Assembly: GCA_013415865.1 (NCBI GenBank)
Contig: CP058896.1
Span: forward strand, 1 to 64,000
Source: Methanomassiliicoccales archaeon
GTDB lineage: Archaea; Thermoplasmatota; Thermoplasmata; Methanomassiliicoccales; UBA472
Direction of reading: 5' to 3'
DNA length: 64,000 nt
The notes below the pieces were generated by a model that worked only from the letters and a program-made list of their open reading frames with translations, did not search any database and was not told the origin of the DNA. Made by a program: the position numbers and the translations under genes. Positions 1-64,000 of this stretch are shown in pieces (the first letter of the stretch is position 1; the number at the start of each line of letters is the position of its first letter).

Positions 1-674
1 TTTAATACGACCTGGCCCAATTGAAGCTATGTCAATGCCGACCGATGCAACAGACTCATCCGTGTAACCAGGTTTAATACGACCTGGCCCAGTTGAAGCG
101 CCTTCGAGAAGCTGCAGCATATCCATGAGGCGACGATGTAACCAGGTTTAATACGACCTGGCCCAATTGAAGCTGCCGCTGCCCGATCACCTTCGCGTTG
201 TGCTCGTCGTAACCAGGTTTAATACGACCTGGCCCAATTGAAGCTCTTTCTTCTGACCATCTCCGTGGTACAGTACGTAGTAACCAGGTTTAATACGACC
301 TGGCCCAATTGAAGCTAGCCGGTCGCTCTCTCATTGGCGCAGCGCATTGATGTAACCAGGTTTAATACGACCTGGCCCAATTGAAGCGATTCTCCAAACA
401 CAATGTATGCGATTCTGTCAATGTAACCAGGTTTAATACGACCTGGCCCAATTGAAGCACAAGCTCGACACTGACAAGGATGGTTCCATATCCGGTAACC
501 AGGTTTAATACGACCTGGCCCAATTGAAGCGACGCGTTGACGAGGGGAACCCACCAGTTGGCACCGGGTAACCAGGTTTAATACGACCTGGCCCAATTGA
601 AGCCGAAATGAAAAGGGGAGAAATGGAAATGGATACAAGTAACCAGGTTTAATACGACCTGGCCCAATTGAAAA
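1..674 (+). CRISPR. CRISPR array, distal end: 10 repeats, 9 spacers, open at the left edge
   Basis: A 36-nt repeat recurs at 64, 138, 209, 280, 352, 423, 495, 568 and 639, with a 27-nt partial copy at 1-27. The nine spacers are 35-38 nt and unrelated to each other. The repeat contains the inverted pair CCAGGT/ACCTGG around an 8-nt loop and ends in ATTGAAGC, the same 3' octamer as the Haloferax type I-B repeat, which becomes the 5' handle of the crRNA. This places the crRNA strand on plus and the leader to the left, outside the window. The last repeat (639-674) has lost the final GC, the usual decay at the leader-distal end. The copy at 64 has one A-to-G change just before the handle. No cas gene is in the window. 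The array itself is certain; the subtype is inferred. Confidence 0.98.
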
Positions 675-722
675 TCAATAAATTTTAGCTGGACCTAAAC
701 TGAATAACCTCAGTTCAACGTT

Positions 723-765
723 GATTTATAGCCACGTTTGAAGGTTTGAACAATTATCAAACGTG
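723..765 (+). promoter_or_regulatory. TATA box and long inverted repeat before the ABC exporter operon
   Basis: A TATA-like TGATTTATA lies at 722-730. Directly after it is a perfect 9-bp inverted repeat, CACGTTTGA at 733-741 and TCAAACGTG at 757-765, with a 15-nt spacer. The expected transcription start (about 25 nt after the TATA box) falls inside the repeat, so a bound regulator would block initiation. No regulator gene lies beside it, so the ligand and protein are unknown. Confidence 0.55.
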
Positions 766-815
766 CAGAGTTCATATACTAGTTGATCCGAGAAGGTGGA
801 CCGTAAGAGGGAAGA

Positions 816-1610
816 ATGCTAGGATCTCCACCGATCATATCGACGAATGGCCTGACGAAATATTATGGCAAAAGGAACGAGGTGAAGGCCGTACAGGATC
901 TGACCTTCGACGTCTTCCAAGGAGAGACCTTTGGGCTTTTAGGCCCCAATGGGTCCGGGAAGACCACGACCATCAGGATGCTCAACGGTATCATCCGCCC
1001 GACGAAAGGCACGGCGACGGTGAACGGCTTCAATATAATTGATCAGGCGGAGGATGTGAAAAGGTCCACTGGCCTCCTCGCCGAGTCGCCGGGCCTCTAT
1101 GAGAAGCTGAGCCCCAAAGAGTATCTTCAATTCGTAGGCTCGCTTTATGACGTCCCGAAGAGGGCCCTGGAGGACAGGGTGGAGAAGCTACTAACATTAT
1201 TTCATCTCCAAGATCGAAAGGACGACCTCATGGAAGGGTTCAGCAAGGGCATGAGGCAAAAGGTATTGATAGGTGCGGCCTTGGTGCACGACCCGCCCAT
1301 CGTCTTCCTAGACGAGCCCACCTCCGCACTGGACCCAAGGGCCGCCCTGATGGTCAAGGACCTCATCAAGGACCTCTCCTCAAAAGCGAACAAGACCATA
1401 TTCATCTCCAGCCACATCTTATCGCTGATCGAGGAGGTGTGCGACCGGGTGGCCATCATCGACAAGGGAAGGTTGGTCGCCATCGGCAGCGTCGACGAGA
1501 TCGCCGAGATGACAGGAAAAGAGACCTTGGAGGCGGCCTTCATATCCCTCACCGGCGGCGAGGACAGGTCCGAGCTGTTATCCTGGAGGGGGGACCCTGC
1601 GGACGCCTAA
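816..1610 (+). CDS. ABC-2 type exporter, ATP-binding protein
   Basis: A 264-residue ATPase of the ABC-2/CcmA-like exporter class. Visible motifs are Walker A GPNGSGKTT at residues 43-51, a degenerate signature FSKGMRQK near residue 143, Walker B VFLDEPTSALDP near residue 165, and a switch histidine in SSH. It should power the membrane protein encoded 10 nt downstream at the cytoplasmic face. The start is the ATG after a purine-rich AAGAGGGAAG. The length is normal for a single-domain exporter ATPase. The substrate (drug, lipid or sodium are common in this class) cannot be told from sequence. An inverted repeat upstream suggests inducible control. Confidence 0.93.
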   Translation: MLGSPPIISTNGLTKYYGKRNEVKAVQDLTFDVFQGETFGLLGPNGSGKTTTIRMLNGIIRPTKGTATVNGFNIIDQAEDVKRSTGLLAESPGLYEKLSPKEYLQFVGSLYDVPKRALEDRVEKLLTLFHLQDRKDDLMEGFSKGMRQKVLIGAALVHDPPIVFLDEPTSALDPRAALMVKDLIKDLSSKANKTIFISSHILSLIEEVCDRVAIIDKGRLVAIGSVDEIAEMTGKETLEAAFISLTGGEDRSELLSWRGDPADA

Positions 1611-1620
1611 GTGGCTCATC

Positions 1621-3159
1621 ATGGCGAGGAACGAATACTACCTCAGGACGAGCGGGTTCAGGAGGTACAGGAAGCTATTTCCTTATGTCGCCTTCCTGTC
1701 CTTGGCCATCTACATCCTTTTTCTGTCCCCCGCGATGTTCTCGGCGACGTCTGAACTGACCAAAGAGTTCATCCTATCAGAGCAGGCGCTGTCCTTCATG
1801 CAGGTCATACTTTTTGTGATATTCATCTCTGTCCTCACGATCCCGGTCATGCAGACGCTACAGGACACGAACGTCACCCCCTTGGAGACGCTGCTCTCGA
1901 CACCGATAGAGGCAAAGGACGTCCTGATAGGAAAATATCTTGGCTCATTGCCTACATATGCCATCGTCATATCTCTGATGGCAGGGACCTTCCTTGGACT
2001 GTTCATCCCCTTCGGTCTTTCGGTCGCACAGGTGGTGATATTGGTCATTGTCTTCGTCCTGATCGTCCTCATAGCGCTATGGGCAGGGATCGTCCTGGCT
2101 GCAGTCATAAAAGCAAGGTTGGCAAGGAGCCCTCGGGGGAGGGATGCAGGTCAGGCCCTGGCCCTCCTCATCGCCCTGCCCCTCGTGGGCGTCATATATG
2201 CGGTGATGAACGGGGGATTGTTGAGCGCGATGCAGGGTGATGAGACCTCATTGGCCAGTGCGCTTTGGGCGGTCCCAAGCTCCTGGGGGGCGGACGTCGT
2301 CCTCTCCTTCCTGAGGGCCCCTGGAGGTCTGGGTCCGGAACCTATTAAAATGGCCGCAGAGATACTGGGCCTCTTGTTTTTCTTGTTAGCATCCATATAT
2401 GCCGGGTCCAAGCTGTCGGGGAGGTTCTATGACCTCGAGCCTGTCTCTTTCAGCACATCCAGGGCGCCAAGGGAAGGAAATGCGCTTAGAGTGATAAGAT
2501 GGTTGACGGGGGACGGACCCTTCTCCACCGTGGAGGTTACCGTGCTCAAGGATTATGGAAGAAGACTGGAGAACGTTTCCAGGGTGATATACATACTTGG
2601 TCTGGTGGTATTGATGGAGCTATTCATCCTAAGCTCCCTCCCCCGAGGTAATTACGTGAGCATCGCCCTCCTGACGGTCTCCTGGATGATGGCCTTCCTT
2701 TGCGTGTTCGTGGTCGGGGAGGTCACGGCGAGGGGAAAGGAGAACCTTTTCGTCTACCGGAAGGCCCCTGGTGGTGAGACGCGGTTGGTCCTGGCGAGGG
2801 TGGTCCAAGGGTGCCTTGTCGTCCAGCCTATATCGGCCATGTCGGCGGTGATAGTGCTATTGCCGTCCGGAGTGTCCTTCTGGCAGGGCGCATCGCTCAC
2901 CTTCGCGCTCATATGGGTCTCCACGGCCTATGTGATGATGTCCATCGGACTTTTCCTTCTCTCTCCAGCTTTCTCGGAAAGACCTTCTGAGATGATAGGG
3001 AATGCGGTCTCCATCCTTGCCATATCTTTTTTCCTTTATGTGCTATGCGTGGTCCTGTATGGCCAGACCTATGGCATATGGGCATTGGCCCTGATGAGCA
3101 CGGCCATCGGGTCGGTGATGCTGTTCCTTGGCAATAAAAAGATAAGAGCTGTCGAATGA
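1621..3159 (+). CDS. ABC-2 type exporter, membrane permease
   Basis: A 512-residue polytopic membrane protein with about twelve hydrophobic stretches, among them segments near residues 25-40, 60-80, 105-165, 235-250 and four or more in the last 200 residues. The loop PVMQTLQDTNVTPLETLLSTPI resembles the cytoplasmic coupling region of ABC-2 permeases that handle paired half-transporters in a single chain (pattern recognition, not a search). It starts 10 nt after the ATPase stop and is surely co-transcribed. It probably forms the export channel as a single large permease or a homodimer. The substrate is unknown. Confidence 0.85.
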   Translation: MARNEYYLRTSGFRRYRKLFPYVAFLSLAIYILFLSPAMFSATSELTKEFILSEQALSFMQVILFVIFISVLTIPVMQTLQDTNVTPLETLLSTPIEAKDVLIGKYLGSLPTYAIVISLMAGTFLGLFIPFGLSVAQVVILVIVFVLIVLIALWAGIVLAAVIKARLARSPRGRDAGQALALLIALPLVGVIYAVMNGGLLSAMQGDETSLASALWAVPSSWGADVVLSFLRAPGGLGPEPIKMAAEILGLLFFLLASIYAGSKLSGRFYDLEPVSFSTSRAPREGNALRVIRWLTGDGPFSTVEVTVLKDYGRRLENVSRVIYILGLVVLMELFILSSLPRGNYVSIALLTVSWMMAFLCVFVVGEVTARGKENLFVYRKAPGGETRLVLARVVQGCLVVQPISAMSAVIVLLPSGVSFWQGASLTFALIWVSTAYVMMSIGLFLLSPAFSERPSEMIGNAVSILAISFFLYVLCVVLYGQTYGIWALALMSTAIGSVMLFLGNKKIRAVE

Positions 3160-3217
3160 TGATCGTACCTGGCATCCGACCTCGCGCAATGATCGCAACA
3201 GTCGGCCCGGAAGCTGC

Positions 3218-3313
3218 TCATACCTCACGCTCCCTGAGCTTCCTCACCAACCAATCGATGTGGCGAGTGTACCTGATGTATTCATCCAGTCCGTAGCATT
3301 TATATAGAAGCAC
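3218..3313 (-). CDS. candidate 31-residue protein divergent from the thermosome
   Basis: On the minus strand a GTG-initiated frame of 31 codons ends in TGA. Its C-terminal half ([20 protein letters not shown]) has a strongly helical, charged, protein-like composition, unlike random frames here. It begins inside the thermosome promoter, so it would be divergently transcribed with its first codons overlapping the TATA region of that gene. It could be a real microprotein, or the C-terminal remnant of a lost gene. No clear ribosome binding site was seen. Confidence 0.25.
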
Positions 3314-3337
3314 TAAAATACCGGGGCTCAAGGAGGA
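3298..3337 (+). promoter_or_regulatory. thermosome promoter and Shine-Dalgarno
   Basis: TATA box ATTTATATA at 3298-3306, followed by an AT-rich initiator zone and a strong Shine-Dalgarno AAGGAGGA at 3330-3337. The latter lies 7 nt before the ATG at 3345 and fixes that start. The leader should be short, about 15-20 nt. Confidence 0.7.
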
Positions 3338-3344
3338 TCTAGTT

Positions 3345-5003
3345 ATGGCATATGGTATGGGCAGTAATCAGCCGATCATTATCCTCAAAGAAGGAACCGA
3401 GAGATCGAAGAACAAGGACGCGCAGTTCAACAACATCGCTGCCGCCCGCGCGGTCGCCGATGCAGTGCGCTCCACTCTCGGCCCGAAGGGAATGGACAAG
3501 ATGCTGGTCGACTCGCTGGGGGATGTCGTCATCACCAACGACGGCGTCACGATATTGAAGGAGATCGATGTACAGCACCCAGCGGCCAAGATGGTCGTGG
3601 AGGTCGCCAAGACCCAGGACAACGAGTGCGGTGACGGCACGACCTCGTCCGTGATCATCGCGGGCGAGCTCCTGAAGAAGGCCGAGGGCCTCATAGAGAA
3701 CAACATCCACCCCACGATCATAGCGAACGGGTACAAGATGGCGGCCAACGAGGCCATCAACATCTTGGACAACATCGCCATCACGGTGACACCGAACGAC
3801 TCGGACATGCTCCAGAAGGTCGCGCAGACGGCCATGACCGGCAAGTCCGTCGGCGGTCAGAGGGACTTCCTCGCAAAGCTTGCGGTTAAGGCCGTCCAGG
3901 CCGTCGCAGAGAAGGTCGATGGCAAGTACAACGTCGACGTGGACAACATCAAGGTGGAGAAGAAGACCGGAGGCTCCATCGCCGACACCGAGATCATCGA
4001 GGGCATCGTCATCGACAAGGAGAGGGTCCACCCGCGCATGGCAAAGCAGGTGAAGAACGCCAAGATAGCGCTCATCTCGGCCCCGCTCGAGATCAAGAAG
4101 ACGGAGGTCGAGGCAAAGATCCAGATCCGCGACCCCGCCTCGATGCAGCGCTTCCTTGAGGAGGAGGAGAACACCCTAAAAGGATATGTGGAGAAGATCA
4201 AGGCCTCGGGCGCGAACGTCGTGTTCTGCCAGAAGGGCATCGACGACCTCGTGCAGCACTACATGGCCAAGGCCGACATCTTTGCCTGCCGCCGCCTAAA
4301 GGAGTCCGACATGGAGAAGATCTCCCGTGCGACCGGGGCCAACATCGTCGGTAAGCTCGACGAGCTCACCGAGAAGGACCTGGGCAAGGCCGAGATGGTC
4401 GAGGAGAAGAAGATCGGCGAGTCCGACATGGTCTTCATCACCGGCTGCAAGAACCCGAAGGCGGTCAGCATAATCATACGCGGAGGCACTGAGCACGTCA
4501 TCGACGAGGTCGAGCGCGCCCTGCACGATGCATTGCGCGTCGTCGGCGTCGCGATCGAGGACGGAAAGGTCGTCCCAGGCGCCGGTGCCCCTGAGATCGA
4601 GCTCTCATTGAGGCTCGCCGCCTATGCATCCACCATCGGAGGACGCGAGCAGCTCGCGATAGAGGCGTTCGCCAACGCGATGGACGTGATCCCATGGACG
4701 CTGGCCGAGAACGCTGGCCTCGACGCGATCGATGTCGTCATCCAGCTCAAGAGCGCCCATGAGAAGAAGGGCGGCAAGAACATGGGCATCGACCTTGACT
4801 CCGGAAAGCCGGCCGACATGTTGAAGCTGAACGTCATCGAGCCGCTCCGCGTCAAGACCCAGGCGGTCAAGTCCGCGGCCGAGGTCGCGAACATGATCCT
4901 CAGGATCGATGATGTCATCGCGGCAAAGAAGGCCCCGCCGGCACCACCCGGTGGCCAGGGCGGACAGGGCGGAATGCCGGGCGGTATGCCTGGCATGATG
5001 TAA
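3345..5003 (+). CDS. ths: thermosome subunit (group II chaperonin)
   Basis: A 552-residue archaeal chaperonin subunit that would assemble into a double-ring ATP-driven folding chamber in the cytosol. Hallmarks are the N-terminal [20 protein letters not shown] and the nucleotide-binding GDGTTS near residue 95, the apical-domain region in the middle, [19 protein letters not shown], the equatorial [11 protein letters not shown], and a Gly/Met-rich tail ending GGMPGMM. Length and order match the family. Codon use is GC-rich and regular, typical of a highly expressed gene. It appears monocistronic with its own strong promoter. Confidence 0.98.
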
Positions 5004-5117
5004 GAAGAGCGCAGGCGCTTACAGGACCCTAAACCACTTCCTTCCATCTAATTTTATTATAACCGATGCAAAATATTATAATCTTCTTGACCTATCTCCA
5101 CGACCAGAGGAGAGAAA

Positions 5118-6440
5118 ATGTCATCCTTTATCAAGGTCATGATCTGCATGATAGTGACGGTCCTGATAGCAACCTTGGTCATACCCCCCGTGGCCGCAGT
5201 GGATGCCGAGGCCCCTGCTTGGCAGGAGGGCGAGGTCTGGGCCTATGGTAAGAAAGTATATCTGGAACCAGCGATGAGCGAGCTGATAGGGTCTGTGGAG
5301 GAATTGCTGGAGCAGTCCGGTACCGGCTCTCTTGAAAAGGCATATATCAACGGCTCCGTGGAGGCTTACACCTATTGCAAGGTTACATCAGTGACAACGA
5401 ACGAATGCGTCATGGAGGTCTACATAGCGGTCGGCCTCGACGCGGTCGTCGACATCAGGGCGAACATGATGATGTCCGTACCTGGGACATATTGGATCTG
5501 GGAGTCGAACATACCTAAGGAACAGGTCGCTGTCACCGTGCAGGGTAACGCTGACCTGATGGCCTTCGAGAAGGCGACGATCACCTTCGAAAAGAGCTCG
5601 ATGGCCCTGAAGTCGATCACCTCATTGACATCTTTCAAGGCCGACGTCTCACTGGAGGCAAAGAACCTTGGTGAGAAGATAAGATTCGAGGGCGATGAGA
5701 AGATAATCACAAGGGCAGAGGACATCGACCTTGACCTTGAGATGGACCTTGACATCAACACGATGTTCGAGTTCGACCCATACCTCGACATATTGGACTT
5801 CCCGATCGCGGTCGGTGAGGAATGGACGGTGTACTCTGTGATGACCGCGACCGGCAATGTCAGCGGGAGCCTCGATGCCCACGGTCTTCCAGAGGGAGCG
5901 CTTGAAGACCTGGTCCAACCGACGGTCGGCGAGCTGACGTTCCCGTTGGACTTCTCCACGTTCACCGGACAGATCGGGGACCTGCACGTCGAGAACGGGC
6001 AATTGGATGGCGCCTCAGAGACGATATCGGCAGATCTGAGATGCACTTCAAAGCTCGAAATAGAGGATGAGGTCCATGGAGAGCTCACCGTGTATGAGAT
6101 AAAGGTGATGGCAGAGGACGGTTCGACATCGACCTTCTATTACTCCCCTGAGCTCTGTATGTTCTCCTCAATGAGATTATCCGGCGAAACCGTCCCCGAC
6201 GACATCTTCGAAGAAATCCCGTTCGGTATAGCTCCAGAGGAGGACCTGGTCATAGGTCCGATGGAACCAAAAAAGGCGGCCCAGGGCATCTATGATGTCA
6301 GTGGCATCGTTGTCGCCGAAGGGGTCGATACCAGCGACGGAGATGATAATGGCCTAGGTCTTGGCATCATCATGATCGGTTCTATCGCGGCCTTGGTCGT
6401 TGTCATACTGGCCTTTGTCATCGTCAAGAGGAAGAAGTAA
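5118..6440 (+). CDS. secreted, C-terminally anchored protein of unknown function
   Basis: A 440-residue protein with an N-terminal signal peptide (hydrophobic residues about 8-28, ending near VAAVDAEA) and a single C-terminal membrane helix (about 412-436) followed by the basic tail VKRKK. The roughly 380 residues between are predicted to be extracellular and beta-rich, with acidic stretches. The ATG follows GAGGAG at a good distance and an AT-rich promoter lies at about 5050-5085. The topology is type I, as for many Thermoplasmatota surface proteins. No domain was recognised. It stands alone between the thermosome and the aldehyde dehydrogenase. Confidence 0.75.
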   Translation: MSSFIKVMICMIVTVLIATLVIPPVAAVDAEAPAWQEGEVWAYGKKVYLEPAMSELIGSVEELLEQSGTGSLEKAYINGSVEAYTYCKVTSVTTNECVMEVYIAVGLDAVVDIRANMMMSVPGTYWIWESNIPKEQVAVTVQGNADLMAFEKATITFEKSSMALKSITSLTSFKADVSLEAKNLGEKIRFEGDEKIITRAEDIDLDLEMDLDINTMFEFDPYLDILDFPIAVGEEWTVYSVMTATGNVSGSLDAHGLPEGALEDLVQPTVGELTFPLDFSTFTGQIGDLHVENGQLDGASETISADLRCTSKLEIEDEVHGELTVYEIKVMAEDGSTSTFYYSPELCMFSSMRLSGETVPDDIFEEIPFGIAPEEDLVIGPMEPKKAAQGIYDVSGIVVAEGVDTSDGDDNGLGLGIIMIGSIAALVVVILAFVIVKRKK

Positions 6441-6487
6441 AGAACCTATTTAGGAATATATGCCTCGGGACCCTCCGGGGCGGACTT

Positions 6488-6498
6488 GATTTTTTATC
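6488..6498 (+). promoter_or_regulatory. TATA box of the aldehyde dehydrogenase gene
   Basis: GATTTTTTATC lies about 25-30 nt before the ATG at 6521, the spacing expected for a leaderless transcript. This is the reason for preferring that ATG over the in-frame TTG at 6500. Confidence 0.45.
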
Positions 6499-6520
6499 CT
6501 TGCTGAGCACTTCAGAGGTC

Positions 6521-7894
6521 ATGTTCGTTCGTTCCATAGATCCGAGGAATGGAAAGCTCGTGGCCGAGACCCCTTGCACTAGACCTGAGGATGTTCAGAC
6601 GGTGTTGGCGAAGGCGAAAAAGGCCCAAAAGGCCTGGGCCTCGATGGAACGGTCTCATAGGATAGAGGTCCTGAGGAGGGCCGAGGAGATCTTCCAAAGG
6701 GACAAGGAGGAGATCATCGACCTGATACAGAGAGAGGGGGGATTCCCTCGCAGGGACATCGCCGGAGCGTATGCGGGTGCCCTAAGGGGCGTCGAGTACT
6801 ACGCTGAGCAATATTCGAAAAGAGGGGTTAGAAAGTTAGAACTGGATCAGAATTCATTGCCTTCCACCGAGGCCGAGGTGGAGTTCGTCCCGCACGGCGT
6901 GATAGGGCACATCGGGATCTGGAACTATCCTTTCTGGCAAACGATGATCACCGCCATTCCTGCCCTCATGGTAGGCAACGCGATAGTCTTCAAGCCATCT
7001 GAGCATACCACATTGACCGGGCTCAGGATCGAGAAGGCTCTGAAGGAGGCAGGCATCCCTGACAATGTGTTCAACGTCGTGGTCGGAGGCAAAGAAATCG
7101 GCGAGGAGATGGTGAGGTCCGATTTTGATGCGATCGTCTTCACCGGAGGGATCGAGACAGGTCTGTCCATCATCCGCAATGCAGGGATCAAACCGTTGAT
7201 CCTCGAACTGTCAGGCAACGATCCTGGCATAGTGTGCGATGACGCTGATATCGTGCAAGCGGCAAGAGGGATAGCCAATGGCACATTCAGCCACGGAGGC
7301 CAGGTCTGCATCAGGATAAAGCGCGTCTATGTGACCAGAACCGTTGCCGATGAGTTCCTTGAGGAGTTCCTCAAGGTCGTCGATAGGATAGATGTGAAGG
7401 AACGTGTGGGACCATTGATACGCGAGGAGGCAAGGACCTCGGTGCACGCATCGGTAATTTCGCTCATCGAAAAGGGAGCGAAGCTCTTGAGGGGGGGAAG
7501 GTACATCGAGGGCGAGGGATATTATTATGAACCGACCGTGCTGCTCGTGGACAGGTCCATCGATATCGACAAAGAGATCTTCGGTCCGGTCTGCCCCATC
7601 ATCATTGTGGATAATGAAGAAGAAGCGATAGAGCTTGCGAACAGGTCAAGATATGGCCTTGGGGCAACTGTGTGGTCTTCTGACAGAACGAAGGCAAGGG
7701 CCATGGCATCGAAGCTCGAGGCGGGGACGGTGTGGATAAATGAATGCGGAAGGACGTTGACGGGAGGAGAATATTTCCAAGGTTGGAAGTGCAGTGGGAT
7801 CGCCACCTCTCAGGACAGACTATCGATGTTCATGAAAAAGAGGACGATCATCCATAATACCTCCTGCGAGCCCAGAGGGCACTGGATGAAATAA
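6521..7894 (+). CDS. NAD(P)-dependent aldehyde dehydrogenase
   Basis: A 457-residue member of the ALDH superfamily that oxidises an aldehyde to the acid in the cytosol. Seen: IGIWNYPFWQ and the cofactor-site KPSEHT, the catalytic Glu in LELSGNDPG, the catalytic Cys in GGQVCIRI, and the family motif EIFGPVCPI. The short 5' extension from the TTG at 6500 is unlikely because a TATA box places transcription start near the ATG. LELSGNDP instead of the usual LELGG(S/K/N)(D/N/S)P is a small deviation. Succinate-semialdehyde or P5C dehydrogenase activity is possible; proline dehydrogenase lies 4 kb downstream, but the two are not in one operon. The substrate is not assigned. Confidence 0.9.
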   Translation: MFVRSIDPRNGKLVAETPCTRPEDVQTVLAKAKKAQKAWASMERSHRIEVLRRAEEIFQRDKEEIIDLIQREGGFPRRDIAGAYAGALRGVEYYAEQYSKRGVRKLELDQNSLPSTEAEVEFVPHGVIGHIGIWNYPFWQTMITAIPALMVGNAIVFKPSEHTTLTGLRIEKALKEAGIPDNVFNVVVGGKEIGEEMVRSDFDAIVFTGGIETGLSIIRNAGIKPLILELSGNDPGIVCDDADIVQAARGIANGTFSHGGQVCIRIKRVYVTRTVADEFLEEFLKVVDRIDVKERVGPLIREEARTSVHASVISLIEKGAKLLRGGRYIEGEGYYYEPTVLLVDRSIDIDKEIFGPVCPIIIVDNEEEAIELANRSRYGLGATVWSSDRTKARAMASKLEAGTVWINECGRTLTGGEYFQGWKCSGIATSQDRLSMFMKKRTIIHNTSCEPRGHWMK

Positions 7895-7961
7895 ATTAAT
7901 TTTTTATATAAAACAAATTATGCTAAATTAGTTTAACAATTATCGAAATCTAATATAATAA

Positions 7962-8315
7962 TTAAATAAGAGCAATACTTCCTTTTTTCCCCTTTCCAAC
8001 ATCGGTCCCATAGTCTGTCTGTTTAACATAGCAGTCCTGACATCTCAATCGCGAACCGACCGTGATCCCTAGACGCTCTATCAGATCTGTATCATCATCC
8101 CATAGGGCCAACCTACAGTCACCAGTATCATCCTTGACCATGATGTTTCTTACCTTTCCAGGTCTCCCATCTTTTCTTATAAATTCTCTGGGTGCGAAGA
8201 TCTTCACCACCTCGACCTCCATGGTGACCTCTTCTCTATCCTTCAGATCTACGATCTTTTTCACATTGGCCATCTCAACACCGATCCCAGGGGCCTCTTT
8301 TATCGTGAAATTCAA
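7962..8315 (-). CDS. OB-fold single-strand nucleic-acid-binding protein (RPA-like)
   Basis: A protein of up to 117 residues with one OB fold of the archaeal RPA/SSB type: VTMEVEVVKIFAPREF, then RNIMVKDDTGDCRLALWDD and GSRLRCQDCYVKQ. Such proteins bind single-stranded DNA or RNA. The longest frame starts at TTG 8315; an ATG at 8273 (MANVKKIVDLKD) is the alternative. A TATA-like TTTATATT at 8347-8354 on the minus strand supports the longer or leaderless start. The gene is convergent with the ALDH gene, with T-rich sequence between them. Its partner proteins are unknown. Confidence 0.75.
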   Translation of the reverse strand: MNFTIKEAPGIGVEMANVKKIVDLKDREEVTMEVEVVKIFAPREFIRKDGRPGKVRNIMVKDDTGDCRLALWDDDTDLIERLGITVGSRLRCQDCYVKQTDYGTDVGKGKKGSIALI

Positions 8316-8586
8316 ATGCCCATGTTAGATGGCCAATTATCATCAGGAATATAAATTCAAGTAATCAATATTGACGTAAAATAATATACTTGGTAACTAT
8401 ACAACATTAAATTTATTATATTTTACATTTTTATCAGCTTCAGCCCGATGTCGCTTAAATTAAATTTCGGATTGTTTTAAGTTATTCTAATTAAAATTAG
8501 CATCTATCTAAATCAACTAAAATATATCAATATGATATTTTACAACACTGACCAAACAATCCATCACAAAAACCTTTATGTCTGAC

Positions 8587-8630
8587 AAATAAATATCATT
8601 CGTCTGTCATTAAGCTGACATAAGGGTGGG
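8587..8630 (+). promoter_or_regulatory. promoter and inverted repeat upstream of the recombinase pair
   Basis: An AAATAAATATC TATA-like element (8588-8597) is followed by TGTCA-N6-TGACA at 8605-8620, exactly where transcription should start, then GGGTGGGA (8624-8631) as the ribosome binding site. The whole 8316-8640 gap is otherwise AT-rich and holds no credible gene. Resolvase-type enzymes often bind sites in their own promoter, so autoregulation is plausible but unproven. Confidence 0.5.
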
Positions 8631-8640
8631 ATGACATCTG

Positions 8641-9471
8641 ATGCGTGCTGCCATCTACGCAAGGGTCTCGACCGAAGACCAGGCGAAGGAGGGATTCAGC
8701 ATCGCCGCCCAACAAAAGAAACTGATCGCTTATTGCAAGGCGAGAGGGTGGCAGGTCGCTGGTGAATACATAGATGAAGGTTATAGTGGCAGGAGCACGA
8801 ACAGGCCATCATATCAAAGGATGATGTCCGAAAAAGATCTTTGGGACGTTTTGGTGGTCCTCAAGATGGACCGTATCCACCGCAATAGCACTAACTTCGC
8901 GTTGATGATGGACGACCTCCGACATTGGGGAAAAGAGTTCAACTCCATGCAGGAATCGTTCGATACCACTACGGCCATCGGTCGTTTTGTCATGGATATA
9001 ATCCAGAGGATCGCTCAGCTTGAGAGCGAGCAGATAGGAGAAAGGGTAAAGGTCGGGATGGTCCAGAAAGCAAAAAAAGGGAAGGGCGTCCTTGGTTCTG
9101 GGGTGCCCTATGGATATCGCTTTCATAACCATCATCTCGAGAAGGTCCAAGAAGAGGAACAGGTCGTCAAGGACATTTTTTCCATGTATCTCGATTGTCT
9201 TTCTCTGAACGATATCGCATCGTCCCTGAATGCCAAGGGAATACCTACAAAACAATCTTCCAAATGGGAGAAGGCCACGGTCAGGAACGTATTGACCAAC
9301 AAGCTCTACATTGGGATGTTGGAGTGGGACGGGATAGCGCAAAGGATGCCTGAGATCGCCATCGTGGACAATGATAGATTTTGGGAGGTCCAGGCACTTC
9401 TCGCTCATAGGAGGAGGAAACATCACGTTTTAAAAAACAAAGCGGAGAGGGGAGTGGAGATAAATGCCTAG
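8641..9471 (+). CDS. serine recombinase, minimal large-serine type, copy 1
   Basis: A 276-residue site-specific recombinase. The catalytic domain spans about 1-135: YARVST with nucleophile Ser10 and Arg8, DEGYSGRSTNRP, KMDRIHRN (Arg78/Arg81), and the long helix E region around LESEQIGER. A recombinase domain follows (about 150-255, GVPYGYRF ... IASSLNAKGIPT ... VRNVLTNKLYIGMLEWDG). It ends there: the zinc ribbon and coiled coil of phage-type large serine integrases (450-550 residues) are missing. It overlaps the start of a close paralogue by 8 nt and must be translated with it. All catalytic residues are intact. Target and role are unknown. Confidence 0.93.
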   Translation: MRAAIYARVSTEDQAKEGFSIAAQQKKLIAYCKARGWQVAGEYIDEGYSGRSTNRPSYQRMMSEKDLWDVLVVLKMDRIHRNSTNFALMMDDLRHWGKEFNSMQESFDTTTAIGRFVMDIIQRIAQLESEQIGERVKVGMVQKAKKGKGVLGSGVPYGYRFHNHHLEKVQEEEQVVKDIFSMYLDCLSLNDIASSLNAKGIPTKQSSKWEKATVRNVLTNKLYIGMLEWDGIAQRMPEIAIVDNDRFWEVQALLAHRRRKHHVLKNKAERGVEINA

Positions 9472-10294
9472 GGTCGCCATTTACGCAAGGGTCTCGACCG
9501 ATGACCAGGCCAAGGAAGGATATAGCCTTGATGCTCAGCAAGAGCGGTTAAAAGCCTATTGTGAGGCCCAGGGGTGGGATATTTCAGGCATATACGTCGA
9601 CGATGGCCATTCAGGAAGGAACACAAAAAGGCCTGCCTATCAAAGGATGATGGAGGAAAAAGACTCTTGGGACATTATTCTGGTCATGAAGATGGACCGT
9701 ATCCACCGTAACAGTAAGAACTTCATGATAATGATGGAGAATCTGGAGAAATGGGGCAAAAAGTTCACGAGCATGAACGAATCGCTCGATACATCGAATG
9801 CCGTAGGTAGATTTGTTGTGGATATAATCCAGCGCATTGCCCAGCTGGAGAGCGAACAGATCGGGGAAAGGACATATATGGGCATGAGACAAAAAGCCGA
9901 GACCAGCAATGGTCTGCTCGGTTTCAATGCACCATATGGTTATCGGATGGAGGGAAAAAAACTGATCTTAGATGAAGAGGAATGTAGGAATGTCCGGGCG
10001 ATCTTTGATATGTACCTATCTGGAAAAAGGCTCGTAGATATTGTCAGGGAACTGAACTCTGGTGGGATACGGACAAAGAGGGGAAAAGAATGGACGATCT
10101 GGTCTGTTAAACGTCTGCTCAATAACCCCATTTATGCTGGATTTATCAGATGGGATGGGATAGTATCGCTGTCCGATCATTCGCCGATCATCACTGTAGA
10201 AGAATATGGTAAGGTGCAAGCGATGGCCATTGCAAGATCTGGAAAGAATGGGACAAGGCACGTCTTTGAACTTCCAAGAAAAGCGCCAGTATGA
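9464..10294 (+). CDS. serine recombinase, minimal large-serine type, copy 2
   Basis: A 276-residue paralogue of the preceding gene, clearly more than half identical by eye, with the same domain plan: YARVST (Ser11), DDGHSGRNTKRP, KMDRIHRN, LESEQIGER, then the recombinase domain from APYGYRM to LLNNPIYAGFIRWDG. It too lacks a zinc ribbon. Its ATG overlaps the TAG of copy 1 and is preceded by GGAGTGGAGA. The overlap and matched length suggest the two subunits are made together and may act as a heteromer, as CcrA/CcrB do in SCCmec (analogy only). No cargo gene or partner such as TnpB is adjacent. Confidence 0.93.
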   Translation: MPRVAIYARVSTDDQAKEGYSLDAQQERLKAYCEAQGWDISGIYVDDGHSGRNTKRPAYQRMMEEKDSWDIILVMKMDRIHRNSKNFMIMMENLEKWGKKFTSMNESLDTSNAVGRFVVDIIQRIAQLESEQIGERTYMGMRQKAETSNGLLGFNAPYGYRMEGKKLILDEEECRNVRAIFDMYLSGKRLVDIVRELNSGGIRTKRGKEWTIWSVKRLLNNPIYAGFIRWDGIVSLSDHSPIITVEEYGKVQAMAIARSGKNGTRHVFELPRKAPV

Positions 10295-10463
10295 ACAAGA
10301 ATCAATATCTGGAGAATCCAAGAACAATCGTTTATTATTTAATCTTTTTTCAAATTATCGATTTATATTCAAAAATAAAAAATAAATGAAAAAATGTTTC
10401 ATTCTATTCTGTTTTAACGAACTTAAAGAGCTAGGTTTATATATTCTTCCATTGAGCATATGG

Positions 10464-10495
10464 GATACAAGGACTGTGATAACGGTCCTGGTGAC
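10464..10495. repeat. 32-bp imperfect palindrome, candidate recombination site
   Basis: The core GGACTGTGATAACGGTCC (10471-10488) is part of a 32-bp segment that matches its own reverse complement at 22 of 32 positions, centred on the dinucleotide AT at 10479/10480. Length, imperfect dyad symmetry and a central dinucleotide are what crossover sites of serine recombinases look like. It lies 170 nt after the recombinase pair in the 320-nt gap. No second copy was noticed in the window. Confidence 0.4.
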
Positions 10496-10532
10496 AAAAC
10501 TAGGGGGGACATGGGAGATGGGGTGTATGAGG

Positions 10533-10565
10533 TCGAGTTTTGACAATTTTATCTGTCAAGCTCGA
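10533..10565 (+). promoter_or_regulatory. inverted repeat in the promoter of the first six-helix membrane protein
   Basis: TTGACA at 10540-10545 and TGTCAA at 10554-10559 flank an 8-nt AT-rich spacer that could itself be the TATA box (ATTTTATC). Outer arms TCGAG and CTCGA (10533-10537, 10561-10565) extend the dyad with one-nucleotide asymmetry. The position upstream of the gene at 10616 suggests an operator; a stem-loop in the RNA is the alternative. Confidence 0.4.
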
Positions 10566-10615
10566 TATCTGAAGCCTCGATCTTTTCCCTTTGTCCATAA
10601 AGAGGAGAGATATAT

Positions 10616-11176
10616 ATGGCTGAGGAAAAAAACATGCATGTGAAGGTAGCGATGGCCGAGGTGTTTGGCCTTGTGCTGATCGGTTTCATCGCCACCTTGG
10701 TAGGAATGTTTGGATTGGAACAGTATGACGACCTTAACGTCATCATCGGGGTGGCACCGACGGTCGGTCTTTTGTTGCTCGTCGCGACCATTGTCGCATA
10801 CCTGAACGAGAATATCCTGCTCACTGGGATATTCGGTGTGTTGGCCCTTTTCCTGATGGCGTTCGAGGGCATAATACAGCATGACGCAGCTGGCGCGACA
10901 GCTATAGCATTCGTAGGGGTCATATTGCTAGTGATGGCTCTGGTCTCGTTCGCACAGCCGGTCAAGATGTTGCCAATCCTGCTGATTGTAGCGGGCATCG
11001 CATTCATCCTTTTGGCCCTGTGGTGGGCAGAGGGCGATCTGTTGAACAACGATTACAGGATGATCACTGGCGTCTTCTGGACCCTGGTGGCGGTGATCGC
11101 TGTCTACATGGCCGCGGCGATATCCCTGCTCGTTGTAAAAGGGAAACCGGTCCTGCCCCTTCTAATAAAGGCATAA
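10616..11176 (+). CDS. six-helix membrane protein, AceTr/YaaH-like, copy 1
   Basis: A 186-residue hydrophobic protein with six predicted membrane helices and short polar ends (MAEEKNMHVKVAMAE... and ...KGKPVLPLLIKA). Helix 3 is followed by YLNENILLTGIFGVLALF, which resembles in pattern the charged-then-FG region of the GPR1/FUN34/YaaH acetate and succinate transporter family. That link is tentative. The start ATG follows GAGGAG at 10601-10606. A paralogue lies 226 nt downstream, so the two arose by tandem duplication. It may transport a small acid or act as a membrane sensor. Confidence 0.7.
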   Translation: MAEEKNMHVKVAMAEVFGLVLIGFIATLVGMFGLEQYDDLNVIIGVAPTVGLLLLVATIVAYLNENILLTGIFGVLALFLMAFEGIIQHDAAGATAIAFVGVILLVMALVSFAQPVKMLPILLIVAGIAFILLALWWAEGDLLNNDYRMITGVFWTLVAVIAVYMAAAISLLVVKGKPVLPLLIKA

Positions 11177-11334
11177 GCGGGGCATAACGGACTCAAACCT
11201 TTTATTATTAATTTCTTATTATTTATTAATGTTCTAAAATATTCTAGATTTATATTTTATTAATAATATTACATGAAAATTTTTTTATTTCAATCTCGTA
11301 ATATCTCAATTGGTCAGCTAGGTGTTCAATGCAT

Positions 11335-11369
11335 CTTATCCTAATAATAAAAATGAACCAATGGATAAG
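11335..11369 (+). promoter_or_regulatory. inverted repeat upstream of the second six-helix protein
   Basis: Perfect 7-bp arms CTTATCC (11335-11341) and GGATAAG (11363-11369) flank a 21-nt spacer that contains an AATAATAAAAATG TATA-like stretch. The preceding 11177-11334 is AT-rich and empty. This differs from the element before copy 1, so the paralogues may be controlled separately. Confidence 0.3.
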
Positions 11370-11401
11370 AACATCGGGTACCTTGTTGAGGTGGTGCTAT
11401 T

Positions 11402-11983
11402 ATGGCTGAAGATAGAAATATACATGTAAAATTGGCAATGGCAGATGCACTTGGCCTGTTATTAATAGGATGGATAGCCTTTATGGTCGGCATGTTCGGA
11501 CTGGACCAGTTCGACGCTGGCGGTCTAGATGCGATCACGGCTGTGAGCGGCGTTGTAGGGTTGGGCCTTATCATCGTCACAATTGTGGCATACCTGAATG
11601 AGAATCTCTTAGCAACGGTGATCTTCGGTGTTCTGGGCTTCTTTTTCCTTGCATTCCCAATGATCTCCTCGACTGGGATGCCGTACGAGGCCGGAGCCTC
11701 TGCAGTAGGTTTCATAGCGCTTGCCCTCTTCATTGCGGGGGTGGTCTCTCTGTACCAACCGGTCAAGCTGCTACCGATACTGCTCTTCATTGCGGCGATA
11801 TCCTTCCTCCTGATGGCGCTCTGGTGGAATGAAATGGACAGCTCCGAAGGATTCGATAACAACTTCAGAGGACTCATGGGGATGGGAATGACCCTGGTAT
11901 TCATGGTCGCCACGTATATGGGAGCAGCCATCTTGATGATGACCATCCGGGGCAAGGCTATCCTTCCGCTTCTGATAAAGTAA
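11402..11983 (+). CDS. six-helix membrane protein, AceTr/YaaH-like, copy 2
   Basis: A 193-residue paralogue of the 10616 gene: same opening (MAEDRNIHVKLAMAD), same YLNENLLATVIFGVLGFFFLAF segment after helix 3, same YQPVKLLPILLF near helix 5, and the same ending (GKAILPLLIK). Six predicted helices. The ATG follows GAGGTGGTG. The duplicates keep their ends and the loop after helix 3 but differ in the loop before helix 4, where substrate or partner specificity might lie. As with copy 1, the AceTr-like label is a weak structural analogy. Confidence 0.7.
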   Translation: MAEDRNIHVKLAMADALGLLLIGWIAFMVGMFGLDQFDAGGLDAITAVSGVVGLGLIIVTIVAYLNENLLATVIFGVLGFFFLAFPMISSTGMPYEAGASAVGFIALALFIAGVVSLYQPVKLLPILLFIAAISFLLMALWWNEMDSSEGFDNNFRGLMGMGMTLVFMVATYMGAAILMMTIRGKAILPLLIK

Positions 11984-12078
11984 GGTTGGACCCAACAGAT
12001 AACAAAACCCTTTATCGCCCATATTTTTCGTGAAGTTCATATTCATCTTATGGCCATTCGACCTCTGGAGAAAACAAT

Positions 12079-12888
12079 ATGCCTGAAGACCCAGAGAGGT
12101 GGACCGTAGTGGACATCGATGACGCCATCTCGCTTTCGATGAAAAGAAGGTCTAAGGGCATCAGGACGGTCCTAGACCTTTTGGGAGAGAACATAAGGTC
12201 CCCGACGGGGGCAGATGAGGTCGTGCGAGGCTATATGGAGCTCATCGACAGGATATCGATGGAAGGACTGGGCAGCTCTATCAGCGTAAAGTTAAGCGCT
12301 CTTGGCTATATGGCCGATGTAGATGGCGCATTCAACAGATTGTATAGAATCTCAGATAGGGCCAGATCGAAGAGTGTGGGATTCGAGCTGGATATGGAAT
12401 GGACACCGATGGTCGACCATACGATCGAGGTCGCTGAGATGTGCAGCAAGGCCGGGCACCCAGTGACCCTGGCGATTCAAGCGTATCTCAATAGGTCTTC
12501 CGATGATATCGGGTATCTCCAGAAGCGCAATATCAGGGTAAGGCTGGTCAAAGGGGCGTATCGTGGAGAGGTCTCAGATTTCAATGAAATACAGAAAAGA
12601 TTCGTCGGACTGCTCTCTCAGCTCGCCGACTCGAAGAAACCATTTGCAATAGGGACCCATGATCCTGACATTATGAAATGGGTCGGTGAGATGATGATCG
12701 GTTCAAAGGACCAAATCGAGCTAGGATTCCTTCGAGGATTATCCGACGCGACAAAGTATCAATTTTCTTCGAACGGTTGGAAGGTGGCAGAGTATATACC
12801 GATAGGCCGGGACATCAAGGCTTACGTGGGTAGGCGAGAGGCCTACCTGAAAAAATTGGGTGAAATTGGAAGATATCCGGCACCTTAA
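12079..12888 (+). CDS. proline dehydrogenase
   Basis: A 269-residue FAD enzyme of the ProDH (PutA N-terminal catalytic) family that oxidises L-proline to 1-pyrroline-5-carboxylate. Family motifs are in order: SVKLSALG near residue 75, the barrel strand ELDMEW, LAIQAYLNRS, VRLVKGAYRGE, IGTHDPD, LGFLRGLSD, and the C-terminal EYIPIGRDIKAYVGRREAYLKKL that carries the substrate-binding RR pair. The length suits the short monofunctional bacterial and archaeal type. GGAG lies about 8 nt before the ATG. Electrons would go to the quinone pool or an Fe-S carrier. A P5C dehydrogenase could be the ALDH at 6521, but this is only an inference. Confidence 0.9.
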   Translation: MPEDPERWTVVDIDDAISLSMKRRSKGIRTVLDLLGENIRSPTGADEVVRGYMELIDRISMEGLGSSISVKLSALGYMADVDGAFNRLYRISDRARSKSVGFELDMEWTPMVDHTIEVAEMCSKAGHPVTLAIQAYLNRSSDDIGYLQKRNIRVRLVKGAYRGEVSDFNEIQKRFVGLLSQLADSKKPFAIGTHDPDIMKWVGEMMIGSKDQIELGFLRGLSDATKYQFSSNGWKVAEYIPIGRDIKAYVGRREAYLKKLGEIGRYPAP

Positions 12889-13053
12889 CGATAGAGAATT
12901 ATCTTAATTTCCTAAAAACGTCCTTTTTCAACGTCTTACATACCCTCTATGACCGTTAATTCACCCTAATTTATTTGATATTCGGGAGACCGTCTTTTAC
13001 TAAAATGAATATTTTTGAACATTATACTATAATTATTAATAAAACAATTAAAT

Positions 13054-13128
13054 TTATAACTATTTGTTATAACATTAAAATTATAGTAATTATTTCTATA
13101 TATTATAATTATAATAACTATAAATACT
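13054..13128 (+). promoter_or_regulatory. AT-rich promoter with inverted repeat before the small RHH gene
   Basis: TTATAAC (13054-13060) and GTTATAA (13066-13072) form a perfect 7-bp inverted repeat with a 5-nt spacer. A TATA box ACTATAAATAC lies at 13118-13128. RHH proteins usually bind short inverted repeats in their own promoter, but in sequence this AT-rich such repeats also arise by chance. Confidence 0.3.
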
Positions 13129-13170
13129 ACATAATATATAATATACTAAATACTATGGGGTGGTAATGTC

Positions 13171-13329
13171 TTGAGCGATGAAAATAAGACTAGCATTCAA
13201 GTCTCAACTGAATTAAGGGACAGATTATACCGTCTTAAATTTCGTAAAACTTATGAACAGTTTTTAAGGGAGCTCTGCGACCTATACGAAGAAAAGGAAG
13301 CTACAAAACCACAGGACCAATTAAAATGA
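13171..13329 (+). CDS. small ribbon-helix-helix protein (antitoxin or regulator type)
   Basis: A 52-residue protein starting at TTG, 7 nt after GGGGTGG (13157-13163). The pattern is that of a CopG/VapB-like RHH protein: one beta strand TSIQVSTELRDRL, then helix RLKFRKTYEQFLRELCDLYEE, then a short polar tail. The ribbon would bind DNA as a dimer. It stands alone in an AT-rich region; no toxin-like gene (PIN, MazF or RelE type) follows, so it is either a solitary regulator or an orphan antitoxin. A 46-codon frame at 13353-13493 has no ribosome binding site and is not supported. Confidence 0.7.
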   Translation: MSDENKTSIQVSTELRDRLYRLKFRKTYEQFLRELCDLYEEKEATKPQDQLK

Positions 13330-14397
13330 GTTCGAAATGGTGAAAAGAATAGATGAAGGATATACCATATACTACTCAATCTTATGATGCCCGTCCTTTT
13401 GTAGAAATTCCAAATATGGACAGCGATAGTGATTATTTTTTAAGGACCAATAATCTATATGGCATTGTCCCCCAAATCTTACTCATCAGATAGTTTAGAT
13501 CATTCCATTCTATCTAAATATAGAATTTTAAAAAAATGATAATAAATTTCTACAGATATTTGGACATATTGAATTGGTATTAATTTATTTGAAGAACTGG
13601 CCGGGTTCCAAATCCATCCTTCAATTATTATTTCTGAGTTTAGGCCTCCTATAGACCAAGACTAAGTTGATGGGTCGCGATAAATATTCCTTTGGAAAAT
13701 CCTTAAGTGGGGGTAAATCCTACCAATTTATTTGTATTTAATTTTTAATCTAATAAATAATATGCGTTAACGATATCAACTATATTTTTTAATATTTAAT
13801 TTAAAATTGAATTTAGCTTTATCTACAAAGAGAGAATAGGTGAGCATTTTCTCATTTTTAATTTAATCGAGAGGTGTAGTATATATTGAGATTTGGCAGT
13901 TGATGCCGACTTTATTCTAATTTGGAATTGGAATGGGGGCATTATGTTCTAAAATCATATATGTTTAGTTCAAAGCTAAAAAATATTATGTTATTTAGAT
14001 AGTAAATTGATAAAATATAGATTTACATTTAATATTCCCATTACCCAATTTATCTATAAAATTGAAAATAAATCAAAAATAATGATTTTAAAATTCCACA
14101 TATACAATTATAGTTGATTTAGGTATCAAATTAAAAATTATTATATAATTACGATCAACGAATAATTTATTTTATAAATATAATAAACATATTAATAAAA
14201 TTATTTTGCTCGTTTACATGATAAAAAATTTAAAATAATTTTTCTAAATAATTATTTATTCATAAAAATATTTATAATGAACAGGGTACACTTATACATA
14301 ACAAACGATAGGCCAAGAATCATATTACGATCAGAGTAAATCAGAAAGACTTATTCTAAGTTAGAAAATCTCTGGCCGAATTTGGGACTCTGTGTCC
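13330..14397. other. gene-poor, very AT-rich segment
   Basis: Roughly 1.1 kb dominated by A and T with stop codons in all frames. I see no gene, tRNA-like fold or long tandem repeat. A few islands of higher GC (around 13600-13720) carry no readable frame. TTCTAAGTTAGAA at 14354-14366 is a small perfect dyad. Such segments can be decayed mobile DNA, chromatin-bound or regulatory spacers, or origins; no origin recognition boxes were recognised. Confidence 0.6.
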
Positions 14398-14419
14398 TAT
14401 GTCACACTAAAATGACATA
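14398..14419 (+). promoter_or_regulatory. inverted repeat upstream of the TerB-like gene
   Basis: TATGTCA (14398-14404) and TGACATA (14413-14419) with an 8-nt spacer, 35 nt before the start codon. An AAATAAACAAGGATAAATAA stretch follows. Half-sites of the TGTCA/TGACA kind also occur before the recombinases and before the RHH-FtsZ locus. Confidence 0.4.
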
Positions 14420-14453
14420 AATAAACAAGGATAAATAAAAAGGGAGTGAACAT

Positions 14454-14891
14454 ATGGGTCTGTTTGATAAGATCAAAGGAGCACCTGAGGCGAAGATGAC
14501 AAAAGAGGAGGCATTCGCGGGCGTTGCCCTGGCGGCCATCGCGGCAGACGGGGTAATCACCCAGGAAGAGGCGAACCAGATGATCGTCTCGATGTTCAGA
14601 ATGAAGCTTTACGAAGGCATGAACGACAGGAAGTTCAACGAGATCCTCACTAACGACGTTAATGTGCTGAAGAAGGAAGGACTCGATGCCTTGCTGGCGA
14701 AAGCAAAGGAAGCTCTTCCGTCAGACCTCCGAGAAACGGCTTTTGCCGTCGCTACTGACCTAGCACTCGCCGATGGTAAGATAGCCAATCAAGAGAAGGA
14801 GATCCTCGAGAAGATCGCCAAAGCCATGGAGATCCCTGAGGAAAAGGCCGTCAACATCATCGAGGTCATGTTGATAAAGAACAAAGGCTGA
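14454..14891 (+). CDS. TerB-like (tellurite-resistance family) protein
   Basis: A 145-residue helical cytosolic protein. Two repeats of the TerB signature are visible: ALAAIAADGVITQEEANQM near residues 27-45 and ATDLALADGKIANQEKEIL near residues 100-120, each with an acidic loop able to bind a metal ion. TerB domains act in tellurite or general stress and phage-defence contexts in bacteria; the role in archaea is undefined. The ATG follows GGGAGTG. The gene stands alone behind a dyad element and is followed by a T-run and a GC-rich hairpin, so it seems to be a single, regulated unit. Confidence 0.85.
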   Translation: MGLFDKIKGAPEAKMTKEEAFAGVALAAIAADGVITQEEANQMIVSMFRMKLYEGMNDRKFNEILTNDVNVLKKEGLDALLAKAKEALPSDLRETAFAVATDLALADGKIANQEKEILEKIAKAMEIPEEKAVNIIEVMLIKNKG

Positions 14892-14924
14892 TCTTTTTTT
14901 ATAAAAGTCCGGCCAGATGGCCGG
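14892..14924. terminator. T-run and GC hairpin between convergent genes
   Basis: T7 at 14894-14900 follows the TerB stop, and the perfect 6-bp hairpin CCGGCC-AGAT-GGCCGG lies at 14909-14924, between this gene and the convergent minus-strand gene ending at 14935. U-tracts direct termination in archaea; the hairpin could also protect 3' ends. Confidence 0.5.
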
Positions 14925-14934
14925 CATGCATTTC

Positions 14935-15969
14935 TTATTGTTCTTTGATATCTGGAAACCTTACAGCCTTGGATGGCTTCAACAGTTTCACCCCGTCCGC
15001 CCGCATGAGCATGTTGGTCAGGGCACTGAGCGAACACAAAGTACCTCTCCCCTCGATCACCTCGTCCGTTCCAGCGACCTTTGCTATGATGAGGCCATCG
15101 GCCCTTATCTCGATCTCAGTGCCGAGTTCCGTCAATCTTTTTAGCACGATATTGCCCATTGCCCCCATCGACTTCTCCATCCAACAATGTTTCATCGGGC
15201 AGAGGTTGCAATAGGCCTTGAACCTCTTTGCCGATTCCCCTATGATCAACCCCGCCGCTATCTCTGCTTTCGTTGTTCCATATGCAATGCAACAAGCTGC
15301 CACATCCTTGGCCAGGACATGATCCCCCTCCAATATGCTGACCTTGATGCCGCCTTTACTGACCCGATACACGTTCTCGAGCCTTCTCTCATACTTCAAT
15401 TTGCCAGTGTTCCTTGCTCCTCTCAGTCTCTGTCGTACATATTGATGGATGTCCTCGTTGCCAAGTATCGCTTTTGCTATGGCGCAGGTAGGACAATAGG
15501 AGATCGAGGAATGGCTCAGCTCGTTGCCCTCGCTATCGAACATGATGGCCCTGACACCGAGCCCCTCTCTTCTGATGGTCGTTCTCCCTCCATTGAGCTG
15601 AACGTACTCCAGTGCAATTACCCCAGGCGTCAGAACCCTACCATAGCCATAAAGCGCGGCCATCTTTGCGATCTCCTCGATCGAGCTGACACCTTCTCGT
15701 CGGAGCTGCTCAACAAACTTGAACGGCATAGTTCCGGCCTCGATCTCGGCAGACAATATGGCAGGGGACCAAACGATATCAAACCCTTCTCCAATGACCT
15801 TTCCCCGGTCATCACGGACGACCGCTCTGATACCATTTGGCTCTTCATATGCGCTAACCCCCCCGCCCTCCTCGACGATACCCTCAAGTACGCCGTGGCA
15901 GAGACCGCATGCCCCCTCTTCCGGACCTAGGCTCTCACACCGCTCCCTGACACGCTCTGAGAAGCTCAT
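14935..15969 (-). CDS. Cys-rich protein of unknown function
   Basis: A protein of about 344 residues that I do not recognise. It carries several paired-cysteine motifs: CGLCHG near the N terminus, CPTCAIAKAI mid-protein, CCIAYG, and CNLCPMKHCWMEKSM near residue 265, which suggests an Fe-S cluster or zinc. Two segments read as an internal duplication: IRAVVRDDRGKVIGEGFDI and VRAIMFDSEGNELSHSSIS. No signal peptide or membrane helix is visible. The ATG at 15969, after GGTGGT, is preferred to the upstream GTG at 15990. It could be a redox or metal-handling protein. Confidence 0.7.
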   Translation of the reverse strand: MSFSERVRERCESLGPEEGACGLCHGVLEGIVEEGGGVSAYEEPNGIRAVVRDDRGKVIGEGFDIVWSPAILSAEIEAGTMPFKFVEQLRREGVSSIEEIAKMAALYGYGRVLTPGVIALEYVQLNGGRTTIRREGLGVRAIMFDSEGNELSHSSISYCPTCAIAKAILGNEDIHQYVRQRLRGARNTGKLKYERRLENVYRVSKGGIKVSILEGDHVLAKDVAACCIAYGTTKAEIAAGLIIGESAKRFKAYCNLCPMKHCWMEKSMGAMGNIVLKRLTELGTEIEIRADGLIIAKVAGTDEVIEGRGTLCSLSALTNMLMRADGVKLLKPSKAVRFPDIKEQ

Positions 15970-16036
15970 CGGACCACCAATATTGTTCACTGGACAGCCA
16001 CCTGAAAAAGGTATCGGACCTTTGTTCGCATAAGGT

Positions 16037-16453
16037 CTATGGGACTATCACCACGGGGACCTTTGACTGCTGAGACACCCTTAGCGACACGCTTCCTGTG
16101 AACATTCCTTTGACAGCACCTTTGCCCCTGCTGCCCAGAACAACGAGGTCTGCGCGCTCCGAATGTTCAAGGATCTTGACCGCTGGATGGCCAAAGTCGA
16201 TATCTGTCCTGAACGGGACCCCCTTTGAACTAAGATGTTCAGAAGCCTTCTTCAGTTCGGCAGCACCTATCTTGGCGCCGGTGTCAGCCCATACTTCCTT
16301 TGCCCCCAACATCGGATAGTCGGCCGGTCCAACGACGAACAGCAGCGTTACCTCTGCACCAAGGCACTTGGCCAGCTCACTTGCGAACTCGGTCGCTCTC
16401 AATGAGTTCTCAGAGCCGTCCACCCCTACCAACATCTTCGCGATCTTTTTCAT
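16037..16453 (-). CDS. universal stress protein (UspA family)
   Basis: A 138-residue cytosolic protein of the Usp family: KMLVGVDGSENSLRAT at the N terminus, VTLLFVV, GHPAVKILEHSERADLVVLG, and the ATP-binding motif GSRGKGAVKGMFTGSVS, ending VPVVIVP. The motif marks an ATP-binding subtype. The start at 16453 follows GAGGTG at a good spacing; the longer frame to 16507 lacks one. It lies 48 nt beyond the start of the preceding minus-strand gene, so the two may be one transcript. Ligand and stress are unknown. Confidence 0.93.
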   Translation of the reverse strand: MKKIAKMLVGVDGSENSLRATEFASELAKCLGAEVTLLFVVGPADYPMLGAKEVWADTGAKIGAAELKKASEHLSSKGVPFRTDIDFGHPAVKILEHSERADLVVLGSRGKGAVKGMFTGSVSLRVSQQSKVPVVIVP

Positions 16454-16599
16454 GACAACACCTCTATTATACAATTCGCGCAGGGGATTCAAAAAGATGC
16501 CGACCATATAGGACGATATTTGAACAGGTCTACAAGGCCAGACCGAAATATTGAAGAAAATTAAATATAAGTCGTATGAAATATATTCTCGATATCAGG

Positions 16600-19089
16600 A
16601 TGGGATTTGGGATGCACAAGAGGAATCTGTCGTTGGTGATAATAGGAGCGCTTCTTTTGCCTCTGTTGGCGGTCATGCTAGCCCCCTCAAACGTAGCTGG
16701 CCTCCCTGGCACAGGGCAAACGCAGATATCATGGGTCTCGGCGACCATTGATATGACATCTAACCCAGGGTCGTCGGTTTCTGCCGCGCTTGACTCTGAG
16801 GGTTTTGTTCATGTGAGCTATTACGCCGAGGACGATGCCTTGAGAGCGATCATGTATGCTACCAACAAGGATGGGACCTGGGCGACCCAAAGGGTGGACA
16901 GCTCATCGAACATGGGCTCCTTTAACTCGATCGCCATAGATGCAAACGACAGACCCTGGATCATCTATTATGACTCGATAAACAAGGACCTCAGGTATGC
17001 CACGATGAAGAGCGATGGAAGCTGGGCGAAAGGCCTCGTGGACAGCTCCTCCGATGTTGGTAAATATTGCGACATCGCCTTTTCGCCTGCCGGTTCTCCG
17101 GCCGTCTCCTATTATGACGCTGATGGTATGTTAAAGGTCGCATTCTTCGACGGCTCGAAGTTCAAACCGGAAGCTGTGGCGAGCATGGCCGCTGGTTCTA
17201 CTTGGATAAATTTCTTCAGCGATGGAAGGCCGGTCGTCGTTTACAGGGACATGTCGACGACACACCTCTATTATGCTTTGAAGACAAACGGTGAATGGTC
17301 GGAGGAGCCGATAGATGGGACACCGGCAGGGTCGATCAGCGCGGCCACCATGGGACCAGATGACAGGCTCATGGTCACGTATACCTCAACAGCAACCGGC
17401 CTGCTAAGGTTCTCGTCGTTCGATCATGGCAATTGGACATCTGAAAACTTACCAGCGTCAGTGGCCTCATCCGCCTCAAAGAGCATCGCTGTGGACGGTT
17501 CAGGTTCAGTGCACATAACATATTACTCGACGACCGATGGCGCGCTCATGTATATGGACGGCACAAGCGGCATCTGGGACTCAAGGCCCATCGATACGAA
17601 TGATGGTGCAGGGGTCGTGAATGCGGTCTGCGCCGATAAAATAGGAAAGATCTCAATGGTATATGTGGAGAGCAGCGGTGTCAGGTCCACTCTGAAATAC
17701 TTGTCGAGCAACATGGCTGTATGGAAGGTCTACAAGGTTGATACGACCGGCGGAAACGTTGGCAGGTCGAACGACATCGCTGTCGATCTTAATGGTAAAA
17801 CGCACCTGGTCTATTTCGATGGAAATGCATTGATCTATGCCACGGATGTGACGGGGTCCTTTGTCTCTACAATTGTCGACGCCCACGCTGGTCAGAACCC
17901 GAGCATCGCCGTTGATGTTGATGGGGCGGTGCATATAAGTTATCATGATCAGGTCGGAAAACATCTGAAGTATGCATCCAACCAAGGAGGGGAATGGACA
18001 GTAAGGACCATAGACAATAGCGACAACGTCGGCTATCGCAGCGCAATAATAGTAGATCCCACTGGAAATATCACGATCATCTACACTCAGGACGAGCTGA
18101 AGAATCTCAAGTATGTCGTTGGAAAGAACAACGATTGGCAGGGGCTCTTCAACCTGGACGGCTCGAAACTTGTGGACACCTACAGCAGACCAAGCCTGTC
18201 CTATGACAAGGATGGGGTGTTGCATTGCAGCTACATAAGGTCCCAGCATCTGTACCATGTTCAAAGGTCACAGGCCGGATGGTGGGGGGTGCCCACACTG
18301 GTCGACGGTGACCTGGAATGCAGTGGAGATACCGACATCGTCGCCAACCCATTGGGGAAGATATTCATCTCCTATCACGGGGAGAGCAGCAAAAAAGGGC
18401 TGAGACTGGCCATATTCGATGGGACCTGGACGAAAGATTGGGTCGCGAGCAGCGCCGTCTATGACCAGGGGAACTGGAACAGTCTGACGTTGGACAGATA
18501 TGGCCAGCCCCAGATAGCTTACAGTGGGCCATATGGAAATACTCTGGAGTTCGCAGCATGGTATGGGAGCCTCTGGCAATTCTCAACGTTATCATGGGGG
18601 GGAGTGGACGGCATCATATCCTCATCAGCGGCCCCCTATGGCGCAGCAAGGATAGCGTACTATGACGAGGATGATAACGCGTTGAAGATGGCAATGCACC
18701 TGACAACGCCAAGTAAGATGTCATTGTCGATCTGGCCGGACAAAGGCTCAGCCTTTTTAAGCTGGACGGGACCGATATGGAATGGCGGCGCCCCGGTCAC
18801 TGGATACAAGATATACCGTGGCGAGAGCCTGACCGACCTGAAGGCCTATGTGAACCTACCAGCGGACACCTACTCCTACAACGATACCGACGTTGAAGAT
18901 GGGAAGACATATTACTATGCGATCAAGGCCTGCAACTCTGAAGGTCCAGGCGATCTTTCGGATGTCATCAGGGCGGAGATACCCGGGGAGGGCACCAACA
19001 TCGATTATACTGTGCTGACCATCGTTGCGGTGGTAGCGGTCGCGGTCGCATTTGTCGCTTACGTGGTGTTGACCAGAAAGAAACGCTAA
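16600..19089 (+). CDS. large secreted beta-propeller protein with FnIII domain and C-terminal anchor
   Basis: About 829 residues. An N-terminal signal peptide (hydrophobic core after MHKRNLS) is followed by some twelve repeats of about 45-50 residues with the pattern SIAVD.NG..H.SYYD...LKYA......W....VD, a BNR/sialidase-like propeller blade. A fibronectin type III domain follows (about 710-800, WPDKGSAFLSWTG ... GYKIYRG ... YYYAIKACNSEGPGDLS), then a membrane helix and the basic tail RKKR. It should sit on the outer face of the membrane and bind glycans or proteins. The TATA-like TTAAATATAAG at 16560-16570 makes the ATG at 16600 the better start; an in-frame ATG at 16576 lies too close to it. 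Confidence 0.85.
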   Translation: MGFGMHKRNLSLVIIGALLLPLLAVMLAPSNVAGLPGTGQTQISWVSATIDMTSNPGSSVSAALDSEGFVHVSYYAEDDALRAIMYATNKDGTWATQRVDSSSNMGSFNSIAIDANDRPWIIYYDSINKDLRYATMKSDGSWAKGLVDSSSDVGKYCDIAFSPAGSPAVSYYDADGMLKVAFFDGSKFKPEAVASMAAGSTWINFFSDGRPVVVYRDMSTTHLYYALKTNGEWSEEPIDGTPAGSISAATMGPDDRLMVTYTSTATGLLRFSSFDHGNWTSENLPASVASSASKSIAVDGSGSVHITYYSTTDGALMYMDGTSGIWDSRPIDTNDGAGVVNAVCADKIGKISMVYVESSGVRSTLKYLSSNMAVWKVYKVDTTGGNVGRSNDIAVDLNGKTHLVYFDGNALIYATDVTGSFVSTIVDAHAGQNPSIAVDVDGAVHISYHDQVGKHLKYASNQGGEWTVRTIDNSDNVGYRSAIIVDPTGNITIIYTQDELKNLKYVVGKNNDWQGLFNLDGSKLVDTYSRPSLSYDKDGVLHCSYIRSQHLYHVQRSQAGWWGVPTLVDGDLECSGDTDIVANPLGKIFISYHGESSKKGLRLAIFDGTWTKDWVASSAVYDQGNWNSLTLDRYGQPQIAYSGPYGNTLEFAAWYGSLWQFSTLSWGGVDGIISSSAAPYGAARIAYYDEDDNALKMAMHLTTPSKMSLSIWPDKGSAFLSWTGPIWNGGAPVTGYKIYRGESLTDLKAYVNLPADTYSYNDTDVEDGKTYYYAIKACNSEGPGDLSDVIRAEIPGEGTNIDYTVLTIVAVVAVAVAFVAYVVLTRKKR

Positions 19090-19160
19090 GTGGACCAAAC
19101 ATCTTCCTCTTTTCATTTTTCCCTGGGTCAATTATTTATCTTACCTTATGATAGCAGAAT

Positions 19161-20708
19161 GTGGTCATTAACGTGGATTGGACCGAGCTTTACCGGCCGA
19201 AGGACCTTGGGGAGGTCCTTGGGAACCCCAAAGCAGTTAAAGAACTAAGGGAGTGGGCCATTTCCTGGGAGACAGGACGTCCGACCTACAAGGCCGTAGT
19301 TCTCATGGGCCCTCCAGGCATAGGTAAGACCTCCACCGCGCTAGCATTGGCAAGGGAGTTCAACTGGGGGGTGGTGGAAATGAACGCGTCGGACCAAAGG
19401 AACGCCGACGCCATCAGAAAGATAGCGGTCCGCGGGGCACTGTCGGAGACCTTCTCGGACACAGGAGAGTTTCTTTCATCGAAGGACGGTCGGAAGAAAT
19501 TGATCGTACTCGATGAGGCGGACAATATTTTCGGCAGGGAGGACCAGGGTGGAATACCCGCCATGGCCGACCTTATCCGACAGACGAGGCAGCCAGTTAT
19601 CCTGATCGTTAACGACTTCTATGAGCTTGGCAGAAGGAGCTCTGTCATAAAGACCGAGACGAAGCAGATCAGGTTCTCAAAACTCCAACCGGCCACAGTA
19701 AGGAACCTTCTCAAACGGATAGCGGGTGACCAAGGGGTCGAGGTGGACGAAAAGGTATTGGTCACCATATCTGAAAGGTCGAATGGTGACCTCAGGGCGG
19801 CCATAAGGGACCTTCAGGCCGTCGCCACTGGAATGGAACACGTGAGGGAGGAGGACATCAAGGGCCTTGGCGACAGACTATCAAAAGGCTCGATGTACGA
19901 CCTTATGGCCGACATCTTCCAAGGAACGAGCGGGGCCAAGGCCAGGAAGACTATGAACGATGCTGATGAGGACATAGATTATGTCATGAAATGGGTCGAC
20001 GAGAACATCCCCCTCGTATACAAGGAGCCAGAGGAGCTATTCCGTGCATATTTGCACCTTTCGCGCGCCGCCAATTATCTGGCATGGGTCAACAGGCGTC
20101 AATATTATGGGTTCTGGTCATACGCCGGCGAGATCATGACATATGGCGTGTGCTCAGCAAAATCAAGCGTCCGAAGAGGATATGTGCAATACAATTTCCC
20201 CAGACTGCTCCTGCGCCTCTCAAGAAGCAAGGACTCAAGAGGAACGAAGGCCTCGGTGACGTTGAAGATAGGGATAGAGACCCACACCTCGATCAAGCAG
20301 GCCGCTGATGACGTACTACCATATTTCAAGGAGATCTTCAAGCGGGACCAGCAGTTCAGGTCCAATATGGCGGCGAAGTTGGCCTTGGACCAGGAGGAGG
20401 TCGCCTTCCTGCTCGAACAGAAGGTCGACTCCGCGGCCGTCAAGCATGTGATGCAAGAATTAAGCCTGGCAAGAGGGCCTCAGGAAGATGGGTCTGAGAC
20501 CGTGCGGGGAAGGCTTGATGCCCCTAAGGGTAAAAAAGGCCGGAAAGGCGCCAAGGACAACGATCTGGAAAGCTCAGAGGTCCAAACGGAACAAAAGGTT
20601 GATAGGAAAGAGGTCCTAAAGGATAAAGCGAATAAGGAAGAACGAACGCCCGTTGAGCCTAAGACCGAGGAGCCCAAGGGGAGACAGAAGACGCTCTTCC
20701 AGTTCTGA
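19161..20708 (+). CDS. rfcL: replication factor C large subunit
   Basis: A 515-residue clamp-loader subunit that, with RfcS, opens PCNA at primer ends. Seen: ELYRPK at residue 9, Walker A GPPGIGKTS (50-58), Walker B LIVLDEADN (114-122), arginine/sensor regions, and the sensor 2 segment GDLRAAIRDLQ. A charged, Lys/Glu-rich C-terminal linker leads to the PIP box QKTLFQF at the very end, which docks on PCNA. The start is GTG 19161, about 25 nt after the TATA-like ATTATTTATC, so the message is probably leaderless. taw1 begins 10 nt after the stop and shares the transcript. Confidence 0.97.
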   Translation: MVINVDWTELYRPKDLGEVLGNPKAVKELREWAISWETGRPTYKAVVLMGPPGIGKTSTALALAREFNWGVVEMNASDQRNADAIRKIAVRGALSETFSDTGEFLSSKDGRKKLIVLDEADNIFGREDQGGIPAMADLIRQTRQPVILIVNDFYELGRRSSVIKTETKQIRFSKLQPATVRNLLKRIAGDQGVEVDEKVLVTISERSNGDLRAAIRDLQAVATGMEHVREEDIKGLGDRLSKGSMYDLMADIFQGTSGAKARKTMNDADEDIDYVMKWVDENIPLVYKEPEELFRAYLHLSRAANYLAWVNRRQYYGFWSYAGEIMTYGVCSAKSSVRRGYVQYNFPRLLLRLSRSKDSRGTKASVTLKIGIETHTSIKQAADDVLPYFKEIFKRDQQFRSNMAAKLALDQEEVAFLLEQKVDSAAVKHVMQELSLARGPQEDGSETVRGRLDAPKGKKGRKGAKDNDLESSEVQTEQKVDRKEVLKDKANKEERTPVEPKTEEPKGRQKTLFQF

Positions 20709-20718
20709 GCTGATATCT

Positions 20719-21651
20719 ATGAAGGACGACCTCAAAGGGATACTTGAAAAGCAGCAGTATAAGCTGACCGGGGGCCACGCCGCGGTGAAGCTATGCCATT
20801 GGATGAAAGAATCCCTTCTGAGGGGGCGCTCCTGCTATAAGCAGGACTTCTATGGTATCAGATCGCACAGATGTCTTCAGATGACGCCGGCGGTGAACGA
20901 TTGCACCCATAACTGCCTGTTCTGCTGGAGGGTCCGGGGCTTCGAATCATCGGTGAACAAATGGTTGGAACCTGAGGTCATGTTGGATTCCCTCATAGAG
21001 CATCAGAGAAAGCTCGTGACCGGGTTCAAAGGCGATCCCCGATGTTCAAAGCAGATGTGGGAGGAGTCGCGCGACCCGAAGCAGGTGGCCATCTCCCTTG
21101 CAGGGGAGCCTACCATGTACCCACATCTCAGCGATCTCATAGGGCTATGTCATAGACGAGGGATGACGACGTTCCTGGTCACCAACGGAACATTCCCGAA
21201 GGTATTGGAGGAGATGGATGAGCTACCGACGCAGCTCTATGTCACCGTGGCCGCGCCGAACGAAGAGATCTACAAGAGAATATGTGTACCGCGGATACCC
21301 GATGGATGGAGCAGGCTCATGCAGACCCTTGAGCTTTTACCATCTCTCTCCACAAGGACCGTGATCAGGCACACTTTGGTCAAAGACCACAACATGGGCT
21401 GGGAGAAGGAATATGCAAAGCTAGATGTCATCGCTGGTCCGACCTTTGTTGAGCCGAAGGGATATGTTTTTGTCGGAGACTCTAGGACCAGGATGTCCAT
21501 GGACAACATGCCTTCCCATAATGACATACTCGAGTTCGCAAGAAGGGTGGGCGAAGAGATCGGTATGGTCGTATTGAAGGATAAGAAGGACAGCCGGGTG
21601 TGCGTCCTTGGGCCTCCAGGGACGGACACAAGGGTCCCAGGTCTTCAATGA
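20719..21651 (+). CDS. taw1: tRNA 4-demethylwyosine synthase
   Basis: A 310-residue radical SAM enzyme of the Taw1/TYW1 family that condenses pyruvate with N1-methylguanosine at position 37 of tRNA-Phe to build the wyosine ring. The radical SAM motif CTHNCLFC gives Cys62, Cys66 and Cys69. The second [4Fe-4S] cluster ligands, Cys26, Cys39 and Cys52, are all present at the classic family positions. SLAGEPTMYP and VEPKGYVFVG are typical. The start at 20719 is fixed by the family N terminus and by its place right after rfcL. Other wyosine genes are not in the window. Confidence 0.95.
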   Translation: MKDDLKGILEKQQYKLTGGHAAVKLCHWMKESLLRGRSCYKQDFYGIRSHRCLQMTPAVNDCTHNCLFCWRVRGFESSVNKWLEPEVMLDSLIEHQRKLVTGFKGDPRCSKQMWEESRDPKQVAISLAGEPTMYPHLSDLIGLCHRRGMTTFLVTNGTFPKVLEEMDELPTQLYVTVAAPNEEIYKRICVPRIPDGWSRLMQTLELLPSLSTRTVIRHTLVKDHNMGWEKEYAKLDVIAGPTFVEPKGYVFVGDSRTRMSMDNMPSHNDILEFARRVGEEIGMVVLKDKKDSRVCVLGPPGTDTRVPGLQ

Positions 21652-22180
21652 GCCCTCAGGGTCCGTTCTCTATCTGGACCATAATCACAGTTATTTGAAC
21701 GACGAAAAAAATGCGGTCAGGGAGGGACATCGAACAACGCATAGTGTGTCGCTCTCTGAACCTTTTCTTCCATTGACCCCAGGATGTGAATTAGGAAGAT
21801 CAGAGCAACATCAGTCGACCCCCTCTGAATACGATCGATGATTTGGCTCATGCCGCTATCGCCTGGGATGGGCCCAGGTCCCGGTGATAACCTTGATCGG
21901 TGAACAGGACGATATGCTATTTTCATAGCCGGTCAATGTTGCCTATGTGTTCTTCGACCTGTCCTGTCCCAATGGCCCGACAGAGGTAATATTAAACACG
22001 GTATTCCCTCGACCATTGCGGATTATTCATATCCCCAGATTCAACAGAACACAGGTCATCTCTGCGACGGGTCACCTTCCATCCGAGCGTTCACTCGGAC
22101 CTTCAGGTCATTCCATTCTTGGTCATATGAAGGAACGGCCCTCTAGATATTGTAAACAGCCACAAAGAGCACGACCCGCA
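21652..22180. other. 530-nt gap without a convincing gene
   Basis: This stretch has ordinary base composition, not AT-rich spacer. A perfect hairpin TCCGAG-CGTTCA-CTCGGA lies at 22082-22099. A 44-codon minus-strand frame (ATG about 21851, TGA at 21717) has protein-like composition but no ribosome binding site seen. Frames reading through 21947-22549 are shadows of the acetyltransferase. It may be a decayed gene or hold an unrecognised RNA. Confidence 0.4.
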
Positions 22181-22657
22181 TCAGAGACGTTTGCTCATAT
22201 GGACTGTCTCGACCTTGAACCCTTCATGTCTATAGAGTGCAAGAGCGGCCTCGTTCTCTGCACCCGCATTGAGCCAAAGCGACCCAGCATTCTGCTTTCT
22301 GGCCCATTCCTCCGCCTTGGAGAGGAGCATCGAGCCTATCCCCCGTCGTCTGTGCTCAGGCCTTACATATATATCCAGGACCCATCCGCAGAACTCACCG
22401 GTACCGAGGCCTATCTCTGTGGATACCCAGATGAACCCCGCTCTTACACCACAGACCTCTGCTATGAAGGCGGCCTCGGGCTTCTTAGCGTTCCTATGGA
22501 AACGCTCGATGTTCTTTCGTGCCTGGTCTCTCAGGGTCTCCAAAGATAGTTCTCCACGGCGCTCGGCCCGCTCTGTCAGGAGGGAGCTCTCGATCAATCC
22601 TTCCTCGATGAAGTCCCAATCATCCTCTGTGCCATCTCTTATCACGATGTCGCTCAT
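22181..22657 (-). CDS. GNAT-family N-acetyltransferase
   Basis: A 158-residue acetyltransferase. The acetyl-CoA motif A reads LDIYVRPEHRRRGIGSMLLSKAEEWA (Q/R-x-x-G-x-G type), followed by motif B LNAGAENEAALALYRHEGFKVE. The N-terminal part, IRDGTEDDWDFIEEGL, is the standard first strand and helix. The substrate is not deducible; RimI-like protein N-terminal acetylation and small-molecule acetylation are both possible. It lies 9 nt after the fttA stop on the same strand and is likely transcribed with it. Confidence 0.9.
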   Translation of the reverse strand: MSDIVIRDGTEDDWDFIEEGLIESSLLTERAERRGELSLETLRDQARKNIERFHRNAKKPEAAFIAEVCGVRAGFIWVSTEIGLGTGEFCGWVLDIYVRPEHRRRGIGSMLLSKAEEWARKQNAGSLWLNAGAENEAALALYRHEGFKVETVHMSKRL

Positions 22658-22666
22658 GTCCTCATA

Positions 22667-24577
22667 TCACTTCATCCTGATCGTCTCGAGGTTCATGGGC
22701 GCCTTTGTCTCTATATTGAACTTCTTATAGATGGCGCTTGCCAGCTCCGTACATTTATGCTCCTCGCCATGGCAGACGATGATGCGCTCAGGTTTTGGTT
22801 CGAGCGTGGCTATGTAGTTTATGAGCTGCCTTCGGTCGCTGTGTCCTGAGAACCCATCACAGGTCTCGGTGTTCATCCTATAGTTGATGGTTATCGGCTT
22901 GCCCTTATCCGTCATCTGGATCTCGGTCACTCCCTTCTGTATCTTCTTTCCGATCGTGCCCTCGGCCTGATAACCTACGAACACAAGGGAGTTGAGCGGG
23001 TTGTCAGCCCAGGCCTTTAGATACTCGAGCACAGGCCCGCCATTCATCATGCCGCCCGTCGCGAGAACGACACAGGGTTCGGGATCATTGCAGATCTTTT
23101 CCCTCATCTCTGTCGTCTCGACCCTCTTGAAGATATCAGACAAAAACGGATTCTGTCCCATCTGGAATATCTGCGTCCGAAGCTGGGAATTAAGGTACTC
23201 TGGATATGCTGTGTGAATGGCAGTGGCCTCAAAGATCATCCCGTCAAGGTACACCGGTCTCTTCTCGATCTTACCGGTCCTCATCTGCTCTTCGATGACC
23301 AGCATGACCTCTTGGCTCCTACCGACCGCGAAAACAGGGATCAGGACCTTCCCTTTGTTCTGGAATGTCCTATCGATTATGTTGCGAAGAGTGGTCGCGG
23401 CATCGGTCCTTGACGGCTGGATATCATGGTATCCCCCATATGTGGCCTCGATGACCAGCGTCTCCAACCTTGGGAACTTGTTAGTAGTGGCATTGAAAAG
23501 CCAGGTCCTTTCAAACTTCATGTCCCCGGTAAAGGCGATGTTGTAGAGCCCGTCCCCGATATGGAAGTGGCATACTGCTGAACCAAGGATGTGCCCAGCA
23601 TTCTGGAATGTAAGCCTGACATCTGGAGCGATGTCGGTGGTTTCGCCATATTTGAGGGTGATGCAGTGCTTGACCACGTTCCTGACGTCATCAGAGTCAA
23701 AGGGCACCTTTCGGTTCTCTCCTGCAGAGACCTTTAATGAGTCCAGCAATAAAAGGGACATCATGTCCCTCGTAGGGGCCGTGCAGTAGATCGGACCGTC
23801 GTAGCCGTACTTGTACAACGAGGGCAACAGCCCACAATGATCAATGTGCGAGTGAGTGATGATCACGCAATCCAAACGGTCAAGTGGTTGTATCTCTGGC
23901 GCATCAAAGTAAGGCCTTGAGGAGTCCGACGCGTCGATGCCGCAGTCGATCAAAATCTTGCTCTCCTTTGTCGACAGCAGCGTCGCCGACCTTCCGACCT
24001 CGCGATAACCTCCTAGAGCGGTCATCCTGAGCCAACTTTCGCCTTCGATCCTGGGTCTTGCCAGCCTCCTGCCTACCTTTTTAAGGAATTCCTTCCTTTC
24101 GGCCTGAACCTTTTGGTGCCTGAGGTAGTTTCGGATGTCCGATACTGTCTTCGAAGGTATAGGTGGAGCACGGACCACCTTAGGGGCCCAACCGACCTCT
24201 TTCTTGATCTCATTGAGAACAGCGCCTTGCTTTCCTATGACGATCCCAGGTGCCATCGCCTCTATCGTCACCTCGCCCGTCTCAGGCTCGAAGTAGATGT
24301 CAGTGATCTGCGCCTCTTCAGGTATTATCTCCCTTATCTTCTTCTCGACCTCATCCGGATCTGCGAGCATGGATGGGTCTGGCCTTATCGCCACGCGCTT
24401 CCGCAGTCCTTGAGCAAGCTGCCTGACGATGTCATTGTTGGAAGCAAAAGCTTCTAGGTCTTTTGTATAGATGACGACAATGGGGCCCTCAAAATCAATA
24501 GAAGTTATGTTGATGTGGGAAGGTACTATCTTCCTCACATGTTCGCGGGCCTCTTCGAAAATCCGTTCTGCGCTCAT
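22667..24577 (-). CDS. fttA: transcription termination factor FttA (aCPSF1), KH/beta-CASP ribonuclease
   Basis: A 636-residue archaeal CPSF73 homologue that cleaves nascent RNA at U-rich sites and terminates transcription. It has two N-terminal KH domains (about 1-70 and 75-145, with GIVIGKQGA at 111-119). A metallo-beta-lactamase fold follows, with THSHIDHCG (His242, His244, Asp246, His247), then a beta-CASP domain, and finally FSGHSDRRQL and the last histidine motif IIVCHGEEHKC. All metal ligands look intact and the length is standard. The start ATG lies at the end of an AT-rich promoter zone facing psmB. It is essential in archaea studied so far. Confidence 0.97.
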   Translation of the reverse strand: MSAERIFEEAREHVRKIVPSHINITSIDFEGPIVVIYTKDLEAFASNNDIVRQLAQGLRKRVAIRPDPSMLADPDEVEKKIREIIPEEAQITDIYFEPETGEVTIEAMAPGIVIGKQGAVLNEIKKEVGWAPKVVRAPPIPSKTVSDIRNYLRHQKVQAERKEFLKKVGRRLARPRIEGESWLRMTALGGYREVGRSATLLSTKESKILIDCGIDASDSSRPYFDAPEIQPLDRLDCVIITHSHIDHCGLLPSLYKYGYDGPIYCTAPTRDMMSLLLLDSLKVSAGENRKVPFDSDDVRNVVKHCITLKYGETTDIAPDVRLTFQNAGHILGSAVCHFHIGDGLYNIAFTGDMKFERTWLFNATTNKFPRLETLVIEATYGGYHDIQPSRTDAATTLRNIIDRTFQNKGKVLIPVFAVGRSQEVMLVIEEQMRTGKIEKRPVYLDGMIFEATAIHTAYPEYLNSQLRTQIFQMGQNPFLSDIFKRVETTEMREKICNDPEPCVVLATGGMMNGGPVLEYLKAWADNPLNSLVFVGYQAEGTIGKKIQKGVTEIQMTDKGKPITINYRMNTETCDGFSGHSDRRQLINYIATLEPKPERIIVCHGEEHKCTELASAIYKKFNIETKAPMNLETIRMK

Positions 24578-24643
24578 ACAGGTTCACTTTTGAAATTTTT
24601 TTGGAAATTAAATGGAGATCAAAGGATGAAACGAAGGTAGGGT

Positions 24644-25294
24644 TTACGGCTTTGGAACGGTTATGCCCATTCTAGAAGCCCGCTTGTTTATCTCATCGTC
24701 AGAGACCTCAATGAACCCATCGCTCGTAATGGTCACGACCGCCATCCCATCTCCGCTCGCTGAGTCCCTCTTGACCGCGGCGTTCAAGCTTCTGATGGCC
24801 AAGTTGATCGCCTCATCCAATGAGAGGTCCTTCTTGTAATGGTCCTCAAGGACACCATATGCAAAGAGACTGCCTGAACCTACAGATACATAATCGTCGC
24901 GGATACATCCGCCCGCGGCATCTATGGAATAGACATGGCCGCCCTCTTTGTCATATCCGCCGATGATAAGTCCAACATAGAAGAAACCATTTGCACCACC
25001 ACCTCTCCTCAGAATGTTGGAGAGCAATGTTGCGGCAGACTTGACCGTCATAGGGGCCTGGCGCTTGAGCTTATAAAGTTCTACCTCGGCCTTGATATAT
25101 CTGGCCAATATCTGGGCGTCTCCGACCAGCCCAGCGGTTGTAAGTCCCAGATTGTCGTCGATCTTGAAGACCTTCTGAACTTCCTTGTGGGCTATGATGT
25201 TGCCCATGGTGGCCCTGCGCTCGGAAGCGAGGACAACCCCTTCTGAGTTGACTATACCTATCGTGGTCGTCCCAGTCTTTAGTTGCTCTGACAT
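24644..25294 (-). CDS. psmB: proteasome beta subunit
   Basis: A 216-residue subunit of the 20S core. A short propeptide, MSEQLKTG, precedes the catalytic threonine of TTTIGIV. In mature numbering Thr1, Glu17 and Lys33 are in place ([12 protein letters not shown] ... HKEVQK). Also present are [33 protein letters not shown], and the C-terminal strand. The ATG at 25294 follows AAGGTG; a GTG 9 nt upstream is a weaker choice. The partner alpha subunit is not in the window. It has its own TATA box. Confidence 0.97.
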
Positions 25295-25357
25295 TATGAA
25301 CACCTTCTAGAACAGGAAAAGGATTACAATGACTACAGCAAAACGGATAGAAGCATC

Positions 25358-25367
25358 AATATAAATA
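25358..25367 (-). promoter_or_regulatory. psmB promoter TATA box
   Basis: On the minus strand the element reads CATTTATATT, about 65 nt before the psmB start; the inferred leader of about 40 nt contains the AAGGTG ribosome binding site. Confidence 0.5.
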
Positions 25368-25398
25368 TGTTCCGTATGGAAGGTCAATGCTGGGGAAT

Positions 25399-25935
25399 CT
25401 AACTTACACTGTCTGGGAGTGCCCGGTCCTCATACATCTCGGAGGCTATCATGATCAGGAAAAAGGCAATGGCCAACCCCCCCAAAAGTCCGGTGACCAG
25501 CCTTAGCTCGTTGAATGATTCGTATTCTGTAAGTGCCTGGGCCCCCCCGTCCATGGCCATAGGGGCCGCCAGCGCGATCACATGCAAGAACTTCGGTCGA
25601 TATTTCGTGTTAAGGCCAAATATCAATCCAGCAGCTAATCCGATGAATATCCCAAGGTCCCTAGAGCATATTGGCATCTCGTTCCCGTTCAGTGAATAGG
25701 TCCTTTCATCCATCTGATGACAATTCATGTCCCCAAAATAGTATATCACCGCGGCGAATGGGTTCATTTCTTCATATTTGGCGGCGTTGTCCACCTGACC
25801 TATCTTGCCAGACAGATCGGTAACGCTGCCCTTCGCCAAGGTCAATGGTGCAAGCACCATCATGATGGTCAGGCCAAGTACGATGAGCCCCATCGTCATT
25901 TTGAACCTTTCCAACGGTCGCATTTTAGGGAGCAT
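25399..25935 (-). CDS. DUF2085-like membrane protein
   Basis: A 178-residue membrane protein. A first helix (about 12-34) is followed by an extracellular stretch holding the DUF2085 hallmark NCHQMDERTYSLNGNEMPICSRD, in which two cysteines and a CHQ motif are conserved. Three more helices follow (GIFIGLAAGLIFG, VIALAAPMAMDGGAQAL, LRLVTGLLGGLAIAFFLIMI). The family has no known function; the Cys/His set suggests metal or quinone binding. It faces the FmdE-like gene divergently. Confidence 0.75.
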   Translation of the reverse strand: MLPKMRPLERFKMTMGLIVLGLTIMMVLAPLTLAKGSVTDLSGKIGQVDNAAKYEEMNPFAAVIYYFGDMNCHQMDERTYSLNGNEMPICSRDLGIFIGLAAGLIFGLNTKYRPKFLHVIALAAPMAMDGGAQALTEYESFNELRLVTGLLGGLAIAFFLIMIASEMYEDRALPDSVS

Positions 25936-26052
25936 CAGTAATCTCCTTAGGCGCTATGGGTAATAATCCTTTCCTGACGCCGATGATAGATCATAAAAAG
26001 ATCTTTACTTTTTTGAGGATCGCGGGATGAAGGGGCCAAGGGCTTGATTTAT

Positions 26053-26517
26053 ATGTCGGCAAGAAGTTCACGCATTGTGCATTCCGAGATCCCTCCTGAG
26101 CTCAAGGCCCTCAGCTCTTTCCATGGACATCTTGGCCCCTATGTTGTTGTCGGATATAGGATGGGCCTTTTCGCCAGGTCAGAGCTCAAAGGTAAGATGA
26201 AAGCCACCGTTTATACGGGTCTCAGACCTCCCGTTTCATGCATCGTGGACGGTATCCAATTTTCATCTGGATGTACCCTGGGAAAAGGTAACATACAGGT
26301 CCTGGATGGAAATATGGCAAGGGTGGTCTTCACCTCTGAGGATGAGGAGATGGTGATGGACCTGAGGACCACGGTCCGTAACGACATCGAATCGCAGATG
26401 ACGAAGGAGACCGAGGAGCATCTGGCGATGTCGATATTCAGGGCCCATATGAACGATCTCTTTGACATCAGAAGAGCGAAGAAAGCCAATGCCCAGCGAT
26501 CAATGACGTCGCAATGA
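26053..26517 (+). CDS. FmdE-like protein (formylmethanofuran dehydrogenase subunit E domain)
   Basis: A 154-residue protein with the FmdE domain: SSFHGHLGPYVVVGYRMGLFA near residues 21-41, VSCIVDGIQFSSGCTLGKGNI with conserved cysteines, and a C-terminal helical tail. FmdE proteins accompany molybdenum or tungsten formylmethanofuran dehydrogenases but also occur alone in non-methanogens, where the role is unclear. No other Fmd subunit is in the window. The ATG at 26053 is preferred; the upstream TTG at 26044 is the alternative. Its 3' end overlaps the converging pilus gene by 50 nt. Confidence 0.85.
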   Translation: MSARSSRIVHSEIPPELKALSSFHGHLGPYVVVGYRMGLFARSELKGKMKATVYTGLRPPVSCIVDGIQFSSGCTLGKGNIQVLDGNMARVVFTSEDEEMVMDLRTTVRNDIESQMTKETEEHLAMSIFRAHMNDLFDIRRAKKANAQRSMTSQ

Positions 26518-28240
26518 ACGCCAAGGCGGCCACAGGCACCCTCCTGGCAAAGTCACAGATGGTGAAGGCGAGATCCCCCTCTCCTAGAAGACCTGCGTTG
26601 AAGTAACTGACGATAGCGCAAAGTTCGATGACATAAAGGCCCCCTACGATCGTTAGTTGGGAGGACCCTTCGAATCCAGTAATGCCAGAGACCAACTCAT
26701 AGAGACTGCCAGTCACTCCGATAACTATAGGTGCGAAGAGCATGGAGGTGTATGACATCATCTCGATGACCGACCTTATCCTTTCCCTGCCTTTCCTTTC
26801 GCTCTCCCGAAGCTCCGATATGTACTTAGCAAGGTTCACGGCAATCATACCAGATGACCGGGGATCGAGAGAAGAGGACCTAGCGACCGTCAGGAAGGCG
26901 TTCCTTGTCAGGGACGATACGTTGCTTAGGACCTTGCATGATCTGAAGGCCTGCTCCATCGTGAGCCCCTCCGTCTGCAGCCTATGCATTATCTCAGATA
27001 CCATTTTTTTAAAGGATTCGGACCTGATAGACCTCGATGTAGTTAGCAACGCCGACTCCATGGAACTACCAGAGAGCATGTAGTTGCCGACCTGAAATAG
27101 AGCCATGACCAATTCCTTCTCTGACCTGAGAGCTTCTTTTGAGGCCCTTTCCACTTTTATGAACTTCGTATATGCGAATATCGATGGCACGATGGCGACC
27201 AAAAAGACGGTCAGATATGGTCGATAGATTTTCATGGAGTATGTCGTGACCCCGATGAAGAATGCTAATGCGACCATGAAGAGGATGGACCTGGTTTCAA
27301 TGCTCGATGGTCCGAACTGCTTTCTCATCGGGTGCTTGATGAGCGTGGAACGGGCAAAGAGGAAAGTGCACGTGGGAAAAATCACCAACATCAGGAACGC
27401 GGCCTGTTCGGACCCTATCGACGAGACCGCCCTGGGATCCCCCATCATCAACTTCATGTCCAACATCGGCACGAGCGAGAAGAGCATCACAGGCAGAAGG
27501 ACGCCAAACGCGAAAAGGACCATGGTAGGGAAAGAAAGAGAATTGACATAGCGGTCCATTCTTTCTTTGGTGCCCTGGACGACGAGGTGGTTCGCTTTTT
27601 CAAGTAATCGCTCAAGACCGATCCTTGACCTTTCGGTGGCGGCCGTCATGATCATCTGTAACGAGAGCTTGAGGTCCCGAACCTCCTCGCTCAAGGAGGA
27701 AGAGAATTGGACCAGTCCTGTCCCAACGTCGCTGCTCCAAGCAACTGCCGCCTCCCAGCATACTGACCTGAGACGCGTGCTCAGCGGTCCATCTCCATGT
27801 TCTGAAGCATATGATACCGCCCGCTCGATCGACGGGGAAAGGAGCATGCTCATGCTCATCAGACCAACGACCGATGTGGACTCCATCAACATCTCCGTTT
27901 CCTCCCTGGACACAAACCTGGCCGGGGCCTGAACAAGGGATACCGTGGACAAGAATGGAATCAATGAAAGGGAGCCGATCATAACCAACATCGCCACGCC
28001 CTCGAGCAAAAGAGAGCATAAGAGCGCGCATATCATGGACGCCGTGGAGACCATCATCAGGTCTGTCAAGGCCGCCGAAGAGAGCTCTTCAATCTTGATC
28101 TGGTTCCTCTCCATCCATGCCTTGACCTCGGGGGATAGGCGAGATGAGATCAAGGCGACCGACCATCGAGGCGCCTTTAACCTTGAGGACCTTTTGATAC
28201 GAGCGATGAACCGCTGAACATCATTCATCCTCAACACCAT
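26468..28240 (-). CDS. type IV pilus/Tad-like membrane platform protein (FlaJ/TadC/GspF family)
   Basis: A 590-residue polytopic protein with two repeated halves, each carrying a T2SSF-type cytoplasmic helical bundle: GLMSMSMLLSPSIERAVSYA in the first and LFQVGNYMLSGSSMESALL in the second. Membrane helices are grouped at about 65-100, 255-300, 320-370 and 480-590. This is the archaeal inner-membrane platform on which the secretion ATPase acts to assemble a pilus or archaellum-like filament. It overlaps the ATPase gene by 10 nt and must be translated with it. Both halves being complete fits the archaeal FlaJ/TadBC fusion size. Confidence 0.88.
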   Translation of the reverse strand: MVLRMNDVQRFIARIKRSSRLKAPRWSVALISSRLSPEVKAWMERNQIKIEELSSAALTDLMMVSTASMICALLCSLLLEGVAMLVMIGSLSLIPFLSTVSLVQAPARFVSREETEMLMESTSVVGLMSMSMLLSPSIERAVSYASEHGDGPLSTRLRSVCWEAAVAWSSDVGTGLVQFSSSLSEEVRDLKLSLQMIMTAATERSRIGLERLLEKANHLVVQGTKERMDRYVNSLSFPTMVLFAFGVLLPVMLFSLVPMLDMKLMMGDPRAVSSIGSEQAAFLMLVIFPTCTFLFARSTLIKHPMRKQFGPSSIETRSILFMVALAFFIGVTTYSMKIYRPYLTVFLVAIVPSIFAYTKFIKVERASKEALRSEKELVMALFQVGNYMLSGSSMESALLTTSRSIRSESFKKMVSEIMHRLQTEGLTMEQAFRSCKVLSNVSSLTRNAFLTVARSSSLDPRSSGMIAVNLAKYISELRESERKGRERIRSVIEMMSYTSMLFAPIVIGVTGSLYELVSGITGFEGSSQLTIVGGLYVIELCAIVSYFNAGLLGEGDLAFTICDFARRVPVAALAFIATSLIAGHWLSSLF

Positions 28241-29943
28241 CCTTCGAGCTCTCGCTCGAACTCCTCAATGACCTCTTCAGGGTCGAGGCTACGTTCAGCC
28301 ATTTTTTTCCAGAGAAAATTGTTACACCTTTGCACTGTCTCAGGTCCAAGAAGATCTTTCACCGATGACCTTTGCGCCTTGACCATCTCCAAACGCATCT
28401 GGGCCCTAAGTTTTATATTGTCCAATGCCTGCTGGTAGGTGATACCCCAATCCTTCGCGATCTTCTCGACCACCTCCGACCTTTCCAAAGAGAGAGCGAA
28501 TGAGCCTCTTTGGGAATGTAATAGTTGTTCGAACTCACCAGGTCCGGACGACTTCCTGACCTCTGCCAGTTCTACAAGCCTTCTTTCCTGTTTCTGAGCC
28601 CCGTTAGGCCTGATCAGCCCTAATGTCGCTATGAAGTCAGTGGCCGAAAAGGCCTCTGGTGCCACACCAAGGTCGTGCACGGCCCTTTCATAGACCGACC
28701 TCGCTGAGTCACCATGTATGGTGCCAAGAACGGAAGATCCGGCCTTGCCAGTCCTCATGCTTTCGTAGAGGGTCCTCGCTTCGGAACCTCGGACCTCGCC
28801 AAGCACCAGGGCCGACTCTCCGAGCCTCAAGGAGACCCTCAACGCATCTTCCGACGCCTCTTCGACCGAACGGTCAATCCCTGGCTGTACTTGTATCGAC
28901 TGGACTTTGAACCCAAGCCCCTGCATCTGCCTCACGGGAAGTTCCAACGTATCCTCGATGACGATGATGCGCTGTGATGTTGGGAACTCGAACATTAGCG
29001 CCGAAAGAAGTGAGGATTTCCCAGCGCCCCTAGGTCCGCAGACCAGTATGCTCGCGCGCCCATCTATCAGGAAAGATAATAGGCCAGCTGTTTCGGCATC
29101 CAGACACCCTAGTGCCATCAATCTGAGGAGGGTCCATGGCCTCTTCGAATGACGTCTGAAGGCCATCGCTACACCATGTGGGCTCAAGGGAGGGCCCATG
29201 ACCGTGGCCCTTGCATCGAAACCGGGGACATCGGTCTCGAGGACGGGGACGGCCTCCGAGAACGGTCTGAGACAATGCTGTTTCAACCGGGAGATGAGGC
29301 CGATGGCCTCCTGCTCCTGTGAAGAGATGTTCGTCGATGCCCTCAATGTATGCCTCTCACCGGCCAGACCAGCTATGGTCACGTGCCATCGGTTCTCAGA
29401 GCAGGGGGCATCTAAATAAATGTCCTCCACACGGTCGTCGTTAAGGAGGTGTTCCAGTATACCAAGTCCCACCGTATACCTGACGACGACATCAGCTAGC
29501 TGCTCTGCCCTCCCCCTAGTACAACGAGGCACCAAACTTTCGTTCGCAATAGTCCATACATATCTTCGTAGCTCAGGTACGCTGATATCTAATGAGGGTG
29601 GGGGGGATGACCTGACGTGAGATATCGAAGAGATCACGAGGTCTTTTTCCTCTTTTGGGAGCATGAACTCACTCGGAACTATATGGTACAGATGGCCACC
29701 ATCGATCGTGGAAAATATCCTGATACGAGCTCCAGACTTTGTAATGTCATCGATGATCTTTGAGCCGGGAGGGATCGAGGGGTCGACAAGGCTGTATGAG
29801 AACTCCTTCTGCCCCAAAGGTGACATAGGGGCCTGGGTCTCGGCCTTTTGCCCATATATCCTCTTTGGCAATCGTATCCTGTTGTTGTTCTCTATGTCGG
29901 TCCCGGGATGACGGTCAGCGTTTAAAATGCTCATAGTGCTCAT
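28231..29943 (-). CDS. type IV pilus/Tad-like assembly ATPase (FlaI/TadA/GspE family)
   Basis: A 570-residue secretion ATPase. The N-terminal domain (about 60-200) is followed by the RecA-like core: Walker A CGPRGAGKSS, the Asp box IVIEDTLELP, Walker B VLGEVRGSEA, and the His box SVLGTIHGDS. It would hexamerise on the cytoplasmic face and drive pilin insertion through the platform protein encoded directly downstream. Two pilin-like genes lie 2 kb away on the opposite strand (32021-32935). There are no archaellum accessory genes (flaH, flaG, flaF), so a pilus or secretion role is likelier than motility. Confidence 0.93.
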   Translation of the reverse strand: MSTMSILNADRHPGTDIENNNRIRLPKRIYGQKAETQAPMSPLGQKEFSYSLVDPSIPPGSKIIDDITKSGARIRIFSTIDGGHLYHIVPSEFMLPKEEKDLVISSISHVRSSPPPSLDISVPELRRYVWTIANESLVPRCTRGRAEQLADVVVRYTVGLGILEHLLNDDRVEDIYLDAPCSENRWHVTIAGLAGERHTLRASTNISSQEQEAIGLISRLKQHCLRPFSEAVPVLETDVPGFDARATVMGPPLSPHGVAMAFRRHSKRPWTLLRLMALGCLDAETAGLLSFLIDGRASILVCGPRGAGKSSLLSALMFEFPTSQRIIVIEDTLELPVRQMQGLGFKVQSIQVQPGIDRSVEEASEDALRVSLRLGESALVLGEVRGSEARTLYESMRTGKAGSSVLGTIHGDSARSVYERAVHDLGVAPEAFSATDFIATLGLIRPNGAQKQERRLVELAEVRKSSGPGEFEQLLHSQRGSFALSLERSEVVEKIAKDWGITYQQALDNIKLRAQMRLEMVKAQRSSVKDLLGPETVQRCNNFLWKKMAERSLDPEEVIEEFERELEGWC

Positions 29944-30010
29944 TGCTGTGAAGAGATCGCCTATAGTTGTCGTAGAGCACTACAATAACACTAACCTGCG
30001 AGGACGCACG

Positions 30011-30018
30011 TTATAAAT
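30011..30018 (+). promoter_or_regulatory. TATA box of the U32 peptidase gene
   Basis: TTATAAAT lies 22 nt before the ATG at 30040, so the transcript is probably leaderless. The same 96-nt gap also serves the divergent ATPase gene. Confidence 0.6.
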
Positions 30019-30039
30019 GGGCGGAGGCGATGAAGCATC

Positions 30040-31965
30040 ATGGAACTCCTAGCCCCCGTAGGATATAAGGACGCTCTGAAGGCCGCGGTCCTCGGAGGAG
30101 CGGACGCCGTGTATATGGCCGGCAAGGATTTTGGAGCGAGAAGACTGGCTGACAACTTCTCCGATGAGGAGCTTAAAGGGGCGGTGAAGTTCGCTCACGA
30201 TAACAAAGTAAGAGTTTACATTACCGTCAATACGCTGATCAAAGAATCAGAGCTAGATTCTGCCGCGGAGTTCATCAATTTCCTTCATTCGATTGATGTC
30301 GATGCGGTGATAGTCCAGGACAGAGGGCTGATGAGATACATCAGGGAGAACACCGCAATGGCCGTCCATGCCTCGACCCAGATGGGCATTCACAGCCTAG
30401 AAGGGGCAAGGTGGGCGCAAGAGCAGGGACTTCAGAGGGTAATATTGTCCCGGGAGCTCAATCTAGAACAGATACGGAAGATCAAAGAGGGATCCAGCAT
30501 TGGACTTGAGGTCTTCATCCACGGGGCACTTTGTTACTCCTTTTCTGGAGGATGCCTTTTCAGCTCGATGCTCGGAGGCCGCAGTGGGAACAGAGGCCTT
30601 TGTGCTCAGCCCTGCAGGAAATCCTATAGGTTAGGTGATCAGAAAGGGTTCCTGCTCTCAACCGCGGACACGTTTGGCGTCGATTCTGTGCCAGAGCTTA
30701 TGAGGATAGGGGTCGAATCTCTTAAAATAGAGGGCAGGATGAGAAGCCCTCAATATGTCTACCTGACCTCCATGGTCTATTCGAACGTCATCAGGAGGGC
30801 CAAAGAAGGAAGGAAAGAGATCATAACCCCTAGGGAAAGGGAGCTCCTCGAGACGGTCTTCAACCGTGGTTTCAGCCGAGGTTATCTGAAGGACAGCGAG
30901 GTCGTCCAGCCTTTGTTCGCAGATTCCAGGGGGCTACCATTGGGAAAGGCCGTTTCAGAAGGTCATCAGATAACGGTGCTGAGCGACAGGATCTTCGTCG
31001 GAGATGGTTTAACATTCTACCGTGGTGACGAGAAAGTGGGCGGATTCCTTGCAAGGGAGATGACAAGGAAAGGTAAGGCGACCATTCTCCGCTCCCCCTT
31101 CTATCTGGCCAAGGGAGAATATAGGGCTTACAAGACCAAGGATAGGGAATTCGATGACATCCAGGCAAAGATCGGGTCTATAGACTTTGGCCCAATGAAG
31201 GTGATAAGGACACCGGTCCATATTGACCTTCCCAAGGTCAATAGAGGGTCCCGGAAACCACAGCTCTCTTTTTATGTATCCTCGGCCAGCGTGATGGATG
31301 TGGTCCTTCCTTATGCGGAAAGGGTCTATTATGAGATGGGAAGGCATTGGGAAGATGCGAGGGAGGTCTGTAGATCCGCGGGCATCGAGTTCGTGCTCAT
31401 ACTGCCAAGGATATCACCTGAGATCCCCGACATTGATGCCGACAGCATCATGGTAAGCACATTAGGTCAGATGTACAAGTACCGGAACAGAAGGTTGTAT
31501 ACACATTATACGTTGAACTACTTCAACTCGTTAACAGTACCAAAGGTCTATCAGCAGACCTTGTCGGTAGAACTTTCACGGAACGATATCAGCGACATCT
31601 GTTCTCACACCGATGAACGGCTGGAAGCATATGTTTTCGGAAGGGTCGAGCTCATGGTCTCAAAGGATCCGCGCCTCAGAGAGGGTACGCTGATCGACGA
31701 GAGGAACAAGAGGTTCCAGACGTATCGTGACGCACAAGGATATGTCCACATACTCAACTCGTCTGACACATTTTTACTGGATTATCTTGATGAGCTAGAG
31801 GCATTAGGGATCGACTCATTTGGCATAGACCTGAGAAGGAGGCATCCCGATTTAGCCAAGTTAGTGGCGGAGGCATATGTAAAGAGAGACCTCAGTATGA
31901 AATCGACTATACGAAAAAAGACGGGTGGACTTACGGCGTCACATTTTGAGAATGGTGTTCCCTGA
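30040..31965 (+). CDS. U32 family peptidase-like protein (RNA hydroxylation/protease family)
   Basis: A 641-residue protein. The N-terminal TIM-barrel-like domain starts MELLAPVGYKDALKAAV and contains the U32 signature EVFIHGALCYSFSGGCLFSS ... RSGNRGLCAQPCR. Cys165, Cys172, Cys188 and Cys192 would hold an Fe-S cluster. A C-terminal extension of about 300 residues (from about 340) has a second beta-rich domain, as in longer family members. Bacterial relatives (TrhP, RlhA) hydroxylate tRNA or rRNA, while others were described as collagenases. Which applies here is open. It is transcribed alone from a leaderless promoter. Confidence 0.9.
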   Translation: MELLAPVGYKDALKAAVLGGADAVYMAGKDFGARRLADNFSDEELKGAVKFAHDNKVRVYITVNTLIKESELDSAAEFINFLHSIDVDAVIVQDRGLMRYIRENTAMAVHASTQMGIHSLEGARWAQEQGLQRVILSRELNLEQIRKIKEGSSIGLEVFIHGALCYSFSGGCLFSSMLGGRSGNRGLCAQPCRKSYRLGDQKGFLLSTADTFGVDSVPELMRIGVESLKIEGRMRSPQYVYLTSMVYSNVIRRAKEGRKEIITPRERELLETVFNRGFSRGYLKDSEVVQPLFADSRGLPLGKAVSEGHQITVLSDRIFVGDGLTFYRGDEKVGGFLAREMTRKGKATILRSPFYLAKGEYRAYKTKDREFDDIQAKIGSIDFGPMKVIRTPVHIDLPKVNRGSRKPQLSFYVSSASVMDVVLPYAERVYYEMGRHWEDAREVCRSAGIEFVLILPRISPEIPDIDADSIMVSTLGQMYKYRNRRLYTHYTLNYFNSLTVPKVYQQTLSVELSRNDISDICSHTDERLEAYVFGRVELMVSKDPRLREGTLIDERNKRFQTYRDAQGYVHILNSSDTFLLDYLDELEALGIDSFGIDLRRRHPDLAKLVAEAYVKRDLSMKSTIRKKTGGLTASHFENGVP

Positions 31966-32020
31966 GTGTAGCATGAATGTATAGGTGAGTGAGTTAAATC
32001 GATAAGCATTTGAATGGGCC

Positions 32021-32482
32021 GTGCTCAGAAGAAAATGGTTGATGATGGACGAATATGGTCTAGGAGGCTTCAATGAAGCGATCATGGTCTTGATGATCGT
32101 CACAATGGCCGTGATCCTTTTTTCGACATCGCTCTCTTTCTCAGCTGAGCATCTTATAAAAAGCAAAGAGAACGACCGATATGACAAGACCACCGAAAGT
32201 CTCTTCGATGTCCTGCAGGACGATATAATGCTGTGGGATGATGGGCTCCTGGTCCTCACCTCATTCCATTTAAGATGCGAGGAGCCCTATCCTGTTCCAG
32301 AGGGGGCCCTTGGATATAAGATAACCCTGATAATGGTGTTGGAAAAGGGATCGCCCACTTTTTCTTTCAATAACGGCCTTGAGATGGAGGGCATCGATGC
32401 CCATCATGATAAATTTCCAGTGAGCGTCGTCGCACAGACAGGGGACGTTGTCCCGGGAATGATCGAGATGGTGGTGTGGTGA
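32021..32482 (+). CDS. pilin-like membrane protein 1
   Basis: A 153-residue protein with one N-terminal membrane helix (about 18-42, NEAIMVLMIVTMAVILFSTSLSF) and a soluble beta-rich remainder. This is the plan of archaeal pilins or TadE-like minor pilins, although no clear class III signal (K/R-G/A before the helix) is seen; GLGGFNEA is the nearest. GTG 32021 or ATG 32042/32045 could start it. It ends where pilin-like protein 2 begins. Location near the secretion ATPase and platform supports a role in the same filament. The function is inferred. Confidence 0.6.
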   Translation: MLRRKWLMMDEYGLGGFNEAIMVLMIVTMAVILFSTSLSFSAEHLIKSKENDRYDKTTESLFDVLQDDIMLWDDGLLVLTSFHLRCEEPYPVPEGALGYKITLIMVLEKGSPTFSFNNGLEMEGIDAHHDKFPVSVVAQTGDVVPGMIEMVVW

Positions 32483-32935
32483 ATGTCGCTCAAAGATGAT
32501 CTTGGGATGGCCCTTATATTTGATTCCCTCGCCTTCCTTACCATCATTTCTGTGATAGGCGTCGCCCTCATGGGCTCTGTTTTATTCACAAATGGTAATT
32601 CAGAGATCGGCGAATACGTCTCTTCAGTCCATTCAACGACATTGTCTTGCACATATCGCTCAGAAGGGGTCATGGGCCTGCTGAGCCTAAAAGATGTATT
32701 GTCCGTCGCGATCAGCACCATGGACCACGATCTGTGGAAGAATATCTCGATCCAGATGAGCGAGATATTTGATGCATACCTCGAACCACTTTATCGTTTC
32801 TATTATGAGGCCGAGATGGGCGGGACCTCGATGTCCTTTGGTGATGGCATCGTTCTTTCTGCCAGAGATATATACACATCCACCATTGAAATAGGTGAGA
32901 ACCTCAGCTTAACTCTCAGTGTCTGCTATGCTTGA
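32483..32935 (+). CDS. pilin-like membrane protein 2
   Basis: A 150-residue protein starting directly after the stop of the preceding gene, so the two are co-translated. One N-terminal helix (about 10-33, MALIFDSLAFLTIISVIGVALMG) is followed by a soluble domain with two cysteines (Cys55 in LSCTYR, and one near the C terminus in VCYA). It resembles the neighbouring pilin-like gene in plan but not in sequence. It is probably a minor pilin or structural component of the filament built by the FlaI/FlaJ-type pair. No family was recognised. Confidence 0.6.
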   Translation: MSLKDDLGMALIFDSLAFLTIISVIGVALMGSVLFTNGNSEIGEYVSSVHSTTLSCTYRSEGVMGLLSLKDVLSVAISTMDHDLWKNISIQMSEIFDAYLEPLYRFYYEAEMGGTSMSFGDGIVLSARDIYTSTIEIGENLSLTLSVCYA

Positions 32936-33256
32936 TCATTTTAGACGAGGGTCATTGGCCTTTTCTCTAGCGATCGCCTCGGCCCTCCCTATCTCGAAGA
33001 ACATGAGCACCATGGCCATCATAAGGAGACCGAACATAAGATAGACATGATAATCCCCTAATCCTAGGTCGTAATCTATGATATTCGCTAACACTAGGAG
33101 AGCCGCGATGGCCGTGGCCGAATATGCAGCATAGCCAAGTATGCCGGTGCTGACCGTTATGACAACACCCTCTGATCCGCATCTTCTGCAGGTGAAGAAC
33201 TGAAACCAGCTTCTCTTCTGAATGGTCTTGCAATTCCGGCAGACCAGGAACTTCAT
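32936..33256 (-). CDS. zinc-ribbon membrane protein
   Basis: A 106-residue protein: an N-terminal zinc ribbon with CRNCKTIQKRSW then CRRCGSEG (two CxxC pairs), followed by two membrane helices (about 38-60 and 68-90) and a short charged tail. The ribbon would face the cytosol. Family and partner are unknown. Its stop codon abuts that of the convergent pilin-like gene. Confidence 0.7.
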   Translation of the reverse strand: MKFLVCRNCKTIQKRSWFQFFTCRRCGSEGVVITVSTGILGYAAYSATAIAALLVLANIIDYDLGLGDYHVYLMFGLLMMAMVLMFFEIGRAEAIAREKANDPRLK

Positions 33257-33299
33257 GCATCCGAAATGTTACCAAGAGAATAAATCAATTGCCCATCCC

Positions 33300-33734
33300 T
33301 CAATGGAATAACCCCCTTCCTTTCGTCCAAACGTAATCGGGAAGGGACCTATAGATATCCGTGCTCCTCCAGACACCCTCTCTCCTTGAAATGGTCTTCC
33401 GCATTCTCGGTTCTTTCAACAACCAATAAAAGATCCGCCAATTCTTTCCAGATATGAGCTGCATCTCCTCCCATCTTGTACCTAGTATGCCGAGGTCCTG
33501 GAGGAAATAGAACAACTTCCGGTCGTCACTATCAAGCATGTTATCTATTATCTCGTCTGAATAACCGAAATAGTTCATCACCCGCAGTGCAACCTCGAAC
33601 GCGGTATTGTCGTCAAAATCCGCCTCCTTTTTGAGAATTGCCACGATGAGGCTTAACTTGTCGCCATATCTATCTTCGATCATACCTATTATGTCAGAAA
33701 TCACTTTCGCTAGGGATGATAAATAGATTGTCAT
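33300..33734 (-). CDS. DUF6015-like helical protein, copy 1
   Basis: A 144-residue protein. It shares a core with the 60787 gene: both have a run of helices, then a phrase like FGYSDEIIDNMLDSDDRKLFYFLQDLGIL, then WRIFYWLLKEPRM. This appears to be the Thermoplasmatota family catalogued as DUF6015 (recalled by pattern, not searched). The end of the core (LQDLGIL...) suggests a winged-helix-like fold that might bind nucleic acid. A TATA-like ATAAAATTA about 30 nt before the ATG makes it leaderless. No operon partner. Confidence 0.65.
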   Translation of the reverse strand: MTIYLSSLAKVISDIIGMIEDRYGDKLSLIVAILKKEADFDDNTAFEVALRVMNYFGYSDEIIDNMLDSDDRKLFYFLQDLGILGTRWEEMQLISGKNWRIFYWLLKEPRMRKTISRREGVWRSTDIYRSLPDYVWTKGRGLFH

Positions 33735-33810
33735 TTGTCGACATCGTTGAACGATGAAATAATTTTATGTAATAAAAAATATTCAAATTAAAAAGAGGCC
33801 TGAACAAGCC

Positions 33811-34458
33811 TCAATATTTCTTTAGTATCTCCGTGAAGAAACCGGAGTATAATGGCGCGATAGCATTGTTCCCAGTCATCCGGTCCTTGACAGACAGGGT
33901 CGTTACATATGCCTTCGAGTTCTTTATGAACAGCATATCATGGCCAACACAAAGCCCTAGGACTATGTTCAGCTGCGTGCCCGCCTGATTTAAAAGTTCC
34001 GCTTGATAAACTGGGTTGCAGACAGATTCGTTCACGCTCTTGATGCAATCCTCCGGGGGTATGTCGAACTCACCTTTTTTCATAGAGAAGTTGCGGCAGA
34101 TGACAGAGCAGACCTCGAACCCCCTCGCCTCCAGCACCCTCGTGAGCTTAATGCCCTCGTCCCTGGCAGCAAGACAAAATGCCACGCCTATCTTTTTCCA
34201 CCCCATAAGTTCTGCAAAGGCCATGATCTCTGAGATGCGTGGCCTGATGGGTGTAAGCACGCCGTTCACAGGTTGCATCGTGCCCCTTTCTACCTTCGAG
34301 GCGGTCTGCATTATTTTTTGGGTCTCTGGCTCATGATAGCGCTCGATGATCTCCTCACGCTTGATGTCCGAAACGTTCGTAGGGCAGTCCCTGAATCTGC
34401 CTGGTTCACCCGACTTGCATCCAGCATCGCCACATCTGTCACACCTTGGGAAGTCCAT
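33811..34458 (-). CDS. DUF1847 metal-binding protein
   Basis: A 215-residue protein with the DUF1847 pattern. The N-terminal Cys cluster CDRCGDAGCKSG ... CP is followed by EIMAFAELMGWKKIGVAFCLAARDEG, EVCSVICRNF, CNPVYQAELLN, and the well-conserved NIVLGLCVGHDMLFIKNSKAYVTTLSVKDR. At least seven conserved cysteines suggest an Fe-S cluster or zinc. The biochemical role is unknown. It is a single gene, divergent from the region before thiM. Confidence 0.88.
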   Translation of the reverse strand: MDFPRCDRCGDAGCKSGEPGRFRDCPTNVSDIKREEIIERYHEPETQKIMQTASKVERGTMQPVNGVLTPIRPRISEIMAFAELMGWKKIGVAFCLAARDEGIKLTRVLEARGFEVCSVICRNFSMKKGEFDIPPEDCIKSVNESVCNPVYQAELLNQAGTQLNIVLGLCVGHDMLFIKNSKAYVTTLSVKDRMTGNNAIAPLYSGFFTEILKKY

Positions 34459-34531
34459 ATTATCACAATCAGGTAAAACTTAAGGGAGTTAATATAACAT
34501 CCTTTAAAAGTCGCATTTAAGAGGTGATACT

Positions 34532-34666
34532 ATTACCGACGCATCCATAATTTTCACTTCAGGTAAGGTCAAATTAGGATCAGAATCAAGATCTGTGAAA
34601 AGCTTCCAAAGAAAAGAGATCCCTGATGACATCCATACTATGAAGAGGGTAAGGGATGCATTTTAA
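34532..34666 (+). CDS. candidate 44-codon gene with an ATT start
   Basis: An open frame from ATT 34532 to TAA 34664. Its inferred protein (phrases KVKLGSESRSVKSF and IPDDIHTMKRVRDAF) has protein-like composition. The perfect Shine-Dalgarno GAGGTG (34521-34526) lies 5 nt before ATT, and a TATA-like TTAATATAAC lies at 34489-34498. No ATG, GTG or TTG is in frame upstream of the next stop. Either it uses the rare ATT start (known for E. coli infC), or an ATG was lost and it is a new pseudogene. Function unknown. Confidence 0.3.
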   Translation: MTDASIIFTSGKVKLGSESRSVKSFQRKEIPDDIHTMKRVRDAF

Positions 34667-35145
34667 ATCATAGGTCGGACACATCCCATCAAAGGTCATG
34701 GTCATATTAGGTGCGATTACACCATCTATAGTGTTTGAACCTCATGTTTCCAACCTTCTTTAAGCCATCTCCTCAAGAATGCTATCTGATCACCGAAATC
34801 ACAATCCCAGGAAACAGGAAAATGAGCCTTCTAGATATTTTAACGAAAATAATAAAATTTAATGGCCATCTTGGCCTCGATCCTTTCGGCGGTAGAAAGC
34901 TGTTTATGATTTTTAACGATGAGATCTATTTCAAATAATTACAAATACCGTCTCATTAATTTGAGTGGGCCAATTAGATCAAGGCATAGATCTCATATTG
35001 CGATGGACCAATCTGTTTGAAGCAATTACCTGAGATTATATGTCCTGCGCCCATGGTATCAACGGCGTGGGACAGATTGTCATAAGGTTTGCTTTTCTCA
35101 GAAAAAACAGTTATGAGGTCAACATGCTAAGATCGAGATTGAAAA
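34667..35145. other. gap before the thiamine genes
   Basis: About 480 nt of mixed composition. A 67-codon TTG-initiated frame (34735-34938) lacks a ribosome binding site and does not resemble a known family, so it is not called. No RNA gene fold or repeat was recognised. The end of the stretch should contain the promoter of the riboswitch-led thiM transcript. Confidence 0.4.
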
Positions 35146-35243
35146 AAATGGGTGCCTGTTTGCTCGTGCAAACCAAATGCGGTTGAACCGCAGGGCTGAG
35201 AACATACCATAATAACTTGATCTGGGTAATGCCAGCGGAAGGA
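35146..35243 (+). promoter_or_regulatory. TPP (thiamine pyrophosphate) riboswitch
   Basis: The THI-element consensus is present in order: GGGTGCC (35151-35157); an extended P3 arm made of two perfect hairpins, TTTGC-TCGT-GCAAA and TGCGGT-TGA-ACCGCA; GCTGAGA (35195-35201); and TGATCTGGGTAATGCCAGCG (35219-35238). The last bases, GGAAGGA, are also the ribosome binding site of thiM. TPP binding would therefore hide the site and shut off translation. It precedes a thiamine-salvage kinase, which fits the ligand. Confidence 0.92.
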
Positions 35244-35249
35244 ATGGAA

Positions 35250-36092
35250 ATGACGTCGATAAACAAAGGGGACCTATGGTACCAGATGGTCCATGCAGTT
35301 GAATTGGTGAGGAAGACCAACCCGGTCGTGGGATCGATCACGAATACAGTGACGGTAAATTTTGTGGCAAATGCACAATTGGCCATAGGGGGTTCTGCGG
35401 CCATGGTATACCTACCTGACGAGGGGGAGTTCTTGGCGAAAAATGCTAGAGCCATGTACATCAATGCTGGCACTTTTTTACCAATATATGAACAGACTTT
35501 ACCTCGAACGGTCAAGGCCTTGAACGAACATAATAGACCATGGGTCTTAGACCCGGTCGGTATAGGGATAGGGGCGCTTAGGACGGAGGTCTTACGATTT
35601 ATCAAAGAAAATAAACCTAGCGTAATAAGAGGAAACGCCTCCGAGATAATCGCCTTGGCAGGTCTCTGGGGCCTCGACGGCGGGGATGATGAAAAAAGTG
35701 TGCGAGGTGTGGATGCCACCGATCCTGTCGCTTCGGCCAGGGATGCAGCGGTTTCTCTGGCCAAGTGGACAGAAGGTGCGGTGGTCGTCTCTGGCGAGAC
35801 AGACCTTGTAACGGACGGTTCAGTTGAGGTATATTCATTTGGCGGGTCAAAGATGATGAAGAACATAACAGGTGCTGGTTGTTCTTTGGGAGGGGTCGTG
35901 GCTGTTTTCTCGTCTGTGGCCTCTCCATTCATCGCGGCGCTGACTGGAACCCAATTATATAATCTGGCCGCCAGTCGGGCCGAACGAAGGGCAAACGGTC
36001 CGGGAAGTTTTCAGACACACTTCTTGGACGAGATCTATAGATCCTCCGCAGAGGAGATCGCGAACAATCCTTTTGAGATAAAAGGGGTCTAG
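35250..36092 (+). CDS. thiM: hydroxyethylthiazole kinase
   Basis: A 280-residue ThiM kinase that phosphorylates the thiazole alcohol of thiamine, a salvage step, in the cytosol. Seen: VGSITNTVTVNFVANAQLAIGGSAAM, INAGTF, RPWVLDPVGIGIGALRTE, VIRGNASEI, and the anion-hole/catalytic motif ITGAGCSLGG near residue 220. The start is ATG 35250, placed 7 nt after the GGAAGG that forms the 3' end of the TPP riboswitch. The ATG 6 nt upstream and the frame reaching to 35217 lie too near to or within the riboswitch. thiE follows. Confidence 0.95.
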   Translation: MTSINKGDLWYQMVHAVELVRKTNPVVGSITNTVTVNFVANAQLAIGGSAAMVYLPDEGEFLAKNARAMYINAGTFLPIYEQTLPRTVKALNEHNRPWVLDPVGIGIGALRTEVLRFIKENKPSVIRGNASEIIALAGLWGLDGGDDEKSVRGVDATDPVASARDAAVSLAKWTEGAVVVSGETDLVTDGSVEVYSFGGSKMMKNITGAGCSLGGVVAVFSSVASPFIAALTGTQLYNLAASRAERRANGPGSFQTHFLDEIYRSSAEEIANNPFEIKGV

Positions 36093-36280
36093 ATGGATGC
36101 AGATAATCGTTTCCCGAGGAACGCAAACTTTTGAGAGAAGATAAGTTGACATCAGGGAGATTTCAAATAACGAGTATCTTCAAGTTCAAGCTCGAAATTA
36201 AAAAGGGGAAATTTGGGACTTTAAAATTGTAGTCATTATTGATATCACGTTTTGATGGGAAAATAAAACAAAGGATCATC

Positions 36281-37018
36281 ATGGGGGCGATGGAATTGAA
36301 AAAAAGATTCGACATCTCCAACTATCTTGTGGTCGGACCCGAGAACACGAAGGGAAGGCCAGTTCATCACATAATCAAGGAAGCGGTCGGTGCGGGATTC
36401 ACATGCGTGCAGATCCGTTCAAAGCTAGCATCGGCCAAAGATATGATAGACCTCACGCGCAGCGCCTCTCAGGTCATAGCGGAATCCGACAGGCCCGATA
36501 AGGTCGCATTGCTTGTCGATGATCGGCTCGATGTGGTCCTCGCCGCCAGAAAGTATGGCATAAAGGTCGACGGCATCCATGTTGGACAGAGTGACATACC
36601 CGTAGACGTGTGCAGAGAATATCTTGGAGAGGATTCCATAATCGGAGTATCCGCAAGGACCATCGATATGTTGGATTACGTTACAACCATAGATGCTGGG
36701 TTGATCGATTATTTGGGCGTGGGCCCGTTGCGTGAGACCAGGACAAAACCTGACTGTGGGATGGGCCCGGATGGTAAGGTGAGAACAATGGACCTCGATG
36801 AGATATCAGCACTCGCTCAGATGAGCCCGGTACCGGTCGTGGTCGGAGGTGGAGTGAAGCTCTCAGATGTACCGGGACTGGCTAGGACAGGGGTCGATGG
36901 TTTTTTTGTCGTCTCTGCCGTCACCGAGGCCGATGACCCTGGATTAGAGGCAAAAAAGCTGGTCGAGGCCTGGAGGTCAAATAAGATCAATAGATCCAGG
37001 ATCCCGCGCTTGGCATGA
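36281..37018 (+). CDS. thiE: thiamine-phosphate synthase
   Basis: A 245-residue ThiE enzyme that joins hydroxymethylpyrimidine diphosphate and thiazole phosphate to thiamine phosphate. The TIM-barrel motifs are in order: CVQIRSK, LLVDDRLDVVLAA, VDGIHVGQSDIPV, IIGVSARTID, YLGVGPLRETRTKPD, PVVVGGGV, and FFVVSAV. The family length is about 210, so the extra residues lie at the N and C ends. ATG 36281, 5 nt after AAGGA, is chosen over the TTG at 36239. It lies 188 nt after thiM; the gap holds no second riboswitch, so co-transcription with thiM under the same element is likely. thiD and thiC are absent from the window. Confidence 0.93.
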   Translation: MGAMELKKRFDISNYLVVGPENTKGRPVHHIIKEAVGAGFTCVQIRSKLASAKDMIDLTRSASQVIAESDRPDKVALLVDDRLDVVLAARKYGIKVDGIHVGQSDIPVDVCREYLGEDSIIGVSARTIDMLDYVTTIDAGLIDYLGVGPLRETRTKPDCGMGPDGKVRTMDLDEISALAQMSPVPVVVGGGVKLSDVPGLARTGVDGFFVVSAVTEADDPGLEAKKLVEAWRSNKINRSRIPRLA

Positions 37019-37040
37019 GATTAAGAATCTTGAAATAAAA

Positions 37041-37127
37041 TGGTGCAGGGGGTGCGATTTGAACGCACGGACCACTAAGGATAGGATCCTAAGTCCTACG
37101 CCGTTGGCCAAGCTTGGCTACCCCTGC
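37041..37127 (-). tRNA. tRNA-Leu (anticodon UAG)
   Basis: On the minus strand the acceptor stem GCAGGGG (37121-37127 complement) pairs with CCCCTGC. The D arm closes with GCC/GGC. The anticodon stem TAGGA/TCCTA encloses the loop CTTAGGA with anticodon TAG. A 13-nt variable arm fits class II, and the T arm is GTGCG-TTCAAAT-CGCAC. The discriminator is A and CCA is encoded (37041-37043). No intron. Confidence 0.97.
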
Positions 37128-37147
37128 TCTACAGCGCTGATGGAATG

Positions 37148-37157
37148 CATATAATTA
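37148..37157 (-). promoter_or_regulatory. TATA box of tRNA-Leu
   Basis: On the minus strand TAATTATATG lies about 22 nt before the mature 5' end and overlaps the last codons of the upstream RNA-binding-protein gene, so the tRNA has its own promoter. Confidence 0.5.
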
Positions 37158-37589
37158 ATCCTTGCCATCCGCCAGCTTTTCAAGGAACTCGGTGACGTTC
37201 CTTATCGCCACCTCGCGTTTCTTAGGATATGTCTGGACCTTCCCCCTGACCGATATGATGTCGTCCCCCTTGGTCAATACCAGCTCTCCCAAGTAGGCCT
37301 TCTGCTTATCGATCCTGGCGAATATCTGGCACTCATCATCGACACGGCTTTCGATGGTATCGATCAGCGCCCTAATGTCATCCTTCGAAAACGATGAGAA
37401 GAACCTTTTGATGGCCTTCTTGTCCTTCAGGTTACCTTCCAACACCAGGATCTTATTGCCATGGTAACCTGTGGTGACATCCTTGTGGTATTCATCGAGC
37501 CCTGATACGTTCTTCAACGCCTGGAGGACCTTTCCCTCATCCTCGGTGGCATGAACGAAGGTTCGAAAATACACGGAACTGATGGTCAT
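37155..37589 (-). CDS. RNA-binding protein of the COG1325 (DUF54, exosome-associated) type
   Basis: A 144-residue protein similar in plan to COG1325, a predicted RNA-binding family found near exosome and ribosomal genes in archaea. Seen: VYFRTFVHATEDEGKVLQAL at the N terminus, the central GYHGNKILVLEGNLKDKKAIKRFF, and FARIDKQKAYLGELVLTKGDDIISVRGKVQTYPKKR. The fold is a small alpha/beta domain. It ends 27 nt before tRNA-Leu and is downstream of the NAD-kinase-like gene by 41 nt, so it probably shares that transcript. Confidence 0.75.
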   Translation of the reverse strand: MTISSVYFRTFVHATEDEGKVLQALKNVSGLDEYHKDVTTGYHGNKILVLEGNLKDKKAIKRFFSSFSKDDIRALIDTIESRVDDECQIFARIDKQKAYLGELVLTKGDDIISVRGKVQTYPKKREVAIRNVTEFLEKLADGKD

Positions 37590-37630
37590 CGGGAACAGAA
37601 AGGGGTCCGGTTAGATAAAGCCTTCAAAGC

Positions 37631-38734
37631 TCACTCGAGCTTGACAAGCCTTTCATATCCATAGCCCACGAGGACCCTCCTGAACCCTGAAAGGTCGTAG
37701 TCCAATGAGCCGTCCCCGGTGTCGGCCCTCAACGTCTTCAGACCGTTGAGTTTGTTCCTCGTTGCAGCAATTATAATATGATCTATGCCGGCCCTCCTTA
37801 TGACCTGCGGAGAGATCTGCTGGTTCCCCCTTCCGAAGATGAAACCTTGTCTACCTATCGGCGTAACGACTATCCACACATCTTTTTCGCTCACCATATG
37901 TGATAAGATATCCTTTTCGGACGCGTCCTTATGCACCATGCGTCTGTTTTTCACCAGGTCCACACCTAACAATGTCTTATCGATGCCCAACACCTTCCCG
38001 ACGGCCTCGACCGTCGTCCCTGGCCCAAGCACGTACAATGCATCCGGAACCATCTTGTCAACGATGTAAGAGGCTATCTCCTGTTTCTCCTCCTCTTCCC
38101 CCTGGACCTCCATTGTGCCTTTTGGAAGCTGTACGAGATTAATATCATCGATGACCCTCAGATAACCCACGAGCTTGGCGGTCAGCACCCCTTCTCGGAA
38201 CATGTCCTCGTCGATGTCCATCACCTCGGCCTCGACGGTCCTCCTATTGCCTTTAATGAACGATGAGATGAGCAGGCCCGCATCATGTGGATGGTTGGCG
38301 AACACGCCGGAATGCATCTTGACACCGGCCGGTATGCCGACACAGGTAATCGGGCCGTCCACACCCTCCATGACATCCCTCGCGGTACCATCGCCGCCAC
38401 AGAATATTATCAGGTCACACCCCATCTGGCAGAAGAGCCTTACCACCTCGGTGGTGTCCTTCCCCTGGGTCACCTTTCCAGGATGATAGATGATTTCGTA
38501 TGTCAACCCCATCTCTTCAAGAAGGCTCCCTCCCATCTCACCTCCCGCGGCCAAGAAATGTATGCCAGAGAGGTCTCCAGCGGAGATCAATGCTTCTTTG
38601 GCCCTTGAACGGGCCTTTGGAATGGCACCACGAGCGATCGCCTCATCCTTTGAGGCCCCGTCGGTCCCCTTAAGGCCGACGCTGCCGCCCATCCCCGCAT
38701 AGGGGTTGATGACGAGACCGAACTTCATAGCCAC
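37631..38734 (-). CDS. ATP-NAD kinase-like protein (COG3199/AcoX type)
   Basis: A 367-residue protein with the NAD-kinase fold. The signature LIIFCGGDGTARDVMEGVDG near residue 115 gives the GGDGT motif, followed by VGIPAGVKMHSGVFA. It belongs to the longer COG3199/AcoX branch, not to the classic PpnK. It starts MAMKFGLVINPYAGMGGSVGLKGTDG. Whether it phosphorylates NAD is not proven for this branch. It lies 98 nt after the FtsZ-like gene on the same strand. Confidence 0.85.
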   Translation of the reverse strand: MAMKFGLVINPYAGMGGSVGLKGTDGASKDEAIARGAIPKARSRAKEALISAGDLSGIHFLAAGGEMGGSLLEEMGLTYEIIYHPGKVTQGKDTTEVVRLFCQMGCDLIIFCGGDGTARDVMEGVDGPITCVGIPAGVKMHSGVFANHPHDAGLLISSFIKGNRRTVEAEVMDIDEDMFREGVLTAKLVGYLRVIDDINLVQLPKGTMEVQGEEEEKQEIASYIVDKMVPDALYVLGPGTTVEAVGKVLGIDKTLLGVDLVKNRRMVHKDASEKDILSHMVSEKDVWIVVTPIGRQGFIFGRGNQQISPQVIRRAGIDHIIIAATRNKLNGLKTLRADTGDGSLDYDLSGFRRVLVGYGYERLVKLE

Positions 38735-38832
38735 TTGAACGACATGAACGGATAAAAAACAACAAGTTGCATGGACATGAGGTGCGGCGGCACTTCAACC
38801 GCCAGCACCTGGGAGAAATCATTGGGATCTTT

Positions 38833-39645
38833 TCACATGTGCAGCTGTGCAGGAGGTATCGGCTCAAGCTTAGCCTCACATGCGGACGGTCTGCTGGAGA
38901 CGACCGCATCCGAGATCAGGGCAGGCCTAGGTCGAACGTGCTCTGCGGCCTCGTTACCGATGACCTCATCGATCTCCTCCCTCAGCGCAGAGAGAAAGGC
39001 CTGGTTCGCCTGAGCGCAGAACGAGTCGATCAATCTTATCACATTCCTGTCTATGATGCTGAACGCCTTGTTGAGCGGGAGGTTCTCACCTCCTTTCAAC
39101 AACATGTCATTCTCGAAGATGTATGTGTTGTTCTCTATCGATCTGAGCTTGGAAACGCCTTCCTTTGCCTTCTCGATGCGCTCACCTTCAAAAGAGAACG
39201 GATTGATAGCGATGACGAATGTGAAGGACTTCATCTCTTTAGATATCTTCGCCACAATAGGTGCGATGCCGGTACCCGTCCCACCGCCCATCCCAGCGAC
39301 AACGAAGACAAGGTCATTGCCCTTGATGACGTCGCGGATGGCCTCTTTGGCACATTCCCCACAATATTCCCCGACCTCGGGGAATCCGTTGGTGCCTTTC
39401 CCCTGCGTGACGTCCTTTCCTACCAGAAGCTTAGTGTCGGCAGCCACCCTTTGCAGAGACGATTCGTCTGTGTTTATAGCAACAGTATGAACATTGTTCT
39501 TGCAGCTCGAGTGTACGCTGCTCACTATATTGCTCCCTGCGCCCCCTATCCCAATGACGGCTATCTTAGGTTCCGTCATACCTTTCACCAGCGCGCCAAC
39601 GAGCTGTTCTCGTTTAGCGATATGGTCCAGTTCCCCTGATCTCAT
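38833..39645 (-). CDS. FtsZ-like GTPase-domain protein lacking the second domain
   Basis: A 270-residue FtsZ/tubulin-family protein. The GTP-binding half is intact: IAVIGIGGAGSNIV, AINTD, VFVVAGMGGGTGTGIAP (tubulin signature), PFSFEGE, and PLNKAFSIID. The protein then turns into a helix (SFCAQANQAFLSALREEI) and a short proline-rich tail, where a full FtsZ (350-390 residues) continues with the T7 loop NxDxxD and the C-terminal domain. No frameshift is visible downstream, so the short form looks genuine. ATG 39645 follows GGGGGA. It lies 109 nt after an RHH gene, an arrangement recalling cdrS-ftsZ2 of haloarchaea. Without the T7 loop it could not activate GTP hydrolysis in a neighbour. Confidence 0.85.
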   Translation of the reverse strand: MRSGELDHIAKREQLVGALVKGMTEPKIAVIGIGGAGSNIVSSVHSSCKNNVHTVAINTDESSLQRVAADTKLLVGKDVTQGKGTNGFPEVGEYCGECAKEAIRDVIKGNDLVFVVAGMGGGTGTGIAPIVAKISKEMKSFTFVIAINPFSFEGERIEKAKEGVSKLRSIENNTYIFENDMLLKGGENLPLNKAFSIIDRNVIRLIDSFCAQANQAFLSALREEIDEVIGNEAAEHVRPRPALISDAVVSSRPSACEAKLEPIPPAQLHM

Positions 39646-39753
39646 TTGATTTCCCCCGGTGTCCATCCTAAGAGGTTTTCACACCGAGCCCCAACCCAGT
39701 GTGATGTGCATCCCATCCCTTCCAGCAGGCCCTCCCAAGGCCTTTAAGGCCTA

Positions 39754-40110
39754 TCACATCCTTTCGAGGATCTTCCTCTCCCCATCGAACAGCTTGCCCT
39801 TCACTTCTTCGATCTTGTCCTTGGGCAGGAATTCGCGGCGGAGAACTTCCTCGACAGCAGATTCGAAGGAAGAGTAGTATCCCATCTCTACCATCCTCTC
39901 GATAATGCTGTGGACCGCCCCGGGCACCCTGATGGATACCCGGTCTGCCGAGTTCTTGAGGTGGATGCCTTCATCACGTTCGATGAAGGAGCGGATGGCG
40001 ATCCTCGCGAGGTGCGACCTGTTGGAGAACTCAGGATGCTTTTCGACGAAATCATCAATCAGCTCGAGGTCTTCGGGTTCAAGCCTTAGCGATATTCTTT
40101 CTCCATCCAC
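39754..40110 (-). CDS. tandem ribbon-helix-helix regulator (CdrS-like position)
   Basis: A 118-residue DNA-binding protein made of two RHH units: residues 4-45 (ERISLRLEPEDLELIDDF ... SNRSHLARIAIRSFIE) and 57-95 (DRVSIRVPGAVHSIIERM ... SFESAVEEVLRREF), then a charged helical tail. A single chain could thus act like an RHH dimer. It lies upstream of the FtsZ-like gene on the same strand, and its promoter contains a perfect 17-bp dyad, which suggests autoregulation of this operon. Haloarchaeal CdrS, a single RHH, controls ftsZ; the parallel is one of position and fold only. Confidence 0.85.
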   Translation of the reverse strand: MDGERISLRLEPEDLELIDDFVEKHPEFSNRSHLARIAIRSFIERDEGIHLKNSADRVSIRVPGAVHSIIERMVEMGYYSSFESAVEEVLRREFLPKDKIEEVKGKLFDGERKILERM

Positions 40111-40142
40111 TATACCCAGTCCTCTTTCGGTGACAGACTTAT

Positions 40143-40200
40143 GTATGACATTGTCATACTTAGTATTTAATAATATTCCATTTGTTATTATATTGTCATA
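40143..40200 (-). promoter_or_regulatory. promoter and operator of the RHH-FtsZ operon
   Basis: GTATGACATTGTCATAC at 40143-40159 is a perfect 8-bp inverted repeat around one base. Just upstream on the minus strand is the TATA-like TTATTAAATAC (about 40162-40172), and a further half-site TGTCATA lies at 40194-40200. The dyad lies between the TATA box and the expected start, an operator position. Spaced half-sites are typical for RHH proteins. Confidence 0.65.
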
Positions 40201-40327
40201 TTCTAATTATAAAATCCCTTGGCCAGAAATATGGTCATTATTGTAATTCCCTGACAATCATCCCGTTCCTCTGCACAAACGCTAATAATGTATTCTTCAA
40301 TTACCAACGAACTCACAAGGTGCAGAC

Positions 40328-43210
40328 ATGCTCAGTAATCCGACCGAGATCGAGGCCAAATGGCAAGAAAAATGGTACTCAAGCAAGATCAATGAGGCCA
40401 ACCGCGACGGTCGAAAAAAATTCATGATCATCTTCGCTTACCCAGGGGTGACCGGCTATCTTCATGTTGGTCACATGAGGGGATTTTCCTATGTCGATGA
40501 CATCTCTCGATATATGAGGATGCGTGGATACAATGTGATGTTCCCAGTTGGCACGCACGCGACAGGAAATGGGCCGATATCTTTGGCAAAGAAGGTCCGT
40601 GCGGGAGATGAGAACACTATCTCCTACCTCCTCAGGAACGGCTGTCCAAAGGAAAGGCTTGAGGAGCTCAAGGACCCGGTCGGAGTGGTCGAGTTCTTCA
40701 ACCAGGTATATGTTGAACAGTACTGGCGGCGCTTTGGATTCATGGCCGATTGGCGCAGATTCGCCTGCACCGTTCATGAAGAATATGGTAAGTTCATACA
40801 ATGGCAGTTCAGAAAGCTCATGGAGGCAGGCCTTCTCATCCAAAAACCATATTATGCTCCGGCCTGCGTGAATTGCGGTCCGGTCGCCATAGATGCCTCT
40901 GAGACCGACATCTCCTGCGGTGGGAACGCTGAGACCACTGAGTACACGCTCATGAAGTTCAGGTGCGATGACCTGATATTGTTGGCGGCAACTCTGAGAC
41001 CTGAGACGGTCTTTGGCCAGACCAATTTCTGGGTCAATCCCGAGGTCGAATATGTCAAGGTCAAGGTCGGGGAGGAGATATGGGTCATGAGCCGACCTTG
41101 TCTGGACAAAATGAGATACCAGAAAGAAGGTCTTACAGAGGTCGGAACGATCCATGGCCGCGACCTCATAGGCAAGTTCTGTACCGCTCCGATGACAGGG
41201 AGGAGGATACCTTGTCTACCTGCGTCGTTCTGTGACCCGAACGTGGGGACTGGCCTCGTTGTCAGCGTCCCATCCGACGCCCCTGATGACTGGGTCGCAC
41301 TTATGATGCTGCAAAGGGATGAGGAGCTCTGCAGAAAATATGGTCTCGACGTCGATATGGTGAGGGCGATCGTGCCGATTGCGATCATTGACACCAAGGG
41401 CTGGGGCCCTATGCCGGCGGTGGAGATCGTTGAGAGGATGGGCATAACAACGTCCGGGGACCCGAGGCTCATCGAGGCTAAGAAGATAGTTTACAAGGAA
41501 GGGTTCCACGCTGGAAGGATGAACTCCAATTGCGGCAGATACTCGAACCTTCCGGTGGACAAGGCCAAAGAGATGATGAAGGAAGATATGCTGAGGGCGT
41601 CCGAGGCAGACCTATTCTATGACCTGTCTGAGAAGGTGGTCTGCAGGTGCGGGGAACCTGTTGTGATCAAGAAGGTCACCGATCAATGGTTCATCGACTA
41701 TGCGAACGAGGACCTCACGGCCCGCAGCAAAGAGCATGCGAAAAAAATGCTGATAATGCCCACAGATTACATGACAAACATACAGGGTGTGCTCGATTGG
41801 TTCCGGGAGAGGGCATGTGTCAGACAGGGCAATTGGCTGGGCACGCGGTTCCCGTTCGATGAGAAATGGATAATAGAGGCGATCTCCGATTCCACGCTCT
41901 ATCCTATTTATTATACGGTCTCTTTGTATGTGAACAACGGCTCCCTGAAGGCCGAGAACATGACCACAGAGTTCTTTGATCATGTCTTCCTCGGCAAAGG
42001 AGATATCGAAGAGGTCGTCAACGCGACCAAGCTTGAAAGGTCTTTGATCGAGAAGATAAAGGCCGACGTCGACTATTGGTATCCTCTCGATGTCAATCTT
42101 GGCGGAAAAGAGCATATGACCGTTCATTTCCCTGCGTTCGTAAAGAACCACGTGGCGATACTTCCTGAGGAAAAGCTTCCAAGGGGGATCTTTGTCAATT
42201 GGTATGTGATATCTAAGGCAGGAAAGATATCGAAATCCAAAGGCGGCGCACAACCGATACCGGGGGCCGCTGAGAAATACGGTGTGGACGCGCTGAGATT
42301 GTACTATGCCCATATCGCATCTCCCTTCGCTGACGTCGAGTGGGATGAGGAGGTCATAGAGAACTATGTGTCCAAGGTCGAAAAGGTCATGAGGACCGTG
42401 GAGGAACTCTCGTCCATCAGGTCGATGGGCCCCGCGTCAGGGATCGACATGTGGCTGCTCTCACGATTGAACTCAAGGCTCGAGAGGGTCATCTCTGCGA
42501 TGTCCCAATTTGACCTGAAGACCTTGGCGAACGAGGCCTACTTCGAGATACCGAATGACCTGAGATGGTATGTCAGGCGGGGTGGTGGGAACGCAGAGAC
42601 CATCTCCAAGGCGCTCAGCGTCTGGGTGAGGATGATGGCCCCGATAACACCGCACATCGCCGAGGAGATGTGGGAGCATCTTGGGAACAGAGGGTTCGTC
42701 ACAGACGCCTCTTTCCCTGAGCCTGACACATCATTGTGCTCATTGCGGTCAGAGATCGCTGAGGACTATCTCAGGGCATTGATGGACGACATAAATGAGA
42801 TACTGAAGGTGACCAAGATCGCACCGAAAAGGGTGTTGATTTATACGACGCCATCTTGGAAGGAGAAGGGCATGGTCATGGCCCTCGAACTAGCAGAGAA
42901 GGGGGAGCTCAAGGTGCCCACGCTCACAAAGGCCATGATGCAAGATGAACATATCAAGAAGCATGGGAAAGAAGCGTCAGATTATGCCCGAAAGACGGCG
43001 GAAGACCTTCTAAAAAGGTCGAAGGTGGAGCTGGATAAGCTGAAGTCAGTATTCGATGAACTTGAGTTCATCAGGTCCGCATTGCCCTTCCTGATAAAGG
43101 AGTTCGGGTGTGAGGTCGCGGTGTTCAATGCAGATGACCCGCAGCGTCCAGACCCCCAGAACAAGGCACGAATGGCTCAGCCTCGGAGACCCGCGATCTA
43201 CGTCGAGTAG
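40328..43210 (+). CDS. leuS: leucyl-tRNA synthetase, archaeal type
   Basis: A 960-residue class I synthetase. Seen: the first signature PGVTGYLHVGHMRGF (HIGH motif as HVGH, about residue 45), THATGNGP, the CP1 editing domain with LRPETVFGQTNFWVNP, DVNLGGKEHMTVHF, and the KMSKS-type loop KISKSKGGAQPIPG. A C-terminal anticodon-binding and archaeal extension follows. Length and order are typical of archaeal/eukaryotic LeuRS. The start at 40328 fits the family N terminus (NPTEIEAKWQEKWY). A tRNA-Leu gene lies 3 kb away. Its own promoter is within the AT-rich 40200-40327 gap. Confidence 0.98.
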   Translation: MLSNPTEIEAKWQEKWYSSKINEANRDGRKKFMIIFAYPGVTGYLHVGHMRGFSYVDDISRYMRMRGYNVMFPVGTHATGNGPISLAKKVRAGDENTISYLLRNGCPKERLEELKDPVGVVEFFNQVYVEQYWRRFGFMADWRRFACTVHEEYGKFIQWQFRKLMEAGLLIQKPYYAPACVNCGPVAIDASETDISCGGNAETTEYTLMKFRCDDLILLAATLRPETVFGQTNFWVNPEVEYVKVKVGEEIWVMSRPCLDKMRYQKEGLTEVGTIHGRDLIGKFCTAPMTGRRIPCLPASFCDPNVGTGLVVSVPSDAPDDWVALMMLQRDEELCRKYGLDVDMVRAIVPIAIIDTKGWGPMPAVEIVERMGITTSGDPRLIEAKKIVYKEGFHAGRMNSNCGRYSNLPVDKAKEMMKEDMLRASEADLFYDLSEKVVCRCGEPVVIKKVTDQWFIDYANEDLTARSKEHAKKMLIMPTDYMTNIQGVLDWFRERACVRQGNWLGTRFPFDEKWIIEAISDSTLYPIYYTVSLYVNNGSLKAENMTTEFFDHVFLGKGDIEEVVNATKLERSLIEKIKADVDYWYPLDVNLGGKEHMTVHFPAFVKNHVAILPEEKLPRGIFVNWYVISKAGKISKSKGGAQPIPGAAEKYGVDALRLYYAHIASPFADVEWDEEVIENYVSKVEKVMRTVEELSSIRSMGPASGIDMWLLSRLNSRLERVISAMSQFDLKTLANEAYFEIPNDLRWYVRRGGGNAETISKALSVWVRMMAPITPHIAEEMWEHLGNRGFVTDASFPEPDTSLCSLRSEIAEDYLRALMDDINEILKVTKIAPKRVLIYTTPSWKEKGMVMALELAEKGELKVPTLTKAMMQDEHIKKHGKEASDYARKTAEDLLKRSKVELDKLKSVFDELEFIRSALPFLIKEFGCEVAVFNADDPQRPDPQNKARMAQPRRPAIYVE

Positions 43211-43321
43211 GATGCCATATCTTCCACTCCCCGAAAGTAACGCAATCTTAGATATATCCCCGTATGAAATCCTTAATAAGCCATTGCCTGAGGGGGAGGG
43301 GCTCGTACGTTATTCGAGGGG

Positions 43322-46300
43322 TTGGCCAAGACCATAGTCAGACATCATAAGAAGATAATACTGTTGTGGGTAATGCTCCTCATCATTGCCATCCCATTCG
43401 CGCCGCTGGCTAGGGATGCAGTTGTCTACGACGACAGGGCGGGCGCCGAGGATCTGGAACTGGGATCGGTCAAGGCACAAAAGTGGATAGACGATAATTT
43501 CGCCAGTTCATCGGGCTCTGGATCCATCATCTTGGTCATGGTCTCCCCTGACGCTTTCAGTGCAGAGACAAGGCAGATAGTCTATGAGCTCACCGCCAAG
43601 ATAATCAGAGGTTCCCCAGTCTTTGGAGGAGAGCTGAAGGACAATGCCACGGTGCAAAGCGTCTACTCTATGGTGTCACAATACGCTGCTGGATATCTGA
43701 TAGGGACCAACGATGCGTATTATGAGGTCTTCGACGAGATGAACTCGACAAGATATCTCATCTTTGGTATCCCGATGAACTTTAGAGAGATCTACAATCA
43801 AACGGTAGATGTCCAGGCTTTGCTTTTCGGCCTTCCTTCAATGTATAAAGACATCTGGGATCAGGTGAACTTCACCATTCCGGGCTCCGCTATGGAAGAT
43901 ATCGATAATGTCACCTATTTCCAGGCAAGAATGTCGGCCGAGGCATATCTGACCTCGAAGGGGGCCGATGAGGTCGAGAGGGCCTTGACGATGTCCTATC
44001 TTGAGCACTTCTCTTCATCCTGGAACTCCACTGCACACATCCCGGCGGTCAACAGCTCCTCAACGTCACGGCTTGAGGCCTCCCTGATGTCAGGTTTCGT
44101 TTCATTCACCAACGGGACCACCTTCCTATCGATACCAGAGGATGATCGCCTTTTCATTAGCGCCGTCTTTACCTCCTTTTCCCTTGATGATCATGAGGAT
44201 ATTCAAACAAGGAACTCATTCTGCGACGAGATCTTCTCAGGATACCTGACGAAGATGCTCGAGGATATGCCAGGGCAACGCGCCTCATTGGCCATGACCT
44301 ACTATTCTATTTTCTATCAAGCTTGGACCTCTGATCTGGATGGTGTCAACGAGACCGAATATCGCAACATCATATCGTCCTCGGTCAGTTCAGTATCTGC
44401 CCATATTTCAATTGAGGATGCGATGGTGTTCCAGACATTGTTTGAACAACTTGGTTGGACCGGTTGGGAAAGCGATGAGCGCCTATGTCAGATCGTGTCT
44501 GAGGTCGTGTCCGAGGTCACAGGTGTGGAGAGGTGGTTGGTCAAAGAGGTGGCCGATGCAGGGCGCAGGCCTTCCATGTTCAAACTATCCTTATTGGCCG
44601 ATAAGATCGTCCAGAACCGTTCGCTTGCAAATTTCCCTATCCCTTTGGTACCGGCCATGGTTCAAGGTTTCATTAATGTCCCTAAGAACGACACCATGCT
44701 GATATTGCTGTCCTTCCGTGGGCCGGGCGGCGAACTTACCTCAGGTTCTGACGATGTGAAGGAGATCAGGAGCATGATCGATGAGGTCCTGGAAGGTCGT
44801 CCTGAGGTCAAGATCTATGTCACCGGGACGGGAGCGATTGGACAGGACATAGAGGAATCGGTAAAAAAGGACATCGAGAGGATAGACCCATTCACCATCG
44901 CGCTGGTGCTCATATTGATAGGCCTGTATTTCCGGTCCTTCGTTGCCTCTGCCGTCCCTCCTGTCATAATAGGGCTTGGCGTCGGCGTTGCTTATGCCAC
45001 GGTCTATTTCCTCGGTACTTACTTCCTCGACATCAACTACTACCTTTTGACGCTTCTTTTGACATCGATGCTCGGGGCGGGGTGTGATTATTGCATCTTT
45101 ATCCTTTCCAGGTATCGGGAGGAAAGGAGAAAGGGTTCCACCAAAGAACAGGCGGTGGTGACATCCGTCACATGGGCGGGCGAGGCGATCACCATATCAG
45201 GCCTCACGGTCATCATAGGTTTCGGTGCTCTTTCGTTAGGGTCACTGGATGTGATGAGATCGATGGGGCTCTTGGCCGTGGGCATAGTCTGTGCCCTATT
45301 ATTGGCGCTCACGCTCCTCCCATCAATATTGATGTTGTTGGGCGATAGGATGTTCTGGCCCTCGATAATCATATCTCAAAGAGGACCTAAGATGAAAGGA
45401 TACTTCACGAGGAGCGCAAAGTTCGCGATCAAACATGCCAAGGCGATCTTGGCCGTTTCCATCCTCGTCTCGGTCCCAGCATCGTATCTGTCCATCTCGT
45501 TGGAGACGAGCTATGATTTCATCGGTACAATGCCAGATACAGAGTCGAAGACAGGACTGGCGCAGATGTCCGACGGCTTCGGCGGGGGAAAGATCACCCC
45601 CACCGAGGTAGGGGTCGAGCTGAGCACGTCCATCTTCAATTCGACCGGAGGCTGGGACCTCGACAACATGGACAGGATCGAGGCCTTATGTGCTGCTTTA
45701 AGCGAATTGGACAACGTCAATATCGTGACCTCACCGACGAGACCATACGGAGCACCTATAGATTATTCGTCAATATCGGGCAACAGTTCGATCGAGGCGA
45801 TGCTCTACGATCAGATCATGAGGACAATGGTCGGAGCCAATGCAACGGCAGTGCTGGTGACGGTGATACTTGAGGAGGAACCATTCTCGCCGGTCTCCAT
45901 AGAGAGCATAAAGGACATAAGGGAGGTAGTTGACGGCCTCGTCCGTTCAGATACCGGGTTCGATGCCATATATGTCGGGGGAGGGACCGCCATGATGTAC
46001 GACGTTGCGCATACGACGCAGGAGGATTTCAGGACGATCGTGCTGGTCGTGATCGTCCTGATATATGTCGTTCTTCTTGTGATGCTCGGCTCTGTTATAA
46101 ACCCTATAAGATCGATACTCACCATACTCGTCAGCATCTCATGGACCCTTGCTGGTGCGATGATAATTTTTGAACAAATATTCGGCCAGACAATCAACTG
46201 GCTTGTCCCGCTCATCCTATTGGTCGTCTGCCTTGGCCTTGGAATGGACTATGATATCCTCCTTTCCACGAGGGTTAGGGAAGAGACCTATCGCGGCCTC

Positions 46301-46552
46301 CCCAACAACGATGCCATCATCCATTCGGTCGAGCAGACGGGAGGGATAATCACGGCATGCGGCATCATCATGGCCGGGGCCTTCGGCACGATGATGCTCT
46401 CCCAGGGATGGTTGCTCCGGGAATTCGGGTTCGTATTGATGTTCGCGATATTGCTCGATGCAACTGTTGTGAGGATCTACATGGTCCCAGCGATCATGTC
46501 CTTGCTCGGGAGATGGAACTGGTGGATGCCGAAGAGGTTAAAAAGGACCTAG
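43322..46552 (+). CDS. MMPL/RND-family membrane transporter
   Basis: A 1076-residue protein with twelve predicted helices in two halves, each preceded by a large extracytoplasmic loop (about residues 30-510 and 735-885). The MMPL signatures GAGCDYCIFILSRYREER and GLGMDYDILLSTRVREET mark the fourth helix of each half and carry the proton-relay Asp-Tyr pairs. Such proteins export lipids or hydrophobic compounds by proton antiport. The start is TTG 43322; GAGG lies immediately upstream and no ATG or GTG is in frame. It stands 111 nt after leuS. The substrate is not predicted. Confidence 0.9.
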   Translation: MAKTIVRHHKKIILLWVMLLIIAIPFAPLARDAVVYDDRAGAEDLELGSVKAQKWIDDNFASSSGSGSIILVMVSPDAFSAETRQIVYELTAKIIRGSPVFGGELKDNATVQSVYSMVSQYAAGYLIGTNDAYYEVFDEMNSTRYLIFGIPMNFREIYNQTVDVQALLFGLPSMYKDIWDQVNFTIPGSAMEDIDNVTYFQARMSAEAYLTSKGADEVERALTMSYLEHFSSSWNSTAHIPAVNSSSTSRLEASLMSGFVSFTNGTTFLSIPEDDRLFISAVFTSFSLDDHEDIQTRNSFCDEIFSGYLTKMLEDMPGQRASLAMTYYSIFYQAWTSDLDGVNETEYRNIISSSVSSVSAHISIEDAMVFQTLFEQLGWTGWESDERLCQIVSEVVSEVTGVERWLVKEVADAGRRPSMFKLSLLADKIVQNRSLANFPIPLVPAMVQGFINVPKNDTMLILLSFRGPGGELTSGSDDVKEIRSMIDEVLEGRPEVKIYVTGTGAIGQDIEESVKKDIERIDPFTIALVLILIGLYFRSFVASAVPPVIIGLGVGVAYATVYFLGTYFLDINYYLLTLLLTSMLGAGCDYCIFILSRYREERRKGSTKEQAVVTSVTWAGEAITISGLTVIIGFGALSLGSLDVMRSMGLLAVGIVCALLLALTLLPSILMLLGDRMFWPSIIISQRGPKMKGYFTRSAKFAIKHAKAILAVSILVSVPASYLSISLETSYDFIGTMPDTESKTGLAQMSDGFGGGKITPTEVGVELSTSIFNSTGGWDLDNMDRIEALCAALSELDNVNIVTSPTRPYGAPIDYSSISGNSSIEAMLYDQIMRTMVGANATAVLVTVILEEEPFSPVSIESIKDIREVVDGLVRSDTGFDAIYVGGGTAMMYDVAHTTQEDFRTIVLVVIVLIYVVLLVMLGSVINPIRSILTILVSISWTLAGAMIIFEQIFGQTINWLVPLILLVVCLGLGMDYDILLSTRVREETYRGLPNNDAIIHSVEQTGGIITACGIIMAGAFGTMMLSQGWLLREFGFVLMFAILLDATVVRIYMVPAIMSLLGRWNWWMPKRLKRT

Positions 46553-46604
46553 GACGCTCACAGCATCGGAAGTAAGGAGCTAGAACTAAGCGTTCCAGTA
46601 CATC

Positions 46605-47150
46605 TCATTCGCCCCATCGTTTGAACTTGTCATTCTCCTGTCCTAACCGGTCCAAGATCTTACCCACCACGAAATCCAGCATCTCGTCGACCGTTCTCGG
46701 GTGCGAGTAGAATCCCGGGCATGCTGGAAGGATGACCCCGCCTGCCCTGCTGACCCTCAGTTCGTTCTCGATCATCGTCTGTGATATAGGGGTCTCCCTT
46801 GGGACGAGGATCAAGGTCCTGCCCTCTTTCAAACATACCGACGCTGCCCTGGTGATCAGCGTGTCCGCGATACCGACCGCTATCTTCCCAAGGCTTGATT
46901 CCGAGCAAGGACAGATGACCATACCATCGTACTTGTAAGAGCCTGATGCTATCGGGGCGAACATGTCATGGTCGTCTAATACCAGGTCAGCCAAGGCCTC
47001 GACGTCATTGACGCTCATATCAGTCTCCATCTCGACAATTCGTTTGGCCGTATCGGACATTACGAGTATCTTCTCCCCCTTGAGGGATTGGAGCAACCTT
47101 ATGCCATAGGGGGCGCCGGAGGCCCCGGTCATAGCGATTACGAATCTCAC
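46605..47150 (-). CDS. ubiX: flavin prenyltransferase, UbiX type
   Basis: A 181-residue flavoprotein. N-terminal RFVIAMTGASGAPYGIRLLQSL holds the flavin phosphate. Later motifs are APIASGSYKYDGMVICPCSESSLGKIA, TLITRAASVCLKEGRTLILVPRETP and GGVILPACPGFYSHP. UbiX makes prenylated FMN for a UbiD-type decarboxylase; no UbiD gene is in the window. The length is standard. It converges with the MMPL gene and faces the ribosomal cluster divergently. Confidence 0.93.
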   Translation of the reverse strand: MRFVIAMTGASGAPYGIRLLQSLKGEKILVMSDTAKRIVEMETDMSVNDVEALADLVLDDHDMFAPIASGSYKYDGMVICPCSESSLGKIAVGIADTLITRAASVCLKEGRTLILVPRETPISQTMIENELRVSRAGGVILPACPGFYSHPRTVDEMLDFVVGKILDRLGQENDKFKRWGE

Positions 47151-47232
47151 ACGTTCGTGTAGGGCGCGCAGGCTATATGAACCCTGTTCCCCTTCAGAGG
47201 CATGGCCATATGTGTTCTGAACTAAAGAAATT

Positions 47233-47242
47233 GTTATATATG
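47233..47242 (+). promoter_or_regulatory. promoter of the ribosomal cluster
   Basis: GTTATATATG is a strong TATA box, about 75 nt before the eS19 ATG, leaving a leader of roughly 50 nt ahead of the GAGGT ribosome binding site at 47304-47308. Confidence 0.55.
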
Positions 47243-47316
47243 GGTACCATATTAGAGGGCGACAGCATTATCATCTATTCATATAGAAATTGAAGTGCTG
47301 GTAGAGGTTGATTGAA

Positions 47317-47745
47317 ATGGTTACTATCTATGATGTCCCCTCAGAGAAGGTCATCATGAAGCTCGCGGGAAAGCTGAAGGAGACAAAGGGCATTTCCCCT
47401 CCCGAATGGGCCGACTTCGTCAAGACGGGGAGGCACACCGAAAAGGCACCGGTCCAGCCAGACTGGTGGTACACCCGCGCGGCGTCAGTCCTTCGGAAGG
47501 TCTACATAAAGGGCCCCATAGGAACTTCAAGGCTTGCAGCCGAGTATGGCGGATTTGCTGACAGGGGCTCGAAGCCCAACAAGGCCGTCAAAGGCTCGAG
47601 GTCGATCGCGAGGAAATGCCTCATGCAGCTCGAGTCCAGCGGTCTGGTAGCGAAGGACAAGAACAACGGCCGTGTTGTGACCCCGAAGGGACAGGCACTG
47701 CTTGACAGCACTGCCAAGGAAGTTTACGACGAGATCAATAAGTGA
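47317..47745 (+). CDS. rps19e: ribosomal protein eS19
   Basis: A 142-residue small-subunit protein with the eS19 pattern: VTIYDVPSEKVIMKLAGKL, PPEWADFVKTG, DWWYTRAASVLRKVYIKGPIGTSRL, and GRVVTPKGQALLD. ATG 47317 follows GAGGT at 8 nt and matches the family start; the TTG at 47308 is rejected. First gene of a compact translation operon that continues with PDCD5, eL39, eL31 and aIF6. Confidence 0.98.
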   Translation: MVTIYDVPSEKVIMKLAGKLKETKGISPPEWADFVKTGRHTEKAPVQPDWWYTRAASVLRKVYIKGPIGTSRLAAEYGGFADRGSKPNKAVKGSRSIARKCLMQLESSGLVAKDKNNGRVVTPKGQALLDSTAKEVYDEINK

Positions 47746-47762
47746 TCCTGGAGGTATCTGCT

Positions 47763-48092
47763 ATGGAAGATGCTGAGCTGGAGATGCTTCGACGTAAGAA
47801 GTTGCAAGAGCTTCAGCAGCAGCAATCCCAGGCCGCCGCGGCGCAAGAACAGGAGCGCCAGATCGAGGCCCAGCGCCAAGCTATAATGCGCCAGGTGCTG
47901 ACCCCGGAGGCCAGGGACAGGTTGGCGACGGTGAAGCTCGGCTATCCTGAGGTCGCAAGGATGGTAGAGGACCAATTGATAAGGTTGGCCTCCGCAGGAC
48001 AGATCCCAAAGCCCATCGACGAGCCTACGTTGAAGCAGATATTGAGGAGAGTTGCGCCCCAAAAAAGGGAGATCAACATCGAGAGGAAATGA
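47763..48092 (+). CDS. PDCD5-family DNA-binding protein
   Basis: A 109-residue protein of the PDCD5/TFAR19 (DUF122) family: a Gln-rich helical N terminus ([13 protein letters not shown]), then the three-helix core [37 protein letters not shown] and [12 protein letters not shown]. It binds DNA or nascent chains; its exact task in archaea is unclear. ATG 47763 follows GGAGGT by 7 nt. It lies 17 nt after rps19e and before rpl39e, the usual archaeal order. Confidence 0.95.
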
Positions 48093-48097
48093 TTGTT

Positions 48098-48253
48098 ATG
48101 GCAACCAATAAGCCGACGGCTATGAAGAGACGCCTCATGAAGAAGATGAATCAGAACCGAAGGGTACCTGCATGGGTCATGATGCGGACCAACCGCACGT
48201 TCGTACGTCACCCTCACAGGCGGAGCTGGAGACACAGCAAGCTTAAGGAGTGA
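48098..48253 (+). CDS. rpl39e: ribosomal protein eL39
   Basis: A 51-residue basic protein with the unmistakable eL39 core [16 protein letters not shown] ... HPHRRSWR, ending in a lysine-rich tail. It lies at the exit tunnel of the large subunit. The start MATNKPTAM matches the family; an in-frame ATG 9 nt upstream overlaps the previous stop and is the alternative. Its TGA overlaps the ribosome binding region of rpl31e. Confidence 0.97.
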
Positions 48254-48258
48254 TACAA

Positions 48259-48537
48259 ATGGCAGATGCAGCTGAGGAGAAGCAGGTCGTTTATACAATA
48301 CCCCTACGGGGCGTCAGGACGGTCCCAAGGACCGAAAGGGCCAACAAGGCGGTCAAGGTCATCCGTGAATACATCATCAGGCATATGAAGGCAGAACCCG
48401 AAAAGGTCTGGATAGACACAAAGGTCAACGAGGCGCTTTGGGCCAGGTCCATGCAGTCCCCCCCATCCGTGATCAAGGTCAGGGCGGTACGGTTCGAGGA
48501 CGGCCTGGTCGAGGTCTCCTTGCCCGAAGAACAGTAA
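48259..48537 (+). CDS. rpl31e: ribosomal protein eL31
   Basis: A 92-residue large-subunit protein. Family motifs: VYTIPLRGVRTVPRTERANKAVKVIREYI, the basic MKAEPEKVWIDTKVNEALWARSM, and a C-terminal VRAVRFEDGLVEVSLP. ATG 48259 follows AAGGAG at 8 nt. It sits at the polypeptide exit beside eL39, with which it is co-transcribed. Confidence 0.97.
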   Translation: MADAAEEKQVVYTIPLRGVRTVPRTERANKAVKVIREYIIRHMKAEPEKVWIDTKVNEALWARSMQSPPSVIKVRAVRFEDGLVEVSLPEEQ

Positions 48538-48553
48538 GATCGGTGCCAAGGGA

Positions 48554-49213
48554 ATGTTAAAACTGTCTTCGTATAACGGCGTCGAGTTCGTCGGTGTATA
48601 TGCAAAGGCGAACGAGCTTCTAGCACTTGCACCAAACGACGCCGAAAAGTTCTTCATCGACGACGTGGAGGAGTCGCTCGGGGTCGAGGTCAAGCGGTCT
48701 ACCATAGCCGGGACCAATCTCCTCGGCTCACTGATCGCGATGAATTCTTATGGGGCCGTGGTGACCTCTATGGCAATGGATTCCGAGGTCGACATGCTGT
48801 CCAGGAAAATGAATGTTGCAAGAATAGAGGACAGGCTGAATGCGGCCGGTAACAACATCCTGGTCAACGACAACGGGGCAATCGTCAACCCTGATGTTCA
48901 CGAGATGACCTTGAAACTGATAGAGGAGACCTTGCAGGTCGAAGTGGTGCCGTCAAGCATCGCTGGGCACAAGGTCGTCGGGTCTGTCTGTTCTGCCACC
49001 AACAAAGGTGTCCTATGCCACCCCGATACAAAGAGGTCAGAGCTCGAACTGATAAGGTCGGTGCTTAAGGTCCCATCAGCGATAGGGACGCTCAACTACG
49101 GTTCCCCGATGGTGGGCGCTTCGATCATCGCCAACTCAAAGGGTGGCGTGGTAGGATTCAGGTCAACGCCGATAGAGCTTGGCAGGGTCGAGGACGCGCT
49201 GGTCTTATATTGA
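48554..49213 (+). CDS. eif6: translation initiation factor 6 (aIF6)
   Basis: A 219-residue protein with the fivefold pseudosymmetric repeats of IF6: phrases such as SLGVEVKRSTIAGTNLLGSLIAMNSYGAVVTSM, LNAAGNNILVNDNGAIVNP, VEVVPSSIAGHKVVGSVCSATNKGVLCHP, and GVVGFRSTPIELGRVEDAL. It keeps 50S subunits from joining 30S before time. It ends the operon; the usual downstream genes for eL20 (L18a), prefoldin alpha and FtsY are not here. Confidence 0.97.
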   Translation: MLKLSSYNGVEFVGVYAKANELLALAPNDAEKFFIDDVEESLGVEVKRSTIAGTNLLGSLIAMNSYGAVVTSMAMDSEVDMLSRKMNVARIEDRLNAAGNNILVNDNGAIVNPDVHEMTLKLIEETLQVEVVPSSIAGHKVVGSVCSATNKGVLCHPDTKRSELELIRSVLKVPSAIGTLNYGSPMVGASIIANSKGGVVGFRSTPIELGRVEDALVLY

Positions 49214-49221
49214 CCCCCCCT

Positions 49222-49857
49222 TTACAAAGAAAATATCCAATATTCCGTGCTCTTCGGAAGGTCTTCTGGCTGGAACTCCACCTCGTTCCCGACCTTGTTG
49301 ACCTTCTCTGGTCTGGCCATCCTTTCAAACTCGTCTAACGTTTGGATAGATAATGATAGGCCGCCGACCCGGTAATGCATCGGCACCGCGATCTTTGGTC
49401 GTATCATGTCGATTAGACGATGGGCCTCTGCAGCATTGATCGTGAAGACTCCCCCGACTGGAATGAAAAGAACATCCACTTCGCCTATCTTTTCGATCTG
49501 GTCTTTGCTCAAGAGATGGCCAAGGTCCCCGAAATGACAGAACCTCACACCGTCGACCTCGAATTTGAAGATGACATCCTTGCCTCTCTTACCTCCTTGC
49601 TCGGCGTCGTGGAAGGCTTGGACGCCCAAGATTTTGATACCTTTCTCTGTCCTTTCACCAGGCTCCTTGATGGTCGTAAAATCTCCCTTGACTATCCTGA
49701 TGCAATTGTGATCAAAGTGGTCGTGGCTGACCAGCACTATGTCCGCTTTGACGACCGGTTGCTTGATACCGATCGATTTCCCATCGTGAGGGTCCGTTAC
49801 GACCACAACTCCATCTTTGACCGAAAAGCAGGAATGTCCGTGCCAGATGATCCTCAT
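49222..49857 (-). CDS. MBL-fold metal-dependent hydrolase (UPF0173-like)
   Basis: A 211-residue metallo-beta-lactamase-fold protein. The metal-site motif SHDHFDHN gives HxHxDH; the first strand is RIIWHGHSCF, and later comes FCHFGDLGH and the final His in PMHYRVGG. It belongs to the small single-domain branch near L-ascorbate-6-phosphate lactonase-like UPF0173 proteins, with no assigned substrate. It is convergent with eif6, with only 8 nt between stops, and lies 9 nt downstream of the zinc-ribbon membrane gene on the same strand. Confidence 0.9.
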   Translation of the reverse strand: MRIIWHGHSCFSVKDGVVVVTDPHDGKSIGIKQPVVKADIVLVSHDHFDHNCIRIVKGDFTTIKEPGERTEKGIKILGVQAFHDAEQGGKRGKDVIFKFEVDGVRFCHFGDLGHLLSKDQIEKIGEVDVLFIPVGGVFTINAAEAHRLIDMIRPKIAVPMHYRVGGLSLSIQTLDEFERMARPEKVNKVGNEVEFQPEDLPKSTEYWIFSL

Positions 49858-49866
49858 CAGAAGACC

Positions 49867-50784
49867 TCACTTTTGCTCAGATGGTTCGAACTCCGTACCG
49901 CATGCGGGGCATCTTTCGTCCTCTCTGTACACCCTCTCGTTGCATTCAGGGCATATCTCTATCATCTCTTCAAAGCAGGAGACCTCAAGGTGTGCTGGTG
50001 ACCAATCGATCGCGAGCTGGGATATGCCCGTGACGACCATCAGTCCAGACACCACGACGATGCTCCAGGCCCCTAAAATACCTAAGGTCGAGGACATCAT
50101 GATCGATGTGATGTAAAGGACCACGCCCGCTAATAAGATGCTCATAAATAGAACACTCTTGCGGTTTTTAGGGTCGAATCTCCATTTGAAGAGCCTGTCC
50201 GCCTTGAAAGTCTTTCTTTTTTCAGGTCTTTCAGCCATCAGAGGGGGAGAATCTTTACCACTTTCCAGAATGTTTTCGGGCGCCGGCTCGCTTTTTATCT
50301 CCATGATGGGCAAAGCCTCGTCTGCAACTACGGACTCCTTGGTAACAATCTCAGATGAAGGCTCGACGACAGTAGCATCACCACCTACCTCTTCTGGGGC
50401 CGGCTCGGTCGCCGTGAACGTCACCGTGGTGTTCGGTTTTTCCTCATCGATCACAGGCCTGACCTCAGGCGGCTCGATCGTTTCTCTTTCCTTGGCCACG
50501 CTCTCTATGGTCTTTTCCGATACAACATCTGTATTCTTCTCGATGGACGTGTCGTGATGTCCGACCGGCTCTTTCTTGACGATCGTCGCCTCTATCTTCT
50601 TCGATAGATCCTCTGTCACCTCGAGCTGCCTTGTCTCTTTGCTAAGCTTCTCTAGCGCATCTATCTGGAGCTCCCACTCGTCGACCTGATCAAATTTTTG
50701 ACCGCAAAAATCACACTGCTTTGCCGTGGGTTTGTTCCTTAGGCCACAGCGAGAGCACTCCTTGAACCCCGATCTGTTCTCCAT
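49867..50784 (-). CDS. membrane protein with zinc ribbons at both ends
   Basis: A 305-residue protein. An N-terminal zinc ribbon (Cys10, Cys13, Cys24, Cys27) and a C-terminal one (CPECNERV ... CPACG) flank a long acidic, low-complexity linker (about 70-190, rich in Glu, Val, Thr and Pro) and two membrane helices (about 213-255). Both ribbons would face the cytosol. Function unknown; such double-ribbon proteins are common in Thermoplasmatota. It shares a transcript with the MBL hydrolase. Confidence 0.7.
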   Translation of the reverse strand: MENRSGFKECSRCGLRNKPTAKQCDFCGQKFDQVDEWELQIDALEKLSKETRQLEVTEDLSKKIEATIVKKEPVGHHDTSIEKNTDVVSEKTIESVAKERETIEPPEVRPVIDEEKPNTTVTFTATEPAPEEVGGDATVVEPSSEIVTKESVVADEALPIMEIKSEPAPENILESGKDSPPLMAERPEKRKTFKADRLFKWRFDPKNRKSVLFMSILLAGVVLYITSIMMSSTLGILGAWSIVVVSGLMVVTGISQLAIDWSPAHLEVSCFEEMIEICPECNERVYREDERCPACGTEFEPSEQK

Positions 50785-50966
50785 CCTTTCCGACCTTGTA
50801 GCATAGTTCTGTCTAATAATTCTTTTGAGTTTGAACTGGTATCGAAAATGTATAAACTAGGTTGTTGAAGACCGCTCCCATTATCAAAACTTATTCTCCA
50901 ACAAAAACCTAAAAGAACAATGTCATGCATTAATCATATGCAGTTACAACTGGTACGTGATCTAGA

Positions 50967-52124
50967 TTGAGGATTTTGGTCCTAAGCGTTGACAGGGATG
51001 ATGACTTCGGGGCGAAGACAGGTCTCAACAGCCCCTTCATCGGAAGAGAGGAGAACGTGGAGGCGGCCTTAGCGCTAGGGATCAAAGATGCGGAGGACTC
51101 GGACGTCAACACTTGCTTGGCGGCCATTGGCATATACGATGAGATGATAAAAAAGGGGATAGACGCGCATATTGCCACCATCTGCGGGGACCCGAAGGTA
51201 GGATATGAGTCCGACATGGTGCTGGCCACCCAGCTGGAGACCGTGCTGGAAAGGATAAAGCCGGACAGGGTGATACTGGTTTCTGACGGTGCCGAGGACG
51301 AATATATCTATCCGATGGTCTTCTCTCGGGTCAAGGTAGACTCCGTAAGGAGGGTCTGGGTTAAACAGGCCCCGACAGTGGAGGGCACTTATTATATTTT
51401 AGTAAAAATGATGAAGGACGACAAGATAAGGAAGCGGATACTGACCCCTATCGCACTTATAATGTCAGTGGTAGGTGCGTTCGCCCTTATCCCGCGCTTC
51501 ATCGAGCTCAGCGAGAATCCTGAGGACATAAACGTCCTTGCGAACATGACCTGGGGCATGTTGAGCCTGATTCTAGGGGTCTATCTTCTGGGATATGCGT
51601 ATAAGGTAGGGGAAAGGACAAAGGCTTGGTTATACCGCACCGCGAATGCTGTAAGGTCTGGTAGCCAGATGATACCTTTTGCTATCTTCGCCATAATATT
51701 CTTCTTTATGGGGATATTCTTTGGATATGATTATGCTACGACCGACCCAGATGACGATCCGGTCGTCCAGGTGACCAAGTTCATGAACGGGGTCCTATGG
51801 CCATGGACGTTCTCAGCATTATCGTTCGAAACGGGCAGGTTCATAAATTACTATCTATCGAGATCGAAGGTCTATTGGCAGTATATGGTCGCCGCGGTCA
51901 CAGTGCTCGCGACAGGTTTCATCGTGCAAGGTGCCTTAGATGCCACATTCTTCTTTTTAAAGGAGCCCAATGTGGGTGAGACGATGATCTTCTTAGAGTT
52001 CATAGCAGGATTCCTTCTGGCTGGATTTGGAGGGCTTCTCAACGTCACTTTGAGGAATGTGGCTGAGAAAAAAGGAGAGGACGTCTGCAACAAGGTGGAG
52101 ACGATCGACTACCCCGAGGCCTGA
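50967..52124 (+). CDS. DUF373 family membrane protein
   Basis: A 385-residue protein. The soluble N-terminal half (about 1-155) opens RILVLSVDRDDDFG and carries the DUF373 pattern NTCLAAIGIYDEMIKKG and VILVSDGAEDEYIYPM. The C-terminal half has six or seven helices. The start is TTG 50967, which reads straight into the conserved first strand. Function unknown, archaeal-specific. mptE begins 7 nt after the stop, so the two are an operon. Confidence 0.88.
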   Translation: MRILVLSVDRDDDFGAKTGLNSPFIGREENVEAALALGIKDAEDSDVNTCLAAIGIYDEMIKKGIDAHIATICGDPKVGYESDMVLATQLETVLERIKPDRVILVSDGAEDEYIYPMVFSRVKVDSVRRVWVKQAPTVEGTYYILVKMMKDDKIRKRILTPIALIMSVVGAFALIPRFIELSENPEDINVLANMTWGMLSLILGVYLLGYAYKVGERTKAWLYRTANAVRSGSQMIPFAIFAIIFFFMGIFFGYDYATTDPDDDPVVQVTKFMNGVLWPWTFSALSFETGRFINYYLSRSKVYWQYMVAAVTVLATGFIVQGALDATFFFLKEPNVGETMIFLEFIAGFLLAGFGGLLNVTLRNVAEKKGEDVCNKVETIDYPEA

Positions 52125-52131
52125 GGTCAAA

Positions 52132-52794
52132 ATGGATTTTGAGAGATGGGAGCCTTATTATCTCAGGATCTTGAGCGAGTTCGGGTATTCCCGAGCAGAG
52201 GATGAGAAGGCGGCTAGAATTATCGATTCGTTGGTTCCTGATGAGAATATCATATCGATCGAGGAGATCTGTATAAAGGATTGGTCGACCGTAAGTGTGC
52301 TAGGTGACGCACCTTCTCTATCAGATGCCCTAAAGAAAATGAAATTAAGGGGGATCATTGTTTCGGCCGGTCCCGCCACTGCGAGATCGCTTGAGCTTGG
52401 AATTATACCAGATCTATTTGTGACCGATCTTGATGGGCCTGTTGAGGCAGACATTAAGGCCAATGAGAAGGGCTCAATAGGGGTCATCCATGCTCATGGG
52501 GACAATATTGATCGGATCAAGACATATGCTGAAAGGTTTAGGAAGATACTATTGACGACCCAATCGGCCCCATTTGGCAGGCTCCATAACTTCGGGGGAT
52601 TCACTGATGGGGACAGAGCTGTAATGATGGCCCGGCATTTAGGGGCAAAAACCATCGATCTCGTTGGATTTGATTTCGAGTCCCCAACATTAAAAGAAGG
52701 GTCAGAACCGAACACTAAGAGGAAGAAGCTCCAATGGGCGAAAAGACTGATATTTGAAGAAAATCCCGATGACGTGATCATAAGGATGGTCTAG
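52132..52794 (+). CDS. mptE: 6-hydroxymethyl-7,8-dihydropterin diphosphokinase MptE
   Basis: A 220-residue enzyme of the archaeal DUF115/MptE family that makes the pyrophosphorylated pterin for methanopterin or folate-type cofactors. Seen: DWSTVSVLGDAPSL, GIIVSAGPATARSLELGIIPDLFVTDLDGP, IGVIHAHGDNIDRI, and FGGFTDGDRAVMMARHLGAKTIDLVGFDFE. ATG 52132 follows GAGGT by 5 nt. It sits in an operon with the DUF373 gene. A tetrahydromethanopterin-type cofactor is implied for the organism, not proven. Confidence 0.93.
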   Translation: MDFERWEPYYLRILSEFGYSRAEDEKAARIIDSLVPDENIISIEEICIKDWSTVSVLGDAPSLSDALKKMKLRGIIVSAGPATARSLELGIIPDLFVTDLDGPVEADIKANEKGSIGVIHAHGDNIDRIKTYAERFRKILLTTQSAPFGRLHNFGGFTDGDRAVMMARHLGAKTIDLVGFDFESPTLKEGSEPNTKRKKLQWAKRLIFEENPDDVIIRMV

Positions 52795-53146
52795 TTCAAG
52801 TTGGACAGCGAAAGGTCTTCGCACAATATATAATGACCCTAAATGCACGGGCAAAAATAAAAAAATAATAAAAATGGATAATCCAGAATTATATTATTAT
52901 ATATAGTATATATATACAATATATAAATAATTAATTGTATATTTATATATTATGTGCAATTATAAAAAATATCCTGTTATCTTATATTAAGATAGATTAT
53001 TATCAAGAATAAAATAAAATTTTTGTCATTATGTCAAGATTTTTCAATTTTGTTGATAAATATTACTTAAGAACAACAATCAAATCGCCTTTTACTGATT
53101 TTTTCCCTGCTGGCCATCAGATTTTTGTTCTCAAATTTCTCGCAAC
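52795..53146. other. AT-rich spacer before the peptide transporter operon
   Basis: About 350 nt of near-pure A/T with runs of TATATA around 52900-52950. No gene or stable RNA fold was seen. It marks the left edge of the AT-richer transporter island. Confidence 0.5.
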
Positions 53147-53209
53147 GTATATATAGCAACAAGCACCTTTATTGAATATCTCTCACTCAGTATTTTGAGA
53201 GTAAGGAGG
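53147..53209 (+). promoter_or_regulatory. promoter, 5' hairpin and Shine-Dalgarno of the peptide transporter operon
   Basis: TATA box GTATATATAG at 53146-53155. The inferred transcript starts near 53178-53182 with a hairpin of perfect 6-bp arms, CTCTCA (53180-53185) and TGAGAG (53196-53201). The strong AAGGAGG follows at 53203-53209, 7 nt before the ATG. The stem directly abutting the ribosome site may tune translation. Confidence 0.5.
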
Positions 53210-53216
53210 AAAGTGA

Positions 53217-53678
53217 ATGGAAGGAACGGGAATAAAAATGCCTGACGATAAACAAATGAAGAAGGGCAATAAAAATAAAATAATGGTGATGGCCGTTGTT
53301 GCAATTTTGATAATTGCAGCGATAGGAGCTGTTGTCATACTAAACAATAATAAGAAAGATATAAAATTGGACGTCACATCAGATGCAACGACGATTACGG
53401 CTGGAGAGAGAATTTATTTTGATGCCAGTAAAACCAGTGGCAATCCAAACAAATTCAATTGGAGGTTCGGTGACGGCATTGAAGTGAATACGACCGACGG
53501 CCTCATATCGCATGTTTATCAGTATCCTGGAAAATACCTGGTGGTTGTTAAAGCATCAAATGATGGTAAAAGTGCTGACAATCTTAAATCCCCAATATCA
53601 ATAACAGTGAACAATCCAGACCCCCCATCCATACCAGATGATACAACGAAACCATATGTTGTCGTCGCGGTAAGTTGA
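53217..53678 (+). CDS. peptide-binding protein, N-terminal part up to an in-frame TGA
   Basis: 153 codons in the same frame as the binding-protein body at 53679-55574, with only the TGA at 53676-53678 between them. This part has a charged N terminus, one membrane helix (about 22-43, VMAVVAILIIAAIGAVVIL), and a first PKD domain (about 50-130, DATTITAGERIYFDASKT ... WRFGDG ... HVYQYPGKYLVVVKAS). It anchors the binding protein outside the cell. The TGA falls in the first strand of the second PKD domain, between AVS and TQIASG. As written it would end as a secreted stub; read through, the product is 785 residues. Confidence 0.8.
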   Translation: MEGTGIKMPDDKQMKKGNKNKIMVMAVVAILIIAAIGAVVILNNNKKDIKLDVTSDATTITAGERIYFDASKTSGNPNKFNWRFGDGIEVNTTDGLISHVYQYPGKYLVVVKASNDGKSADNLKSPISITVNNPDPPSIPDDTTKPYVVVAVS

Positions 53679-55574
53679 ACTCAGATCGCTTCTGGAACAA
53701 CAGTTAGTTTCGATGCATCTGCGTCTCTTGGATATAAATATGGACAAGACCCAGACGTCTCATTAATCGAGAGCTTTTCCTGGGACTTTGGAGATGGCTC
53801 GCCTATGGTAATTGGGAATTTGTCAGTAGCTGGGGCAGTTGAACACACATATACTGGGAAAAACGTGATGTATGTTGCAGCGGTGACAATAACAAGCACT
53901 GAGGGAGCTTCCCAAAAATATCTTATAACGATAATTGTGAGAGAAGAGGGTGGAAGTGCTGGGAAGACAAAAACATTTGTCGAAGAGACAATAGGAGATC
54001 CAGATACACTAGATCCGGCTGTAGACTATGAAACAGCAGGAGGAGAGATACTTCAAAACGTCTATGAAACTTTGATCTGGTATGATAATGAAAGTGCATC
54101 AGTACTTAGACCAATGTTGGCAACCGAGGTTCCAACAGTCGAAAATGGAGGGATATCCCCAGATGGGTTAACTTACACTTTCCACTTGAGAGAAGGTGTT
54201 ATGTTCCACAATGGGGAGATTATGACATCAGAGGACGTCGAGTATTCGATTGAAAGAGTATTGACTATTAACGATCCAAATGGTCCTGCATGGATGCTGG
54301 GTCAGGTAATGGTCAATAATTTTGACTATGGTATTGAGCTAAATGCAACAGAAATTGCAAACTCGGTCACATGCCCAGACTCTTCGACTGTCGTGTTCCA
54401 TCTTGTGAAACCATACCCAGCTTTCATATATGTATTGGCTTTCACAGTGGGTTCGGTGATTTCAAAGAAATTTGTCGAGGAGCATGGAGGAGTCAAGGTA
54501 AACGAACAGAATGAGTATGTGAAATATCACACCTGTGGGACCGGTCCTTTCAAATTGGTCGTATGGAACTCTGGTGACAAGATTGTCCTTGAGAGGAATG
54601 ATAACTATTGGAGACCTCCTGCAAAACTCAATGTGGTCATCATAAAGCAGGTAGCGGACTTCAACGCCAGACTATTGCACCTCCAGAACGGCGATGCTGA
54701 TTGCATTTATGTTCCAAGAAAGTACATTCAGAGTGCAACAGGGCTGCCAAATACAAGGGTAGTTTCAGGATATGGCACATTCTCTATCGACTTCTTGGGA
54801 ATGAACCAGGATATCAAGAGTTCAGATTTAGATATTGGTAACATTCCGGCAAATTTCTTTGCAGACGTCAATGTGAGAAAAGCCTTCGTTCATGCGTTTA
54901 ATTATACCTTGTATTTGCAGAGTCAGATGCTGGGCACCGGTAAAATTGCAAACGGTCCGATTCCAGAAGGTATGGCATATTATGATAATACTACGCCAAC
55001 ATTTACTTTCGACCTGAATTTGGCGAAACAGTATCTTAAGAGTGCCATAAATCCGAACACGGGGAACAGTTGGTATGATGATGGTTTCACCATAACAGTG
55101 TTCTACAATTCGGGCAATACCGTCAGGCAGGGCGCAGCCGAAATACTAAAGGCGGGTTTGGAGTCCATAAACTCTAACATCCATGTTACCGTAACTCAGT
55201 TGGCCTGGCCGACCTATCTGAGCAATCTTTATGCAGGAAAGCTATCGATGTTCATGCTAGGTTGGGCTGTTGACTATGCGGATCCTGACGACTTTGTACA
55301 ACCATTCCTTCACCAGAATGGAACTTATGGCGGTCCGCTCGGATTTAGCAACAATACTCTGACCAACATGGTGATGGAGGCCGCAATGGAACTCAATGCG
55401 ACCTTACGTGCACAGCTCTATAAGGATATAACCAGGGCCTGCTATGATCAAGCATTATACCTATGGCTAGCCCAACCAACAAACTGGCACATTGAGCGTG
55501 ATTGGGTATCTGGGTACTTCTTCAACCCCATGTATTCAGGCTTGGTGTTCTACACATACGACAAAAATGTATAA
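53679..55574 (+). pseudogene. ABC transporter peptide-binding protein (SBP family 5), body after an in-frame TGA
   Basis: The frame continues from the TGA without shift. The second PKD domain (GTTVSFDASASL ... FSWDFGDGSP) is followed by a complete family 5 binding protein: TLDPAVDYETAGGEILQNVYETL, LTYTFHLREGVMFHNGE, the family signature region, GTGPFKLV, and a C-terminal VDYADPDDFVQPFLHQNG. No ATG, GTG or TTG is in frame between the TGA and 53805, and the ATG at 53805 lies inside the PKD domain, so this part has no natural start. Either the gene is freshly broken, the TGA is read through, or it is a sequence error. The body is otherwise intact. Confidence 0.8.
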
Positions 55575-55697
55575 ACCTTTTAATTTATTATTTTTTTATT
55601 TTATTATATATATTTATGCCATTCACCTGTAATTTATTATTTATCAATAAAAATCCTTTTATAGCATCAATCCTTTTTGTAGAAATGGTGCATCCAG

Positions 55698-56735
55698 TTG
55701 AGGCTAGGTACTTTCATTTTACGAAGACTTTTATTGTTGATCCCCGTATTGCTGGGGGTATCGATAATTGTTTTTGTATTGATGGGTTTCAGTGGAGACC
55801 GCTGGACAGCATATACCACATCAGATCATCCCAGTCAAAAACAAATATGGGCGATTGAAGAAAAATATCACCTAAATGATTCTACACCCGTCCAATATTA
55901 TTATTGGATCAATGGGGTCGTTCATGGTGATTGGGGTTACTCAAAAACTGCCCGAGCACCAGTAACGGAAGCTATTGAAAAAAGGTTCCCTGTCACATTT
56001 GAACTTGCATTGGTAAGTACATTCATCGCAATTTTTGTAGGTGTAACAATTGGGACAATCTCTGCAATAAAAAGAAATAAACCGATAGACCACGTGGTGC
56101 GCTTTGTAGCATTGATAGGTGTATCAATACCGATATTTTGGTTGGCATTGTTATTATTACAAACCTTTTATTTAAATTTAGGTTTGGCTCCATTGGGTGG
56201 ACGAATATCGTGGGAGTATGACCCTAACAATCCGTTATCTTCAAATCCAATTGAGCCCGTCACAAATTTCTATTTAATCGATTCTTTGTTAATGGGCGAT
56301 CTCCACATATTTTTAGATGTGGTCTGGCATCTGATGCTTCCGTCGATATGTCTGTCTTTTGGAACCATAGCTATACTGACGAGGATAATGAGATCGAGCA
56401 TGTTAGAAGTAATGAACATGGATTACGTAAAAACAGCTAGAGCTAAGGGCTTACCAGAAAGGATTGTGTTGAAAAAACATGCTAGAAGAAATGCATTGAT
56501 ACCAACAACAACTGTGATGGGCCTAGCGTTTGCAGGTTTGTTGAGCGGGGCCGTTATAACCGAGAGCATTTTTGGGTTACGAGGATTGGGTAAATGGTCT
56601 ACTGATGCTTTATTAAATAACGACCAAGCTGCAATTCTTGGATTTACCATGCTAATAGCGATTACCGTGGTTTTAGCGAATCTCATTGTGGATATTATGT
56701 ATGCCTTCCTTGACCCGAGAGTTAAACTGGAGTGA
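55698..56735 (+). CDS. oppB: peptide ABC transporter permease 1 (OppB/DppB type)
   Basis: A 345-residue permease with six helices. The N-terminal RRLLLLIPVLLGVSIIVFVLMGF is the classic DppB start. The cytoplasmic coupling loop is YVKTARAKGLPERIVLKKHARRNALIP (EAA type), and the C-terminal half has FGLRGLGKWSTDALLNND. Start is TTG 55698, 7 nt after GGTG; the gap after the binding-protein gene is AT-rich and 123 nt long. It would form the pore with OppC. Codon use is AT-rich, like the rest of the island. Confidence 0.93.
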   Translation: MRLGTFILRRLLLLIPVLLGVSIIVFVLMGFSGDRWTAYTTSDHPSQKQIWAIEEKYHLNDSTPVQYYYWINGVVHGDWGYSKTARAPVTEAIEKRFPVTFELALVSTFIAIFVGVTIGTISAIKRNKPIDHVVRFVALIGVSIPIFWLALLLLQTFYLNLGLAPLGGRISWEYDPNNPLSSNPIEPVTNFYLIDSLLMGDLHIFLDVVWHLMLPSICLSFGTIAILTRIMRSSMLEVMNMDYVKTARAKGLPERIVLKKHARRNALIPTTTVMGLAFAGLLSGAVITESIFGLRGLGKWSTDALLNNDQAAILGFTMLIAITVVLANLIVDIMYAFLDPRVKLE

Positions 56736-56739
56736 AAAC

Positions 56740-57732
56740 ATGGGCAAGAAAGAAAAGGTTAGTAAATTGGTATCGAAATTTTTTGATTCTATAATAAAAT
56801 CATATACACCAAGAATCAGAGAATTAAGATTATCTATGTATTTGATGTCCAAAAGTTTATTGGCCATGTTAGGGCTTTGTATTGTTTTAGCCATGGTTCT
56901 TATTGCTATTTTTGCCCCGGTGTTGGCACCACCCCCAGAGGGTTGGACTGAAACCAATATCGTGCCAAAAAATTTTAATCAGGGCATAAGCCCGCCCGGC
57001 TCAACATATATAGATAATAATGGAGAAAAATATACGTATATTTTTGGTACAGGAGAGGATGGGTCAGATATTTATTATGGAGTTATTTGGGGAGCAAGAA
57101 CATCCATATATATTTCTCTGATCGTGGTCGGATGTGCAGCGATTATTGGAATCGTATTGGGTGCAATTGCTGGTTATTATGGTGGCAAGCTCGACGAGAT
57201 TTTAATGAGAGTAACTGATGTATTTTTGTCTATACCTGCATTAGTTCTAGCGATGGCGGTAATCGCAGTCCTCAAACCTTCTTTAGAAAACATAATCATA
57301 TCTTTAGTGATTGTATGGTGGCCATCATATGCAAGATTGATCCGTGGTCAGGTATTGACCGTTCGGGAAAATACTTATGTCGAAGCAGCTATGGCGATAG
57401 GTGCAAAGAAAAATCGAATATTGTTCAAACACATATTGCCTAATGCAATTTCTCCCATGCTTGTCAGTGCAACAATGGACATCGGGTCCGTGGTACTCAC
57501 TACATCTGGATTGAGCTATATTGGCTTTGCACCACCAGGTATTGCTGAGTGGGGAAGGATGGCTTCGGAAGGTGCTTCATACATTGTGGGATATATTGTT
57601 TATAACGGACATCAGTACAGCCCATACTGGATTATATTTTTCCCAGGAATGATGATATTCTTGTTTGTAATGGGATTCAACCTGTTGGGGGATGGGCTCA
57701 GGGACATATTGGACCCAAGGTTGAGGAGATGA
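56740..57732 (+). CDS. oppC: peptide ABC transporter permease 2 (OppC/DppC type)
   Basis: A 330-residue permease, six helices. Seen: an N-terminal helix around LLAMLGLCIVLAMVLIAIFAPVLAPP, FGTGEDGSDIYYGVIWGARTSIYISLIVV, the EAA loop YVEAAMAIGAKKNRILFKHILPNAISPML, and FAPPGIAEWGRMASEG near the end, all standard for OppC. ATG 56740 follows GGAGTG; the gap to oppB is 4 nt. Length is usual. Confidence 0.95.
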   Translation: MGKKEKVSKLVSKFFDSIIKSYTPRIRELRLSMYLMSKSLLAMLGLCIVLAMVLIAIFAPVLAPPPEGWTETNIVPKNFNQGISPPGSTYIDNNGEKYTYIFGTGEDGSDIYYGVIWGARTSIYISLIVVGCAAIIGIVLGAIAGYYGGKLDEILMRVTDVFLSIPALVLAMAVIAVLKPSLENIIISLVIVWWPSYARLIRGQVLTVRENTYVEAAMAIGAKKNRILFKHILPNAISPMLVSATMDIGSVVLTTSGLSYIGFAPPGIAEWGRMASEGASYIVGYIVYNGHQYSPYWIIFFPGMMIFLFVMGFNLLGDGLRDILDPRLRR

Positions 57733-57736
57733 ATTT

Positions 57737-59263
57737 ATGAGTCAAGAAAATATTATTGAGATCAATGATTTGTATATATCTTTTTACACCAGATCCGGTA
57801 TCGTAAAAGCCATTGATGGCGTTAACCTCACTATTAAAAAAGGAGAAACACTAGGTTTGGTTGGAGAAACAGGTTGTGGTAAAAGTGTAACTGCAAATAG
57901 TATCATGAGACTAATCCCCCAACCGCCTGGAAAAATCGAAAATGGATCGATTTATTTTCTTCCCCCAAAGGGGGACCAAGCTGAAATTGAAGAGTTAGAA
58001 GAAAAAATCGATTCTATTAAGAAAATCATTCTTTCTGGCGATTACAAAGATTTGGAAAATTTAAATTCGGAGTTAAAGAGGCTCGAAGAGAACTTACAAC
58101 GTAGCAAAGAGATTAACGCTTGTAAAGTTCAATTAGAAGAATATAAAAAACAACCGAGAAATGAGGAAATAAATAATAAAATTAAAAAAATCGAAAAGAA
58201 AATCGAAAAGCTCCTTGAGGAATATGATTTATTGAAACGATCCAAGGGATATATGCAACAAATTCGAGGTAAATATATATCGATGATTTTTCAAGAACCT
58301 ATGAGTGCATTGAATCCAGTAATGACAGCTGGCGACCAGATAATGGAAGTATTATTGTTACACGATAGAAAACAACTTGCAATAGGTGCAATAAACCGGT
58401 TGGAAAAGGAATTGGACATATATGTTAGTAAGAAGAAGGTTACAAAAAGTAAAAATTCTAAAGGAGAATACGAGTGTGATAGATGTAAAGCAATTGTAAT
58501 CGAAGGGCAGGATTACTGTCCTGGATGTGGTAATTATTTCGAGGTTAAACCTTTTAAAATAGTTAGGAAAAATTATTTAAAATATCAGCTAACGATTCTA
58601 CGTCGTATTAAAAATAGGTCGAATAGTAGGATACTTTCATTTTTCAGTAAAAGGGAATTAAGACGAGAGGCTTTGGACCGTGCTGAACGGATGCTGAGAC
58701 TTGTAAGAATTCCAGATCCTGAAACGGTGGCCAAATCATATCCTCATGAATTAAGTGGCGGAATGCAACAACGTGTAATGATTGCAATTGCTTTAGCTTG
58801 TAAACCTCAATTGTTAATTGCAGATGAACCTACAACAGCCCTCGATGTCACAATACAGGCTCAGATTTTAAAATTGATGAAAGATCTTCAGGAGGAGACT
58901 GGAACTGCAATATTACTAATTACTCATAATTTAGGAGTGGTCGCCGAAATATGTGATAGAGTTGGTGTTATGTATGCGGGGACCATGGCCGAAATCGGTC
59001 CAAAAATGAGTGTATTTAAAGAACCATTCCATCCTTATACTCAGGGTTTGATAAACTCGATTCCAAAAGTAACATCTGATATAGGTAGACTTGAGACGAT
59101 TGAAGGTAATGTTCCAAACTTAATGAAACCGCCTTCCGGTTGCCGTTTCAACCCAAGATGCCCTTACTCGATGGAGATATGTTCTAAAGAAAAACCTTCC
59201 TTGGAAGAAATTCAACCAGGTCATTTTGTTGCTTGTCATCTTTATCGCAAGGTGAGAATATGA
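57737..59263 (+). CDS. oppD: peptide ABC transporter ATPase 1 (OppD type) with coiled-coil and zinc-ribbon insertions
   Basis: A 508-residue ATPase, against about 330 in the family. Walker A GETGCGKS is at 43-50, the Q loop FQEPMSALNP at 185-194, the signature LSGGM at 339-343, and Walker B LLIADEPTTALD at 359-370. The usual oligopeptide C-terminal domain with CRFNPRCPYSMEICSKEKP follows. Two insertions account for the extra length: residues about 78-172, Glu/Lys-rich and coiled-coil-like, before the Q loop; and about 215-315, which holds a zinc ribbon (Cys247, Cys250, Cys261, Cys264). All nucleotide motifs are intact. It is co-transcribed with its partners and overlaps oppF by 4 nt. Confidence 0.93.
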   Translation: MSQENIIEINDLYISFYTRSGIVKAIDGVNLTIKKGETLGLVGETGCGKSVTANSIMRLIPQPPGKIENGSIYFLPPKGDQAEIEELEEKIDSIKKIILSGDYKDLENLNSELKRLEENLQRSKEINACKVQLEEYKKQPRNEEINNKIKKIEKKIEKLLEEYDLLKRSKGYMQQIRGKYISMIFQEPMSALNPVMTAGDQIMEVLLLHDRKQLAIGAINRLEKELDIYVSKKKVTKSKNSKGEYECDRCKAIVIEGQDYCPGCGNYFEVKPFKIVRKNYLKYQLTILRRIKNRSNSRILSFFSKRELRREALDRAERMLRLVRIPDPETVAKSYPHELSGGMQQRVMIAIALACKPQLLIADEPTTALDVTIQAQILKLMKDLQEETGTAILLITHNLGVVAEICDRVGVMYAGTMAEIGPKMSVFKEPFHPYTQGLINSIPKVTSDIGRLETIEGNVPNLMKPPSGCRFNPRCPYSMEICSKEKPSLEEIQPGHFVACHLYRKVRI

Positions 59264-60411
59264 ATGATGATGGTGAGATACTTATCGAAGCGAGATCCTT
59301 AAAAAAATATTTTCCAATAAGGGGAGGGTTTCTAAATCGAAGCATCGGTAGCATCAAAGCTGTTAACGATGTTACATTTCAAATTAGAAAAGGAGAAACA
59401 TTGGGGTTGGTTGGCGAAAGTGGTTGTGGAAAGACCACTACAGGAAGATGCCTCCTTATGTTAACCAAACCAACTCAGGGCAATATTTATTATAAAATGC
59501 CAAAAGAAACTAGGAAAAAAATGCTGGAGCTCGAAGAAATTGAAGCGAAGCAAATGAACAATGGATCCTTTTCAAGTTCAATGAAAATAGATAAATATTA
59601 TCCAAAAAATAAAATGAATAATAAACAACGCCATTCGAATCCCGAGATGGCCGAGTTGATCGAGATTCGAAAAAAATATTCATTGTTATATAAAGATGAA
59701 GAATCGATGAGAAGGACTAGAAGAGAAATGCAGATTGTGTTTCAGGACCCTTATTCCTCTTTAAATCCTCGAATGCTGGTAAAGGACATAATTGCGGAAC
59801 CAATTTTAGTTCATGGTATATTGAACAACATAGAGGCCGCTCAAAGAGTTCAAGAATTGATGTTGAAGGTTGGATTAAATCCGGATTATATGTATAGATA
59901 CCCTCATGAATTTTCTGGAGGACAAAGGCAAAGGATAGGGATAGCACGAGCCCTTGCCCTGAATCCAGATTTAATAGTATTAGATGAACCCACATCGGCC
60001 CTGGATGTCTCGGTTCAAGCCCAAATATTAAACTTGTTAACCGATCTACAGTCTGAGCTTGGCCTAACATATTTATTTATTTCTCATGATTTAAGCACCA
60101 TAAGATATATGTGTGATAGGATTAATGTTATGTATCTGGGCAAGATTGTCGAGTCGGGGACAAAAGATCAAATTTTCAAAACCCCATTGCATCCTTATAC
60201 CGAGGCTTTATTGTCAGTGATTCCAGTTCCAGACCCAGAGGTAAAACGTAACAAGATTGTTCTCAGTGGAGACGTCCCATCGCCATCAAACCCACCAAAA
60301 GGTTGTCATTTTCACACAAGATGTCGGTATAGACAAGAAATTTGTGAAGTTGAGGAACCATTATTGGAAGACAAAGGAAATGGTCATATGGTCGCCTGCC
60401 ACTTCCGATGA
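59260..60411 (+). CDS. oppF: peptide ABC transporter ATPase 2 (OppF type) with insertion
   Basis: A 383-residue ATPase. Walker A GESGCGKTT is at 53-61, the Q loop FQDPYSSLNP at 161-170, the signature FSGGQRQR at 218-225, and Walker B LIVLDEPTSALD at 238-249. The C-terminal domain ends with CHFHTRCRYRQEICE. A 75-residue charged insertion (about 78-155) sits at the same place as the first insertion of OppD, so both ATPases carry matching extra arms. ATG 59260 overlaps the oppD stop as ATGA, after GGTGAG. With OppD it should form the ATPase heterodimer. Confidence 0.93.
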   Translation: MNDDGEILIEARSLKKYFPIRGGFLNRSIGSIKAVNDVTFQIRKGETLGLVGESGCGKTTTGRCLLMLTKPTQGNIYYKMPKETRKKMLELEEIEAKQMNNGSFSSSMKIDKYYPKNKMNNKQRHSNPEMAELIEIRKKYSLLYKDEESMRRTRREMQIVFQDPYSSLNPRMLVKDIIAEPILVHGILNNIEAAQRVQELMLKVGLNPDYMYRYPHEFSGGQRQRIGIARALALNPDLIVLDEPTSALDVSVQAQILNLLTDLQSELGLTYLFISHDLSTIRYMCDRINVMYLGKIVESGTKDQIFKTPLHPYTEALLSVIPVPDPEVKRNKIVLSGDVPSPSNPPKGCHFHTRCRYRQEICEVEEPLLEDKGNGHMVACHFR

Positions 60412-60415
60412 GAAC

Positions 60416-60709
60416 ATGGCAAAGAAACGTATAATAACAATTAGGGAGGAATCCGACAAGGATGATTCATTTCAAGAACCAGAGGAAATGACCTGGGGAC
60501 AATGGTTTAAATCCAAGCTCATTTTGTATTGGTTTGTAGTATTATCTTTGATGACAGGTTCGTTTGTTTCATTGGAGATCAACAGGAAAGAAAACCTTGA
60601 TTTCAAGTATTTAATAATAGTAATATTCCTTTTAACGTTCAGTTTTATTCAAATTATTATATATTCAAAATTATGGGGAAAAAATGGTATTTGGAGATAT
60701 CAAGGCTAG
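60416..60709 (+). CDS. small two-helix membrane protein at the end of the transporter operon
   Basis: A 97-residue protein starting 5 nt after oppF (tgagaacATGG). A charged N terminus with IREESDKDD is followed by two membrane helices (about 35-55 and 68-87) and a short tail ending WGKNGIWRYQG. It shares the AT-rich codon use of the operon. Possibly an accessory subunit of the transporter. No family recognised. Confidence 0.6.
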   Translation: MAKKRIITIREESDKDDSFQEPEEMTWGQWFKSKLILYWFVVLSLMTGSFVSLEINRKENLDFKYLIIVIFLLTFSFIQIIIYSKLWGKNGIWRYQG

Positions 60710-60786
60710 TGAAGTATTATTGAAATAATAAAGAATAAAGAATCATTATATCAACGTAGAGTGTTTCCCAGAATCGGGGCAAAACC

Positions 60787-61170
60787 TTGACCGTCGTCAG
60801 CATGGAGGATGTTATCTCAGCTTTGAAGAACACCCTCGGCAGGAAGGGTATGACGGAAGAGGACATCGTAAAACTGGCCGAGTATCTCATGAGCTTCTTC
60901 GGTTTTGAGGGAGAGGTCATCGATAACAGGTTGACATCCGAGGACCGTGATGTATTCTACATGCTCGAGGAGGAAGGATTCCTCACCACAACCCAGGAAG
61001 AGGTCCACCTAAAGAAGGGCAAACTTTGGAGGATCCACTACTGGATACTTAAAAAGGACCAGATATTGCGCCTGGCAAAGAGGTCGAAGGAGGAAAGGGC
61101 CGAATCGGATGATGCATCGGCAGTATATGCTCAGATGGGCGATGACATCTGGAAGGAAAGGAGGCCGTGA
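60787..61170 (+). CDS. DUF6015-like helical protein, copy 2
   Basis: A 127-residue paralogue of the 33300 gene. Shared lines: MSFFGFEGEVIDNRLTSEDRDVFYMLEEEGFL against MNYFGYSDEIIDNMLDSDDRKLFYFLQDLGIL, and LWRIHYWILKKDQI against WRIFYWLLKEPRM. TTG 60787 aligns with the paralogue's start; ATG 60802 is the alternative. TATA-like TCATTATATC at 60742-60751. A charged C-terminal tail ends the protein. GC-rich codon use, so it is outside the AT-rich island. Role unknown, possibly a nucleic-acid-binding regulator. Confidence 0.65.
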   Translation: MTVVSMEDVISALKNTLGRKGMTEEDIVKLAEYLMSFFGFEGEVIDNRLTSEDRDVFYMLEEEGFLTTTQEEVHLKKGKLWRIHYWILKKDQILRLAKRSKEERAESDDASAVYAQMGDDIWKERRP

Positions 61171-61237
61171 CAGAAACCCTTTGGCTGGCAGCTATGTTTG
61201 AAATACCTAATTCTCCTTTTTTGCCTCAAGGTTTATC

Positions 61238-62857
61238 ATGGTTAACGGCTACATAATAGCGCTTGTCGTATTGGTCGCATGGACGGCCCTTCTGTTCTAT
61301 CTGAAGAAAAAGGATATCCTTCAGAAGTACAACATGTCGAACTGGGGCCCTTTCATCATGTGGAGGACACAGAAGGGGAAGGACCTCATAGAGAGGCTGT
61401 CCCGCCCAAAAAGGTTCTGGAACGGGTATGCAGCATTGTCAAAGGCGATCGTTGTCGTCACGATGGCCTTCATGGTAGGCCTACTTGTATGGGAGGCCTT
61501 CCTTGTATCGAGGATCCCGGCCGAGTCTGCGCCTGGTCCTGAGATGATGCTCGGACTTCCTGGCATCAATCCATTGATACCTATCTGGTATGGAATTTTA
61601 GGTCTGGTCATTGCGATCGTGGTGCATGAATATGCCCATGGGATATTGACAAGGGTGAGCGACATAGCCGTGAAATCCCTAGGTCTGGTCTTTGTCGTCT
61701 TCCCGATGGGGGCGTTCGTTGAACCGGACGAGGAGGCGATATCCAAGACCGCGAGGAAGAAAAGGATGAACATCTATGCCGTGGGGCCCGCGACCAACAT
61801 CATTCTTGCCTTTTTATTTGCCTTCCTGTTCGCAAGCGTGGCAGTAGCATCGGTCGAACCTGTCGATGATGGGCCAGTGGTCCTTGGGGTCTTGAACGGA
61901 TCTCCTGCAGATATGGCAGGCATAGGATATGGTTATCAAGTTCTCAAGCTCAATGGGGTGTACATCGATTCGATCGACTCCTGGTATAAGGCGCCATCAG
62001 TACAACCTGGTGACAATGTGACATTGACATATTATTACAAAGGAGAGGAAGGGGTAAGGACCGTAACGTCCGGGTTAATTTTGACAGGAGTATCATCTGG
62101 GCGTCCAGCTTATGAGGCAGGGATGAGATCGGGGATGATGATAGTCTCCTTGAACAACACTCCGATCAGGAATGACCAGGACCTGAAGGATGCCCTTGAT
62201 AAAACTCAACCAGGGCAAAGGGTGAACGTCACGGTGTGGTCTTTCGATCCGACCTCTAATATTTGGTATGTAGAGGAAGGGATCACGAATGTAACCCTTG
62301 ACAGCAAGCTCCAGTATTACAAGGACAACAATATCGCGATACCTGAGGATTTCAAGGACATCGGGTTCTTGGGGATCAATTCCGCCTATCTTGGGATCAG
62401 CGTCATGGAACCAAAGGAGATCCTCGCCTGGCTGAGGGACCCTTACGATGGGGTGACCGATGCTGGCGGGTTCTTCCAAGCGTCGCTTAGATACATCGCA
62501 CTGCCGTTCTATGGCCTGGCACCGGTCGAATCACCATTGACAGACCTCTTCCAACCAACTGGTATGTTCGAATGGATGGGGGCAGGAATGTTCTGGACGT
62601 TCTCGAATTGTCTCTATTGGATCTTCTGGATCAACCTCATGGTAGGATTGACCAATGCCCTTCCAGCAGTACCAATGGACGGCGGTGTCATTTTCAAGGA
62701 CGGGCTTGATGGCCTTATAATGAGGTTCAAGAAGAACGCGACAGAGGAGGAGAGGAAAGCTATAAGTGCGAGGATCGGTAAATTCGCGACCTTCATCGCA
62801 TTGTTCATTCTCTTCTTGATCATCTGGCAGATGATCGGTCCTAGGATATTGGGATGA
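61238..62857 (+). CDS. site-2 protease-type zinc metalloprotease (M50) with PDZ domain
   Basis: A 539-residue intramembrane protease. The zinc motif HEYAHG gives His130, Glu131, His134; the third ligand lies in LTNALPAVPMDGG (Asp near residue 490). Helices cluster at about 5-20, 65-90, 112-135, 180-200 and in the last 110 residues. Two PDZ-like stretches lie between (GSPADMAGIGYGYQVLKLNGVYID and RPAYEAGMRSGMMIVSLNNTPIRN). It cleaves membrane-bound regulators or signal peptide remnants. It lies 67 nt after the DUF6015-like gene, on the same strand. Confidence 0.93.
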   Translation: MVNGYIIALVVLVAWTALLFYLKKKDILQKYNMSNWGPFIMWRTQKGKDLIERLSRPKRFWNGYAALSKAIVVVTMAFMVGLLVWEAFLVSRIPAESAPGPEMMLGLPGINPLIPIWYGILGLVIAIVVHEYAHGILTRVSDIAVKSLGLVFVVFPMGAFVEPDEEAISKTARKKRMNIYAVGPATNIILAFLFAFLFASVAVASVEPVDDGPVVLGVLNGSPADMAGIGYGYQVLKLNGVYIDSIDSWYKAPSVQPGDNVTLTYYYKGEEGVRTVTSGLILTGVSSGRPAYEAGMRSGMMIVSLNNTPIRNDQDLKDALDKTQPGQRVNVTVWSFDPTSNIWYVEEGITNVTLDSKLQYYKDNNIAIPEDFKDIGFLGINSAYLGISVMEPKEILAWLRDPYDGVTDAGGFFQASLRYIALPFYGLAPVESPLTDLFQPTGMFEWMGAGMFWTFSNCLYWIFWINLMVGLTNALPAVPMDGGVIFKDGLDGLIMRFKKNATEEERKAISARIGKFATFIALFILFLIIWQMIGPRILG

Positions 62858-62891
62858 GATGGACACTAGCATCCCATTAAAACTTTCTTTT

Positions 62892-63140
62892 TTATTTCAT
62901 GTTACATTCAGGGCATTTATCATAGTCCAGAGAACCAAAGTTAGAGAAGACCTCGTAGACACAGCCGCATCTGATGCACTTCTTAAAGGCTATAAATGGA
63001 GACCTGAACAGTTCGCATCTCAATACTCTGACCTCCGTGAGCTCCTGCTTTCTCAGACAGACATCTGCTATACAGTTGTCACATAGGCTCCTTCTTCTGA
63101 TATTCACCCAACGGTGCTCACCGATCTGAACTTTCGTCAA
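62892..63140 (-). CDS. small zinc-binding protein
   Basis: An 82-residue protein with several Cys pairs: LCDNCIADVC, FKKCIRCGCVYEVF and KCPECNMK at the C terminus, enough for two zinc sites. The start is TTG 63140 after GGTGCAGGAG. No membrane helix. Family and function unknown. Its stop lies 34 nt from the convergent protease gene. Confidence 0.55.
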   Translation of the reverse strand: MTKVQIGEHRWVNIRRRSLCDNCIADVCLRKQELTEVRVLRCELFRSPFIAFKKCIRCGCVYEVFSNFGSLDYDKCPECNMK

Positions 63141-63264
63141 TCTCCTGCACCTTTTCGGTTATCATCTTGATATTGCGAATATTTAATTGTGTCACACAAA
63201 AGATTGAGCATGTGTCGAGATAAAATGAAAAAATGATTTAATGAAATGGTTTGGGATACAGACC

Positions 63265-64000
63265 TTAAATGACATTATTCCTCAGCCGGTCATGCAGCTC
63301 TCCGATCTTACCTTTGTTCCAACTATTGATCTTAGAGAAAAACCCGGTGACACGGGTTATTCCCTCAATGTTGACCGAATGGCAGTAAGGGCAACTGTCC
63401 TTCAGGCCGCGAACGGTCTTCCCACAATCTAGGCAAGAGGTAAACTCGGGACTAAATGCTATCTGCGCGTTCTGCGTGGTCTCGAAGGTCTTTTTGACAA
63501 AGGCAGCTATGCTTTCCGCCGGAGGTTTGTGCTCTCCGAGCCACACATGCGTGAGGGAACCTGCATCTATCAAGGGGTGGAACACACCCTCTTGTTTGAC
63601 ACGCTCTATGGCGCCTATATTTGCACCAACATTCAGATATGTGGAATTGGTGTAATAGACCTCGCCCGTGCTCTTGTTCCCCTTTATGACGGTCGATGTC
63701 TGCAAAGGATAATATTTCTTATCCAACTTTGCGAACCTATACGAGGTGCTTTCAGCCGGGGTCTGCTCCAAAGGCATCTTGATCCCATATTTTGCACCGA
63801 TCTCCTCCGCGTCCTTCTTCATGGCCGCGATCACCCGAAGTCCGAACTTCATGGCATCTTTCGATTCATGAAGCTGTTGGCCGGTATGATATTGCACCAT
63901 CTCGTTCAGACCCACCATGCCGACGAGGAAAGAGGCTTTGTTGAACCTGTAATATGGCTCCCCATCCATCTCCATTGTCAGCAAAGCGAGAGGTCCGTGC
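63265..64000 (-). CDS. nrdD: anaerobic ribonucleoside-triphosphate reductase, C-terminal part, cut by the window edge
   Basis: About 245 residues of NrdD, a glycyl-radical enzyme that makes deoxynucleotides without oxygen. The frame runs into the edge (HGPLALLTMEMDGEPYYRFNKASF). Seen: PLQTSTVIKG, YLNVGANIGAIERVKQEG, the zinc site CLDCGKTVRGLKDSCPYC, and the radical loop RVTGFFSKINSWNKGKIGELHDR with Gly in TGF. All look intact. The activase NrdG is not in view. Shows an anaerobic life style or phase. Confidence 0.96.
   Translation of the reverse strand, partial: HGPLALLTMEMDGEPYYRFNKASFLVGMVGLNEMVQYHTGQQLHESKDAMKFGLRVIAAMKKDAEEIGAKYGIKMPLEQTPAESTSYRFAKLDKKYYPLQTSTVIKGNKSTGEVYYTNSTYLNVGANIGAIERVKQEGVFHPLIDAGSLTHVWLGEHKPPAESIAAFVKKTFETTQNAQIAFSPEFTSCLDCGKTVRGLKDSCPYCHSVNIEGITRVTGFFSKINSWNKGKIGELHDRLRNNVI

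Follow-up and report, generated by a model that had tools for sequence, protein, structure and literature searches.

The window that we analysed, i.e. the whole stretch of 64,000 nucleotides from a Methanomassiliicoccales archaeon with a complete genome of 1.82 Mb (hereafter the host), encodes an FtsZ reduced to its GTP-binding half, directly preceded by the gene of a tandem RHH protein. FtsZ works as a filament, its GTPase site being formed only where two subunits meet; since an FtsZ with only the GTP-binding half has been conserved, we consider that selection has kept the half-subunit for a use of its own. On sequence comparison, the truncation is old and has a single origin inside FtsZ2. 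As regards its function, the reading that we favour, and to which we give an even chance, is that an old duplicate of the cdrS-ftsZ2 operon has become a self-regulated, GTP-binding switch unable to polymerise head-to-tail; we favour it because the short FtsZ persists where canonical FtsZ has been lost.

The features of the locus are collected in Table 1. On the minus strand the order is RHH, short ftsZ and then a NAD-kinase-like gene. The mcrA gene was found in the host and in 11 out of 11 relatives tested.

Table 1. Features of the short ftsZ locus, in positions of the 64,000-nt window
Feature	Coordinates	Strand	Remarks
NAD-kinase-like gene	37631..38734	-	PF01513 and PF20143; 98 bp downstream of short ftsZ
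Short FtsZ ORF	38833..39666	-	277 aa; matched by PF00091 and, in part, by TIGR00065
Parts of short FtsZ			GTPase domain, extended H7 helix, disordered tail; without T7 loop and C-terminal domain
Tandem RHH regulator gene	39754..40110	-	118 aa, GTG start, two RHH repeats
Perfect 17-bp dyad GTATGACATTGTCATAC	40143..40159	.	pair of TATGAC sites in inverted orientation, downstream of the TATA box
TATA-box-like element TTAAATA	40164..40170	-	position conserved in relatives
Upstream TATGAC operator site (candidate)	40195..40200	-	doubled at 10-bp spacing in many relatives
Leucyl-tRNA synthetase (LeuS) gene	40328..43210	+	divergent neighbour; marks the orthologous locus in relatives

An earlier note on this DNA had placed a tandem RHH gene ahead of the truncated FtsZ, and both RHH repeats are indeed present. 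The NCBIfam model of CdrS (NF058555) matched residues 4-47 of the protein, i.e. its first half, with 34.8 bits, missing the cut-off of 100, and its predicted structure was of no more than fair quality (pLDDT 76, pTM 0.35). The true start of the short FtsZ is likely Met8, at 39645, where several relatives also start. The same note had tied the module to the NAD-kinase-like gene. This gene is real and a frequent neighbour, lying downstream of short ftsZ in the families f1, f3-f6 and f24, but it had no match at the loci viewed in f2 (the family that we took to be Methanomethylophilaceae), and for this reason we rejected it as part of the core.

The GTP site had been described as intact, and the T7 loop and the C-terminal domain as missing; the profile matches agree with this on both points. 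PF00091 matched residues 34-191 of the short FtsZ with 120.7 bits, passing its curated cut-off of 33. The FtsZ model TIGR00065 matched residues 30-212 only, stopping at position 198 of its 353, with 188.3 bits, i.e. below the equivalog cut-off of 295.2 bits. FtsZ_C (PF12327) was not found on the host protein, while the same model matched 7 other places in the host genome. The AF2 model (pLDDT 84) has the fold of the FtsZ N-terminal domain, and its best matches in the PDB were FtsZ structures, with ~190 of 308 residues aligned at an rmsd of 1.3-1.4. In this model a single helix of ~45 residues (198-242) replaces H7-T7 and is followed by a disordered tail, the extension of H7 past residue 214 being predicted with only moderate confidence. 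Past this residue the helix is amphipathic and its hydrophobicity tracks the helix periodicity; therefore the extension probably either shields the exposed side of H7 or forms a dimer.

The same domain content was seen when the short form was compared in relatives, as had been proposed: PF00091 matched 99 of 99 short forms (E <= 0.01) and FtsZ_C none of the 99. The T7 loop motif N-x-D-x-x-D was not found in the short forms and is present in six other FtsZs of the host (L001-L006). In S. aureus FtsZ the T7 residues N208, D210 and D213 are required for assembly or GTP hydrolysis (PMC8936486). Since this loop is missing, the short FtsZ, which should bind GTP, should neither self-assemble into ordinary filaments nor hydrolyse GTP in the usual way. 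The phosphate loops are nearly fixed among the 99 sequences (GGxG in T1; GGGTG[TS]G in T4, strictly in 91 of them), and so are, fixed or nearly so, N65, D67, E160 and N186. Damaged GGGTGTG loops were observed in three short FtsZ copies, L073 (genome G027), L265 (G096) and L275 (G048). The tails are similar within families and a G-hydrophobic-D motif occurs in one tail out of 99; a GID motif has been described at archaeal FtsZ C-termini (PMC8178401).

Two further residues bear on the possibility that the protein is a filament cap, whose GTP face would dock on the T7 (bottom) face at the end of a canonical FtsZ filament and block addition, the RHH protein setting the dose. In S. aureus FtsZ, D46 and R143 act with the T7 loop of the next subunit (PMC8936486). 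The equivalent of D46 is kept in 98 of the 99 short forms, those of f2 included, and at R163, which corresponds to R143, 88 of them have Arg and 5 have Lys, the residue being kept even in f2. A protein with a top face and a GTP pocket, with these contact residues conserved and with no bottom face, is what a cap would need, and we regard this reading as possible, though on the doubtful side. The conservation of both residues in f2 fits GTP sensing and would also fit some partner that inserts a loop. The lost position equivalent to S. aureus Q48 was dropped as an argument, archaeal FtsZ being often without Q48 too.

To describe the spread of the module, the short FtsZ and the RHH protein were queried against 41 genomes (the host and 40 relatives). 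Orthologues of short FtsZ, of about 226-332 aa (one of 199 aa) and adjoining an RHH gene, were found in all six families of the order. Considering the Methanomassiliicoccales genomes of >=90% completeness, the short form was present in 71 of 76, i.e. in 13/15 for f1, in 16/16 for f3-f6 and in 42/45 for f2; it was also found in further lineages of the class. At all the loci inspected, which belong to f1-f6 and to five families from other orders, the gene directly upstream of the short FtsZ was an RHH gene. LeuS stands beside RHH-short ftsZ at 6 of 6 f2 loci viewed, and also in f24, where four genomes have the order LeuS-RHH-short ftsZ-NAD kinase, and in f13 (LeuS-RHH-short ftsZ); the f7, f8 and f18 loci read RHH-short ftsZ. 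A scan of named genomes yielded ordinary FtsZs for the most part, with L090 as the one clear short form, since the conserved GTPase motif swamps such a search and near records may have been omitted.

The earlier note had reasoned that a full-length FtsZ at this locus in relatives would make the truncation recent. The relatives carry the short form at the LeuS-RHH-ftsZ locus, and a recent truncation or frameshift was rejected, given that relatives share the short form and that no remnant of the missing domain lies downstream. Conserved across the whole order and beyond, the truncation is not recent. In a tree of GTPase domains the short forms make up one clade, with support 99/96 within the order and 98/82 when other orders are added, nested inside the FtsZ2 side of the tree; here the row of Haloferax FtsZ2 was identified by its C-terminal peptide NNGLDVIR (PMC8406309). 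The exact place of the f7, f8, f13 and f18 rows is unsure because of their long branches.

The RHH and short FtsZ pair was not found in G005 (f1, 2.7 Mb, 99% complete) or in G018, both of the host's own family, and from the first of these, given its completeness, the pair is not indispensable everywhere. These absences, together with the damaged GTP motifs in G027, G048 and G096, are what one would expect of a truncated paralogue nearing loss and without conserved function. We find this hardly credible, as GTP motifs, operator and RHH partner are kept across the order and beyond, and among the FtsZs of f2 it is the short form that is best preserved, while the FtsZ2 orthologue decays.

A search of the host for full-length FtsZ, also proposed earlier, was positive. 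Besides the short FtsZ there are seven PF00091 loci and seven FtsZ_C matches, none of the latter at the short FtsZ; by tree and motif, they comprise five FtsZ1-type genes (L001-L005), one FtsZ2 (L006) and one divergent gene (L008). A cap would thus find six canonical FtsZs in this host. The host FtsZ2 has a tandem RHH gene of its own (L006, L196; L196 corresponds to positions 980500-991500 of the host genome). Five FtsZ1-type genes in a 1.8-Mb genome are an unusual expansion, and FtsZ-type matches number 5-8 per genome in most of the order outside f2. The divergent gene (L008, host genome 486265-489519, ORF 1093-2079 on the minus strand) encodes a second unusual FtsZ-like protein. This protein and its relatives L204-L207 are about 305-330 aa long, have a degenerate N-terminal region and lack the T7 motif; this type is kept in several genomes of the order, and in the host a CopG-like gene lies upstream.

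The situation is different in f2. Canonical FtsZ was not found in 63 f2 genomes, and FtsZ_C was not found in any of the 6 f2 genomes tested with it, while it matched in 21 other genomes and in 13 of 14 controls. The short form was the best match nearly everywhere in the 63 genomes, with one copy per genome. A second match, where present, was weaker, and those that were read are decayed FtsZ2 proteins of 266-321 aa, located at the L12-RHH-TrmJ locus wherever the neighbourhood was viewed. The f2 FtsZ2 orthologues display a gradient of decay (L085-L088, L185/L191, L266-L273). The FtsZ2 of G036 is missed by PF00091 and is also without the GTP signature, which the short form keeps. We had considered the short FtsZ as the only FtsZ of G036, and rejected this because of the very decayed FtsZ2 present there; it does hold for G022 (99% complete), in which ftsZ2 is gone, RHH lying directly against TrmJ, while the short form is undamaged. 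In that genome the deletion of ftsZ2 between the two genes appears precise (L192:3998-4002) and the RHH gene is left orphaned.

Capping had been suggested as what the short FtsZ may do. It does not stand as a shared function, because the short form, with its GTP pocket, persists in f2, where a cap would find no canonical FtsZ in any of the 63 genomes; G022 has lost even the decayed FtsZ2. One could also think of a split filament in f2, i.e. of a single mixed polymer of short FtsZ and decayed FtsZ2, the latter supplying the C-terminal part that it has kept. Both genes are retained in many f2 genomes and their losses seem partly complementary, as in G036, where the GTP signature is missing from FtsZ2 and present in the short form. 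We hold it to be quite improbable, the T7 N-x-D motif being found in none of the decayed FtsZ2 sequences read and the short form being intact in G022, which has no FtsZ2 gene.

SepF was found in 14 of 17 genomes, the host included, and not in G022, G027 and G036, all of which have the short FtsZ. According to a survey, SepF in archaea is systematically accompanied by FtsZ1 or FtsZ2 (PMC8178401). ESCRT-III (PF03357) was not found in six f2 genomes; this is soft evidence, since the model matches only weakly even in Sulfolobus. In Methanomethylophilaceae, which are gut methanogens with human and rumen species among them, division seems to proceed with no canonical FtsZ and with no detected ESCRT-III. 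A tentative reading, towards the unlikely end, is that in this family the GTPase-domain-only FtsZ is the last FtsZ with an intact GTP pocket and has a part in division with no T7 loop and, in some species, with no SepF or detected ESCRT-III, as a minimal tubulin whose mechanism would be other than that of treadmilling filaments. These genomes are apparent exceptions to the rule that links SepF with FtsZ1 or FtsZ2 (PMC8178401); the family has cultured members, such as Methanomethylophilus alvi (PMC10673518).

Upstream of the RHH gene, the earlier note had proposed the perfect dyad GTATGACATTGTCATAC as the operator. The dyad is real and unique: it is the sole perfect copy in the 1.82-Mb host genome, the next best having 2 mismatches, and 0.12 matches with <=3 mismatches are expected by chance in the window. 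It should sit about at the expected transcription start. The view that only the perfect dyad matters was replaced by a set of TATGAC sites that is conserved in relatives, of which the dyad is the local version. We counted 86 TATGAC sites in the 29 promoters of f1 and f3-f6, against 4.0 expected from shuffles (maximum 10), and each of these 29 promoters outside f2 has the motif. Two sites typically lie at -86 and -76, spaced by 10 bp, and one or two more follow at about -52 to -32. Between them the TATA-like element is typically at about -57, and in most of the relatives' promoters it falls within about -55 to -66, counted from the start codon of the RHH gene. The f24 promoters have the same TATGAC sites and the f13 promoter has an inverted pair, TATGAC-N4-GTCATA. 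We infer that the TATGAC repeats around the TATA box are a conserved operator, assigned to the RHH protein by position and conservation, with a layout that would fit the needs of an autoregulating RHH protein.

In the promoters checked upstream of the host's other FtsZ genes TATGAC was not found. In the promoter of the full-length FtsZ2 operon (L196, upstream of the RHH gene at 4421 on the minus strand), TGTCTGACA and TGTCAGACA take the place of TATGACA, and the two RHH paralogues therefore seem to recognise different operators. These data also bear on a third possibility, in which the short FtsZ is a GTP-sensing transcription co-factor of its RHH partner and has no filament role. No other feature is as constant as the pairing with RHH across all the families and orders inspected, and the operator is conserved along with the pair; however, pairing alone says little, since cdrS-ftsZ2 is an equally fixed pair in which FtsZ2 is a structural division protein, and, operator sites of the TATGAC type being found only at the short FtsZ's own promoter, the regulon would be very small. 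We consider such a co-regulator unlikely. It and the cap are the main rivals of the switch, and the two do not exclude one another.

For the switch that we favour, the steps would be the following. The archaeal cdrS-ftsZ2 operon would have been duplicated long ago, and the FtsZ2 copy would then have lost its second domain, leaving a GTP-binding half-subunit that makes no head-to-tail filaments. The RHH protein would bind the TATGAC sites and repress its own operon, thereby setting the amount of short FtsZ. In its GTP-bound state, the short FtsZ may dock on division partner proteins through the GTP face, the extended H7 helix or both. In species with canonical FtsZ, this partner may be a T7 face at the end of an FtsZ2 or FtsZ1 filament, with capping or a block of nucleation as the outcome; in Methanomethylophilaceae the short FtsZ would act without canonical FtsZ.

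No account of a GTPase-only FtsZ was found in the literature searched for FtsZ with the order, class and family names, in which subscription papers were mostly outside the search. That archaea have several FtsZ copies and that ftsZ2 adjoins an RHH gene had already been noted (PMC9871819). The nearest known system is cdrS-ftsZ2 of haloarchaea (Darnell et al. 2020, PMC7439475; for CdrS of H. volcanii, PMC8406309), and the likeness to it that had been pointed out is confirmed in that the RHH gene is directly upstream of an FtsZ2-type gene, which falls in the FtsZ2 clade, and that the first RHH repeat resembles CdrS, albeit below the cut-off. Unlike CdrS, of about 55 aa, the RHH protein here is tandem, with 118 aa, and unlike FtsZ2 of that operon, the FtsZ here has neither a T7 loop nor a C-terminal domain. 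In H. volcanii, CdrS binds 18 sites across the genome, whereas the perfect dyad occurs once in the host genome. Because a full-length, cdrS-ftsZ2-like pair is found elsewhere in the host (L196), the short-FtsZ operon is a second, derived copy.

With canonical FtsZ (FtsZ1 and FtsZ2) the short form shares a GTPase domain with all the nucleotide-contact motifs and a fold that matches FtsZ crystal structures; it differs from the canonical PF00091 plus PF12327 arrangement in having no T7 loop, no FtsZ_C and an H7 predicted to be elongated. SulA and MciZ are FtsZ inhibitors that occlude one face of the filament, and the short FtsZ would be like them if it caps, with the difference that it is itself one half of an FtsZ, with a GTP pocket, and that the likeness meant here is one of mode of action. 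CetZ, TubZ and artubulins are FtsZ paralogues, archaeal or plasmid-borne, that have kept the second domain; unlike them, the short form falls within FtsZ2, and FtsZ models describe it best.
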